From contig NC_081552.1 in assembly GCF_963082655.1 (NCBI RefSeq), positions 6,014,648 to 6,078,647 on the forward strand: a DNA stretch of 64,000 nt, read 5' to 3'. This stretch comes from Stomoxys calcitrans. Lineage: Eukaryota > Arthropoda > Insecta > Diptera > Muscidae. The first letter of the stretch is position 1; each line of letters opens with the position of its first letter. The notes under the pieces were generated by a model that saw nothing but the letters and a program-made list of their open reading frames with translations, did not search any database and had not been told where the DNA came from. A program made the position numbers and the translations under genes. Below, piece by piece: positions 1 to 64,000 of this stretch.

Positions 1-70
1 AAGTTCTTGTCCGATTTGACTGAAATTTGGCACATAGGTTTTGTCATAACTTTCAATATTCATGGTACAC
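1..70 (+). repeat. Fragment of DINE-like interspersed element
   Basis: The first 65 bases carry the phrase 'gtccgatttgactgaaattt', the diagnostic internal wording of the dispersed element found complete at 3615-5087. The copy is cut by the window edge, and its other half may be the degenerate right end at 570-805. Confidence 0.6.
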
Positions 71-74
71 TGAA

Positions 75-560
75 AAAATGTTTGTCCCAATTTTAAAGAT
101 TCCAGCCAAAGATTAGCAGGCTTAATTTAAAAAAGATACATTTTCCAATTTGGTGAAATATATTTTCCTTCATATTAAATATAATGTATTTAAAGTGATA
201 GGTTAATAAACTAAAAATCTAAAATGAAGGTCGAAATTTAGGAAATTGACATTGTGAGAAGACAACAGTGAACTGCAATTAAAGGCGCAAAATAGCCTTA
301 CAAATAAGAGCGTATTTAAATATTTAATTTTTTAGGTTAAGATGCTAGGTTTAAAAAAAAAAAGAAGTTTTCAAAAAGTAATAATTAGATAGTCAACCAA
401 TAAGCCTATAAGTCATCTATAAGAATCAATCAGCGGCCAAAATTTGAAACGGATGGTCATGTTCGTTAGTAAATTGGAAATTTCATTTAAAGATAGCATC
501 TTTATTTTAAAGTTAGGTTCTCTAGTTCGTTTTTATTGCTGAAATCCTACGAATTAGGAA
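75..560 (+). repeat. Dispersed repeat shared with the right edge of the window
   Basis: Two stretches match the right edge in the same orientation and order. The segment around 97-130 ('agccaaagattagcagg') matches 62580-62612, and 418-545 ('aagaatcaatcagcgg', then 'agcatctttattttaaagtt') matches 63868-63990. In the right-hand copy a complete interspersed element sits between the two halves. No coding potential is visible. It could be an unnamed transposon or an old segmental duplication. Confidence 0.6.
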
Positions 561-569
561 AAATCTCAA

Positions 570-805
570 ATTTTGGTATACATTTCTTTCAGTGCAAGTA
601 CTATCCAAAATCGGTGTAAAAGCCGATATCTCAACTTGCCTTCAACGACACCGGCTAGCTTTAATTTTGTCTTGTTTGACAGAAATTTGGTACCCCAAAG
701 TACAACTATGCCCATCATTTTGTCTAAACTTTTAGCAAAATCCATGGTAGTGGGATCCCAATGTTCGACTCGGCGGAACTTAGCACGCTTTCTCTCGTTT
801 CAGTT
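570..805 (+). repeat. Degenerate right end of DINE-like element
   Basis: The stretch ends with 'atccatggtagtgggatccc' and then a damaged form of the family's right terminus (cggaacttagcacgctt at about 775-795). The left end and the microsatellite are missing. The 139-codon frame over this stretch is a by-product of the repeat. Confidence 0.6.
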
Positions 806-1734
806 ACAATTTGAGTATCTTAGTTTACCCGCCATGGCTGAAAACTCTGTCTCTCCCTCTCTTTCTCTTTCTCTTGAGCAGATGGAAGACATCTTTGGTG
901 GAGTAGGCAAAAGTAATTTTCTAAGAAATGCAGCTGTTATTTCGAATGACACTTTTGTTAAATGTCTTGCAAAAAGCCTTAAGGATATTTAATATCAGTT
1001 TCTACAAACACACATATTCACATATACAAACACACAAAGTGCTAGCCACATATGCGACCGTGTGTGTATGTGTGCGGTTATTTGCATAGGCCATTTTCAG
1101 AAAGGTAATTGTAAATTGTGTATTATTAAAATACACAAAATATAATTACATCTCATCCAAAGAATGAGGAAAAGAAGTATGTGTTTGTGTGTGGGTGGGT
1201 GCAAAGGAAATTCATGTCAAGCCATGATATTCAAACACATGCACATGTAAATATCCTTTCGCCTGTCTCTCTCCACCTAACTCCCAATATTAGCAAACAG
1301 TGTAGTGCTTATTTCGCATTGACATCTTGAGTGAAAGTTTATAATGAAACTCATTGATGATTATATGTGTGTATTGGTTTATATATATGGGAAATTCCAT
1401 TGGTTCGTAAAGGGAATCAACCAGCAGATGTTATCAGATCAAACACAAACGTTCATAAATCAACAACAGTTTTTGTATGAAACTTTAGAAACTGCTCCCA
1501 AGCGTCCATATTCTGATAACATCTAGTGTACAGTTTTGTTTTAAAAATTGCAATAGGTTTTCTTTGCAATTTTGTGTGTTTACAAACGCCTTACCACAGA
1601 CGCCTATGTATTTACAATGTTTAAAAAACATTTAAGTCACAAGTTTGATATACATACACAGTAAGTATCCAATCCATAGATGTAGGTTAGGTTAGATTTA
1701 AGTGGCAGTCTGCCATCAGACTCATTTAGAGGTT
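806..1734. other. AT-rich stretch without a recognisable gene
   Basis: It contains CA/TG-rich simple sequence around 1000-1080 and 1175-1200. A short phrase at about 1387-1420 (aattccattggttcgtaaa) recurs at about 9343, which suggests an old MITE-like fragment. I see no exon, RNA gene or complete element. Confidence 0.5.
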
Positions 1735-3460
1735 TTCATCCATTGTGATACCACAGGAACAGAAGAAGGAAGATGCCTTCTAGTTCCTACCGTTGAACCA
1801 TCCAGGTCGCTTTAAAAAGCCGGGCTCTAGAGTGGGTAGCCAGCATCCATCCGACCAGGCGTTCAAGTTTCCACCCCACCAACACCACTCCGTCTTTTTA
1901 ACGTATCTGAGGGGACTTCAGATAGTGGTTAGCCTGCGTCCATCCGACCAGACGTTCATGTCTCCACCCTATCAACCCCACTCCGTCTTGTTAACGTATC
2001 TGTGGGGACCTCCTAGTTCACAAGGGCCAGAGAAAAAGAGCCTTCTCAAGATGAAGAGGCTGAACCACTGTAGATTCGGGCATACACAATGTAAGTGATC
2101 ATACTTGCCTCCTCATTTTAATCAAGAAAGCTCTGCAATAATCGTTTTGTGGAATTCCCATGTGTTCCGCTATATGGCCTATTGCGCAGTGCTCGGTTTT
2201 AAGCAGGGCTGCGGATTCGACCGGAGTAGAGCTTTTGTAGCCAGAGTCGTAGTCTATGTATGGTTGGGCGCCAGCGTAAGTTTTATCAACGGCTAAATAG
2301 TCCGATGCCTACCTTGGGTTTAGGTCAAAGGGGTCGGACTCTGCAGCCCTGGTTTAAACCCCTATAATAACGCACCCGTTATCCAAAGCCAGCAGCTCTT
2401 TCGGTCAATTCTAGGTCCTAGCAGCCTGGCATCTATGTAATGATTCTCACTTCACCACCAACTTTGCACTGGCTATCCCCTCTACTAGGTTCAGTAGTTC
2501 GATAAATGGCATCTATTTGAGACAGGCAACAGTTTAGCTCGCCGTAGACGAACCCTTCCTGGCATATTCCTCAGTCATCTCATTTACCGGAATATCATCA
2601 TGCCTGGAACCCAAGTTAGCGCCATATCATGAGAGTGGAGTTTATTCAGGGATTCTTAACAATCCGCCATATATTTCGACCTCACAGTCCTTGAATCTAA
2701 GGCCTTGAGCTCAGCCATACTGACCACATAAACTCTGAGCTTCTCAAATAGCAAACACCTTTATCGTCATGGCACAGATAAAATGTCGAACACTTGTCCG
2801 GTGGTCACAGCGACCCTTAATCCAGTCGCTGACACCATTTTGGAGCCAGAGGTCCCATCCTCCTTAAAGAAACATCCGTTTCTCATATACTTTCTCTATA
2901 CTGAATGGGTCTCTGCACCATGTAGATTTGACCTGGAAACAATGAAACTGTTGCCGTATCCGCCCTTGTAACTCTGAGTGAAGTGCACCAGCTCCGTATT
3001 CTTTGCGTTAGTCATCAACCTAGAGTATTTCGATAGTCTTCTCAATGACCTTTTCATAATCTTGCAGAATCTTCACTTCGATGAGTAGCACGACATCCCG
3101 ATTAACCTTACGCCATACTCTCTGAGATGCAATATGACTTCGTTAGTCGCGAAATTTCAGAGAATTCTTAAGGCGTTTCCCTTGTAGCCTGCCTTCTTTT
3201 CTCACTCCCAAATCAAATTTCATAAACCTGCAGCAATATTATTCGTCTACAGGAAGATATTCGGGTGGATCCCGCGGTCCATGGCCTATCTTAACGTTGT
3301 GTAAAGCCCCATTTATATTCAGAAATGTCGTCCTTTAGTTGGAGAAATGTCTCGACTTCTCATACCACTTCGTGGAGGGCCATCTTAACCAATCTACCCT
3401 TGTGTAACCGTTTTGTGTCCCACTTAAGTTCTCCGGTGTTAGTCCAACCTTTCAGGTGTT
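1735..3460 (-). pseudogene. Decayed LINE (RT/RNase H portion), 3' end to the left
   Basis: Read on the minus strand, the piece at about 2540-2720 gives an RNase H-like text ending in 'HDDIPVNEMTEEYARKGSS', the usual end of the RNase H domain of LOA/I/jockey-type elements. Upstream (about 2780-3430) are broken RT-like pieces. The stretch at 1735-1815 matches the 3' end of the LINE at 56750-58190 almost word for word. Stops and frameshifts are numerous, so no protein can be made. The clade assignment is inference and the left border is approximate. Confidence 0.6.
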
Positions 3461-3614
3461 TTGATTAAAAACAAAGACCGGGTCCTATAATTCTTTGGGC
3501 TCCGTGTCTTAGATAAGAAGAATAAGGACATCATACCGAAACCCGAAAAAGACCCACTAGCAAAACTTTGAGGAATATATGGATATTGAAAAAATGGAAC
3601 TTTAATCTTTTTTT

Positions 3615-5087
3615 GTTATACCCTCCACCATAAGATGGGGGGTATACTAATTTCGTCATTCTGTTTGTAACTATTCGAAATATTCGTCTGAGACCCCATA
3701 AAGTATATATATTCTTGATCGTCGTCACATTTTATGTCGATCTAGCCATGTCCGTCTGTCCGTCCGTCCGTCTGTCTGTCGAAAGCACGCTAACTTCCGA
3801 AGGAGTAAAGCTAGCCGCTTGAAATTTTGCACAAATACTTCTTATTAGTGTAGGTTGTAAATGGGCAATATCGGTCCATGTTTTGATATAGCTGCCATAT
3901 AAACCGATCTTGGGTCTTGACTTCTTGAGCCCCTAGAGTGCGCAATTCTTATCCGATTGGAATGAAATTTTGCACGACGTGTTTTGTTATGATATCCAAC
4001 AACTGTGCCAAGTATGGTTCAAATCGCTCCATAACCTGATATAGCTGCCATATAAACCGATCTTGGGTCTTGACTTCTTGAGCCTCTAGAGTGCGCAATT
4101 CTTATCCGATCAGAATGAAATTTTGCACGACGTGTTTTGTTATGATATCCAATAACTGTGCCAAGTATGATTCAAATCGCTCCATAACCTGATATAGCTG
4201 CCATATAAACCGATCTTGGGTCTTGACTTCTTGACCCTCTAGAGGGCGCAATTCTTATCCGATTGGATTGGAATTTCGCACGACGTGTTTTGTTATGATA
4301 CCCAACAACTGTGCCAAGTATGGTTTAAGTCGGTAAATAACCTGATATAGCTGCCATATAAACCGATCTTGGGTCTTGACTTCTTGAGCCTCTAGAGGGC
4401 ACAATTCTTATCCGATTTGAATGAATTTTTGCACGAAGTATTTCGTTATGATATCCAACAACTGTGCCAAGTATGGTTGAAATCGGTCCATAACCTGATA
4501 TAGCTGTCATATAAACAGATCTGGGGATCTTGACTTCTTGAGCTTCTAGAGGGCGCAACTCCTATCCGATTTGGCTGAAATTTTGCATGACATATTTTAT
4601 TTTTACTTTCAACAACTGTGTCAAATAAGGTTCAAATCGGTTCATAACCTGATATAGCTGCCATATAAACCGATCTGGGATCTTGACTTCTTGACCCCTA
4701 GAGGTCGCAATTATTATCCGATTTGCCTGAAATTTTGTACGATGGATCCTCTCATGACCATCAACAAACGTGTTTATTATGGTCTGAATCGGTCTATAGC
4801 CCGATACAGATGCCATATAAATCGTTCTCTCTATTTTACTTGGTGAGCCCCAATGGGCGCAATTCTTATACGAATTGGCTGAAATTTTACACAGGTATCC
4901 AACATATAATTAAATTGTGGTCCGAACCGGACCATATCTTGATATCGTTTTAATAGCAGAGCAACTCTTTTCTTATATCCTTTTTTGCCTAAGAAGAGAT
5001 GCCGGGAAAAGAACTCGACAAATGCGATCCATGGTGGAGGGTATATAAGATTCGGCCCGGCCGAACTTAGCACGCTTTTACTTGTTT
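3615..5087 (+). mobile_element. Complete DINE-1/mini-me-like interspersed element with 153-bp tandem units
   Basis: The element starts with TATACCCTCCACCATAAGATGG and ends with CGGCCCGGCCGAACTTAGCACGC...CTTGTTT. Near its left end a TA tract (about 3709), the core 'ttcttgatcgtcgtcacatt' and a GTCC/GTCT run (3749-3781) follow in the order known for Drosophila mini-me/DINE-1 elements, which are linked to Helentrons. After that come about seven units of 153 bp, whose shared phrase 'ctgatatagctgccatataa' recurs at 4036, 4189, 4342, 4495 and 4649. No transposase is encoded, so it is non-autonomous. The Helentron link is inferred from architecture. Confidence 0.75.
3749..3781 (+). repeat. GTCC/GTCT microsatellite in DINE-like element
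   Basis: A short tetranucleotide run of mixed GTCC and GTCT sits at the standard internal place of the family. Copies at 10107-10164 and 12096-12218 are much longer. Confidence 0.85.
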
Positions 5088-5189
5088 TTTTGCTAAAAGG
5101 ACCACTTTTGCACTATACACAAACAAAAGGGCTATTGGCAAAATTTAGGGGCTTAAACTGTATGTCATGCGCTGACTGTGTGCTGCAGA

Positions 5190-5325
5190 TCAGATTTCAA
5201 AAATCACCTTACGGTTCAATACTCTGCCGGAGCCCGAGGATGGCTCGTTTGTGCATCTCGGCCTCACTGACGACGAGACCATCTGATGCAGTGAATTTAA
5301 TTCATCTGGAAATTATGGCTCAATA
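5190..5325 (+). pseudogene. LINE fragment, inverted relative to the copy at 57810-57890
   Basis: The reverse complement of about 5225-5305 (catcagatggt, gatgcacaaacgagccatcc) closely matches 57825-57875, which lies inside the minus-strand LINE at 56750-58190. The fragment is too short and broken to code. Confidence 0.5.
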
Positions 5326-6587
5326 AATTGCTGCCACTACTCCTGTGAGAATAAGGAAACTTTCTCCTTGGTCAAAAAGCAGCTACGGACACTTTGTTAC
5401 CCCCATATACAATCCCCAATGTACCAGGCAGGGTGAAGTACATATTGTATTTAAGTTTGCCCAAGGGTTGGGGAAGTTAAAAAAGGCGAACAAAATATTT
5501 GATTTAAAATTTTAATTATTATTTATTATGCAGCAGATTTTTTCCATCAGATGGCAACTTGTCTTGATTGTGTCGTTGCCATCAACTGCTATTGAGTTGT
5601 AATTCCTACTAAATCCAGTAGATGTGTGGATGTGTAGTAAGTTATGTTGTTAGAGAACAGATGTCGGTCCAACATATTGTCCTTATGGCTCGGACAATAT
5701 CATAAACCGACTGGACAACCATGTGGGCTTTTGGGTACAATCTGTAAAGCTGGGCTGGATATGTCGAGAAGGAGACTATGGAACACCTTAACACAACATC
5801 GCATGAGATCAAGCAAGCAAATTGCGGAGAATACCCTAAATTAATTGTTATGGAATACCCCTTATATTTTGTTGTTAGTTTTCACTAAGTATGGTGCAAA
5901 TTTTGTAATTATCCTTGTTGCCAATTAAAACCTATTTACATAATATTATCGTGGAGCTCATCATCCGTATCGTCATCGCCATCATCACCATGATCGGAGT
6001 ATCACAGAAATGACCCAACGCATTTATTCTAAGCAAATAGCGAACATGGCTATTCCATACATTCCAAAGAAGTGATTTTCATTTCCCCCCCAATTTAGCA
6101 GCAGCGGCTGGTTACCTTCACTTGGCCAAATAGCAAACCTTTGTAATGTGAATTGCATGCTCGAATGCCTACTTAATAAACATAATTATGATCACACAAC
6201 ACCAAATTCAACCATGCCCGGATTGCTTTGCCATGATGTCACTGCCGGCTCGGGCAATTATCAAAGATGAAATGTAGAAAATGATATTGTAGGTAAATTA
6301 TCATTTAATTTCAAGAAAATTGTGGCTATTGACTTGTTCTGGGCATGATGATGTCTTTGCTACACCCTTTTCTGGAAATTTTACTAATTATTTGCCATTA
6401 TGTGAGGGAGTGAGTGAGTAAGAGGCTGGATGATGGTTTGGGCCTGAAAACAACATGATGCCATATGACACTTTGCATTAAATTAAAGGTGGTGTAAGCA
6501 TAATGAGAATTAAGATAATAGAGTGGGTAAGGCAATAATAGTATAACGAAAGGTTATTTTACTACAATTTAAAATAGTAAAATAAAG
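5326..6587. other. No gene recognised
   Basis: AT-rich DNA with a small CAT/CATCAT-rich patch at about 5960-6000. A 66-codon open frame at 5644-5844 has no recognisable motif and no splice context that I can defend. I see no complete mobile element. Confidence 0.4.
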
Positions 6588-7140
6588 GATATAAAAAAAG
6601 ATTTGCTCTGCTATTAGAGCGATATCAATATATGGTCCGGTTTGGACCACAATTAAATTATATGTTGGAGACCTGTGTAAAATGTCAGCCAAATCGAATA
6701 AGAATTGCGGCCTTTGGTGGCTCAAGAAGTAAAATAGAGAGATCGATTTATATGGGAGCTGTATCGGGCTATAGACCGATTCAGACCATAATAAACACGT
6801 ATGTTGATGGTTATGAGAGAATACGTCGTATAAAATTTCAGGCAAATCGGATAATAATTGCGATCTCTAGAGGCTCAAGACACAAGATCGGTTGATATGG
6901 CAGCTATTTATATCAAAACATGGACCGATATGGCCCATTTACAATACCAACCGACCTACACTAATAAGAAGTATATGTGCAAAATTTCAAGCGGCTAGCT
7001 TTACTCCTTCGGAAGTTAGCGTGCTTTCGGCAGACAGACGGACGGACGGACAGACCGACGGACGGACATGGCTAATATTTCGAGTAGTTACAAACAGAAT
7101 GACGAAATTAGTATACCCCCCTATGTGTAGGGTATAAAAA
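6588..7140 (-). mobile_element. Internally shortened DINE-like element, reversed
   Basis: It runs from the interior phrase near the right end (ctctgctattagagcgatat) to the reversed left end (gtatacccccctatgtgtagggtataaaaa). The GTCC run is present as its complement (about 7030-7068). Compared with 3615-5087, most 153-bp units and the outer right terminus are missing. Confidence 0.7.
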
Positions 7141-8047
7141 TTAATAAAAAATTCAATTTTGAAAAAATTTTATTCCACAAACTTGTAATTTATCTTAGTC
7201 TGAGATACCGGATCAGAGTTCTCCAAAAAGTCCCAGAATGTAATGATATTTTTGGGCGCATTATATCATCACTAGATTCAATTAGGTTTTTTCCTGAGTC
7301 TTATTCATGTCATTTGTCTAATCTACAATTCCATCATGTGACAAAACTGCAAATTAAAAAGCATAATTATCACAACCATCTATTTATTTCTTTAGTTTTA
7401 CAATCGTTCAATACATTTAATATTTGTGTACCATTAATCGGATGCACATATCATTTCGATATCTGAAACAGGAGTAGATAAACTTTTGACTCTATTTGTT
7501 CCGTTTATATTCATTTTCTGGGGAGAGCAATTTACCCTACACATTTTGTAAAACTGCCAGACTAAACCATTATCAATTTAACAAAGTTCTTTGTTTATGT
7601 TAAATCCATTTTTAAATTAATCTTTACTCTTTGACGTCATTATTTTTGTGGTAATGTCATTTAAAGCTTTATGTTGCACCATGGTCTATAGAATAATTAA
7701 AAAAGTGCGATTCGATGGGAAAAATTTTCCAATACCATTTTCTGATTTCAAATCATTTACGTCTTAATGAGCTAGTTGTCTATTAGTAGAAGTATTTGGC
7801 TATCATATTTTAGACCAATTTTCTTACAATGATCATTTATATCGGGACCAAAATGATTGTTAAACTTGCACATTTGTGAGATGTCAGCCTCTTAAAAACA
7901 TCCTCTAATTGATATCTGATAAGTTTGCCCACTCCTGTTCCTTGTGAGAAAATTTGCAAATTTGTAATCGTAAAAAGTGCTTCTAATCCCAGATAATAGA
8001 GGTAATCATTATTCGTGATAACCTCTGCTTCTGCTAAAATGTGAGAG
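7141..8047. other. No gene recognised
   Basis: AT-rich, without a usable open frame, RNA gene or repeat terminus that I can identify. Confidence 0.4.
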
Positions 8048-8390
8048 TTATATCAGGTTCTTGATCGATTTGGACCGTACTTGGCGCAGTTGGTGGATGT
8101 CATAACAGAACACTATATGCAAAATTTCAGCCAGATCAATATGGCTCATTTGCAATTCCCAACTACCTACACCAATATTAAGTATTTGTGCAAAATTTCA
8201 AGCGGCTAGCTCTACGCGTTCGGCCGCAATCGTGATTTCGGCAGACGGACGGGCATGGCTAGATCGACTCAGAATGTCAAGACGATCAAGAATATATAAT
8301 CTTTATAGGTCCCTAGATCAATATTTTGCGGTGTTACAAATGGAATGACTACATTAGGGTACCCCCATCCTATGGTGGTGGGTATAAAAA
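8048..8390 (-). mobile_element. Partial DINE-like element, reversed, 'cccaccacc' subfamily
   Basis: It ends with 'tatggtggtgggtataaaaa' (the reversed left terminus). Just inside are the core 'gacgatcaagaatatataat' and a short GACG-type run. The right terminus is missing. Confidence 0.65.
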
Positions 8391-9546
8391 AACTAGGTGC
8401 GAGGTGCGACTGTATTAGCGAAATGACAAAATAGTTTAATTGTTATTGAAACTTTTTAGTTAAGCGGTATTTTGATTTAAATGACATTTTTGGTTAAAGT
8501 ATATTTTACTTAAGAGAATTTGTAAGCATTGAATAACATTAAAAGGAAATGGATCTTTCCATCAAGTTCCACTTATGACGGATTTTTCACTTAAGCGTAT
8601 AACAGATATGCAGAATTATCTGTATTCAAATTTCAGCCTATGTTCTTCGACCCACCTTATTACCCATCTAAAAGAAGCTAATGTGTCCTTACAAAACCAT
8701 CCCTAGAGGTGTAAATTTACACTTATATGTCATGTTATACAAATGCATATTAGCATAGGCATACAAATGCTGCGTTGTATGTGCATATTTATGCAAATAT
8801 ATTGAAACGCGGTTGCATAGAAGTATACATTCACATGCACTCTATGCATTTGGCATATTTAAGTTAATTAAAGCTTAAATTGCAGTTATGGTGTCCAATT
8901 TCAATTTATGCTTAAAATATTTCAATATAATTTTCGGGCAGACTTAATGGGATGTTCAATGAAATAATGCAAATTATTAAATCAAGAATAGATGAACAAC
9001 ACTAAAATTATTGAGGCACTAAATTGTATTTCAATCCATAACTAGGTGACAAATCCGACCAATTAAAAACAATATTACAACTTTCATATTCATAAGCATA
9101 TGGAAAAAACATTTCGAATTTCATCCACAGTATAACATGCTTAGTAAAAAAATAATTTTTCACAGTAAAAAACACAGAAAAAAATTCCTTTTATAGTGAA
9201 ATATATTATTTTTCAGTAAGAAATATTCATTATCACTCATTAATATTTCAAAAGCATCGCATTGTTCCGTGGTGAAATGTTCATGGAAAATTTTCCAAAA
9301 TTTTATGCATAGAAAAAATCAAGCAAGGCATTGTAAAATTAATTCCATTGGTTCATAAAAGTGAATCAGCACACAGATGTCAACTTCGGTGCTTGAAGTA
9401 AACAACGTGTGTTAACAAAATCATCCCCTCATGTAGACAATATTTGAACAGCGCCTGTTCATGATTATGACACCGTTGGTGCATGATTTAGCAACGTCTT
9501 TTCTATATCAGTGTAGTTAATCTGTAGTGCGGCTGATGAAATTGCT
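8391..9546. other. AT-rich stretch with a possible MITE relic
   Basis: No gene is visible. The piece at 9335-9515 begins with wording shared with 1387-1420 and ends in 'cttttctatatcagtgtag', close to the right end of the MITE at 39722-39944, so an old non-autonomous DNA transposon is possible. Confidence 0.35.
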
Positions 9547-9854
9547 AATTTTGCCCATGACCATTCCACTAAGGAACAGGGGCAAACTTCTCACATATGA
9601 ATGAGTGCAGTCCGATTCAAGTTTAAGCTCAATGATAAGGGGCCTCCTTTTCATAGCCGAGTCCGAACGGCGTGCCGCAGTGCGACACCTCTTTGGAGAG
9701 AAGTTTTACATGGCATAGTACCTCACAAATGTTGCCAGCATTAGGAGGGGAAAACCACCGCTGAAAATTTTTTCTGATGGTTTAGCCAGGATTCGAACCC
9801 AGGCTTTCAACGTCATAGGCGGATATGCTAACCTCTGCGCTACGGTGGCCTCCC
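9547..9854 (-). mobile_element. tRNA-derived SINE
   Basis: On the minus strand the element opens with ggaggccaccg followed by an A-box-like 'tagcgcagaggttagcat' and, about 35 bp on, a B-box 'ggttcgaatcct'. This is the RNA polymerase III internal promoter pair of tRNAs, and a non-tRNA body follows. A copy of nearly equal length lies at 55061-55369, a 5' fragment at 21676-21793, and a plus-strand fragment at 35504-35626. It is not a functional tRNA because no cloverleaf forms downstream. The borders rest on comparing copies. Confidence 0.75.
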
Positions 9855-9970
9855 CTTTATACATAAATAATATAACTTATAATAGAAGCCCGTCTCGAAA
9901 GAGAAATAAACACATCATGAAAAAAATAAAATCTCGGTTAACAGGCAAACAATTAAAAAAATATATATAT

Positions 9971-11594
9971 TTTTATACCCTCCACCATAAGATGGGGGGT
10001 ATACTAATTTCGTCATTCTGTTTGTAACTACTCGAAATATTCGTCTGAGACCCCATAAAGTATATATATTCTTGATCGTCGTGACATTTTATGTCGATCT
10101 AGCCATGTCCGTCCGTCTGTCCGTCCGTCCGTCCGTCCGTCCGTCCGTCCGTCCGTCTGTCTGTCGAAAGCACGCTAACTTCCGAAGGAGTAAAGCTAGC
10201 CACTTGAAATTTTGCACAAATACTTCTTATTAGTGTAGGTCGGTTGGTATTGTAAATGGGCCATATCGGTCCATGTTTTGATATAGCTGCCATATAAACC
10301 GATCTTGGGTCTTGACTTCTTGAGCCTGTAGAGTGCGCAATTCTTATCCGATTGGAATGAAATTTTGCATGACGTGTTTTGCTATGATATCCAACAACTG
10401 TGCCAAGTATAGTTCAAATCGGTCCATAACCTGATATAGCTGCCATATAAACCGATCTTGGGTCTTGACTTCTTGAGCCTCTAGCGTGCGCAATTCTTAT
10501 CCGATCAGAATGAAATTTTGCACGACGTGTTTTGTTATGATATCCAACAACTGTGCCAAGTATGGTTCAAATCGGTCCATAACCTGATATAGCTGCCATA
10601 TAAACCGATCTTGGGTCTTGACTTCTTGAGCCTCTAGAGTGCGCAATTCTTATCCGATTGAAATGAAATTTTGCACGACGTGTTTTCTTGTTATATCCAA
10701 CAACAGTGCCAAGTATGGTTCAAACCGGTCCATAACCTGATATAGCTGCCATATAAACCGATCTTGGGTCTTGACTTCTTGACCCTCTAGTGGGCACAAT
10801 TCTTATCCGAATTGAATGAATTTTTGCAAGACGTGTTTTGTTATGATATCCAACAACTGTGCCAAGTATGGTTCAAATCGGTTCATAACCTGATATAGCT
10901 GTCATATAAACAAATCTGGGCACTTGACTTCTTGAGGTTCTAGAGGGCGCAATTCCTATCCGATTTGGCTGAAATTTTGCATGACGTGTTTTATTTTTAC
11001 TTTCAACAACTGTGCTAAGAATAATTCAAATCTGTTCATAACCTGATATAGCTACCATATAAACCGAGCTTGGGTCTTGACTTCTTGAGTCTCTAGAGGA
11101 CGCAATTCCTATCCGATTTGGCTAAAATTTTGCATGACGTATTTTATTTTTACTTTCAACAACTGTGTCAAATAAGGTTCAAATCGGTTCATTACCTGAT
11201 ATAGCTGCCATATAAACCGATCTGGGATCTTGACTTCTTGACCCCTAGAGGTCGCAATTATTATCCGATATGCCTGAAATTTTGTACGATGGATCCTCTC
11301 ATGACCATCAACAAACGTGTTTATTATGGCCTGAATCGGTCTATAACCCGATACAGATCCCATATAAATCGTTCTCTCTATTTTACTTCGTGAGCCCCAA
11401 TGGGCGCAATTCTTATACGAATTGGCTGAAATTTTACACAGGTCTCCAACATATAATTTAATTGTGGTCCGAACCGGACCATATCTTGTTTTTGCCTAAA
11501 AAGAGATGCCGGGAAAAGAACTCGTCAAATGCGATCCATGGTGGAGGGTATATAAGATTCGGCCCGGCCGAACTTAGCACGCTTTTACTTGTTT
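9971..11594 (+). mobile_element. Complete DINE-1/mini-me-like element with 153-bp units
   Basis: Both family termini are intact, the GTCC run lies at 10107-10164, and about eight tandem units of roughly 153 bp follow. The last two units are diverged, as in the copies at 3615 and 11961, so the array has polarity: proximal units are nearly identical and distal ones old. Its right end is only about 370 bp from the left end of the next copy in the same orientation. Confidence 0.75.
10107..10164 (+). repeat. GTCC microsatellite
   Basis: A run of tccg repeats with two GTCT variants at each side, in the conserved position between the element core and 'cgaaagcacgctaacttccg'. Confidence 0.9.
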
Positions 11595-11960
11595 CATTTT
11601 CAAGTTTTTTGCCTGGCTTCGAGAAAAAAAATATATGCATTGGGAAAAGTACAGCGTGGTTAATTTGGTAATTGTATCATAGAGGCGTTTTTCGCAATAA
11701 ATACGATTCAAATACAACATACCAACCCTTGAAGCCATAGCACCTAATATGTTTGAAAAGTCTTCTAACCAAAGACGAAGCGCGTCCCATCGTGGTTGGT
11801 GTGTGTTGCTGTCTCTGGATTTCATTTTCCATTTGCAAAGAAAATTCCGATCATTGAGCACATCTCGATAAAGAAACATACAAGAAACATTATTTTTGTA
11901 CTGCAAAAATAGAAGCGATTTTGTTTTTAGCTTTGGCCACTTTTTAATTATTATTCTTTT
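11595..11960. other. Spacer between two DINE-like elements
   Basis: About 365 bp of apparently non-repeat DNA. The minus-strand open frame that crosses it (11574-12005) runs into repeat termini on both sides and is not a convincing gene. Confidence 0.4.
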
Positions 11961-13992
11961 TTTATACCCTCCACCATAAGATGGGGGGTATACTAATTTC
12001 GTCATTCTGTTTGTAACTACTCGAAATATTCGTCTGAGGCCCCATAAAGTATATATATTCTTGATCGTCGTGAAATTTTATGTCGATCTAGCCATGTCCG
12101 TCCGTCTGTCCGTCCGTCCGTCCGTCCGTCCGTCCGTCCGTCCGTCCGTCCGTCCGTCCGTCCGTCCGTCCGTCCGTCCGTCCGTCCGTCCGTCCGTCCG
12201 TCCGTCCGTCTGTCTGTCGAAAGCACGCTAACTTCCGAAGGAGTAAAGCTAGCCGCTTGAAATTTTGCACAAATACTTCTTATTAGTGTAGGTCGGTTGG
12301 TATTGTAAATGGGCCATATCGGTCCATGTTTTGATATAGCTGCCATATAAACCGATCTTGGGTCTTGACTTCTTGAGCCTCTAGAGTGCGCAATTCTTAC
12401 CCGATCAGAATGAAATTTTGCACGTCGTGTTTTGTTATTATATCCAACAACTGTGCCGAGTATGGTTCAAATCGGTCCATAACCTGATATAGCTGCCATA
12501 TAAACCGATCTTGGGTCTTGACTTCTTGAGCCTCTAGAGTGCGCAATTCTTATCCGATAGGAATGAAATTTTGCACTACGTGTTTTGTTATGATATCCAA
12601 CAACTGTGCCAAGTATGGTTCAAATCGGCCCATAACCTGATATAGCTGCCATATAAACCGATCTTGGGTCTTGACTTCTTGAGCCTCTAGTGTGCGCAAT
12701 TCTTACCCGATCAGAATGAAATTTTGCACGTCGTGTTTTGTTATTATATCCAACAACTGTGCCAAGTATGGTTCAAATCGGTCCATAACCTGATATAGCT
12801 GCCATATAAACCGACCTTGGGTCTTGACTTCTTGAGCCTCTAGAGTGCGCAATTCTTATCCGATAGGAATGAAATTTTGCACGACGTGTTTTGTTATGAT
12901 ATCCAACAACTGTGCCAAGTATGGTTCAAATCGGCCCATAACCTGATATAGCTGCCATATAAACCGATCTTGGGTCTTGACTTCTTGAGCCTCTAGCGTG
13001 CACAATTCTTATCCGATCGGAATGAAATTGTGCACGACGTGTTTTGTTATGATATCCAACAACTGTGCCAAGTATGGTTCAAATCGGCCTATAACCTGAT
13101 ATAGCTGCCATATAAACCGATCTTGGGTCTTGACTTCTTGAGCCTCTAGAGTGCGCAATTCTTATCCGAATGGAATGGAATTTCGCACGACGTGGTTTGT
13201 TATGATACCCAACAACTGTGCCAAGTATGGTTTAAATCGGTTCATAACCTGATATAGCTGCCATATAAACCGATCTTGGGTCTTGACTTCTTGAGCCTCT
13301 AGAGGGCACAATTCTTATCCGATTTGAATGAATTTTTGCACGAAGTATTTCGTTATGATATCCAACAACTGTGCCAAGTATGGTCGAAATCGGTCGATAA
13401 CCTGATATAGCTGTCATATAAACAGATCTGGGGATTTGATTTCTTGAGCTTTTAGAGGGCGCAATTCCTATCCGATTTGGCTGAAATTTTGCATGACGTA
13501 TTTTATTTTTACTTTCAACAACTGTGTCAAATAAGGTTCAAATCGGTTCATAACCTGATATAGCTGCCATATAAACCGATCTGGGATCTTGACTTCTTGA
13601 CCCCTAGAGGTCGCAATTATTATCCGATATGCCTGAAATTTTGTACGACGGATCCTCTCATGACCATCAACAAACGTGTTTATAATGGTCTGAATCGTTC
13701 TATAGCCCGATACAGATCCCATATAAATCGTTCTCTCTATTTTACTTCGTGAGCCCCAATGGACGCAATTCTTATACGAATTGGCTGAAATTTTACACAG
13801 GTCTCCAACATATAATTTAATTGTGGTCCGAACCGGACCATATCTTGATATCGTTTTAATAGCAGAGCAACTCTTTTCTTATATCCTTTTTGCCTAAGAA
13901 GAGATGCCGGGAAAAGAACTCGACAAATGCGATCCATGGTGGAGGGTATATAAGATTCGGCCCGGCCGAACTTAGCACGCTTTTACTTGTTT
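11961..13992 (+). mobile_element. Largest DINE-like element, with expanded microsatellite and higher-order tandem array
   Basis: Termini are as in 3615-5087. It carries the longest GTCC run of the window and about ten or eleven 153-bp units. Between about 12390 and 12950 the units alternate in two types (…cccgatcagaatg…cacgtcgtg… and …ccgataggaatg…), and the same type returns after 306 bp (12401 and 12707). This means a two-unit block was duplicated as a whole. Open frames here are artefacts of the 51-codon period. Confidence 0.8.
12096..12218 (+). repeat. Expanded GTCC microsatellite (about 30 repeats)
   Basis: A nearly pure tetranucleotide run ending in GTCTGTCTGTC. The apparent protein of repeated GRTD on the other strand is a translation of this run. 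Confidence 0.9.
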
Positions 13993-14613
13993 TAATTTCT
14001 CTAGTTTTCGTATTTGTGAAAATTCACCACCACACCATACAGGACGGAACTCTGAGGTTCAATCTATGTGGTGCTCATCGCTGTCACGAGAAGCTTAGAT
14101 GCGAGGCATAGGACGCGTCCACTGGTTGCGGATAATGGAATGCTCAATAAGGAGCAGCTGCAACGATCTTTGCAACCCGATCTTTCCATTTTTTATGAAG
14201 GCGTAATAAAATTGAACATTAATTTGTTCATACCATATATATGTATTTTCAGTTTTAAGTCATTTCCCTATATATATTTATGTACCCTATTGTTTAGACT
14301 ATCATTTATGGTTTGGTATTTGAATCATATGACATTAAAACAAATTGTACTACCATTTAATAAAACCAAAACATTTGTGACTACCGAAAGCTAACGGAAT
14401 AATGGGTTTTCATTAAATGGAAATATCCACTTTCTGCAGTAGCAAAGACCACCAGCAGCTTATTTTCAAAGTAATAGTTGGCTGAATTTGTTTATTATTG
14501 AACTCAGGTTCGTAAATATTTTCATTCCATGTTTGTGTTTGTAATTCAGCATTATTTGACTTCCCATATGGAAATGCATATTTTAGAGAAAATTTGTATC
14601 TGTATGTACTTGT
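13993..14613. other. No gene recognised
   Basis: Short AT-rich spacer between the tandem-repeat element and the mariner remnant. A 108-codon open frame (14068-14394) has no motif that I recognise. Confidence 0.35.
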
Positions 14614-15345
14614 AAAGGGTGATTTTTTAGCTATTATCTTTTTTGCAACATTGGCTTAAATAGCTCACGCTCGTTTCGTCTTTTGTTTCACTGTCACACA
14701 TTTTCAGCTTGGTATATAATTTAACCATAAATCGTCTTACAAACGAACAACGCTTGCATATTATTGAATTTTATTATCAAACAGCGTCCATATTATGGAC
14801 GAAGCTCTTTTTGGCTCAATGGGTACGTAAATAATCAGAATTGTCGATTTTGGAGCGAAGATCAGCCAGAAGCATTGCAAGAGCTACCAATGCATCCAGA
14901 AAAAGTCACAGTTAGGTGCGGTTTATGGGCTGGTGGCATCATTGAACCGTACTTCTTCAAAGATGATGCGAATCGTAACGTAACTGCGAATGGTGAGCGC
15001 TACCGTGAGATAATATCCTACTTTTTTTGCCCAAAAGAGCTTGACTTGCATGACATGTGGTTTCAACAAGACGGTGCCATATTGAGAAGCAAGTTCGGTG
15101 AACATTTTATTTCATGTTCGCTACCGGGCAATTGGACGCCTAGATCGTGCGATTTAACGCCTTTTTGTAAGATACCGACCGAAATGTTGGAAAGAGAATG
15201 CCAAAATTGGACTAAGCGGATGGACCATTTGACGCGCAGCCACATTCAACATTAGCATGAAAAAATCTTCAAACATTGAATTATATGAACGGTACTATCG
15301 ATTCAAATAAAGATTTCATACATTTTTCTGAATTTTATGTGTGTT
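14614..15345 (+). pseudogene. Crippled mariner (Tc1/mariner) transposon
   Basis: The left end (aagggtgattttttagct) is typical of mariner relatives common in flies. At about 14735-14785 the start of a transposase is readable, but a deletion joins it directly to the catalytic domain. The frame at 14764-15255 gives 'WSEDQPEALQELPMHPEKV' and 'MWFQQDGA', the latter carrying the second catalytic Asp. The third catalytic Asp region is lost: 'CDLTPF' jumps to the C-terminal 'EMLERECQNWTKRMDHL'. The right inverted repeat is not clear. It cannot make an active enzyme. Confidence 0.8.
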
Positions 15346-16185
15346 TTTTTAAGTTTTATAAAGGAAATCTGTCAAATGAACCTATTTTAAATCTACATTA
15401 AGTTTTTGTGAATGTGTGTTAGTGTTTAGAATTCTTACCATTGATCCGCAAGTTCTTCTTGTTCTTTAATTAAATCTGTATGAAATTAATTACAATGTTG
15501 TGTTAAACTTATGCACTAAGAGCATACAATACCTTGGGAGCTATTGCTGTAAATTTCTGTATAATAGCTAATGTAGTTGTAAGGGTGATAGCGATGACAA
15601 TGATGATGACGATGGCGAAGAGACCATTCAATTGATAAACCCTATAAATGATGCCTATAGTGGTGCTGTTGACAAGCCTATCATTAACAACAATCACAAC
15701 AATGATGCAGACGACAGACAATTTGGGCAACTATGTGCAACAGTTGCAACGATTATTTGCTAATTGGTGTATTATCTACATATGTATGTAAGTGAAGTTT
15801 ATGGGTTATTAATGGCCTTTGTACATCATCAGCAGTGTTGCCAGTATTGGGGATTGGGGTTTTGTTTTCGAAAGTAAGGACTAAATTTTTGTTTTGGGGA
15901 TTTGATGGGAATTCCGTACAAAATTTGGTGATTTTTTGTTTCTGTTTAAAATTTTTTTATTTTACCTTCATTATTTTTTATATAAATTTTCTATAAACAT
16001 TTAGATAACATAAATCTGTACAATTTACACCAAGACATACTGTTGTGATTTATTTCAGCAGTAAATAGTGCAAATCACGATTAACTGGTTATTATTAACT
16101 GTAATCGCGTGATATCGATAACCATCCAGGAAAACTTTGCACTGAAATCCTATCCAGAACATATGACTTGCACTGGATAAGATAA
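15346..16185. other. No gene recognised
   Basis: AT-rich sequence with scattered GAT/GAC-rich words at 15580-15620. No exon or complete mobile element is visible. Confidence 0.35.
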
Positions 16186-17080
16186 AACAAGTAAGCTCGT
16201 GCTAAGTTCAGCCGGGTCGAATCTTATATAGCCTCCACCATTGATCGCATTTGTCGAGTTTTATGCGCGGTATCTCCTTTTAGACAAACATAGAATATTG
16301 AATAAGAAATGTTATGCTATTGGAGCTATATTAAGTTATAGTCCGATTCGGACCATAAATGAATGCTGAACATTGTAGAAGTCATTGTGTAATATATCAG
16401 TTCATTCGGATAAGAATTGCGCTTTATAGGGGCTCAAGAGCAAAATCGGGAGATAAGTTTATATGGGAGCTGTATCAAGCTATTGATCGATTCAGACCAT
16501 ATTAGACACGTTGTACAAAATTTCAGCCAAATCGGATGAGAATTGCGTCATCTAGAGGTTCAAGAAGTCAAGATCCCAGATCGGTTTATATGGCAGCTAT
16601 ACCAGGTTCTATACCAAATTACCCCATACTTAGCACAGTTATTGGAAGTCATAACAAAACACCTCATGCAGAATTTCAGCCAAATCGGATGAGAATTGCG
16701 CGCTCTATTGGCTCAAGAAGTCAAGATCCAATATGACAGCTATACCAGATAATGAACCAATTTGAACCATACTTAGCACATTTGTTGAAAGTGATACCAA
16801 AACACTACGTGCAAAATTTCAGTTAAATCGGACGCCCTCTAGAAGCTCAAGAAGTCAAGACCGAAGATCGGTTTATATGGCAGCTATATCATTAATACCA
16901 TACTAAGCGTAGTTGTTGGAAGTGCTACCAAAACACTACGTGCAAAATTTCAATAAAATCGGATAAGAATTGCGCCTTCTAGAGGCTCAAGAAGTCAAGA
17001 CCCAAGATCGGTTTCAAGAGGTGTTACAAACAGAATGACGAAATTAGTATACCCCCATCCTATGGTGGAGGGTATAAAAA
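16186..17080 (-). mobile_element. DINE-like element, reversed, microsatellite lost
   Basis: It runs from 'aacaagtaagctcgtgctaa' (reversed right end) to 'cctatggtggagggtataaa' (reversed left end). The GTCC run and core have been deleted, because unit sequence joins directly to 'aagaggtgttacaaacagaa'. Confidence 0.75.
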
Positions 17081-17574
17081 CACAACCACTGTACCAATGA
17101 AATATTTTGTTCATATTAATTTGTTTATCAAAAAATTTCCCTATATCCCTATTTTTTATTATAGCTATCGATAATTGCAACATTAGATTTTTCGACATTT
17201 CTTTCGACATTTCTAATAATAAATATCGATTGTATTGATACAATCGTTAAAAAGAAGTAATATCAATGGACAGATCGAATAAAACGAATTTAATAAAGTC
17301 AGTTGGAAGTCATAAGAAAAATCATTGTAAAAAATTTTAGACCAATCGGATGAAAATTGCGCCCTCTATAGACACAATGTATCTTATAGGATATATTCAC
17401 TGTCGGAGCGCAAATTTTTGTTCAATTTTGCAAAAATTTGAACTTTGCCGATAGTATCGATGGGAAAAATATCAAAGGATACCTCGACCTAGAATTTTTC
17501 TACTGCAGTTCTATTTTTGGGTAATTTTCTATTTATTCGTTGTTAAGACGTTAATATAACCCCCAATACTTCGA

Positions 17575-18165
17575 TCTTTTGATTTAAGGTATCAGGCCCT
17601 AAAAGCCGCATTTATTGCCCGGTTCCACACTGTTAGGTGTCCATCCCGAATATGGTTTAGATCGGACCATTTTTGTATAGCGCCCAAAAAGATAGATCTC
17701 CATATTGAAGGCCTTTCACCCATAATTAGCGAATTTATTACCTATGTTAAAGCCCTTTATATCCTCACCGAATATGATGATGTTTGGATCACATTTAGAT
17801 AAAGAGGTCATATATATCGATATCCCGATTTAATGTCTTGAACCCATATAAGACCCTTTTGTTACCCAATATGGTTGAAATTTTGAAGTGTAGTTTGTGG
17901 CGAGTTGGGTCTAGTTCGGACCAAATGTCGATATAGCTGCTGCAGGTTCATAATGGTCCACTTTCCCACAATTGAATGTGGAGATAGCGATCCTCATCAA
18001 TCTCAAAGGGCCATTGGTCATATAAAGGCGCCGATTACTCTTGTCATATCGAGTTTTACAGGTACTGTTCATAGTTATCCCGTACGGAATTTAAACATTG
18101 GATACCTACCACCTCGTGGGCCCGCGTGGAACTCAACACGTTTGACTTCTTATAGTCATGTTAAA
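17575..18165 (+). repeat. Degenerate copy of a second DINE-like subfamily
   Basis: The wording 'gcatttattgcccggtt', 'tcggaccatttttgtatagc' and a final 'cctaccacctcgtgggcc' resembles the subfamily seen at 43876-45020. Neither terminus is intact. Confidence 0.45.
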
Positions 18166-18214
18166 ACTTCTTGAAAAAATAGTGTCGCTAAACGTTACAC
18201 CGTTCAGACACCGG

Positions 18215-18530
18215 ACACTGCTTTTCTCGAGTTCTTTTCCCGATATCCCTTTTTAGGCAAACAAGGAAATAGAATAAAAGAAAATAGTTGCTATGCTATT
18301 GGAGGTACATTAAGTTATGGTCCGATTCGGACAAGAAGTAAAATATGGAGATCGGTTTATATGGGTGCTGTATCAGGCTATAGCACTATTCAAACCATAT
18401 TTGACACGTATATTACTCAAATCAATTGATTTGATTGCGCCAAATCGGGCGCAATTATTAAGCCCTCTAGAGGCTCAAGAAGTCAAGATCTCAGATTTGA
18501 GCCATATTTGGCACAGTTATTGGAAGCCTC
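18215..18530 (-). repeat. Fragment of DINE-like element, reversed
   Basis: It contains 'gagttcttttcccgatatcc' and 'gctattggaggtacattaag', the right-hand portion of the family in reverse. It ends at about 18530, where LINE sequence begins. Confidence 0.6.
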
Positions 18531-18547
18531 GAACTCGACCTCAAGGT

Positions 18548-18895
18548 TCATTTCAGGTATCCGATCGGAAATCTCTTCCGTTCCTTCCAGGTTTCCCGTC
18601 TACATGGTGTCCAACATCTGTTTTCCTTTTCAGTACGCTTCTGAATGTGACACTTCCAATTCAGTTTCCTGTCCAAGATCACACCTAAGCATTTGACCTT
18701 GCCATATATCGAAATCGAATATTGACCCACCTCCGTCTTCCTCGTGAACAGGTATATTCCAGTCTGGGTTTACATTGGGACCTCTTGCTCTAGCCCAGTC
18801 ATATGTTGTATGCAAGACCCTTTCGGCCGTTCTGCATAGGAGGTTCGGATCCTTACCCCTAAAATGTATTATTACATCGTCTGCTACCCGGGTTC
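18548..18895 (-). pseudogene. LINE reverse-transcriptase fragment
   Basis: On the minus strand 'VADDVIIHFRGKDPN' marks the catalytic box of a non-LTR reverse transcriptase, with Val in place of the usual aromatic residue. It is followed by 'RARGPNVNPD' and, after a frameshift, 'KCLGVILDRKLNW'. These are ordered as in LOA/I/jockey-type LINEs. The fragment is truncated on both sides and frameshifted. Confidence 0.7.
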
Positions 18896-21675
18896 AAATC
18901 CAGGAGTGGCCATATCCATATCTAAACCTGATTCAAAACTTACCCAAACCATATCCAATCCTTGTCCAATACATATCGAATATCCCAACTGTATTCAATC
19001 TTTATACTATACGTTTATGTAATTGCTATCCAAAACTTAAAATAGAACAAATTTACTAAAAACTAATTCTAGTTTTAGTCCACATTCAATGTATCTTCTA
19101 CCCATAATTAATCCATTTACTGTCTATTATCGACTCACATTAAAATCACACCCATTCCAAATACAATCCATATAAAACATGAATTCGGAGATGAGTCATC
19201 TTGAATTATAGCTTTGTAATTTTTGATATGTACTGTATACTCTCCAATCACAATGTTTGAACGAACGCACACAATATTCTTCATCTTGTTTTGAAGAGTT
19301 TGTAAGGTTAAGTATATTGGATACATACTGAACTTCAGAGTCGAAAGCCTCAAAAGTTAATTGGTAGTCAATCCAATGAAGAATATTGGACCTTTTTTGG
19401 AAGCCTTCTTGTCCATTGGACACTGTTATCATAAACCAAAAAAAAAAAAAAAATATTTCTCTACTCAACAGGTAATCACTGCATCGTCTATGATAATTTC
19501 CACATCCCAACATTACTTAATAAGTTAAATTTAAGCCCATTGATTTATCAAATCCCATTGAATTGTCTGCCAACAAATGAGTACTAGTGGCAATTTTGGA
19601 GTACATACCAATAACAAGTAAAACCACACAATACAAACATGTAATAAAAATACAATGTGTCTCAGCTTACTTTTGGGCAAGAGCTTGCTTCTAAAGTTTA
19701 AGTGACCGGCGGCGAGTAATTAAAAACCAATTGCATACCTTGCGATTTCTCTCGGATTTCTTCAACACGTTTCGTTGCGTTGTGAGCCCGGCTCTTAAAG
19801 TAATTTAATCACTCACCATGGGTTTTTCGGATGGTGAACATAAAGTGAACTCAATACTTGTTGGTATAACTTATGGCCCACGCGTCATTTAGGCAAATGG
19901 AGAGACAGACAGACAGACATACAGACCGTCTTTCGACAGCTATTGTCCAGATCAACAATACTAAAAACCAATGGGTTGATTGCAGCGATTTTGGCATGGT
20001 TGGCTAAGGTACTTGGTGAAGCGTGAGCACTTTTTTATTGCATTGTTTGAAGACTGGAGGGGTTAGGGGCTAGGCTTGTATTCCTATGTCCAATGTATTA
20101 CTGGTCGACCTTCACTTTGAAAAGTTGTTTTTTCGAGTACTTTTGATATTTACGTGTATTTTTCGGGCAATTGAGAACTTCTTAAGGTCGTTGAGCGCAA
20201 TTATTTATAAAACTCATCAACAAAAATGTTTAAGAAATTTTTTTGCTCAAAAGCATCAATTTAATGACAAATTGGGCGTAGTTGTAAAACAGTAAGAATA
20301 AAGTACGAAAAACGTAAAAATGAAATAAAAATGCAATTTTTTAACCTTTTTTTGGTCTTCTCTTGAACATTGATTGTTTGAATTATTATGGCATTGCCTT
20401 ATTACGCTAAGTTTGGTTATTCTTCTCAGATAGTCGCAGTATGCTTAAATATTGCTGGACTGTTTGCAGTCACGTTTTTTTCTGTTTATTGAGATTATTC
20501 AACTTTAGGTTATGCAAACATTCAAAAATTAACTTTTTTAGAATGAAAAGTAATATGATTATCGATGTACGAGGGTCGGTATTTGATGTTTTAATGTAAC
20601 CATAGCTTTGAAGAACTCGCACAATAAAATCTAAGTGTAAATAGGGGAGGGTGTTAATTAAGTTAACTGATAACTGGCATGGCAACTTTTCTCATTCTTC
20701 CGGCGTACCAGTGCCCCGTATATTAGCAGTAGTCTCATTATGGGCTAGTGCACTAGGATGAGTCAATTTCGGCGATTGTCAAAATCGTAATCTATTAAAA
20801 ATTTTAAGAAGTTTTGCAGAAGAAACCATGGATCGAAAGCCAAAATCACTGTGAATATAGCTTCTAGGCTTGAAAAAAGAGCGTGATTAAACCAAAACTA
20901 ACTCATGCCTCAGTCATTTTCAAGTTTCTGTGCCTGTTAGGGCGAATATCATTTTAATTTTAAAATTTTCGTTTCTTTCTCTTTCGAAATGCGTTCAATG
21001 ATTGGAGATTTCCTGTAATGGAATAGGAAAGCCAGAGATCACCACACACACCAAACACTATGGGACGCGTTTCGTCTATGATTAGAAGACTTTTCAACCA
21101 TGTGGCCATGTGTGAAGGCTTCAAGGGCCGTTCGTTGGTATATTGTACTTAAATCGTATTTATTGCGAAAACGTCTCTAAGATATAAACTCCACTTTATC
21201 CACGCTCGACAACCCTGTCTGCTAGCTGTTTCTTTCCCAACGCATGTGCAACATATGAACATAAGAATATTCTAGATATTCGGCCCATAGACATACAGAT
21301 TAAGTATGAGGCTGCCTATGCAGCTATGAGACATGAGGCAATGGAAGAGGGGATAGAGGATAGGAATGGGTGATATCTGGATGAAATGGAAGAGTTTTCG
21401 GATCAGATACTTGAGACAACAATTGAGGTCTAGGCTTTGCTGCCAGCAGAAAGGACTTAGATTGACGGAACTCTGGAAGTTCACGCTACACGGATAAATT
21501 AAAGCTATAGGACAGAGTGGTCATGGACATCTAAAAAATGAAATATGATATACTCATGCGTAGTTAATTTTATTTGAATAAAGTTACTTTTCTAACTAAT
21601 CAAGAATTAATAACTAATAGTTGATAAATATCATGAACTAACTTGTATTATGTAATTAAGCATTTTTCTAAGTGT
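18896..21675. other. 2.8 kb with no gene recognised
   Basis: AT-rich. Open frames are at most about 105 codons, with no conserved motif. A poly-A run is at 19438-19453 and a GACA run at 19905-19925. A gene with short exons could be hidden here, but I cannot support one. Confidence 0.35.
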
Positions 21676-21793
21676 TTCGGAGGCGGGGATAACCACAGCT
21701 GAAATTTTTTTCTGATGTTCTCGTCCAGATTCGAACCCAGAAGTTCAGCGCCTTAGGCGGACGTTTGCAAGTCTCTGCGCTACGGTGTTTTCC
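21676..21793 (-). mobile_element. 5' fragment of tRNA-derived SINE
   Basis: Matches the promoter-bearing end of the SINE at 9547-9854 (…ttcgaacccag… and …ctctgcgctacggtg…). Only the tRNA-like head is present, and it is diverged. Confidence 0.65.
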
Positions 21794-22482
21794 AATGCAG
21801 GCAGCACGGAATTCCTGACATAGATCTATTTGGAGATATTTCGTGGATTTTGAACGCACAACAAGCCGATTAAGGTGATTCCGCATCTTCTTTTCAACCT
21901 AAACTAACCTTACCTATTTCAATGACAAACTGAGAAGTTTGGTTTATATAGGAGCAAAAAAAGTTTTTTGTTGAAAAGCGGAAGCTCGACTTTGTTTCTT
22001 TGGCTTTTGGTTTCTTGAACGAAACTATTTAGAAATTTTCGAAGATCACGATTTTAACAACCTTTTGGTGTGTATGTTTTGGCCCTTTGAAGATCCAGAA
22101 AATTATGTTTAGATTTACTCCTCACTTTTTACCAAGCATTCTCCTGCACAAGTAGAATTCGAGAAGTGCCTTTAGGTTACTTTCCTCGGCAAAAATTAGA
22201 CTCCTTGAGCCGTTTGCGTTGTTAAATGCCTTTTGGTCACATGATCGCAAGTTCGCATAGTTAACCCAGCCTCTCTAAGTACTGCCCTGCTCTAAGTACT
22301 CTGATCTAGAACTGAACTGCTCTAAGTATTCTGATCTGTGACTATTAAGTAAGTCTTGGGGTTTGTTGTATTTAGAGACCTTTAGTGAAATTTTACGTTT
22401 TTAATGGGTTTTTAATACTTTTTCGACAAAGGATACAAAACAAAGCCAAAATCTGAAATCTATCATATTATTACTTACTAGC

Positions 22483-24057
22483 TGATCCATAGTGGAACTA
22501 CTACTATATATGGAACAAAATTATCCTTTGAATATTAATATTCGGCAACTAAAGAGCTTTTAGTGAAATGCCATGCTACAAAAATGGTATATCGCTTGAC
22601 TAACAGTATAACAATATAACTGCCTTTATCTAAATCCATATGCATTTTTCGCTCGGAGGGTTTAGGACCATTCTTAAAAGACTTTATTTGAGCCCGATAT
22701 TCTCATGTGGATTTTGGGAGTGGGAAAGCACCAAGGGTGGTGGATGGTGGGTTAAGGGTGTAGTGTGAAACCCAAAAACGTGGTCCTGAAAGTGAGTATC
22801 AATTTCGTGCTCTGCTCCCAAATACCATTCAATTGAGCCTTATATAGCAATGGTCGGTAAATATATATGTCAGATTTAGGGGTGTTTTGGGGGGTGGTGT
22901 GGTCCCCAAACACTTAACCCTGAAAAATATATCAGCATCGGGATCTGCTCTCAAATATCATTTATTTAAACCTTATTTATATTGCCATTGGTTTAAGGGG
23001 AGTTTATGGGATGAAGTGTCCCCAGATACTTGACCCCAACAATTGGTTATGAAATTAGTTTTTCAATCTCAAATACCTTTCATTTAAGCCACATATTACC
23101 ATGGTCGGTAAATTGGTAAATCGATGTCCTAAATACATGGTCACACATTTGGATATCAGATTCGTATTCTACTCCCAAATACCTTTATTTGAGCCACATA
23201 TGAGAAAGTGGTAGACCTCCAGAAAATTGGTCCCGAAAGTGGGTATAAATTTTGCGCTCTACTCCCCAGTAACTGTCATTTGACACCCAGAAGCTCTTAG
23301 CCCTAAAAATTAAAAGCAATGTAAAATACTCTCAAATATCATTTACTATCAATAGCGAGCTCCACTCTCAGTTTGAGAAAATACTGCCTATTTGGGGTTT
23401 GTTATGGTAGTGGGACGTCCCCTAGACAATTGGTCCCGAATGTTGATATCAGATTCACGCTATACTCCCAAATACCTTTAATTTGAGCCCCATTTTTCCA
23501 TAGTTGGCAAACATGTTCGGATTGGTGGGTGTTTTGGGGAATGGGGCGGCCACTCAGTGACATGGCTTTGAAAATATACATCAGATTCGTGTTCTACTCT
23601 AAAAAACCTCTTATTTGAGCCTCAAATTGCAATGGTCAGAAAATTCTTCCAATTTGGGTGGTGTTATGGGGGTGGGGGGGCCCCATAGACACTTTTCCCG
23701 AATTGCTATAGTCGTAAATTTGTCCTCTTTGGGGGATGTTCTCGGGAATGGGCGGCCTCCAAACACTTGGTCCCACATCTGGATATCAGATTTGTATTCT
23801 ACACTCAAATACCTTTTATTTAAGCCCCATATTGCGATGGTCAGTAAATAAGTCCTGTTTGGGAGGAGTTTTTGGGAAGGGGTGGACTCCCAGAAATTTG
23901 GTCTCACATTTGGATATCAGATTAGTATTCTACTCGCAAATACCTTTCATTTTAATCCCATATTGCCATGGTCGGTCAATATGTCCGATTTAGGGGTATT
24001 TTTTGGGGGTTGGGGTGGTCCCCCAAACACTTGGTCCGACAATTGGATATCAGATAC
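22483..24057 (+). repeat. Tandem-unit dispersed element, left part, split by the BEL insertion
   Basis: The left end 'actagctgatcc' is followed from about 22650 by about ten diverged units of roughly 105-135 bp. Shared words are 'caaatacctttcatttgagc', 'ccatattgccatggtcggta' and 'gggtggggtggtccccc'. This family is different from the 153-bp DINE-like one. It continues after the retrotransposon at 34284. A related array occurs at 55376-55960. No protein is encoded. The class is unknown to me. Confidence 0.7.
24053..24057. repeat. Target-site duplication GATAC, left
   Basis: GATAC lies directly before the 5' LTR and again directly after the 3' LTR (34284-34288). This is the 5-bp duplication expected for BEL/Pao integration. 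Confidence 0.9.
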
Positions 24058-24845
24058 TGTTCAAGGTACGTTTGAACATGAAGTCATGTGCACCCATGTG
24101 CAGACATGCGTTCACGTATGCACATGACCCACTGTGCATAACGGTACATTGAAGTAAGTTCTTAATCGCTGATTCCGCCTTGATTTCATATTTGTTTACC
24201 TGGAATTGTTGCTTGTAGCTTGGAAAGTTGACCGTTTTCGCGGGGTCCAAGTGACAAGCAACAACCAGAAAAAGATCAGTCTCGTTTTAAATCTCAAACC
24301 CGCGCATCGTATTCTCTCCCCCTCAAAGTGAAAACCCAAGTGAAGTGAAAAGTAAAAAGTGAACATACATACAAACATATATAACTAGAGTGAACATTGC
24401 AACAATAAACTTTGAAACAGTGAACTAATATATTTAACATTTTAGATACAAAGTGACACAATAACAACCGACTCAAAAACCAAATCTACACTCGACCCAC
24501 AATTGCAACATCACAACAACCATAAGTGCGGGACACAACATACAACACCAACTAATTCTAATATTGCAAACCCCCCACCTGTTAAATACAATGTCTATCT
24601 ACTACAATCAACTATACTCATAATTTAAATTTTAATCTACTTACTACTGCTACTTAAATCTATGAATTGTGCTATCTAAACCTAAATATTTGCTACTTAA
24701 ACACTACGATCTACTTATAACTAATGAATTTAAATAACATAGAAAAGAACATCACAATAAACAATCACCACCACATTTGAATTTTAAACATAAAACTTCC
24801 TATGTTTTATTTCGGAAGGCAAAACCCTTAGTTTGACCCCAGACA
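24058..24845 (+). repeat. 5' LTR
   Basis: Begins TGTTCAAGG and ends CCCCAGACA. It contains an initiator-like TCAGT at 24276-24280, which could be the transcription start of a TATA-less fly promoter, a TATATAA word at about 24377, and an AATAAA at 24404-24409 that may act as the poly(A) signal. The assignment of U3, R and U5 is inference. Confidence 0.95.
24276..24280 (+). promoter_or_regulatory. Possible LTR initiator (TCAGT)
   Basis: It matches the insect Inr consensus, about 130 bases before an AATAAA in the same LTR, as expected for a short R region. There is no direct evidence of transcription. Confidence 0.4.
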
Positions 24846-24847
24846 TT

Positions 24848-24865
24848 TGGTCCTTCGAACCGGAT
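24848..24865 (+). promoter_or_regulatory. Primer-binding site
   Basis: TGGTCCTTCGAACCGGAT starts two bases after the LTR. The leading TGG pairs with the CCA end of a tRNA, as required to prime minus-strand DNA. I could not assign the tRNA species with confidence. Confidence 0.75.
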
Positions 24866-27046
24866 AAGTGGTTTTTTTAAATAATTAAAAAACCAAAAAT
24901 CAAAAAAAATTTTCTGTTTTCTGCCCAAAAATAATTCATTTTCATTTCAAAAGACCCAGTGACCGAAACACAAAAAATTCGCAACAACAAAAGTGCAGTG
25001 ACCCACCAATTAAAAGCAAAAGTAATAGAGAAAAGTGCGAAAAAAGGGTTGGTTACACACAACCGTACATACAGACACGTATGGACGGACGGCCAACATA
25101 AAACAAGTCACAAAACACATATAAAAGGAATTTGGCCATAGTTATTAAAAGCAACACAAAAAAAAAAAAATAATTTTTTTATTTATTAAGCGGCTTCGGA
25201 AACCCATAATTTGTTTTCTGGATTTATTTTATTAATTTCTTGATAAAATAATCCAACCAAAGCGGTATCAAAAAGAAATAAACAAAAAAAAGGAATAACA
25301 CAGTTGCAAAGGACAAGAAGACTCATACAAAATAAAAGATAATTAAATCAACAGGGTGACCCGAAGAAAATAAAAATAATTAAATTAAATTTGTAATTTG
25401 CAAAAATTAATTAAATTTTGTTATAAACCATTAGAAAAGTGTTACAGTGACCCAAAAAACGTAAAGTGACCCGCACAGTGGAACAGAAGTGGAAAAAAGT
25501 GGAATTTCAAAAATTATAAAAAATCAAAAAAATTTTAAATTGTTGAAAGAAGTTTCTTTGTGTAAAAATGAAAAAAAAGAGCTAAAAAATTGAAAAATTT
25601 AACAATTTATCGTCCAACCCAAAATTTATGTTAATTTTTTTCTACATATTTTGAAAAATTTTTTTCTCTAAAAATCATAAATTTTTCAGTATTTTAACTT
25701 AAAAAACAAATTAAAGTGTTAAAACAGAATTATGGGTTGCTCGATAAATTTGTAAATTTTATCCCAAACTAATTCTTTCTTTTTCTATCAAACATAAAAT
25801 ATTGTGCATTTTCAAAAAACCCCAACAAAATCAATTTCGTGCGTTCCGTGTAAAAACACAAAAACAAAAAAATCTACGCTCTGGGATAAAAACGGAAAAA
25901 CCCACTACAACGGTTAAATTCCCAAAACTTCATCAAATCAAAAACACTAAAACAACAAAATCCAAAACTCTAACGACACAAAGCTACAAAAATTGCAAAA
26001 GGCGCCAACACACAATTCTGGACCCAAGCCAAGCGCCCACCTACACACACACACACATACACACACATCAAAAAAGAAGCTTCAAAGTGAGTACCATTTT
26101 GTTTTTCTATTAAAGTGCGCTTGGGTATTACGTCATACATAACCTTTTTTTCAAAAAAGGAAAAGTTCATACATTTACCCAGCGTACTTTAATATTGTTT
26201 TTGATCGTTTTTGATTATGAATCGCTAATTCGGTTGTCTGATAAATTTTGACCCAAATTAATTTAATCCAAAGTGAATTTGACCCCGATATAGCAGACCC
26301 TACTTTCAAGGCAGTGTGTAGGATTTTTGGGACAGACAACCGCGGTATTTTTGTAAAGGAAAAAAAGTGTCTTAGTAAAAATTAAAGTGCTTTTAGAAAA
26401 GAAGAAGTTTTTTTATCAAGAATTGTTTTTGTGTGAGAAATAACGAAAATAATATTGCGTGCTGGCCTCATTTGTCTTCGAAATTTTAAAACTTCATTCT
26501 ATTGCACAAATTTAAGTGGAAACGGTCGGAAAGGACTGTGGTTGTTTGTGCAATCCTTTGTTGTTTTTTATACAGAAAGCAAATTGACCCAGCGAGTCGA
26601 AGCAGTATTATTGTAAAGAATCATCTAGTCCTGTATGCCAAATTTTGAAAAGTGAAAGTTTAATTTTTTTTTGGAGAAAAATAATTTTTTTTTTTTGCAA
26701 CTTTAATTCGCGCGGAATTAAATTGCTGGTGTATTGCGATTTGAAAGGAAAATTTTTCTTACAATTTTTTGCGGCTATTGTATAATCGATATCATCAGAA
26801 ATATTAACCTGTTTTTTTCTAGTGGCCCAGATAAAAACATTTATTACGAATTTTGTAAAAAGTTTCAGGTTTGACCCTTAGATATTTGACCCATCATCAA
26901 GACACACATTTTTTTCTTCGCATTAGGTTTTTTAGAAATAGATTTGATTTCTACAAATAACCAGTTTTTTGGACATTTTGTTGTAGATTTTTCCGTGGTT
27001 TTATAGTTTTTGAACCTATTTAAAACATATACAAGCCAATTACAAA
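24866..27046 (+). other. 2.2-kb leader of the retrotransposon
   Basis: Very A- and T-rich, with no long ATG-initiated frame but several short upstream ATGs (for example 25568, 25731 and 26213). About a dozen GACCC words are present, many as GTGACCC or TTGACCC. A consensus-like splice donor (CAAA|GTGAGTA) has its GT at 26087. A frame without an ATG is open from about 25748 to that donor. The leader could hold packaging signals, and the donor could serve a spliced mRNA for the downstream frame. Both are inference. Confidence 0.6.
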
Positions 27047-30000
27047 ATGGATAAGAATTTACGCGAAAAATTTGTAAACTGTGTGAATGATTTAGTAGAT
27101 TTTGAAAGCGTTTACTCCGCGGCTAAGTCAGATGATAATATACATTCGTTAGAAATCACGCGGGTAGAACTCAATTCTTTATGGGATCAAATCAAGAAGG
27201 CATACTTAGATTGTAGGGACCGCATTCCGGAAAAGGATGAGACACCTATAGATAAAACTAAACTTCGAAATAATTACAAACAGGCACTAGAAACTTATAA
27301 ACGGTGTTTAAGCTCTCTTAACGGAGAAATTTTGGCCCTTAACGAGCAACAAGATCAAGAAAAACAGGAGAGAATATCGATGACCCAACAGCGAGACAAT
27401 AATGATTTTTCACCAGCTCTAAGATTGCCGCCCTGTGACACAGATGTTTTTAAAGGGGGATATCGCGAATGGCCCACCTTTAGGGACTTATTTTCAGCAA
27501 TTTACATTAACAATTCAAAATTAAGTAAAGTCGAGAAGTTGTTTCACTTGACCCAAAAAACAGCAGGAGAAGCCCGCGAAATAATTTCCAATGTTCCACT
27601 GACCCATGAGGGTTTCGACATAGCGTGGAGAAATCTCGTTCATAGGTACGAAAATAAACGCATGCAGGTAAATGAGCAATTGCGAGCTCTTTTTAATTTA
27701 CCTTCGGTTTCCGTTGATAACGCGTCAACAATCCAGAAATTACAGCGCACTATAGGTAGTTGTACCCAAACTTTACAGACCCTTGAAGTAGAAACGGGGG
27801 GATGGGACCCAATCTTAGTTTATCTTGTGTCAACCAAACTACCAAGAATATTTTTAGAAGAATTCGAAAGCAGCCTAGCAGATTGTTCGTCTCTTCCATC
27901 GTGGAATCAATTAGATGTATTTTTGACCCATAAATTCAAGACCCTAGAATCAGTCGGCAATATCAAGCCACAATATTCGAGATATAATCAACCCAGATCG
28001 GAGTACGATAAGCGGGAAAAGCGAGTTAATAGTTTTCAAACAAATGTAAATCCCAATTTCAAGAACACGGGCTCAAGACCCAGCAACAACACACAATCAC
28101 ACTATAATGCTCAGAATAACAAACCGGTTTGTCAACTTTGTAAATCCAATCATTCTTTGCGAGAATGTCCTCAATTTCTAGAAAGGTCGATCAACGATCG
28201 AATAAACATTGTTAAGACAGGTCATCTTTGCTATAACTGCCTTTCTTCGGATCATGGAGTCAGGGAGTGTAAAAGTCGTTTTAGTTGTAGGGAATGTAGT
28301 CAACGACACCACAGTTTGATACATAAAGGCAACCAGAGCCAGTACCCTACAACAGGCACACACCAACGAGGCGGAGCACGACCTAGCACCAGTGCTGCCG
28401 CTCTCAACACTTTAGTTCAACCCGGTAGACAGGAAGCACGACCTAGCACCAGTGCTACTGATCCTACCACCCTAGCTCAACCGGTTAGCGAATACGCACG
28501 CCCTAGTACCAGTGCTGCCGCTTCAACCACCCTAGTACAACCATCGGTATCGCCAAATATACAGTCCACACCTTGTTTAGAAGCACCTTGTTCAACGACT
28601 TTGACACTTCAGGAAATCAGACCCACTCCGCAACCCAAAGAGACACTTTTGTTCACAGCAATAGTTCAAATCAAATCTAGAGGACATAGATATGATGCCA
28701 GGGCAATCATCGATCCTGGGTCACAATCAACTTTCATATCAGAAAAAATTAGAAACAAATTGCAACTTCCAACAGTTAAGAATTTAATTCACGTCACAGG
28801 TTTAAGCGACGCAGTTTCTGAAACATCGACAAAAGCTTGCGTCTTCAATCTTTGCTCACGAGTAAATCCTAGTTTTGAGCTGGAGGTTTGGGCACCAGTC
28901 TTAAAGACCCTACCTTCTCATTTACCAACACACAATTTAAGGCAAAATCAATTTGGAGATTTTGCACACCTTAGTCTCGCGGACCCCCGATTCTTTGAAA
29001 GTCGACCCGTGGACATGTTAATCGGATTAGATATTGGACCCCTTATATTCACAAAAGGCGGTACTATGAAATCCTTTGGATCACTTATAGCGCAGGACAC
29101 CGTTTTTGGGTGGATCATAGGAGGACCCATTACGGAAGACCCTAAATCCGACAGACAAATCACACTTTATAGTGCATCATCATTAGAAAAGATAATCACT
29201 CGCTTTTGGGAGGTGGAAGAGACCCCAAAAAAGGTTTTGAGGTCAGCAGAAGATATTTATTGCGAAAATAATTACAAAAATACAACACGACGTAATGAGG
29301 CGGGGAGATATATCGTAACTTTACCTTTTAAAAGCTGTTCAGAGATCGGTTCATCTAGGAACATCGCATTGGCACAGTTTCATAGAATGGAGAAAAAGTT
29401 GTCTAAGACCCCAGATATTAAAGCACATTATGATGCAGCCATATTAGAGTATTTGGAATTAGGACACATGAGGAAGGTAGACCCAAACAGCGTATACAAG
29501 ACCCCTCACTACTACTTACCTCACCATGCAGTTATCAAACCAGATAGGGTTACCACAAAACTTAGAGTGGTTTTTAACGCATCTAGCCCAACATCAAACA
29601 AGAAAAGTCTTAACGATATCTTACATACAGGACCCATACTTCAGCAAGACCTTGTGCTACAAGTGTTGAAATGGAGATTTTTTAAGTACGTCTTCAATGC
29701 AGACGTGACAAAAATGTATCGTCAGATCTTAGTAGACCCCAATCAAACAGCTTTTCAAAGAATTCTCTTTCGTAAATCAGAAAACCACCCAATTGAGGAT
29801 TACGAACTCTTAACTGTTACCTTCGGCATAAATTGCGCCCCATTTTTAGCGATTAGGACCCTTCTCCAGTTAGCAGAAGACGTGAAAGATTCTCATCCGT
29901 TAGGATCAAGAATTATTAAAGAAAATTTATATGTCGATGATGTATTAGCGGGCGGACACTCCATAGAAGAAGCTACAGCAGCTAGGAAGGAATTAGCCTC

Positions 30001-32476
30001 CGCATTAGAATCAGCTGGTTTCGAGCTAAGAAAATGGGCGTCAAATGACACACGTTTGTTAAAGGATTTAAATGAAGACATGCTTCTTCCAATAGATTGG
30101 TTAAATATTTCCGAAGCTTCTTCGACAAAGACCCTAGGAATTCGTTGGAATATATCAGGTGATAATTTCACTTTTACGGCCCCTACAGTTGAAGAAAAGC
30201 AAATGAGCACCAAGCGAGAAGTATTATCAACGATAGCAAAGTTTTTCGACCCATGTGGATGGTTAGCGCCAGTAATAGTTGTAGCCAAGTTAATCATGCA
30301 ACAGGTTTGGCCAGATAAGGTAGAATGGGACGACTCGTTGAAGCCAGTGACTCAAATGAACTGGAATAACTTTGTGAGAGGTAGCCATTCTATAGACACT
30401 GTATCGATACCAAGATGGGTTCGGTTTACACCTGCTAGTATTGTGGAAATACATGGATTCTGCGACGCGTCAGAAAGCGCATATGCAGCCACAATTTATA
30501 TACGCGTTGAACACATCGATAAAACTGTAGACACTTTTCTTCTAGCAGCCAAGACCCGAGTAGCCCCAGTTAAGAAAATCTCTCTGCCAAGGTTAGAATT
30601 ATGCGGTGCAGTTATGTTGTCAAAGTTAACAAATGCCATTGTGCCTAAGCTTCAATTATCAAAGTTTACGACCCATTTCTGGACCGACTCTACAATCGTT
30701 CTAGCCTGGCTACAAAAGCCACCATGCTCATGGAGCGCTTTCGTTGGTAACAGGGTTTCAGAGATATTAGAGAACGTCGGCGGTGAGAATTGGAAACATG
30801 TTGACTCAGAATATAATCCTGCAGATGTAGCAAGTCGTGGCTGTTCTCCTGACGACTTAATAGCTCATAATTTATGGTGGACGGGACCCCAGTGGCTCAA
30901 ATTGCCGCATGATCAGTGGCCGCAAGACCGAGTTAATACAGACACTAATCTTGAAGCAAAACAAGTTAAAGTATTCGCAACAGGCACTTTTGATGACCCT
31001 TTGACTCGATTTTCGTCTTTAGCTAGAGCATATCGTGTTTTGTCTTACGCAGTTAGGTTCTGGCGTAACACAGGTTCAACTAGATCCTCACTTAAAATTT
31101 CATCGCAAGAAATAACCAGCCCAGAGCTCATAGTGGCAACTCAGAAACATTACTTCGTTGAGGAATACAGTTCTTTGACCCAAAAGAAAAGGCTTTCACC
31201 TAGAAGTAGTCTTTTACCATTCAACCCCTTCATAGATAGAAAAGGAGTAATTAGATCCAATGGTCGTTTAGTTCAATCGCCAGCTTTGACGTACAGCGAA
31301 CGTCATCCAATCTTAATCCCATATGATTCGCGATTTGCACTCCTTCTAGTGGAATTTGTTCATAAAGTCTCAATGCACGGAGGCAATCAACTTATGACCC
31401 GGCTCATCCGTACGGAGTTTTGGATATTCAGATTGAAACAGTTGATCAAGAAAGTTATACACAATTGCAGAGTTTGTACCCTATATCGATTAAAGACTCA
31501 GACCCAAATTATGTCATCTCTTCCACCCGAGCGTACTACTTTATCCAGACCCTTTACGAATACAGGGGTAGATTTTGCAGGACCCTTCGGAATCAAAAGC
31601 TTAACAGCACGAGCGTGTTTAATAACCAAGGGTTATATCTGCATATTTGTTTGTTTTGCGACAAAAGCCATCCACTTAGAAGCAACAAGTGATTTATCGA
31701 CTCAATCATTTCTGGCGGCATTAGCTCGTTTCATAGGAAGGAGAGGGTGCCCAGAAAAGATATATTCCGACAATGGAAAGAATTTTATAGGCGCAGCAGA
31801 AATGCTCAAGAAAGATCAGAAAGAGTTTATGAAAAGTTTACAGAGCAGCGCCATTCAGCAACATGCTCATCAGAATTTAGAGTGGAAATTTATTCCTCCA
31901 GGAGCTCCCCATATGGGGGGATTGTGGGAGGCAGGAGTTAAATCATTCAAGATACACCTTAAGAAGTCTATGCCCAAAATGAACTTCACGTTCGAAGAAC
32001 TGTCAACCATATTGGCACGTATCGAGGCCTGCCTCAATTCACGACCCCTTAGTCCAGCTTCTGAAGACCCTAACGATTTAGCACCCTTGACCCCAGCTCA
32101 CTTCCTTATAGGCTCTTCCCTTTTGACCCCGGCAGAACCCGACATCTCAGAGGAGGACATAACGCTTGCAAATCGGTGGAAGAGATTAAAGATTATATCC
32201 CAAAACTTTTGTCAGAGGTGGAAGTCAGAGTACTTAAATGAGCTTCACCGTAGATACAAATGGAAGTATCAGCAAGATAACATACAGGTCAATGATTTAG
32301 TTGTCATCAGGGATGAGAGATATCCCACCGAGTGGAAGTTAGGACGAGTTTTTAAAACATACCCCGGTGTTGATCAGAACACTCGAGTTGTAGACATTCG
32401 AACTTCCAATGGCATAGTCAGTCGACCCATAACTAAGATTGTCAAATTATTCTCAGACACCCCTAGCAATTCATAA
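27047..32476 (+). CDS. gag-pol: BEL/Pao Gag-Pol polyprotein
   Basis: 1809 residues, uninterrupted. The capsid-like Gag region spans about 1-340. Three zinc knuckles follow: C362-C365-H369-C374, C395-C398-H403-C408, and C414-C417 with H421/H422/H426. A linker has three 20-residue repeats beginning ARPSTSA (444, 464, 484). Then come the retropepsin (D556-P-G), reverse transcriptase (D886; YVDD at 962-965), RNase H (D1140, E1184, D1214, D1260), integrase zinc site (H1439, H1444, C1474, C1477) and integrase core (D1509, D1575, E1628, with WEAGVKS), ending in a C-terminal basic domain (about 1700-1802). It makes virus-like particles, copies the RNA and integrates the DNA. The ATG is the first with a long frame and opens a typical Gag start. 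All catalytic residues are present. Cleavage sites are not assigned. Confidence 0.95.
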   Translation: MDKNLREKFVNCVNDLVDFESVYSAAKSDDNIHSLEITRVELNSLWDQIKKAYLDCRDRIPEKDETPIDKTKLRNNYKQALETYKRCLSSLNGEILALNEQQDQEKQERISMTQQRDNNDFSPALRLPPCDTDVFKGGYREWPTFRDLFSAIYINNSKLSKVEKLFHLTQKTAGEAREIISNVPLTHEGFDIAWRNLVHRYENKRMQVNEQLRALFNLPSVSVDNASTIQKLQRTIGSCTQTLQTLEVETGGWDPILVYLVSTKLPRIFLEEFESSLADCSSLPSWNQLDVFLTHKFKTLESVGNIKPQYSRYNQPRSEYDKREKRVNSFQTNVNPNFKNTGSRPSNNTQSHYNAQNNKPVCQLCKSNHSLRECPQFLERSINDRINIVKTGHLCYNCLSSDHGVRECKSRFSCRECSQRHHSLIHKGNQSQYPTTGTHQRGGARPSTSAAALNTLVQPGRQEARPSTSATDPTTLAQPVSEYARPSTSAAASTTLVQPSVSPNIQSTPCLEAPCSTTLTLQEIRPTPQPKETLLFTAIVQIKSRGHRYDARAIIDPGSQSTFISEKIRNKLQLPTVKNLIHVTGLSDAVSETSTKACVFNLCSRVNPSFELEVWAPVLKTLPSHLPTHNLRQNQFGDFAHLSLADPRFFESRPVDMLIGLDIGPLIFTKGGTMKSFGSLIAQDTVFGWIIGGPITEDPKSDRQITLYSASSLEKIITRFWEVEETPKKVLRSAEDIYCENNYKNTTRRNEAGRYIVTLPFKSCSEIGSSRNIALAQFHRMEKKLSKTPDIKAHYDAAILEYLELGHMRKVDPNSVYKTPHYYLPHHAVIKPDRVTTKLRVVFNASSPTSNKKSLNDILHTGPILQQDLVLQVLKWRFFKYVFNADVTKMYRQILVDPNQTAFQRILFRKSENHPIEDYELLTVTFGINCAPFLAIRTLLQLAEDVKDSHPLGSRIIKENLYVDDVLAGGHSIEEATAARKELASALESAGFELRKWASNDTRLLKDLNEDMLLPIDWLNISEASSTKTLGIRWNISGDNFTFTAPTVEEKQMSTKREVLSTIAKFFDPCGWLAPVIVVAKLIMQQVWPDKVEWDDSLKPVTQMNWNNFVRGSHSIDTVSIPRWVRFTPASIVEIHGFCDASESAYAATIYIRVEHIDKTVDTFLLAAKTRVAPVKKISLPRLELCGAVMLSKLTNAIVPKLQLSKFTTHFWTDSTIVLAWLQKPPCSWSAFVGNRVSEILENVGGENWKHVDSEYNPADVASRGCSPDDLIAHNLWWTGPQWLKLPHDQWPQDRVNTDTNLEAKQVKVFATGTFDDPLTRFSSLARAYRVLSYAVRFWRNTGSTRSSLKISSQEITSPELIVATQKHYFVEEYSSLTQKKRLSPRSSLLPFNPFIDRKGVIRSNGRLVQSPALTYSERHPILIPYDSRFALLLVEFVHKVSMHGGNQLMTRLIRTEFWIFRLKQLIKKVIHNCRVCTLYRLKTQTQIMSSLPPERTTLSRPFTNTGVDFAGPFGIKSLTARACLITKGYICIFVCFATKAIHLEATSDLSTQSFLAALARFIGRRGCPEKIYSDNGKNFIGAAEMLKKDQKEFMKSLQSSAIQQHAHQNLEWKFIPPGAPHMGGLWEAGVKSFKIHLKKSMPKMNFTFEELSTILARIEACLNSRPLSPASEDPNDLAPLTPAHFLIGSSLLTPAEPDISEEDITLANRWKRLKIISQNFCQRWKSEYLNELHRRYKWKYQQDNIQVNDLVVIRDERYPTEWKLGRVFKTYPGVDQNTRVVDIRTSNGIVSRPITKIVKLFSDTPSNS
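28376..28555 (+). repeat. 60-bp tandem repeat in the NC-protease linker (3 copies)
   Basis: Three consecutive 20-codon units each start with ARPSTSA and contain a TTLVQP- or TTLAQP-like end. The region is low in structure and lies between the zinc knuckles and the protease. It probably expands and contracts by slippage. Confidence 0.85.
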
Positions 32477-33457
32477 TCACATCAAAACACGGTACTCACG
32501 AGATTTTGGTTACAGATAAGGGCCGGATATTTACCTCGCCCAGAGTCCCCACGACCCGCCAGACCCACACGCCCTCGCTTCGACCCACGGGAACCCAGGT
32601 ATCGCCCCGCATCTTGGCAGTATGCCTGTGGCCTCTGCCAGGAGGACCACGCCATACGGTCATGCCCGCGGTTCCGGCAAATGACACCGTATCAGAGATA
32701 CGAGACAGTTGAGAGACGGAGTTACTGTCGGAACTGTCTGGCGCGCAGCCATCTGGCCCCAGACTGCCCCGTGGTCACTGCCTGCCGAACATGCGACTAC
32801 CGCCATCACACAATGCTGCATGGAGCCCCACAGCTTAGGGAGACATACGGCAGCTACAGCCCGCCCCCAATGGAGATTGCCAACCCACGGCAACTTGCAA
32901 TCGAACCAGCCAACCAGATGCCCATCGTCCAAGGCCCTCCCCCGGTCGAGATACCTTACAGCCGGGCCACTGTTTTTGTACCCACGGCGATGGTGGAATT
33001 GGCACCCGAGGAGCAGGACGATTGGGCTGGGGTACGGGTACTTTTGTGCCAGGCATCGACCATCACCCGAATCGCGGCAGCCACAGTAACTCGCCTGGGG
33101 ATACCAACGAGAGAGCGCAGAGGGCACCGTCTGGCAACAATAAGACTTCGGTCAAGGCATGCGTCGAGGAGGACCATGTATACCATCCGGGCAGTGGTGA
33201 CCCGGGATTTGCCGCGACGACCCTATTCAGATCCCATCATTCCCGACCCCACAAGCAGCCTAAGATCCCTTTCTTTGGCAGATGCTGACCCTAGGGGCAA
33301 CGAACCAATCGATGTAGAGGTAGGGGCCGATGCCTACGCCCACCTCCGGAGGAGTGGTGTTGTACAACCCGGATTGGGAGCCGTCTTCGCCCAGGAGACA
33401 GATTGGGGATACGTGTTCGTCGGCCCAGTCACCTCACAGGCAAGAAACCAAAATTAA
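32477..33457 (+). CDS. Env-position ORF: zinc-knuckle plus inactive retropepsin-like protein
   Basis: The frame is open from the codon after the Gag-Pol stop (TAA, 32474-32476) to 33457, in the same frame as Gag-Pol. Its first ATG is at 32681 (258 residues). Knuckle 1 (Cys codons at 32627, 32636 and 32663, His at 32648) lies before that ATG. Knuckle 2 is C16-C19-H24-C29 and knuckle 3 is C35-C38-H43-H47. The spacing is the same as in the Gag knuckles, including 21 residues between knuckles 1 and 2 and 6 between 2 and 3. Residues about 96-250 follow the Gag-Pol protease region: VRVLLC (118-123) faces ARAIID, so Cys123 stands where catalytic Asp556 should be; LSLAD at 197 and AQETDWGYVFVGPV at 237-250 also have clear counterparts. 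It is much more GC-rich than Gag-Pol. Its role is unknown: an RNA-binding accessory protein, a dominant regulator, or a captured host gene derived from an older element. Confidence 0.75.
   Translation, partial: SHQNTVLTRFWLQIRAGYLPRPESPRPARPTRPRFDPREPRYRPASWQYACGLCQEDHAIRSCPRFRQMTPYQRYETVERRSYCRNCLARSHLAPDCPVVTACRTCDYRHHTMLHGAPQLRETYGSYSPPPMEIANPRQLAIEPANQMPIVQGPPPVEIPYSRATVFVPTAMVELAPEEQDDWAGVRVLLCQASTITRIAAATVTRLGIPTRERRGHRLATIRLRSRHASRRTMYTIRAVVTRDLPRRPYSDPIIPDPTSSLRSLSLADADPRGNEPIDVEVGADAYAHLRRSGVVQPGLGAVFAQETDWGYVFVGPVTSQARNQN
32500..32516 (+). promoter_or_regulatory. Possible splice acceptor before the env-position ORF
   Basis: 'gattttggttacag' ends in AG at 32514-32515, and the ORF is open from 32516 on. 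Splicing here from the leader donor at 26087 would keep the phase but would not supply an ATG in the leader frame I traced. A candidate only. Confidence 0.3.
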
Positions 33458-33483
33458 AAAGGTAAGATGTCACTTCGTCACTT

Positions 33484-33495
33484 GGAGGGGGAGAA
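33484..33495 (+). promoter_or_regulatory. Polypurine tract
   Basis: GGAGGGGGAGAA directly abuts the 3' LTR and is the expected primer for plus-strand DNA synthesis. Confidence 0.9.
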
Positions 33496-34283
33496 TGTTC
33501 AAGGTACGTTTGAACATGAAGTCATGTGCACCCATGTGCAGACATGCGTTCACGTATGCACATGACCCACTGTGCATAACGGTACATTGAAGTAAGTTCT
33601 TAATCGCTGATTCCGCCTTGATTTCATATTTGTTTACCTGGAATTGTTGCTTGTAGCTTGGAAAGTTGACCGTTTTCGCGGGGTCCAAGTGACAAGCAAC
33701 AACCAGAAAAAGATCAGTCTCGTTTTAAATCTCAAACCCGCGCATCGTATTCTCTCCCCCTCAAAGTGAAAACCCAAGTGAAGTGAAAAGTAAAAAGTGA
33801 ACATACATACAAACATATATAACTAGAGTGAACATTGCAACAATAAACTTTGAAACAGTGAACTAATATATTTAACATTTTAGATACAAAGTGACACAAT
33901 AACAACCGACTCAAAAACCAAATCTACACTCGACCCACAATTGCAACATCACAACAACCATAAGTGCGGGACACAACATACAACACCAACTAATTCTAAT
34001 ATTGCAAACCCCCCACCTGTTAAATACAATGTCTATCTACTACAATCAACTATACTCATAATTTAAATTTTAATCTACTTACTACTGCTACTTAAATCTA
34101 TGAATTGTGCTATCTAAACCTAAATATTTGCTACTTAAACACTACGATCTACTTATAACTAATGAATTTAAATAACATAGAAAAGAACATCACAATAAAC
34201 AATCACCACCACATTTGAATTTTAAACATAAAACTTCCTATGTTTTATTTCGGAAGGCAAAACCCTTAGTTTGACCCCAGACA
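33496..34283 (+). repeat. 3' LTR
   Basis: 788 bp, the same length as the 5' LTR and identical to it in my line-by-line comparison. It is followed at once by the GATAC duplication. Confidence 0.95.
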
Positions 34284-34288
34284 GATAC
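34284..34288. repeat. Target-site duplication GATAC, right
   Basis: Second copy of the five bases at 24053-24057. Confidence 0.9.
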
Positions 34289-34668
34289 GTTTTCTAATCT
34301 AAAATACCTTTCATTTGAGTCTTATATGATTGGTGTATATTTATTTGGTAGGTTTTGGAGGTGGGGCGCCCCCCTAGGTACCCCATCCGAAATTTGGATA
34401 CTAAATTTTTGTTTGTAGGTTATTATAAGAGAGCACACAAAATTTCGCTTAAATCGCACGACCAATTCCGAGATCTGGTGTTTCTGAAAATGTTGGTAAG
34501 GGGGAGGGTCTGCCCCCTTCAGGTATCAAAAAATTTAGTACCCTATTTTCACAACGGGATCATTGTGCACCATCTGTGAAAATTTCAAGAAAATTGGTTC
34601 CGCCGTTTCTTATTCTATAAGGAACACACAAACAAACAAACCTACATACAAACACGACTAAGACTATC
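34284..34668 (+). repeat. Right part of the split tandem-unit element
   Basis: The unit wording resumes at once after the retrotransposon (aaaatacctttcatttgagt). A conserved tail follows with 'gaaaatttcaagaaaattgg' and 'aaggaacacacaaacaaac'. The same tail is at 46165-46270. Confidence 0.7.
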
Positions 34669-35236
34669 TGAAACCGGCCCTCTTTGCTGCGCTTCCTTTA
34701 ACACCGTATGAATTAAAACTTTCTTTTCAAATACTCTTCTTTGCATTCGCCAAGTTACGTATATATTTTGAGGCCATGTTTTTATAGAACTTTTGGACTA
34801 TTGTGGAAGCTTGTCCCAGGATTGGAGGGTTAAAAAAATAATACCGAAAAAAGTCAAGGTTAGTTCCTAGATTTTATTTATTTGAAGGATAGACAACATG
34901 TCAAAACAGTAGTGAAAACCATATGATCAACTTTGAACACACTCTCCTGTACCTCTCGCTCTCTTTTTCTTTGTTCGGCGCTGAATTTGTTGTTGGTGAT
35001 GCTCACTGTTGATTCACATCACATTGCCATCATTTTGTCTATTTTTGAATGCAATCGAATTTTCAGTTTTGTCGGCCTATCTTATGTCACCGTTGCGCAT
35101 TGGTACGCATCATAGGCTTACCAATGCCAAAAATATCAGAAAAAATTTTAAACATTGGATATTCCTTCAATAATAGTTGCAACAATCACTTATCCATTTA
35201 AGAATTCAGTTCACAAAAACTTACCCTAAATTTTTT
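34669..35236 (+). repeat. Beginning of a second copy of the same family, then unassigned DNA
   Basis: 'ctatctgaaaccggccctctttgctgcgcttcc' at 34666-34698 (given here in part) matches the left-end wording seen at 46281-46310, so one copy's tail runs directly into another's head. The remainder has no gene that I can name. Confidence 0.5.
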
Positions 35237-36024
35237 TGTATACCCTCCATCATAAACTAATTTCGTCATTTCGTTTGTAAAGCATCGAAATATTCATCTG
35301 AGACCTAACAAAGTATATATGTATATTTTTGATCGTGTTGACATTCTAAGTCGATTTAGCCATGCCGTCCATCTGTCGAAAGCACGCTAACTTTCAAAGG
35401 GATAAAGCGAGGCACATGAAATTTTGCACAAATACTTCCTATTAGTGTAGGTCAGTTGGGATTGTAAATGGGTCATATTGGTCTATGTTTTGATATATCT
35501 GCCATAGCGCAGAGGTTAGTATGTCCGCCTATGACGCTGAATGCCTGTGTTCGAATCCTGGCGGGACCATCAGAAAAAAATTTTCACCGGTGGTTTTCCC
35601 CTCCTAATGCTGGTGACAGCCGTGATTGTTATCCGATGGACTGAAATTTTGCGTGTATCTGTTACAGCGTCCACTAACCGTGCCAAGTATGGTTGAAATG
35701 GGTCTATAACCTGATATAGCTCCCACATATCTCGATATCCAGATTTGACATCTTGAGCCCCTGCAGTCCGTAATTTTTGTCCGATTTGGCCAAAATTTTG
35801 TACATGGTGTTCTGTTACGACTTTCAAAAACCGTGTAAACTACGGTCCAAATCTGTCTTTTACCTGATGTAGCTCCCATATAAACCGATCTCTCGGTTAT
35901 CCTTGTTCGGTTTGGTACGTAAAGTATGCCTTTCAACTTAAAATGTATTTTGTGTCAATTTTACGTAGAATCCATGGTGGTGGGTTTCGAAGATTCGGCC
36001 CGGCCAAACACGTTTTTACTTGTT
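35237..36024 (+). mobile_element. DINE-like element carrying a nested SINE
   Basis: The left end is 'gtataccctccatcataaac' and the right end 'cggcccggccaaacacg...cttgtt'. The microsatellite is reduced to a few bases. Family sequence is interrupted at about 35504 by a SINE head and resumes at about 35627. Confidence 0.7.
35504..35626 (+). mobile_element. SINE fragment nested in a DINE-like element
   Basis: 'tagcgcagaggttagtatg' (A box) and 'gttcgaatcctggcggg' (B box) match the minus-strand SINE at 9547-9854, here on the plus strand and truncated downstream. Confidence 0.75.
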
Positions 36025-36384
36025 GAATTTCAATTATTCTTAATTTATTTAAAATTTTTATTTAACGTTTATTTTAATACTTAAATCTTAATTTTGAGCC
36101 ATCGAAAAGTTAACATTTAATGCCGAATGTGTATGTTATTAGATAATAGCTTTATTTACAATCATCTCAGTATTTTTGTTGTTTACATTCATCTGTTTGC
36201 TCATCATATGGACAAATATTGACATTTTTAATAACACTATTCTTGAGTAATTCCGGTTTTGCTGTTACTCAATAAATCCCGTTTTATGGCTGCCTAATGG
36301 ACAAGTTCAAGCATTCAAACGAACGCATTGCAGAAATGAAGCCATGCAACTGTTAACAGTTGATGTTTAACTAACAGAGATATG

Positions 36385-36417
<33 letters not shown>

Positions 36418-37290
36418 ATGATTCTTAAAAAATGAGTTCATTTTGCAATTCTGCTCTCTGTTTACCTGTTGTCTGATAAGCACAAGTCAAGCTTAACTTG
36501 AAGACACTCAACCAAACCTATGGCTAATGAACGACAGTATGTATTTGTGTGTATGGTGGCATGGCAAGGTAGTTGTTTTGTATTTAGTTAGTGTGAGAGT
36601 ATCTGTTTTATGGCTACTAAAGGGGTTTTGCTACACTTCGGCTTAACAGATGTTAAGCTTAGTTGCAAAACAAACGAGCCATAGAGTGGACGAGCTGACG
36701 GACAGACTTAACAAAAAAAAAAAACTTACCAACATCGCGTAAAACCGTTAACAAACGCTGGCATTAAAGTAGAGAATAACGAATACCGGACAACAAACAC
36801 ACATTGACAAACCAAAAATAAAAAAGTACTTAACTAAGCAAAGAAATCAACGGTGATTTAGCTTCAACTGAAACGTCAACCTCATGCTTTATTATTTGTT
36901 CTTGTCTTTGTGTTCAGAGCAGTGCAAGAAAAGACCACTTTTTGTTTTGGTAAGCCCAACCAAAAATCAAAACGAAAACGATTTACAAATTTGCAATTAT
37001 TCGTAAATCGTTATACCAAACACAAAAAGCGCATTAAAAATTGGCATAAAATTCATTATTAAGAAAAAAATTGCAAACGCGTACGCGAGTCAAATTTGAT
37101 AAAAAAAATTGGAAAAAAATCCCAAAATTAAGAAAGTCTTTGAACCCATCAAGAAAAACAAAATTCCAAAGGCTACACAAATTGCCAAAGTGTTATTGCT
37201 AAACAAATAAAACGCCAAAATCCCATTAATTGAAGGCCTAGTTAATCAAGCGTTAAAAGAAGATCGATTCAATAAACAACTCCATTGACC
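36025..37290 (+). promoter_or_regulatory. Probable promoter and 5' UTR of the exon at 37291
   Basis: No coding sequence is seen. A CT/GA tract at 36384-36417 is of the kind bound by GAGA factor in fly promoters. The 36900-37290 part is an A-rich leader-like stretch that ends in a good initiation context (TTGACCATGG). The transcription start is not identifiable by eye. Confidence 0.45.
36384..36417 (+). repeat. CT microsatellite (GAGA-type)
   Basis: A tract of TC repeats broken by one TTT, about 0.9 kb upstream of the candidate first exon. Confidence 0.85.
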
Positions 37291-37468
37291 ATGGATATGG
37301 CCTGGCGTTTTCGCATCATGATTTTTGCCGTGGTGGCCTTGATGGTATTTGGAGACTTTTTCGGCTATGGTGGCATGATGCGAGTGGTTAAATCCGATCC
37401 AAATCAACAAACCGCAGCGGGGGCGGGCAAATTCCAGCAGAAAAACGCCGAAATCGAAATAAGTGAAG
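37291..37468 (+). CDS. Candidate first coding exon of a host membrane-anchored protein
   Basis: The ATG has a strong fly context (GACCATGG). The first residues (MDMAWRFRIMIFAVVALMVF) give a short basic N-terminus and a hydrophobic segment of about 16-18 residues, as in a signal-anchor or signal peptide. Then come GDFFGYGG and a hydrophilic stalk-like stretch rich in Gln, Lys and Glu. The exon ends in phase 1 at a textbook splice donor (GAAG|GTGAGT, GT at 37469-37470), and the reading frame beyond it soon stops. A short cytosolic tail, membrane anchor and stem is the plan of Golgi type II enzymes, but I do not recognise the family. No second exon is identified in the window, so the next intron may extend past it or hold the repeats that follow. 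Confidence 0.55.
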
Positions 37469-38220
37469 GTGAGTTGGTCGCACAACAAAACAATCGTCAT
37501 GCTTATATGTATGGGATCAGCAGGTTTTGCTTCCCTTAGCCAAATAAAGGCAAACAGAATGGCTCCGGCCAATAATAAGAACAAAGGTGGCCCCCACAGA
37601 CGTATATGATTTTCATTGGGAGACATTGCCAAATACTGCAGGCACGACAAAGTCATCGTCATTAATTAAAACATTTGGCCAATACCCATTTTTTGGCTAT
37701 AGTATTGATTGCGATATTTGGCAATACCAGCCAGCGATTGATTTGGTGGCTTGAGCAGCTACAACATTTGCATAAAATAAGCATTGCAAATACTGGCAAT
37801 GTTTTATTAGCATGTGTGTTTGTAATGTTGTATTGCCAAATAACCTCTTTTGACTTTTCATCGAATGAGGTCAACTCTTAGCTTTGCCTGCGAATTGTGT
37901 AAATTTAATTTGCATTCATTTTGAATTCCCAATCAAAACGAAGCAAATCCCCAAAATCAATTAATTTCATTAATTCGTTTACATGTTTGTCCTGTTATCC
38001 AACATGTATTTACAATGCAAACATCAGCATGCGAAAATACATATATTAATATATGTTGAAGTTTGTTTGTATTGATTTGAATCAATATTTTTGATCGGAA
38101 ATTGGATATACAAAAACCTTAATACCAAAAGACTATTTGATGCAATAGACCAACCAATATCATGGATGCACAAGGGATAGAAAAGCCTTAAAACATAAAA
38201 AACAAAAACCCATTCAAAAT
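37469..38220 (+). other. Probable intron start, no other gene
   Basis: Follows the splice donor. The words TTGCCAAATA/TATTTGGCAA recur several times between 37540 and 37850. Open frames on both strands here are not supported by any motif. Confidence 0.4.
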
Positions 38221-38345
38221 TTTGTTATACACATCACTATAGGATGCGGGTATACTTATCAAGTCATTCCGTTTGTAACACCTCGAAATATTGATTAAGA
38301 TTCCATAAAGTAAATTATTCTTGATAGTTTCGACATTCGTAAAAA
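38221..38345 (+). repeat. Left end of an old DINE-like element
   Basis: 'tatacacatcactataggat', 'gtcattccgtttgtaacacc' and 'ttcttgatagtttcgacatt' are the diverged left end and core. The matching right half may be 39597-40387. Confidence 0.6.
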
Positions 38346-39170
38346 TTCACAAACTTGAACAACTTTTTTTATAAAGGTATAATTTTGACCAAATTTTCTG
38401 CACAACCAACATTTTTATAAAAAATTGTGTTCGTAATAAAATTTGGAAAAGGTTCTATAGAAATGAAAAATTTTTTATTTGTATGTGAATATGAAATGAA
38501 AAATTTGGATACATTTTTCTATTGAAAAAAATGTTTACGAAAATGTGTAAAGAAATAAAATTTTGGCAAAAGTTTTTTTTTATAAAATGTTGACAACGTT
38601 TTCTATGAAATTAAACTAAACCGATCACAAAATGTCTTTTAATAAAAAAAATGTTGACGAAAGAAATAAAATTTTGACAAAACTCTCTTTAGAACAATAA
38701 ATTTAAAATAAAATTTTGACAAATATTTGAAAAATTTTTCCTTTGAAAAAATTGGCATAAAGTTTCATAACAATTTTTTTGAAAACATTTTCTATAGAAA
38801 TGCAATTTTAAATAATAAATGTTGCTATGTTTATAAAATAAAGCCAAATTTCATAAGAAAATAATTTAAATTATATAAAAATATTCGCTACAAAAAACAC
38901 TTTACCAATTTCTAAAGAAAAAAAAATTGAAAATTTTTTCTGTGGAAATAAAATTTTGGTCGTTTCTTTAGAAAAAATGTAGACAAAATTTTCTAAAGAA
39001 ACAGAATTTTAAGAACAAATTTTTACATAGACGTTTTATAGACAAAATGTTTTCAATGGACTTAAATTTAGAAAATAATTTTTACAGAACGTGACAAAAT
39101 TTTCCATAAAACATCTTTTTTTGCAAAATTTCCATAAAAAATTACAAAAAAAAAAATTACCCTTACCCCT
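38346..39170. repeat. Degenerate 'AAATTTT-TATAGAAA' low-complexity array
   Basis: Loose repetition of words like aaattttgacaaa and tctatagaaat with a spacing of a few tens of bases. Similar patches occur at 45540-45640, 50860-50950 and 52010-52340. No gene. Confidence 0.55.
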
Positions 39171-39596
39171 ATTTTGATCTCGGAAATCGGTGCACCGATT
39201 TAAGCAAAATTTTGTGTGAAAACTTATGGTATGGCTATTGGCAAGTCAAAAACATTGAAAATGGGGACAGGCCCGACAGATATAGGCCTAGATCTATTTC
39301 GAGCTAAATTTTTTCAACACATTTATGCTGCTACATAAATAAAGGAAGATGACATCTAAGCATTCGTAAGCATTTGCCAAACTTGCTCTCAAACTCCGAA
39401 ATCTAACGCTGATACTGCTTTGTAAGAGTTTCCGTTGCAATTATGTTAGCTACTGAAGTGATAACTATTCCAACAGAAAACTGTAAGTTGTTAAACATTT
39501 TGACGTTCTAATTTAGCTAATTTTATTGCTTTATCTACCGGTTAATGTTTATTTTTAATGTATAAATGTGGATTTAAGAGAAAAAATACAAAAAAT

Positions 39597-40387
39597 GTTT
39601 TCTTGGCTTCTTGAACTTCTAGGGGATGCAGTTTTTATCCGACTTAATTGACATTTTGTATGAGGTATTTTATTTTGACTTTTTAAAACTGATCCATCAT
39701 ATCGGTTCATAACATGATATACACCCAGAGAAAATTTGATACCAAACCAAATTTTAAGTCAAAGTTTAACAATACTTCTAGCTGGATGACATGAATATAA
39801 ATGGGACGCCGTCAATTCTTAAAAGCCTTTTGTCCCTTGTCTGGTATTAAATTGATACCAAATAGTATTAAAAAACTTTGCTAATAACGCAGACAAAATA
39901 ATACCAGGCGGTATTGGCAAAGTACCGTCACTTTTCTATCAGTGTAGCTGCCATAAAACCGATCTCAATTACGAGGGTTTAATTACTATGTGATTTAGAT
40001 AAAATTTAGCAAATAGCGATCTCCCAATTTGAAGTATTCAGCCTCTAGATGGCGTAATTATTATCCGATTTGGTTGGAATATGGTACGTAAAGTTTTGCT
40101 ATGACTTACAATAGCCGTACCAAGTATGGTTTAAATCCGTCCATAACCTGATATGGCTCCCTTATAAGCCGAACGGCCGATTTGACTTCTTGAGCATCCG
40201 ATTTGGATGAAAATAAAAACGTTTGTATGTCTTGCCACTGGCATGAAAGATATGCTCCATTTCGGTCTCTAACTTGACATAGCTCCTATATATTTGAAAA
40301 AGTCATTAAAAAACTTGCCACATACGTTCCATAGTGGAGGGTATATAAGATACTGGCCGGCCGAACTTAATGCGCTTTTACTTGTTT
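39597..40387 (+). mobile_element. Right part of a DINE-like element, with nested MITE
   Basis: Contains family units ('ttggcttcttgaacttctag', 'ccgatttggttggaatatgg') and a right end 'actggccggccgaacttaat...cttgttt'. It is broken at 39722 by a 223-bp insertion. Confidence 0.65.
39722..39944. mobile_element. 223-bp MITE inserted at TA
   Basis: The host repeat should read gatatagctgccat. Here it reads gata-TA-[insert]-TA-gctgcc, which gives a TA duplication at 39720-39721 and 39945-39946. The ends CACCCAGAGAAAA and, reversed, CACTGATAGAAAA form imperfect inverted repeats. A TA target suggests a Tc1/mariner-type source. No coding capacity. Confidence 0.7.
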
Positions 40388-42499
40388 GTACTATTCGTCC
40401 CATAGTGTTGCATATCTAATAAATATATTCATGTAATAGCAACAGCAACAGCAACAACAACTATAACAACTACATGACAGCAATCCGGGTGTTGTGTTGT
40501 AATAGGTTCGAATATCTTGTTTTGTTTCCTATGCGCTTTGGTTATTCAACATTCATTATTCATCACACTCGCCAGTTGCTTCCCATCAAGTGCTAGTCGC
40601 ATTGAGGTTTCATGTATTGTATTGGTAATGGTAACCGATTTCTTGTTAGAAACCACATAAACAATAACAACATAACGCCAACAGCATCAACATAAATTTT
40701 CAAACTTGCTCAGATTTTATTACGAGCATATGAAAGAAAGAAAGATGTACCACAAAAGAAGTGGCAAAACAAGAGGTATTAAATAATAAATAAAAAAACA
40801 TATAACAGAAGACAGACGGATGGGTATATGGACGGATGGTTGGTTGACTTGAAATTTTACTTGGCGGGAGAAAAACTGGCCATGCTACGCTTAAAAGATC
40901 ATGTGGTGTACCAATACACAAGTCAAGTTAAGGTCCATTGAAGGTGAAAGTGAAAATTTTGTTAATTTTACTTTTTTCGGCGGTAGGAAGGGGTAGCAAA
41001 ACTTTTCGCCAAAAAACACATAGCAAATGTCGGCTTCAAGTTTCATAGTAGTTATAGTTGTTGTATTTCAAAGTGTTCATGCCACTTGTTTGTTACTTGC
41101 CTCGCTATAAAACTGGGGAAAACGTGATACGGTTTCAATTCAAAGACAACAGCTAAATAAATATTCATGACCGACAACAATTTTTTAAAGCACTCAGATA
41201 TCCACTTCATATCCGTATGACTCGCCTGACATCCACAATACTAACTACTCTATTTATTTATCCGTGTGTAATTATGGCACACAATGCGAAACAGCTGTAA
41301 TGACAGTGGGACAGGCAAACTCTTCAAACTGCTGGCACAAAATTGGAAACGGAAATTATATAAAAAAGGGGCTAGTTGCTAATATGCAATAATGTAATTA
41401 AAAGTTGGAAGAGATCTGAAACAGAGGACTGTTTTCAATGAGTGGTAAATTCAAAAAATTTTGTACCAGAAAATTACCCAAAATCTGAACCGATCGTGAC
41501 CAAACTTCTTAGATAATTTGGTAGGCATCGAGGAAAGCTTTGTATAAATCTGAACCGATTTCTATGAAGTTTACCAGTAATATTAAGGATCATACAAATC
41601 CTTTCAGCCAAATTTTAAGCGAATCGATTAACAAATGAGCACTTTATTGGAATATTTCTCAAAATCGGTGATAGTCGTCGAGGAAAGCGCTGTAGTAAAT
41701 TTTAGCAAGATTAGCAATAAATACGCTAACGGTAAATCGGAATCGAATTTTATGAAGCTCACCAGTAATGTCAAGAGGCAAGAGAAAATCATTCCTTCCA
41801 ATTTTCGAAAGAATCGGTTAACAAGTGACCATTTTATTCCATTATTACTGCAAATAGGACGAATAGATATATGGGAGCAATATCCAATTCTGAACTGACT
41901 TTTTCCAATTTCAATAGGCCTTGTCTCTACGTAAAAAATAAAATATATGAGATATAAATCGAATCAGAGAGTGATTGAGTCGATCCGTATACTTATCAAT
42001 GGGTCAATCTCTCTTCTTTCTGGATGTTACAAACAAATGTTCTAAGTTATAATGCCCTGTAACGCAGTAGTGATGTATGGTATAAAAAATTGTCCCTAGT
42101 TGTGATATTACCTTAATAAAATATTTAAGCGAAATATATTTTTGTATGCCCAACATTTAGATACTTAAAGTTCAATATGGTATTTTCTGTTCAGATTGAG
42201 CTACAGCTTTCAAAAATTGGATATAGTTAGACCTTGAGTTAAACGGCGACTAGAATATATATTTTTTTAATTCGTATATTTATATTTAGGTACTACAACG
42301 TACAAAACGGTACTTTCTTTACAGATTGAGCTCGAGTTCTTTACATTGGAATACGGATACAGCTTAATAGTATATATAGAGCTACTATATGATTTTTCTA
42401 GAGCTCTCAAAATTGGGATACAAGTAAATCTTGACAGTATTTAAAGGGAGATTAGAAGATTTTTTTTTTGAAATACGTACATATTATTATCAATGATTT
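40388..42499. other. 2.1 kb with no gene recognised
   Basis: A CAA/CAG-rich patch lies at 40437-40475. The 41440-41900 stretch shows diverged repetition of phrases like 'gaaccgatttctatgaagtt' and 'cgaaagaatcggttaacaag', perhaps an old repeat. No exon is supported. Confidence 0.35.
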
Positions 42500-43200
42500 G
42501 GGATCTATCTACAGATGGGCAAGTAATAACTGTTTGGATCCCAACCCATCGACATATAAATATAGTTATTGGAAAATACAAACTCTTCAAGCCAACATCG
42601 AATTAACAATTTAGGGCAATGCAATAGAACGAGTAGAGTCGTCCTGCAATTTGGGTCTAACTTTTAATTCAAAGCTAACATGGACAAACCATATTTACCG
42701 TGCTTCCGGTAAAGCACATTGTATCCTAAGAAATTTATGGATTATGCGAACATATACTTTTCTAAATATTGGGATGATGCTTGCTAAGGCATATCTAACC
42801 CTACTTTACGGTTGTGAAGTCATTGCATATTGTGACTACAATGACTCCAGGACATTTAATGACGCATTTAACAACATCGCACGCTACGTCTTTAACAATA
42901 CAAGGAGAGACAGAATATCGGAGTTTGCTTACCAAGTTGTTTACGTTTAATTTCACAATTATCTTAAGATCAGATGCTTATAACAGTTACATTGTATAAT
43001 ATACACAAAAGAACCTCCTTATCTCTATAATCGTGTGGTGTTCGCGATATCCAGCAGAGGAAAAAAAAAACACATTCTACCAACATTCAAAAAACTCTGT
43101 TCTGAACGCCAATTTTTTTACCAACACATCATGTCTTTGGAACTTGCTTCCCAATTATTTGCAATTGTTAACCAATGCTTCCGCTTTTAAGACTGAACTT
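42500..43200 (+). pseudogene. LINE reverse-transcriptase C-terminal remnant
   Basis: From about 42530 the plus strand reads 'NNCLDPNPSTYKYSYW', a stop, then 'NAIERVESSCNLGLTFNSKL' and 'TWTNHIYRASGKAHCILRNL', the thumb region of a non-LTR reverse transcriptase. It continues with 'LAKAYLTLLYGCEV' and 'FNNIARYVFNNTRRDRIS'. After a frameshift, 'CLWNLLPNYLQ' near 43130-43165 is the usual C-terminus. It carries a stop and frameshifts, and it ends where a DINE-like element begins. Confidence 0.75.
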
Positions 43201-43264
43201 TTTATACCCACCACCATAGGATGGGGTTGTACTAATCTAATCATTCTGAGTCGATCTAGCCAAG

Positions 43265-43411
43265 TCCGTCCGTCCGTTTGAAATCACGATAGCGGTCGAA
43301 CGCGTCGGGCTAGCGGTTAACTATTTTGCCCCGATACTAGCCAAGTCCGTTTGAAATCACGATAGCTGTCGAACGCGTCGGGCTAGCGGTTAACTATTTT
43401 GCCCCGATACT
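43265..43411 (+). repeat. 73-bp tandem duplication
   Basis: The block containing 'ttgaaatcacgatagc' at 43278 is repeated at 43351, including 'cgggctagcggttaactatt', with one clear substitution (cggt/ctgt) and loss of two GTCC units. Confidence 0.85.
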
Positions 43412-43643
43412 TAAATTTAATGTAGGTCGTTGGGGATTGAAAATGGGCCATATCGGGTCAGATTAGGATATAGCTCCCATATAAACCGATTTTCCGATTT
43501 GACTACTTAAGCCCCTGGAAGCCGCAATTTTTGTCCGATTTGGCTGAAATTTGGCACATAGTGTTCTGTTATGACTTTCAACAACTGTTTCAAATACGGT
43601 TCAAATCGGTCTATTACCTGATATAGCGTTTATATGGGAAAAC

Positions 43644-43647
<4 letters not shown>

Positions 43648-43676
<29 letters not shown>
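43648..43676 (+). repeat. CT microsatellite
   Basis: A pure CT run inside the DINE-like element, replacing the family's 'cgatctctc' wording. Confidence 0.9.
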
Positions 43677-43679
<3 letters not shown>

Positions 43680-43875
43680 CATCCTTGTTCGGTTCCTAGC
43701 AGCATTGATTTTTGCTGGTTTGACAGTAGTTTGGTACGTAAAATAAAATTATACCCTTGAACTAAATTTATTTTGTATAAATTTTTAGCATAATCCATGG
43801 TAGTGGGTCCCCAGGATTCGGCCCGGCCAAACTTAGCAATCTTTTACTTTTTGTTAATAATTTATTAGTTATTAT

Positions 43876-45020
43876 TTTTTTATACCCACCTCCGAAGGAT
43901 GGAGGTATATTAATATTGTCATTCCGTTAACAACACATCAAAATATCCATTTCCGACTTTATAAAGTATATATATTTTTGATCGTCGTAAACTCTAAGAG
44001 GATCTAACCATATATGTCCGTCTGCCTGTTTAAATCACGCTACAGTCTTTAAAAGTAGAGATATAGAGCTGAAACTTTGCACAGGTTCTTTTTTTGTTCA
44101 TAGGCAGGTTAAGTTCCTGATTGGCTATATCGGACTAAATCCTGATATAACCGCCACATAGACCGATCCGCCGATTTAATGTCATAGGCCCATAAAAACC
44201 ACATTTATTAGCCGATTTTGTTGAAAATTGGGGCAGTGAGTTTTGTTAGGACATTCGACATCCTTCTTCAATTTGGCCTAGATCGGTTCAGATTTGGATA
44301 TAGCTGCCATATAAACCCGTCTCTCGATTTAAGGTTTTGGATCCATAAAAGGCGCATTTATTGTCCGATGTCGCCATTTGGGTCAGTGAGTTGTGTTAGG
44401 CTCCTCGACACATTTCTGCAATTATTTCTGTACCCGATCGGTACTGATTTGGATATACCATGTAGACCGATCTCTCGATTTAAAGCCCTGGGCCCATAAA
44501 AGGGGCATTTATAGTCCGATTTTGCCAAAAATTTTGGACAGCAGGTTGTGTTAGGCCTTTCGACATCATATTTGGACCAGGTTTGAATATAGCTGCCATA
44601 TAGACCAAACTCTCGATTTAAGGTTTTGGGCCCATAAAGGACTCATTTATTTTCGATGTCGCCGATATTTGGACTATGAGTTGTTTTAGGACCTTCGATA
44701 TCATTCTTCAATTTGGCTCAGATCGATTCAGATTTGGATATAGCTGCCGTTTAGACCGGTCTCTCGATTTAAAGTTTTGGCCCCACAAAAGGCTTTCGAT
44801 TTCGCTGAAATTTGACACAGTGACTTGTGTTTAGCTTTTCGACATCCGTGTCGTAAATGGTTCAGATCGGTCTATATTTGGATATAGCTACCAAAAAGAC
44901 CAGTATTTTATTCCACAATTTTGAACAATGACTTGTATTTATTAGACCTCTCAATGTCCGTACCGAATTTGGTCCAAATCGGACCCTATTTCGATATAGC
45001 TGCTACGGGGGCATAAATTA
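43876..45020 (+). mobile_element. Second DINE-like subfamily ('cctccgaaggatgg')
   Basis: The left end 'tatacccacctccgaaggat' is followed by the core 'atttttgatcgtcgtaaact'. Tandem units of about 140-160 bp carry 'gcatttattgtccgatgtcgcc', 'gtgttaggc...cttcgacatcatt' and 'gatatagctgccatatagac'. The unit sequence is related to, but distinct from, that of 3615-5087. The right end is lost. Confidence 0.7.
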
Positions 45021-45685
45021 TGCCTGGTCTGACCTACAGTTATAACTTGACATGGAATGTAGCGAGGGTAGTGAAGCAACGAGGTTATTCTAGTTAGATA
45101 CCTAAAATAACAAAAATGTTTGCAAAATTAAACATTTTAAAATTTTTATATATTTCCGTGACATAAAATTTCTCCAAAAATTTTGATATGACCGGTTATT
45201 GTGAATATGTTGATTTTAATACAAATTTCACACAAAGTTCACCAAACTCTATGCATTATGCAATTATTTCGATTTCTGCGTATATTTTGAGTGGCGGAAC
45301 TGCATTTGAATTTCATGAATTCAATATGCAAATATGAGAAATTCCAAAACACATTCATCTATTTTCAATAATCAATTCATAGGAAATACGAAACATTGCA
45401 GTGAATTGATTATATGACTAAGTTTGGATTTTTTCTGTGAGCTGCGAATTCTATGTAGGAAATTCATTTTAAAATAACACTTCTACACAAAGCTATTCTT
45501 TTTTCAGAAAATTAAATCTTCAAAACCAAGTTATTTAAAAATGTAATTTTAAACAAATTTTCTGCAACACTCAAAATTTCGACAAAATTTTCTCTAAAAT
45601 AAAATAAAAAAAAGAAACTGAAACAATTTTCCATATCATTAAATTTTTGACCAAGTCATACATATGATTATAATATTAGTAGCTC
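45021..45685. other. AT-rich, no gene
   Basis: Includes a patch of the degenerate AAATTTT repetition at 45540-45640. Confidence 0.4.
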
Positions 45686-45689
45686 CCGT

Positions 45690-46020
45690 CGCCCTCCGCT
45701 TTATTGTCGTGATCGAGTCTTGGTTTCAATTTGGGTGTAAAATTGTTCATTAGCCGAACGTAGAATAGATTTCCAAGCGCTTGAATTTTCTACGCAGTTT
45801 CTTCAATCTCTGACACCCAGTGTCGAGATATTTTTCTTCACTTGGTCGTTCCATCGGAGTTTTGGACTTCCTATTTTGCGTATTACGTGAGTATCGCCTT
45901 CAAAAGATTTCTTGAAGAGAGTTCGTCATTCATTCTGACAACATTGACCTAGCTAACGCAGTCGTTGTGTTTTGATACGTTTAACTAAGCTATGGAACGG
46001 CATTACTAGTCACCCTACCC
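45690..46020 (-). pseudogene. LINE C-terminal remnant
   Basis: On the minus strand, with frameshifts, the text includes 'VNVVRMNDELSSR' and, past further frame breaks, pieces resembling the 'GRPKLRW...LGVRDWR' ending found in many RTE/CR1-like LINEs. It is not functional. Confidence 0.5.
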
Positions 46021-46280
46021 CAAAATTGTATACCAAATTTTTGTTTTTAGGTTGACCTATAAGAGGGCAAATAAATTTTTAGGTTTGCCTATAAGAGGGC
46101 AAACAAATTTTCGCTTGAATCGCCTAACCTCTCTCTGAGTTCAAACGTTTTTGAAAATTAGGCTTCATCATCTGTGAAAATTTCAAGAAAATCGGTTGGG
46201 TCGTTTTGAGTTTATACGGAACAAACAACCATAGAAACAATCAAATCAACAAACACAAGTTGAATTTTATATATAAGATT
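46021..46280 (+). repeat. Tail of the second tandem-unit family
   Basis: 'ctataagagggcaaacaaat', 'gtgaaaatttcaagaaaatc' and 'gaattttatatataagatta' match the tail at 34410-34660. The 'ttaggtttgcctataagagg' phrase is duplicated. Confidence 0.65.
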
Positions 46281-46545
46281 AGCTGAACCCGGCCCGCATC
46301 GCTCCGCCTTCGTCTACACAACGCGAGAAATATATTTTACTTATTACCATATATGATTTCCCTCAACTTTTTGTGTATATTGCTCTTGTAAGAATTTTGA
46401 TCTGGTTTTATCAATATTTGTATTCTATAACTTTCTCGCTTTCTCTTTATCTGCTCGGATGTACAGTTTTTTGCGGGAGTTGGCAAACGCACTTGCACTT
46501 ACTCTCTTTCGTTATTTTCAATGACTGGAGTTACTACTTCCGGTG
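46281..46545 (+). repeat. Head of another copy, directly after the previous tail
   Basis: 'agctgaacccggcccgcatcgctccgcc' (46283-46310, partly quoted) is the family's left end and follows the tail without a gap, the same junction as at 34666. Confidence 0.55.
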
Positions 46546-46655
46546 ACCGGTCAAATGCTTTTTAGTAACATCACACAGCTACTTTTATGAATTATTTGCT
46601 GTGCTATTCTTTGAATAGAATGCATTGAGCAAAATGGTATATAGCCGGGCAATAT
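46546..46655. repeat. Dispersed repeat, copy 1
   Basis: 'ccggtcaaatgctttttagt', 'acatcacacag' and 'tgctgtgctattctttgaat' recur at 49391-49500 in the same orientation. Confidence 0.65.
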
Positions 46656-46684
46656 CCTGCAATGAAATATCAATAAGATTTTAA

Positions 46685-47521
46685 ACTTTGGGAAACGTTG
46701 GATACCCACCAGGGTATCTTCGGGTATATATGTAAGCCACCATTCGTCATAATATGGTGAAAAATGCATATATTTTGCACCCATAGAAGTTATATCGAAA
46801 TATTGTCCGATTTGGGCCAAATTTGGCACGGACATTGAATTTGTAGAACAAAATGCTGGTCTTTTTGGCAACTATATTCAAATATAGACCGATCTGAACC
46901 ATATAGGACACGTATGTTGAAAAGCCAACATAAGTCACTGTGTTAAATTTAAGCGATGCCAAGACTTTACATCTAGAGATCGCTATATTACAGCATTTCC
47001 AAATCTGGACCGATCTGGGCCAAATTAAAAAAGGAAGTCGAAGAGCCTAACAAAACTCACTGTCCCAAATTTTGGTGAAATCAGACGATAAATGCGCCTT
47101 TAATGGGTTCAAAACCTTAAATGGAGAAATTGGTCTATATGGCAGCTATATCCAAATAACACAACTCACTGTCTCAAATCAGATAATAAATGTGGCTTTT
47201 ATGGCCCTAATACCGGCAAAGTCGGCAGATCGGACTATGTGTGCGCTATATCATGATATAGTCCATCTTCGAAATTAACCTGACTATAGACAAGAAAAAA
47301 AAAAGAATCTGTGCAAAGTCTCAGCTCAATGTATTTCTAAATATTATAGCGTCATTTTAACATACAGACGGTTAGACGGGCGGACATGGCTAGATTGTCT
47401 TAGATTTTTACAACGATCAAGAATATATATACTTTAATGGGTCGGAAATCGATATTTTGATGTGTTCCAAACGGAATGACAAAATGAATATACCCCCATC
47501 CTTCGGTGGTGGGTATAAAAA
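46685..47521 (-). mobile_element. Second-subfamily DINE-like element, reversed
   Basis: It runs from 'ttggatacccaccagggtat' to 'ccttcggtggtgggtataaa'. The reversed GTCC run is short (47366-47386). It abuts the next element head to tail. Confidence 0.7.
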
Positions 47522-47526
47522 AATAA

Positions 47527-48228
47527 CTGCGTGCTAAGTTCGGCCTGGCCGAATCTTGGGAACCCACCACCATGGATTCTTTTTAAAATTTATACAAAAT
47601 AAATTTTGTCTAAGGGCATAATTTTATTCTACATACCAAACTTCTGTCAAACCAGCTAATATTAAAGCTTCAAGAAATCGAACAAGGATGATCGAGGGAC
47701 CGATTTATATGGGAGCTGTATGAGGACCGATTTGGACCGTACTTGGCACAATTGTCGGAAGTCATAACAAAACACACAATTTCAACTGAGGCTTTCGGGG
47801 GCTCAGAAGTCAAATCGGGAGACCGGTTTATATGGGAGCTATATCAGGTTATTGAGCGATTTGGACCGCACTTGGCACAGGAAGTCATAGCAGAACACCA
47901 TGTGCAAAATTTCAGCCAAATCGGACAATTATTGTGGCTTCCAGAGGCTTAAGAAGTCAAATCGGGCGATCGGTTTATATGGAACTATATCCCTATATAT
48001 CTACACCAATATAAAGTATTTGTGCAAAATTTCAAGCGGCTAGCTCTACGCGTTCGGCCGCTATGGTGATTTCGACAGACGGACGAACGGACGTGGCTAG
48101 TTCGAATCTGAATTTCGAGACAATCAAGTATATATATACTTTAAGGGGTCCTAGGTCAATATTTCGAGGTTATACAAATGGAATGACTAGATTAGTATAC
48201 TCCCATCATATGGTGGTGGGTATAAAAA
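47527..48228 (-). mobile_element. 'cccaccacc' subfamily DINE-like element, reversed, abutting the previous one
   Basis: It begins 'gcgtgctaagttcggcctgg' and ends 'catatggtggtgggtataaa'. Only about five bases separate it from the end of the element before. Confidence 0.75.
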
Positions 48229-49389
48229 CAGTAAAAAATAGGCCGTGTGAGATCGGATAGAGTTGAAATGTGGAATGGTTAGATCTGAGGTGTTAGCGAT
48301 CGTGTGCAAAATTTCAAGGCCCTTGCGGGCGCCTTTTGGCAGGCCTTCAAATTTGGTCACCGCGGTATTTCGAAAAATTGTTGGAGTTGCCAAATCTTCA
48401 TTTATGGTCCGATTTTCAAAAAAACTCCCTACAAAAGTCTGCATAATATCTTTACAAGTTTTGGGGTTATACGAGTTATAATTTTTATTTGTTGAAATTT
48501 TGGCCGAGACTGGCTTCGTATTTTGCAATGTACGAATGCATTTGTGGTTCGATTTTCACTATTATGCATGATTTGGATTATTAACAACGACTTTGATACA
48601 AAAAGTGTCCATATCTGATAATTCAGGTGAAAGTTATACAGTTTAGAAATAAAAAATGCAGAAAAGTGTATTTTTTTGATTTTTTTTGTTCAAATCAAAT
48701 ATTTTCATTGATTAGTCTCAATTTTTGTTTTTTTTTTTTTTTGTTTGTAAAGAAAGCATATTTTAGATTCGTTTTAAGTGAGACTTAAATAAGATGTGTC
48801 AATTTAACGGGTGCTACATGTACTTCAAAATAGGCCCCTCGATTTCAAAAATTCCAAAACCAGGTCCCTTAATTGGGACATGTTTTTTACTCCATATGCC
48901 CCCAAAACGCATGCAAACATTTTTTTTCACCTAACAATATTTGTAGCCTCCACAGCAAATTGATTAAATAATGCCGATTTGCCGAATAATGCAATATATC
49001 CATTTCTTTTTTTCTCAGATTTTTTTCAATTTGAATTTTCGTTTTCAGAAAAATGCAATTTTGTCACGAATGTGGAAAATGTATTTTGTGTAAAACAACA
49101 AATACAGGAAAAAATGCAATTTTCTGATACGGATTAAAAAAATTCTAAGAACAAAAGGGATAAAGATATCTTTGTTGCCATTAGCATTGTTGGATAAGTT
49201 GGATTTGAATAAGGGAAATAAAATTTTACTTCTCTTCTATTGCACTTGTGGAGCAAGTCGTGTTTAAGAAAATTCAGATGTGTGCTTTATAGCCGACTCT
49301 AATTGGGTTGGTATGTAAAGCACCTTAATCCATTTGACGAATCCCGCTGATGAAGATTCATGACGAATCAGAAATCTCAATAAGGGTAG
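48229..49389. other. No gene recognised; possible repeat at 48240-48530
   Basis: The 48250-48510 part has wording like 'gtgtgcaaaatttcaaggcc' that suggests a dispersed repeat, but I see no second copy in the window. The rest is T-rich. Confidence 0.35.
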
Positions 49390-49505
49390 CCGGTCAAATG
49401 CTTTTTTTGCAACATCACACAGTTTGCCGTACCTTTAAGAGTTCTTTGCTGTGCTAGTCTTTGAATAGAAGCCTTGATCAAAATGGTTTATATACGCAAA
49501 CAAAA
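49390..49505. repeat. Dispersed repeat, copy 2
   Basis: Matches 46546-46655, as described there, and ends in an A run at 49502-49516. Confidence 0.65.
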
Positions 49506-49516
49506 AAAAAAAAACA

Positions 49517-50416
49517 ATTAGTTTCACAATTTTCGCCAAGTCAACTTCGTCTCGAAAAAACGTTGGACTTTGTTTACTATAAAAGTACATGTTTTTGCTA
49601 AGTATTCTTGGAAGAATTTGTGACATATATAAAGTTTTTTTTTACCCTGGCAATACCTTTCATTCTTGATATATAGAACATGTTATTCAGGATTTCAAAT
49701 AAGTTTTTTTTTATTGATGAACTAATTTAAGGTCATTCTTATGTATATACATATATAGTTCAATTAAGTGTTGAAACATAATTCAAACTTAAGTTTTTAC
49801 CAATTACATGCAAATCTAGGATGACTATTTCACAACACAATTTGATACACAATTATATTAAAGGACTTCTAATTTTACACAACTCCATTATGATTTTGTA
49901 TTAAGAACTGCTGTATTCGTTATGCTATAAATAAGACAAAAATTGCTTTTGTGAGTTGTTGTTTTCGCCCATTTAAATACCTACTTTGGGATGGATATTT
50001 CTTTATCGCGTTAATATACCCAAACAATGTACATATGTGCCTTAGAAATTATTTTCGTGTTTTCTTGTACCTAGCAGTCATGTGTCTGTTGCTCTAATTA
50101 TTTTAGGCATTAGGTATACCAGCATTTTTGTTCCTAATGCGAAACTTTACAAATTTTTGCTTTCCGAGTTTACCACCCACACTCAACCGAGCTGCCCAAT
50201 ATACTTACGCTTTGCTCAGTCAAAACAAAAAAGGGGAAAAAATTGTTTGTGATAAAATGTGTGTAAAGTGACGCGCACACAATTACAATTATGTACAAGC
50301 TCAAGGCCTTGCTTGGGATTATTTTCTTGTATACGTACAAAGTAATGAGCAAATTTGTGAATATTTCTGCCCATCACGGGTCCATAAGCTCAAAAACTTA
50401 CTTATTCTCTCTAATA
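49517..50416. other. No gene recognised
   Basis: AT-rich. I see no open frame, RNA gene or repeat end that I can support. Confidence 0.35.
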
Positions 50417-50653
50417 TTGGGTTGCCCAACAAGTAATTGCGGATTTTTCATATAGTCGGCGTTGACAAAGTTTTTCACAGCTTGTGACTCTGTAATTGCA
50501 TTCTTTCTTCTGTCAGTTATCAGCTGTTACTTTTAGCTTGCTTTAGAAAAAAAGTGTAAAAAAAGTATATTTGATTAAATTTCATTCTAAGTTTTATTAA
50601 AAATGCATTTAATTTCTTTTAAAAAATCCGCAATTACTTTTTGGGCAACCCAA
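50417..50653. mobile_element. 237-bp mariner-type MITE with intact ends and TA duplication
   Basis: The ends TTGGGTTGCCCAACAAGTAA and, reversed, TTGGGTTGCCCAAAAAGTAA continue with 'TTGCGGATTTTT' on both sides. TA is present at 50415-50416 and 50654-50655. The interior cannot code for a transposase. Termini of this kind belong to mariner relatives widespread in insects. Confidence 0.9.
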
Positions 50654-50994
50654 TAGAATAGATACAAAAGAATAAATTTTGGTCCAGCAAACGAATAATC
50701 ATTTATGGCTATCATTTGGTAAGTTGAAGAGAAATGTTACACGATTACAATAAAAGAAAAACTTCGCGATAAAATAATTTTACTTGTCCTAAAAACATCC
50801 CAAACGTTTTAGCGTGCAGATAGACAATATCCTAAAATGGAATGTCAATAAAATTTTATTTCTATGGAAAATTTTCCTAAAATTGTATTTCTACAAAAAC
50901 ATTTCCTCACCTCACTATTTTATATCTATAGAAAATTTTTTAATTTTTTTTGAAGATTGTGATCTTAAGTAATTTCGTAGGTCAATTGATGCAT

Positions 50995-51994
50995 TTTTAT
51001 ACCCTCCACCATAGGATCATTCTGTTTGTAACTACTCGAAATAATCGTCTGAGACCCCATAAAGTATATATATTCTTGATCGTCGCGACATTTTATGTCG
51101 ATCTAGCCATGCCCGTACGTCTGTCCGTCCGCCCGTCTGTCTGTCGAAAGCACGCTAACTTCCGAAGGAGTAAAGCTAGCCGCTTGAAATTTTTTCACAA
51201 ATACTTGTTATTAGTGTAGGTCGGTTGGTATTGTAAATGGGCCATAACGGTTCATGTTTTGATATAGCTGCCACTAGCTGACTTCTTGAGCCTCTAGAGG
51301 GCGCAATTCTTATCCGATTGGAATGAAATTTTGCACATAGTATTTTTTTAGTTATGATATCCAAGAACTGTGCCAAGTATGGTTCAAATCGGTTCATAAC
51401 CTGATATAGCTGTCATATAGAAAGATCTGGGAACTTGACTTCTTGAGCTTCTAGAGGGCGCAATTCCTATCCGATTTGGCTGAAATTTTGCAAGACTTAT
51501 TTTATTCTTACTTTCAATAATTGTATCAAATAAGGTTCAAATCGGTTCATAACCTGATATAGCTGCCATATAAACTGATCTGGGATCTTGACTTCTTGAG
51601 CCTCTAGAGGTCGCAATTAATATCCGATTTGCCTGAAATTTTTTACGACGGATTCTCTCATGACCATCAACATACCTGTTTATTATTGTCTGAATCGGTT
51701 TATAGCCCGATATAGCTCCCATATAAATCGATCTCTCTATTTTACTTCTTGAGCCCCCAAAGGGTGTAATTCTTATTCGAATTGGCTGAAATTTTACACA
51801 GATCTCCAACATATAATTTAATTGTGGTCCAAACCGGACCATATCTTGATATCGCCCTAAAAACATAGCAAATCTTTTCTTATATCCTTTATTTGCCTAA
51901 GAAGAGATGCCGGGAAAAGAACTCGACAAATGCGATCCATGGTGGAGGGTATATAAGATTCGGCCCTGCCGAACTTAGCACGCTTTTACTTATT
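50995..51994 (+). mobile_element. DINE-like element
   Basis: Left end 'ttataccctccaccatagga', a short GTCC/GTCT run at about 51118-51145, about four units, and right end 'cggccctgccgaacttagca'. A deletion removed part of the left end (no 'gggggtatactaatttcg'). Confidence 0.75.
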
Positions 51995-53658
51995 TTTTTT
52001 TTAAAGCTTTATTCCAATTTTTTATAGATTTTATTTTTATAGAAATTTCGTCTAGATTTTATTTTCATGGAACATTTTTTTTTTTTAAATTACGTTTTTT
52101 AGTAATTTTTTATAGAAAAATTTGTCAGTTTATTAATTAAAAAAATGTTTTTTTTTTATATTTGGAAAAAAATTATTTCAAAATAAAATATTGTCAAAAT
52201 TAAATTTAAAATGTTGCCTAAGTTTGATTTTATTTCAAATTAGAAAAGAAAATGTACTTCTTTAGAAAATTCTCTCAAAAAGTTATTTCTATAGAAAATA
52301 ATTTCTATAGAAATTAGAAATTTTTGTGAAAATTTTGCCAAGTTTAATTTATAAACATTTTGTCAAATTTCTTTTCCATAAAAAATTGTGACAAATTTGT
52401 TTCCGACAATTTTTTAATGAAAACATTTATCGTTTATGTTATGTTTGCTGCAACTATTTTGTACACAATTTGGATTTTTAATCGTTCCACTGAATTCGTA
52501 TATTTGCGCGCAATTTTTGTGAAAACCACTAATAAACTTCCAAATATTAACAAACTCTTCCAACTAATTTATGGCTTTCTAATGTCCAATTTGTATACAA
52601 GAATGTTTAAGCCAAACGAAAACATTATTAAAATTCAAAACATGTAGGGGTAAACAAAAATCAAGTGCAAATATTTGTATGAGAAATAAAATATATCCTA
52701 TTCCAATAATTTGTTAAACCAGATTAAATTAAAATTTGTATTCGATAATAATAATTAAAGTTATTTGTTTTTATAAAGCTGTTTCAAGAACTATAACGTG
52801 AGAATGATGCCATAAAGAGACGAACCTTTTTTCCAGTTAAATGTTAATAAACAACTTGCAGGGAAATGAATATATGAATAAGTAAATTCTATTTCCTTAA
52901 CTTCCCGGAAAAATATTCAAAAAACAGAACATTTCTAAATGTTCAGCCAGACGAGCTATCATGAAGCCTATCATGAAGCCTATCATGAAGCCATCGTTAA
53001 GCTATTAACCACCGTAGAAATTACGCAATATACATACTATCGTACTACAAGCGGGGAAAGAACCAAACTTTAATGCCATTAGCTAAAAAAAAACAAAATC
53101 ACAGACATCATCATATCCAGTTTACATATTCCATAAAACCAAACACCAATGAAAGGAAAAAGTTAGAACAATAATAAAAATAGAAATAAGCAAATGTAGA
53201 AATAATAAAAAAAATAACTCGACAAGTTGTGCCATAGATAGCAATTAATGATGAAATATGTCTGAATTCTGGGTAAACTCAGGAAGCCTTTGTTTTAGCA
53301 AATTATGGAAATTAATGGATTCCGTAGTTATCCACGAAAATAAAGAAGAGTAAACCTGAAAAAAGTTTTTTGTGTTTTTTTTAACGCTGCTCAGCTTAAC
53401 CCGTTTTGGGATACGTATTGAGCTAGTGATGTCACTAATGATTTTGCCAAAATGCCAAACATAAGCTTTTGTTGTGAGTTCGATACTCTCGATGGATATC
53501 GCGACCGCTTAACAGTTGGCTAAGATTTTTTTAATTGTTTGTAGTGAAAGGTAAAGTGAGCGATGACGACGAATCTTCCATCCAGTCATCTCAACAGAAA
53601 ACCAAGCATGTGTTTTAGCTGCCATTCAACCATTGCATCAAAAAACAAAAAAAAAAAA
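51995..53658. other. AT-rich, no gene recognised
   Basis: Degenerate AAATTTT/TATAGAAA repetition lies at 52010-52340, and a perfect short tandem of 'tatcatgaagcc' (three copies) at 52958-52993. The 95-codon frame at 52360-52647 has a hydrophobic N-terminal segment but no recognisable family, and I do not call it. Confidence 0.4.
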
Positions 53659-54345
53659 ACAAGTAAAAGCGTGCTAAGTTCGGCCGGGCCGAATCTTATA
53701 TACCCTCCACCATGGATCGCATTTGTCGAGTTCTTTTCCCGGCATCTCTTCTTAGGCAAAAAAAGGATATAAGAAAAGAATTTCTATGTTATTGGAACAA
53801 TATCAAGTAATAATTGATTTCGGACCATAATTGAACTGAATATTGGAGACCATAGTAGAAGTCATTGTGTAAAATTTCAGCCAAATCTAGTAAGAATTGC
53901 GCACCTTCGAGGCTGAAGAAGTAAAATAGGGAGATCGGTTTATAGGGAAGCTGTACTAGGCTATAAACCGATTCATGCCATATTCGACACGTATGTTAAA
54001 GATCATGAGAGAAGCCGTTGTACACAATTTCCGCCAAATCGGGTAATTCTTGCGCCCTTTTGAGCCTCAAGAAGTCAAGACCCCAGATCGGTTTATATGG
54101 CCGCTATATCAGGTTATGGCCCGATATGAACTATTATTAGTACAGTTGTTGAAAGTCATAACAAAACACCTCATACAAAATTTCACTCAAATTGAATAAT
54201 AATTGCGTTCTCTAGTGGCTCAAGAAGTCAAGACCCCAGATCGGTTTATATGACAGCTATATCAGGTTATAGACCGATTTGAACTATTCTTAACAAAGTT
54301 GTTGGAAGTCATAACAAAACACGCCGTGCAATATTTCAGCCTAGA
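53659..54345 (-). mobile_element. DINE-like element, reversed, left end missing
   Basis: It begins with 'aacaagtaaaagcgtgctaa' and the family right end, runs through about four units, and stops at about 54345 without microsatellite or left end. Confidence 0.7.
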
Positions 54346-55060
54346 AGACAAACCTTTTTGACAGATCTTACCGAGGAGTTTGGTGTGGTTGGTGCCACAC
54401 GTAATAGCGATCTAGGAAACTATTCAAATGCCGATAAAAATGCAAAAAAATGATTGTTTGTTCTTCTATTTTCTTCTTCTATTGGTATGTCTCGCCATAT
54501 TCTAGTCATAAATGAGGTCGTGGCAGCCAAAGTGAATTTTTACGTTGTGCTATTTTTGTAATTTTTTTCTTATATTGGAGCTTCATCAAAATATTGGCCG
54601 ATTCGTTCATGGGTTGGAATATAATTTTGCCATGCCCAGAAAGTGTCGCCAAACTTTAGAGAAATCGGAGTAAAAATGTGTGTTCTACAGCTAAAATCCC
54701 AAAAATCAGTGGTACGTTTGTATGGGACCTACACATAAATTTTGACCGATCTGGATCATATTCAACACAGTTGTAGATAGGTCTAATAAAACTCTTCATT
54801 CCAAATTTAAGCCATATTGGAGAAAAATAAGCATTTTATTACAGAATATCAGCCAAATGATATTCTGTACCAAAGCAAGTAAAATGGTTCATATAAGGTT
54901 TGGCCAGGTCACCATTATGTATTTGTCAAACCTTCATTTAATGCTAAATGGGGGATTGGTTCATGTCATAAAAGTTCCAAAACGCATACAAGATTGCCAA
55001 TTTAGGTGGATTTTGTGGCATGGTAGTTCCCAGACAAAAAAATGCATATTTCAAATGCAA
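54346..55060. other. No gene recognised; possibly an old repeat
   Basis: 54570-54900 shows phrases such as 'agtgtcgccaaactttagag' and 'ttttgaccgatctggatcat', which echo the DINE-like units but are too diverged to assign. Confidence 0.35.
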
Positions 55061-55369
55061 ATTTTGCCCATTAACATTCCATTAAGGAACAGGGGCAAAC
55101 TTCTCACATATCAATGAGTGCAATCCGATTAAAGTTTTAAGCTCAATGATAAGGGGCCTCCTTTTTATAGCCGAGTCCGAACGGCGTGCCGCAGTGCGAC
55201 ACCTCTTTGGAGAGAAGTTTTACATGGCATTGTACCTCACAAATGTTGCCAGCATTAGGAAGGGAAAACCACAGCTGAAAATTTTTTTCTGATGGTCTCG
55301 CCAGGAAACGAACCCAGGCTTTCAGCGTCACAGGCGGACATACTAACCTCTGCGCTACGGTGGCCTCCC
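55061..55369 (-). mobile_element. tRNA-derived SINE, second long copy
   Basis: Aligns end to end with 9547-9854. The B box is damaged (gtttcgttcctgg in place of gttcgaatcctgg on the minus strand), so this copy is probably not transcribed. Confidence 0.75.
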
Positions 55370-55375
55370 AGACAG

Positions 55376-55960
55376 TTTTTCAAAATTTGGATATAATATT
55401 CGTACTCTACTTCCATAAAACCTTCATTTGAGTATCATGTTATCGCGGTCAAACTATGTGACCGATAGGTCGTTTTTTTAGCATGGAATGGGTCCCCTCG
55501 ATATTAACATCAGATTCGTAGTCTACACATAAAAATATTTTATATGAGTCCTTATTGTCCTAATTCGTTTACAAAATCGTTTGGATTTTTTTTTTCAGTA
55601 GTGTGGACCCAGATTCTGTAGCCAACATTTGATATCATATTCGTACTCTACACCCAAAATCCATTTCATTTAATATCCATAATGTCCCAATCGATCTGTT
55701 TGCCCGTTAGGGGTTTTTTTTCGGGGTGGGTTTCCTCCAGATACTTTGTTTACAATATTAATTTTTTTTGTTCTCTTTTTTTAGCATCCTTCCATTTGAT
55801 TTACATTTTGTTTCGATCGGCCTACAGTGCGAGAGTTTTTCAGACTCTTGTCAAATACCTTCAATATGATACCAATATTGTCCCAATCGGTAAATACATC
55901 CTTTTATGTGGGTTTTGGGGTTGAGCGTTCCCCCAGATTGACCCCCATTTCGCACAAATT
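55376..55960 (+). repeat. Second tandem-unit family, partial array
   Basis: Units with 'ttcgtactctac...aaaaccttcatttgag' and 'gaatgggtcccctcg' resemble the array at 22650-24050. It is more diverged. Confidence 0.55.
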
Positions 55961-56256
55961 CATGGTTTTTGAATAACATTAGATGGAAAATAAAATGTTG
56001 CTCAAATCGGCGAACTCTACATATCAGAGTTTTTAAATTTGAGACTAGTGGGAAAATCTGCCATCTATTTGAATATTCAAAAGTCTGGTTTGGGCAAATT
56101 TCTACATTATGTGAACATTTCAGGAATATCAGTTGGGTCTATACGGAATATAGAATAAGGCAAAAAACAATTATCCAATGTCTCATTATTTCGAAAATAC
56201 CGCCTTAGGTTAGGTTTATTCAGAGAACTTAAGTCCTTTGAGTCCGCCGTAGAAGA

Positions 56257-56425
56257 AAACAAGTAAAAGAGTACTAAGTACGACAGGGCCGAAACTAATA
56301 TAGCCTTTACCATGAATCGCATTTGTCAAGTTCTTTGCCCGATATCTCTATATAGGCGAACAAAGAATAATGGATAACAATTGCAACGGTATGAAACTAT
56401 GTCATGTTATGGACCAATTCACACC
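56257..56425 (-). repeat. DINE-like right-end fragment, reversed
   Basis: 'aacaagtaaaagagtactaa' and 'atgaatcgcatttgtcaagt' match the family right end with several substitutions. Confidence 0.6.
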
Positions 56426-56529
56426 TCGTCCGTTAAATACTCGACTATAGTGTCCTCCCCATACTGCAAGCCATAGCATTAGCCCACGTGGCTATTACTG
56501 AAACTAAATAAGAAGTGGTCAGTGTAGCT

Positions 56530-56700
56530 TTTGGTATCATAAGAAGAATAGGTACGGTAGGTAATATCACGTGTAGGGCATGCGGGGAAGATGATGAGAC
56601 ATTGGAGCTTCTCCTATGTGATCACCTGGCTCTCGCAGCTAACAGAAAACGGCAATTAGGTGGTGACACAATACCACAATGGTATTGAAAACAGTATTGA
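56530..56700 (+). pseudogene. LINE C-terminal fragment
   Basis: The plus strand reads 'TCRACGEDDETLELLLCDHL' and then 'ANRKRQLGGDTIPQ', the Cys/His-rich C-terminal end of LOA/I/jockey-type LINE Pol. It is a fragment only. Confidence 0.65.
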
Positions 56701-56749
56701 ATTTGGTTTGTGATGTTCATTCCCTTGGTCAAATTAGCTCGACTCTCTC

Positions 56750-58190
56750 CCCCTTTGAGAGAAAAAACAACGTTTTCGTCCATTGTGATACCACAGGAAC
56801 AGAAGAAGGAAGATGCCTTCTAGTTTGTACCGTTGAACCATCCAGATCGCTTTAAAAAGCCCAATTACATCCGCTAAATCAGACAGGTTCTCAAAGAAAT
56901 GAGACCCTAAGGTGGAACTCCTTCTAACTGCTAGTGCGGGACACACACACAGAAGGTGTTCTATAGTCTCTTCTTCCTCGATGTGCCTACAGCTTCTGCA
57001 AAAGTCGTTGCTGGCAACCTTCAGCCTGTCAGCATGTTTTCCGATTAGATAATGACCTGTCATGACGGACACAATATAGTAGACCTCTTCAAGTCTAGAT
57101 AAGGCCACATAGTGTTGGAATGCTCACAGTCACCTCTTTGTGACCATCTATCATTCGTAGCCCTTCGGACCTGGTCCTGAAAACTTTGCTTATATGTCGC
57201 TGGAGGCATACCCACAGATTCCAGTGTCCCTTGAGTGTGTTAGGTAGTTCCTAGTCTCGCAGGCTCGTCTGATTTAGAATTCCTTGGGATATCTCTGTGG
57301 CCAACACCCAGAACAGGTGAATTTTGCACTGTTCAGCCATTTCGTTGAGAGATCTGCGACAGTCGAGGGCGGTTTTTGTGTTCAGAAATACGTTCTCCAG
57401 GGATTTAATGGCTGTCTGAGAAGATATTTAGGCCAATCTTCCTTCCTTCCTTGCAAGGATCTCTGCTTGATACACACTGCAGTGGTCGGGTATCCTTTTC
57501 GATATGACCAGTTCTAGACCCCAAAGCCCACCTGGTCGTTTAGTCTGGAACCATGCATATAGAAGTCTATGTTATTTCTGTTTCCAGGGATATCGTAGTT
57601 CCAATCGGTTTTATCAGGAATAGTGGTACAGTAATATTTATCAAAAGCGGCTCTGGTAGGGTGTAATCCACACTGCCTGGAACATCGGATATTGTATCAA
57701 GGATAACACAGTGTCTGTAGCCGCCACATGATCAATGAGAAAGCTCCCTTAACCTCACGGCAGTGGTCGCTGCAATTTGGGTAGCCACAATGTCCAGAGG
57801 CATAAGATGTAGCATTGAATTCAGTGCATCAGATGGTGTCGTCCTCAGTGCGGCTGTGATGCACAAACAAGCCATCCTTTGGATCCGCTTAAGTATTGAG
57901 CAGTAGGTGGATTTTTAAAGCGCCGTCCACCAGATCACAACACCATATAGCATAATAGGTCTGACAACTACAGTATATACCCAATGCATGACACGCGGTC
58001 TAAACCCCGAACTTTTGTCAATGGCTCTCTTGCAGGTATATAGGGCAAGAGTGGCCTTTCTTGTCCTTTCCAAAATGTTGGATTTGAAGTTCAATTTTCT
58101 GTCCAACAAAACACCCAGGTATTTTGCGCTTTCTGTGAATGGAACATTCTCTTCACCCAGATGGGAGCTTAGAGAGCAACACTTCTGTAC
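56750..58190 (-). pseudogene. LINE remnant: RT end, RNase H and C-terminal domain
   Basis: On the minus strand, from right to left: 'ESAKYLGVLLDRKLNF' and 'CKRAIDKSSGFRPRVMHWVY' (end of the RT, about 57915-58180), then broken RNase H text with 'IKSLENVFLNTKTALDCRRS' (about 57310-57440), then 'CRSCRHIEEEETIEHLLCVC' (about 56930-57010). The order is as in RNase H-bearing LINEs. Frameshifts and stops separate the parts. Its 3' end matches 1735-1815. Confidence 0.75.
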
Positions 58191-59469
58191 TGACCGCTAT
58201 GAAACCTCTACAGAGTGGCGTGTTGCGCGTCAATTTGTTTCAGTAATCAATAAAAATCCTTCATTTCCTGTCATGTTAATTTCCTTTGTCAAATTTGCTT
58301 GTCTCTTTCACCTTTGGGAGAGATAATAACGTAAGTAATAAATTCATTGACTCGCCATTTTGGGCACACATACTAAATTATGGATTTTACTAGTAGCTTA
58401 GATTTACTTAGTTTTTTTTTCTAGGTTACTTTTTAGTATTTAGAGCACACAATAAGCCGATTACTCAGCTTAGGTATATATATATAGTAGCATGGGCCGG
58501 ATTAAAATATCCGCACCCTTTTGTCTATCTAACCTAACAAATCAAAAACTTTTCTTTGAAGCTCATAAGAACTTTGTTTTATACCCTCCACCATAGGATA
58601 GGGGTATACTAATTTCATATAGTATATATATCATATACCACAGAGGTAACTACAAAACCAATGGTTGTCCCACTTATTTATTGGCGCTGAGACCAAATTC
58701 TATTATAGTTACATATATTGTTAAAGTAAATGAAATACAAGACGTGAAACAAAGTCTTACATAATTCGTGTGGAATTTTGACCGAATTTCTTCAGAGGCC
58801 TCAAATAAAAATTAATTTTTTAAGAACCGTCTAACACCTTTAAATGGCGTTCGCTTACAAAAAAAAAAACCATCAGCCACACACAAAATGAAGAGAACAC
58901 AAAAAAAGATATTCTTCTTTCGCGTGAACTACTAGCGGTACAACAAATAGTACAGTCTGCTAAAAAGCAAACACAAACTAAAACAAAAACCATTCAACGT
59001 GCTGTCCAGACATCGTTCAGAATTATGTACTCCTGGAAAAACAGTTGCTAATGATCCGACCAAAACAGAATCGAAGTTAACATATCATTCAGAATTTTTT
59101 CGAAAGACCCGTACGAAACAAGGTTGAGACAACGTTCAGAATTCGCTTCGAACTATCGGAATAAAGCTTCCCTTAGAAAGTCGAACAGAATTCGGAACGA
59201 ACTCGTAAAGATTTTGTCGAAAAATTTCTGAATTTGGTCCGAATTGTCTTAAATCAGATATTTGGTACTTATAACCTCCAAATGGAAGTTGGATCAAAAT
59301 CACCCCAATAGGGAACAATGGGCAGAATTCTCTCATATCAGTTCCGTTCTACCTCTCGTGTTTCTTTGAAAATTCCTATGCTGCTGACGTTATGAGTTTT
59401 GTCTCATAATTGCTTAAAGATTCTTTACTGAGTCCATAGAAGCATAGAAAAACTGGTTTCCCTTAAATC
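58191..59469. other. No gene; small DINE-like left-end fragment at 58577-58645
   Basis: 'ttttataccctccaccatag' at 58577 is a left terminus that breaks off after about 65 bases. A TA run is at 58473-58485. Nothing else is assignable. Confidence 0.45.
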
Positions 59470-59862
59470 GCTATTACACGGCATGTAGATGTCTTATGAC
59501 ATGTCACTTTTTGTATTCACATGTTATTCAAAATGTTGGTCCAAATTTAAAGTTTTTCATTTTGCTATCACACCTGTATGTTATTTTGGTATGACATAAC
59601 CTAAAATTTGAGCATAAAAATTTTTAAAGTTGTGAGAAAGCAGGTTGAATTATAAATTTGTGAAGACAATTTAATTTGGGGTTGCTTTCATTCGATGGAC
59701 AACAAAAACAGCTGATTTTTTTATGTTTTTGTCAGAAGTAATGGAGAACGCTCTAATCGAAAAATTAAACATGTGCTACTTCGTTTGTATAACACGACAT
59801 GTACAACTAAACATGTGCTAAATTTAACATGTCATAAGACAACTATATGCCGTGTAATAGGG
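59470..59862. mobile_element. MITE with about 30-bp imperfect inverted repeats
   Basis: Left end CTATTACACGGCATGTAGAT...GTCTTATGACATGT. The right end, reversed, is CTATTACACGGCATATAGTT...GTCTTATGACATGT. About 390 bp with no coding capacity. I could not see a clear target duplication, so the superfamily is open. Confidence 0.75.
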
Positions 59863-60760
59863 CCTTTATTGTGCTTATGACGGTTCAATGTTAGAGAGTG
59901 CCGAAGACTCTCTATTTATAGTTAATAACATTGAGTATTTATTGTGATTTGATATGCAGCATTTGCTATGTTTCCATGTTAAATTGATTTCACATGGCGC
60001 TTTGATTGTCGACTGTATTCAATAATCCTACGCTTAGCAATAGTAATCAGTGTTTTCTAAGGAGGAGTTTTTGGTACCCATTTAAACATGCTCCACGTTT
60101 CTGGCACAAAGTATGGGAACACTTTATGCTGTAAATTGTTAAGAATTGACTTCAAAAATAGTTGAACAACATGATTTTAAACACAGTTGTAGTGATAAAT
60201 ATAACATGAGTTTTGTCGGCTGGGCGGTACATTTGCTGAGAAACCCTTTACCAAGTCTATAGCAGAATATATAAAAAATTCGCCAATTTCAAACCTGTAA
60301 ACCAACAGACAGTAAATAAATTGAAAAACTTATGCAAAATTTGGAGAAGAACAAACACTTGTTAAACAAGGTCTTGTATACCTTGTACTTCGGTGCCAAA
60401 AATGTTCGTTTTATTATGAACAAATGGCTTATCACCCATACCTATAGGTTAATCAGTTAATGCTTAAAAAAGAATCCGACTCATTTCGATAGTGATTATA
60501 GTACAAAAATTTTGGTGCTATTCCCAATTTATCGACTTATCGTATTATTGCGTGCTATGTTATGACAAAATTTCAGAGTTTTTTGCCTTTGGAATATTTT
60601 TAAGCTTAAATTCAACTATCAGTTATCCAGCATCTTTGTTAAGACACCTCAGCTGGTAGTTGCCACTGAGTTAAACTGCTTTTTTAAGCACTAATTGCCG
60701 ACTAGAGATTGTTCAGTATCCTGTTATTTAAATAAATTTCAGTTTTTTAATCAATTATAA
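59863..60760. other. No gene recognised
   Basis: AT-rich, without a supported exon, RNA gene or repeat end. Confidence 0.35.
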
Positions 60761-60769
60761 TTAGCGATA

Positions 60770-61320
60770 TTTTTAAACAAATGCTGGAAAACGTGATATT
60801 TAAAGCAAATGAAAGTTAATTACATTTGATAGAACTATAACAGATAGAGGAAAAGGTCAAACCCCTTTAAAGATTATCTACCAGATCAATTAAATCAAGT
60901 TTTAATTAAACTTAATGTAGTTTTTAATAACCTAGACTTTGAATTTCAATAATGATAACCAACCCTTAGCTTTATAGATAAGCTTAAACAGATGATAGAA
61001 AAACGTGCAATACGAATGCATGAGAAATCGCAAAACAGTAGTTTAATCCTAGCCCTTTAAGAATTATTCCATTAAATGTTGTTATGTCAAACCTTAATTG
61101 GTTTTAAATGACTGGAACTTTGAATTGAAGTAAGATCAACTAACAACAGGTAATTTTAAACAGATGCTGGATCAAAGTGATAATTTTAAGGAATTTAATA
61201 ACTTCGATATACTATTAAACAAATTTTCAAAATCATTAAAAATAATTTTAATAATACCCTTCCTACATTTAAAAGCTTAGACTTTGAATTTTTAAAACTA
61301 AGACCAAATACAGTTAATAC
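60770..61320. repeat. Decayed tandem repeat, about three units of 150-210 bp
   Basis: Two words return in the same order: 'aaacaaatgctggaaaacgtg' (60774, with variants at about 60986 and 61155) and 'gactttgaatttcaat' (60934, with variants at about 61116 and 61269). Units are strongly diverged. Confidence 0.5.
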
Positions 61321-62520
61321 GCTCTGGCTGACTCCCCTCCTTGTAGAGCATTTGAATCTTAATTGTAGTCGGGTTGTTGTTTTATTCTCTCTTTAATGTC
61401 ATAATTAATTTGATGACTTTTACTTTTCATATGCAAATGAATAAGTTTGGAAGGGAGGTGGAGACGGGAGCGAGTTTCACCTCACAGATGGTCGATTTGG
61501 TTCGTAAATGGCGGGTATCACTTTCAATGAATTCATGAAACCCCATGCATAGATATTCTTCATTATGGATGGCTAGCAATAGACGGACACTGTTGTTGGC
61601 GGGCTATTGCCTTTAACAATATTATCGCGCTCGCACTTCGTCAGCCATTATTTTGTGATGTTGGAGAGGCTTCAGATTTTGTATACGAAATATTTGAATA
61701 ATTTGTGCGATTTTCTTGATCTTACCAAGGTTAAAAGAGCGTTGAACTTAATCGTCGTTTTCACAATGATGAAGATCAATGAAAGCATACAAAAAAAAAA
61801 CAAAGCTTTAATGTTTAGTTAGAACCATGCTCTTGGTTAACTTCAAACTATGAGTAAACGAGAGTTGTTAGTCTTTTTCAAACAGCTGTTTAACGAAAAA
61901 ACCAGAACTGAGCGATAAACAAAGAAAAGAATATTATGTTTGTTAAAATTCAAAATTACAAAAACAAAATCTTTAAAAGAGTAGCCATTAATTTATTCAA
62001 TTTGATTAATTAAACAAGGGGAAAATGTAGCAGTTTAGGATTTACGGTTATACAAAAATTAATATTCATGAATGAATAAATTAAATTGAAATCATAATAG
62101 AGAAAAGGCTTTTGTTTTCTGTTAGAAAAACTTATCAGAATTAAATACTTTCAAATTGTATTTTTTTAAATAAACAATATTTGTAAAAAATTTTACATTA
62201 AATTTATTATTTAATAATTATACAACAAAACCATATATCTTGCCGTCTATAATGCGTTGGAGATCAGATAAGATAACAAATAGTTGTGGAACTTTTGATT
62301 TTCATTTCCAATTATGACATAACTATTTCCACCAGAAAGGTATTTGGTATAAAGGTATAAAGGAATACAATAAAAATCTGACATTAAAGTTTATGGCAAA
62401 GGCATAGACAAAGAAAAGGTATAGATGTTAATAAAATAGCTCAAAAGTTCTCCGTTCCAAGTCGCCCGGGTTCTTCGCGCACTCACACATAAACGACTGA
62501 GAATTTGGCATTTCTCCCAC
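61321..62520. other. No gene recognised
   Basis: AT-rich. The 71-codon frame at 61607-61822 has no motif and no splice evidence. Confidence 0.35.
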
Positions 62521-62798
62521 CTGTTAGAGCTTTTTTGAAAATATAGTCATAAGTCTATAGATTTCCTTTTTGAAGATTTGAGCCAAAGATAAGCAAACTT
62601 AATTTTAAGGTAATCAATTTTCCAACTTCTTAAGGAAACATTTCCTTATTACGATTATTGCTTCAAAATCGCATAATTAATATCAAAAAATTTAAAACCC
62701 GTCGTGAGTTTGCAATTGCTGCAACTTTCTTAGTTTTGCGAACTTCACACCTTTGGATTCGTGACGAAAATCCCTTTTCGCAGAGGTGCTGCATTTTC
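62521..62798 (+). repeat. Left half of the dispersed repeat also found at 75-560
   Basis: The 'agccaaagataagcaaactt' stretch at 62580-62612 matches 108-135. It is interrupted at 62799 by a DINE-like element. Confidence 0.55.
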
Positions 62799-63834
62799 AA
62801 ACAAGTAAAAAGGCATTAAGTTCGGCCGGGCCGAACTTTGGATACCCACCACCTCGGGTATATATATATAAACCGCCTTTCATCAAAATTCGGTGAAAAA
62901 TTCATACCTTATGTCCCATATCAGTTATATTAAAATATGTTCCGATTTGGACCAAATACTAATAAGTACAGTAGATATATCTTAAAATAAACCGATCTGA
63001 ACCATATACGACACGGATGTCGAAAAGCCTAACATAAGACTTCGTAAAATTTCAGTGATATCGGATTATAAATGCGAATTTTATGGGGCCAAGACTTTAA
63101 ATCGAGATATAGGTCTACATGGCAGCTATATCCAAATATGGACCAATCTGGGCAAAATTGAAGAAGGACGTCGAAGAGCCTAACTAAACTCACTGTCTCA
63201 AATTTCAGCGACATCAGAAAATAAATGCGTCTTTTATGGCCCCAAAACCTAAAACCTAGATATCGGTCTATATGGCAGCTATATCCAAATCTGGACCGAT
63301 CTGTGCGATATTGCAAAAGTATGTCTAGGGGCTTAATTTAACTCACTGTCCCGAATTTCAGCGACATCGGACAATAAGGACCAAAACCTTAAATCAGGAA
63401 ATCGGTCTATATGGCAGCTATATCCAAATCTGAACCGATCTGGGCCGAATTGAAGACAGATGTCGAAGAGCCTAAGACTGTGGATGTGGATTTTATTGCT
63501 CTAAGACCCTAAATCGGCGGATCGGTCCATATGGGGGCTATATCAAGGTATAGTCCGATATAGCCCATCTTCGAACTTAACATGCTTATGGACAAAAAAA
63601 GAATCTGTGCAAAATTTCAGTTCAATATCTCTATTTTTAAAGACTGTAGCGTGATTTCAACAGACAGACGGACAGACGGACGGACATGTCTAGATCGTCT
63701 TAGATTTTTACGCTGATCAAGAATATATATACTTTATAGGGTCGGAAATGGATATTTCGATGTGTTGCAAACGGAATGACAAAATGAATATATAAGAATA
63801 TAAATGAATATCCGTCGGTGGTGGGTACAAAAAT
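62799..63834 (-). mobile_element. Second-subfamily DINE-like element, reversed, nested
   Basis: Begins 'aaacaagtaaaaaggcatta' plus 'cggccgggccgaactttgga' and ends 'ccgtcggtggtgggtacaaa'. It has about five units and a reversed GTCC run (63661-63687), and it sits inside the dispersed repeat. Confidence 0.75.
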
Positions 63835-64000
63835 AGTGATTGGATAGTCATCTGTGAAATAAAATAAGAATCAATCAGCGATCGAAATTTGAAACGCATT
63901 GTGGTGTCCGTTAGTAAATAAGATATAACATTTTAAAATAGCATCTTTATTTTAAAGTTTTGCTTCTCGTTTTTATTGCTAAAAGCCTCTCATCTCATCT
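63835..64000 (+). repeat. Right half of the dispersed repeat also found at 75-560
   Basis: 'aagaatcaatcagcgatc' and 'atagcatctttattttaaag' match 418-545. The copy runs off the window. Confidence 0.6.

What the first reader, a model, noticed from the sequence alone, without database searches (positions are those of the whole stretch)
32477..33457. A second nucleocapsid/protease module with a dead active site in the env position of a BEL/Pao element
Seen: the frame after Gag-Pol repeats the exact zinc-knuckle spacing of the element's own Gag (C-x2-C-x3-H-x4-C, 21 residues, C-x2-C-x4-H-x4-C, 6 residues, C-x2-C with H's). It then follows the protease region motif by motif (LSLAD; AQ(D/E)T..G(W/Y)(I/V)..GP(I/V)). 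The catalytic Asp-Pro-Gly is replaced: VRVLLC-QAS stands where ARAIIDPGSQS should be. Known: BEL/Pao elements normally carry one NC and one active retropepsin, and the env slot, if used, holds a membrane glycoprotein. Inferred: a non-enzymatic paralogue kept intact in a young element suggests a function, such as RNA chaperoning, packaging control, interference with rival copies, or a decoy for host defence.
Basis: partly seen in the sequence, partly recalled or inferred. Interest (0 to 1): 0.93.

Follow-up and report, generated by a model that had tools for sequence, protein, structure and literature searches.

The report
Dead protease gene in fly retrotransposon
A jumping element, apparently from the stable fly, carries after its normal genes a second RNA-binding-plus-protease module whose protease has lost its cutting site, and relatives of this extra gene lie after the same gene in related elements of other flies, so it looks like a kept, non-cutting helper or regulator rather than junk.

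Summary
The element is a young BEL/Pao retrotransposon (LTRs 788/788 identical, target duplication GATAC) in a genome matching Stomoxys calcitrans. The frame after Gag-Pol is homologous to the element's own NC-PR segment (22% identity, E 8e-18), is predicted to fold as a retropepsin, and lacks the catalytic Asp and about 12 flap residues. It belongs to a family: 60 standalone proteins (window's included) plus 9 C-terminal pieces of Gag-Pol gene models; named members are muscid flies and a blow fly. The Asp is present in 108 of 108 Gag-Pols and 1 of 69 family rows; zinc ligands are mostly kept. Gag-Pol models of four species end in the module, in three of them joined within the last 45 residues of Pol. 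A signature, NCLA[RK][ST]H, occurs in 59 of 69 family rows and 0 of 108 Gag-Pols. Correction: this copy has lost the family's initiator methionine, so 'kept intact' is only partly right. No description was found in the papers searched. Most likely it is a trans-acting, non-enzymatic, Gag-derived RNA-binding accessory protein made from spliced RNA; its function is inferred, not shown. dN/dS could not be run: the genome tool did not complete.

The parts
24053..24057 (.). target-site duplication GATAC, left copy
24058..24845 (+). 5' LTR, 788 bp, TG...CA
   Evidence: 788/788 identical to the 3' LTR
24848..24864 (+). putative primer-binding site just inside the 5' LTR (tRNA not identified)
   Evidence: position only, sequence; inference
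27047..32476 (+). Gag-Pol, 1809 aa (DUF1759, Peptidase_A17, integrase zinc domain, DUF5641)
28619..29161 (+). Gag-Pol's own retropepsin, residues 525-705, with D-P-G at 28715-28723
32500..32515 (+). splice-acceptor-like site ending TTGGTTACAG, 3 bases before the family's start position
   Evidence: sequence; in four other elements' gene models the join is at the ORF3 start Met
32477..33457 (+). third frame (ORF3): NC plus pseudoprotease; the family start position at 32519-32521 reads Arg in this copy
32627..32665 (+). zinc knuckle 1 (C51-C63)
32726..32767 (+). zinc knuckle 2 (C84-C97), carries the family signature NCLARSH
32783..32821 (+). zinc-binding motif 3 (C103-H115)
32972..33427 (+). retropepsin-fold domain (residues 166-317), predicted
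33047..33058 (+). dead catalytic loop, C-Q-A-S in place of D-P-G-S
33484..33495 (+). polypurine tract before the 3' LTR
   Evidence: sequence
33496..34283 (+). 3' LTR
34284..34288 (.). target-site duplication GATAC, right copy

Best explanation
ORF3 is an accessory gene of a fly BEL/Pao lineage that arose when a BEL NC-protease segment was copied into the slot between pol and the 3' LTR. It then lost catalysis (Asp and flap) and has been kept as a basic, zinc-knuckle, pseudoprotease protein of about 310 residues. It is most likely translated from a spliced subgenomic RNA whose acceptor lies just before its start codon, as env is in insect retroviruses. It most likely acts in trans as a Gag-like RNA-binding protein: the knuckles bind the element's RNA or ribonucleoprotein, and the retropepsin fold serves as a self-association or Gag-Pol-contact module instead of an enzyme, so that the protein supports or tunes RNA selection and particle formation. 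Shown: homology, loss of the catalytic Asp, position after pol in several elements, conservation. Predicted with good confidence: the fold. Supported but not shown: splicing. Inferred: RNA binding, trans action, dimer role. Rough odds: identity 0.95, spliced expression 0.7, RNA-binding trans-acting role 0.45.
Against: No expression, binding or mobility data. Without the Haematobia outlier P0086 the distance correlation falls to r 0.48 (6 elements, 61 of 720 permutations as high). The gene models are predictions whose RNA support I could not see, and 4 of the 9 joins fall well before the end of Pol. The NC as a whole is no better kept in ORF3 than in Gag-Pol (0.646 against 0.655), and the two sets (64 and 25 rows) are not matched for divergence. 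Homolog searches are seeded by shared 5-residue words, which inflates the apparent conservation of knuckle 2; the fused pieces found through Gag-Pol (6 of 9 with the signature) are less exposed to this. This copy lacks the family start Met. The acceptor in this copy has only a moderate pyrimidine content (0.5), and no donor of 9/9 consensus was found in 24058-33500 (three of 8/9 lie upstream of ORF3).
Confidence: 0.5

Rival explanations
1. ORF3 is a self-encoded brake: a dominant-negative that pairs with Gag-Pol's protease (or Gag NC) and limits processing or copy number, in the manner of Ty1 p22/p18.
For: It keeps the retropepsin fold and a C-terminal T..G[WYF]...G strand motif shared with active Gag-Pol (found in 60 of 69 ORF3 rows and 77 of 108 Gag-Pol segments) but not the catalytic Asp, which is what a poisoning subunit would look like. 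Ty1 p22 is made from an alternative, sub-genomic transcript and interferes with Gag (start of abstract of PMC4599808; abstract of PMC8458377).
Against: ORF3 aligns only to the NC-PR part and has no capsid part, whereas the minimal p18m is an all-helical, ARC- and capsid-related domain (abstract and section titles of PMC8458377). A separate brake gene should be easily lost by selfish copies, yet the family persists in Musca, Haematobia, Stomoxys and Calliphora. ORF3's PR is less conserved than its NC (0.51 against 0.65).
Confidence: 0.25
2. ORF3 binds host factors: a decoy or antagonist of host defence, or a Rev-like export factor for the unspliced RNA (Arg-rich tail plus knuckles).
For: Arg-rich tail (median 12 Arg in 50 residues, median 0 Lys, n=51); ORF3 PR diverges more than Gag-Pol PR (0.51 against 0.72, sets not matched).
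Against: The tail is short in the Calliphora and ENA members P0164 and P0166 (10 and 12 residues). No host partner is known; no direct test.
Confidence: 0.17
3. A fast-evolving passenger: a duplicate kept by chance or only for its RNA or DNA, without protein function.
For: This copy lacks the start Met; five of the nine fused pieces lack part of the module (P0054, P0071, P0082, P0086, P0091, partly perhaps a gene-model effect). GC3 of 0.57-0.63 in the first three 300-base blocks of ORF3 against 0.34-0.47 in Gag-Pol could point to an RNA-level constraint.
Against: Across 69 rows, down to about 35% identity to the window's protein for most, the zinc ligands stay in 59-69 rows and the dead loop has a new common form (Asn, Cys or Ser, then Gln). 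ORF3 of Stomoxys and its nearest Haematobia proteins are 69-70% identical, as high as Gag NC-PR of the nearest Haematobia Gag-Pols (67-69%), though below RT and integrase (82-83%); these Haematobia proteins are not shown to be linked.
Confidence: 0.06
4. A host gene family captured by, or derived from, the element (domesticated) that only happens to lie here.
For: Many members are annotated as standalone genes; their surroundings could not be read.
Against: In the window it lies between pol and the 3' LTR of a complete element, and 9 of 111 Gag-Pol models, from 4 species, carry it at their C-terminal end.
Confidence: 0.02

Closest known systems
NC-protease segment of BEL/Pao Gag-Pol (Belpaoviridae)
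   Same: Zinc-knuckle spacing, predicted retropepsin fold, LAD and terminal G[WY]..GP motifs
   Different: No catalytic Asp in 68 of 69 rows (2 of them gaps), median 77 against 89 residues between the catalytic position and LAD (64 and 108 rows), own signature NCLA[RK][ST]H, separate frame after pol
env of insect endogenous retroviruses (passages of PMC12992720 seen)
   Same: Position between pol and 3' LTR; likely spliced subgenomic RNA
   Different: No transmembrane-like stretch in the window protein (highest 19-residue hydropathy mean 1.24), basic, Gag-derived
ORF3s of bdelloid rotifer LTR elements (abstract and 12 passages of PMC5408684 seen)
   Same: Non-env extra ORF after gag and pol
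   Different: In what I saw these are GDSL esterases, DEDDy exonucleases, env-like or transmembrane ORFs, none an NC-protease copy
Additional sense ORFs of plant LTR elements (12 passages of PMC7264820 seen)
   Same: Sense ORF between pol and 3' LTR with unknown role, some spliced
   Different: Different proteins; the terms gag-like, zinc and duplicat do not occur in that review's main text
Ty1 p22/p18 copy-number-control factor (start of abstract and passages of PMC4599808; abstract and outline of PMC8458377)
   Same: Gag-derived second product from a sub-genomic RNA
   Different: [quoted passage not shown] ORF3 is a separate, diverged NC plus pseudoprotease

Membership tests
BEL/Pao LTR retrotransposon (the element) | LTRs, target duplication, Gag DUF1759, Peptidase_A17, integrase, DUF5641 | tested here: met
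   (RVT_1 and rve are listed but below their Pfam cut-offs)
Retropepsin fold | Predicted fold matches solved retropepsins | tested here: met
   control with the own Gag-Pol PR, (its alignment was made of ORF3 relatives)
Active retropepsin | Catalytic Asp in the D-x-G loop | tested here: not met
   C-Q-A in this copy; Asp in 1 of 69 family rows against 108 of 108 Gag-Pols
Active retropepsin | Flap segment over the active site | tested here: not met
   median 77 (64 rows) against 89 residues (108 rows) from catalytic position to LAD; 2 residues between strands 211-214 and 217-226, against 17 in the own PR (54 to 72, low pLDDT there)
Gag nucleocapsid zinc knuckles | CCHC ligands | tested here: met
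Gag nucleocapsid zinc knuckles | Nucleic-acid binding | not testable with these tools
   needs protein
env glycoprotein | Transmembrane anchor | tested here: not met
   hydropathy scan only: maximum 1.24 in P0001, family median 1.08, highest in the family 2.31
env glycoprotein | Signal peptide, furin site, fusion peptide | not tested
   no predictor run
[quoted passage not shown]
   ORF3 aligns to Gag-Pol 350-701 only, after DUF1759 at 135-276
Ty1 p22-type copy-number-control factor | Trans-dominant inhibition of its own element | not testable with these tools
   needs an assay
Domesticated host gene | Lies outside an element | tested here: not met
   in the window it is inside the LTRs; surroundings of standalone homologs could not be tested

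The most novel reading that the evidence does not exclude
A retroelement-encoded pseudoprotease: a lineage of fly BEL elements duplicated an NC-protease unit, killed the enzyme, and turned the copy into a separately expressed regulator that binds its RNA through the knuckles and pairs with Gag-Pol's protease to time or limit processing. Env-slot genes of other BEL elements (including the 'env' of Drosophila roo, not examined here) may need to be re-read with this profile.
Probability: 0.25. Interest if true: 0.87.

Novelty: new variant of a known kind. Interest (0 to 1): 0.72.

Why it matters
Extra genes in the env slot of LTR elements that I saw described come from outside or have unknown origin (viral glycoproteins, esterases, exonucleases). 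Here the slot holds a copy of a Gag-Pol middle part turned into a conserved non-enzyme in Musca, Haematobia, Stomoxys and Calliphora. That gives a natural case for asking what a nucleocapsid-protease unit does once cleavage is gone, whether retroelements regulate their protease with a dead paralogue, and whether some BEL 'env' calls are wrong. Nine literature searches aimed at it (listings) showed no paper on such a gene; most subscription papers are not held.

Tried and rejected
Pfam has no family for ORF3: no match for P0001 up to E 1; of 51 members scanned, one matched gag-asp_proteas at E 0.0022 and one Asp_protease_2 at 0.053, and five other families matched one member each at 0.014-0.097. 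PDB by sequence: none up to E 1. IMG/VR scans with ORF3 and with Gag-Pol: no relatives. Rfam on the element: none at gathering score. Other copies of ORF3, Gag-Pol or LTR in the window: none at E 1e-3. The env and host-gene readings were rejected as above. Origin from the element's own Gag-Pol clade rather than an older BEL branch is not decided. In a tree of 70 chosen rows (30 of 69 ORF3, 40 of 108 Gag-Pol) ORF3 is one group (29 rows, 100/99; 30 with the Haematobia P0086 piece, 88/72, with a long-branch warning). Joining ORF3 to the own clade is not rejected (p-AU 0.374, quick tree, F_P0086 and G_P0152 left out). IQ-TREE on the full set timed out; FastTree on 162 rows (54 of 60 standalone ORF3s and 108 of 111 Gag-Pol segments, rows under 250 residues dropped) put all 54 ORF3s on one side of a branch, support 1.0. 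The profile search scored only the 7996 candidates sharing most words. dN/dS could not be run: no DNA of other copies.

Full report
What was checked. The finding concerns the frame directly after Gag-Pol in a BEL/Pao element. The element has LTRs at 24058-24845 and 33496-34283 that match at 788 of 788 positions, GATAC on both sides, and a Gag-Pol (27047-32476, 1809 aa) matching DUF1759, Peptidase_A17 and DUF5641. Its NC-PR part is 99% identical to a Stomoxys calcitrans protein (P0054), so the window is probably from the stable fly or a very near relative.

It is a family. The first search found 52 proteins and a profile search 57, overlapping; with the window's own this makes 60 distinct proteins. 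Named ones are from Haematobia, Musca and Stomoxys, and one from Calliphora vicina (family names Muscidae and Calliphoridae are recalled). Of 111 Gag-Pol proteins compared (110 database proteins found through NC-PR, plus the window's own), nine have a second ORF3-like stretch at the C-terminus. They are P0054 (Stomoxys), P0057 and P0086 (Haematobia), P0058 and P0071 (Musca autumnalis), P0059, P0074 and P0082 (Calliphora), and P0091 (Stomoxys, weak). Two further proteins show two pieces for other reasons: P0079 has an N-terminal protease fragment, and in P0123 one match is split. The other 100 show none, which says nothing about their genomes, since a model ends at its stop codon. Mapped on the window's Gag-Pol, the joins fall at residues 1792, 1799, 1766, 1765 and 1764 of 1809 in five cases (P0057, P0058, P0059, P0074, P0082) and earlier (1054, 1281, 1728, 1534) in four. 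I take these to be gene models in which an intron joins pol to ORF3; they show position and only suggest splicing. In P0057, P0058, P0059 and P0074 the join is at the ORF3 start Met. Five of the nine pieces (P0054, P0071, P0082, P0086, P0091) lack part of the module.

What is kept and what is lost. In an alignment of 108 Gag-Pol segments and 69 ORF3 rows (60 standalone, 9 fused), the catalytic Asp is present in 108 of 108 and in 1 of 69 (the Haematobia P0086 piece, which reads D-S-A-S); two ORF3 rows have a gap there. Asn, Cys or Ser replaces Asp in 55 of 69, and the next residue is Gln in 56 of 69, so the loop has a new common form rather than random decay. The 13 zinc-motif Cys/His columns keep their residue in 59 to 69 of 69 rows; many of the exceptions are gaps, and in the second His of motif 3 eight rows have Asn. 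In 64 ORF3 rows (P0002, F_P0054, F_P0086, F_P0082, F_P0091 left out) knuckle 2 has mean pairwise identity 0.85 (61 rows filled) and the PR 0.51 (60 rows); in 25 Gag-Pols of the own clade these are 0.68 (22 rows) and 0.72 (25 rows). The NC as a whole is alike in both sets (0.646 and 0.655), and the linker between knuckles 1 and 2 is less kept in ORF3 (0.54 against 0.66). NCLA[RK][ST]H occurs in 59 of 69 ORF3 rows, including 6 of 9 fused pieces, and in 0 of 108 Gag-Pols. Word-seeded searching favours conserved words, so the knuckle 2 figure is an upper value.

Descent. ORF3 forms one side of a branch in both trees, with the diverged P0086 piece joining less surely (88/72) and through a long branch that the tree tool warns about. 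The window's ORF3 pairs with Haematobia P0003/P0004, as its Gag-Pol pairs with Haematobia P0055/P0056. For elements where both are linked in one protein or in the window, distances correlate (r 0.91 for 8 elements, 0.80 for 7, 0.48 for 6; permutations as high: 14 of 40320, 61 of 5040, 61 of 720); the last figure is weak. Whether ORF3 came from the own clade or an older BEL branch is open (p-AU 0.374).

This copy. The family commonly starts with M-A-[AG]-Y-L-P; here the aligned first residue is Arg, and a database protein 99% identical keeps the Met, so intact copies exist. The next in-frame start codon lies at 32681, past knuckle 1. Thus this young insertion probably does not make normal ORF3 unless an upstream exon provides a start. 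A splice-acceptor-like site ends at 32515, with moderate pyrimidine content.

Mechanism. A basic protein (median pI 9.4 and a tail rich in Arg, n=51), kept zinc knuckles and a dead protease fold point to RNA or ribonucleoprotein binding with the fold used for contacts. I favour a trans-acting Gag-like helper; a brake through pairing with Gag-Pol protease comes next. None of this has been tested. GC3 of the frame is 0.60 against 0.38 for Gag-Pol, which could mean translation-related codon choice or an RNA-level constraint.

Literature. From the listings no paper describes such a gene in BEL elements; searches returned no papers at all. I saw passages of PMC12992720, PMC7264820, PMC4599808, PMC5408684 (abstract) and PMC3087523, and the abstract and outline of PMC8458377; no paper was read whole. 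Most subscription papers are not held, so an earlier description elsewhere is possible.

Noticed in passing
22770-23980 and from 34282: The element sits in an array of diverged repeats (8 copies of a 60-nt unit and 6 of a 75-nt one at 60% or more identity); a 35-base match (29/35) to the left flank right after the 3' LTR suggests that the array goes on downstream.
   Followed up: no
28375-28554: Three tandem 60-nt repeats inside Gag-Pol between NC and protease, coding ARPSTSA-type linkers.
   Followed up: no
24846-27046: A 2.2 kb leader before gag with only one listed plus-strand ORF of 80 aa or more (103 aa); role unknown.
   Followed up: no
33462: A splice-donor-like AAGGTAAGA (8/9 consensus) right after the ORF3 stop.
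   Followed up: no
P0086, residues 1300-1600 (Haematobia irritans): An ORF3-like piece after pol in another BEL clade that still has the catalytic Asp but reads D-S-A-S; either a half-way stage or a second origin.
   Followed up: partly
31847-33457: GC3 rises from 0.34-0.38 in most of Gag-Pol, through 0.47 at its end, to about 0.6 in ORF3.
   Followed up: partly
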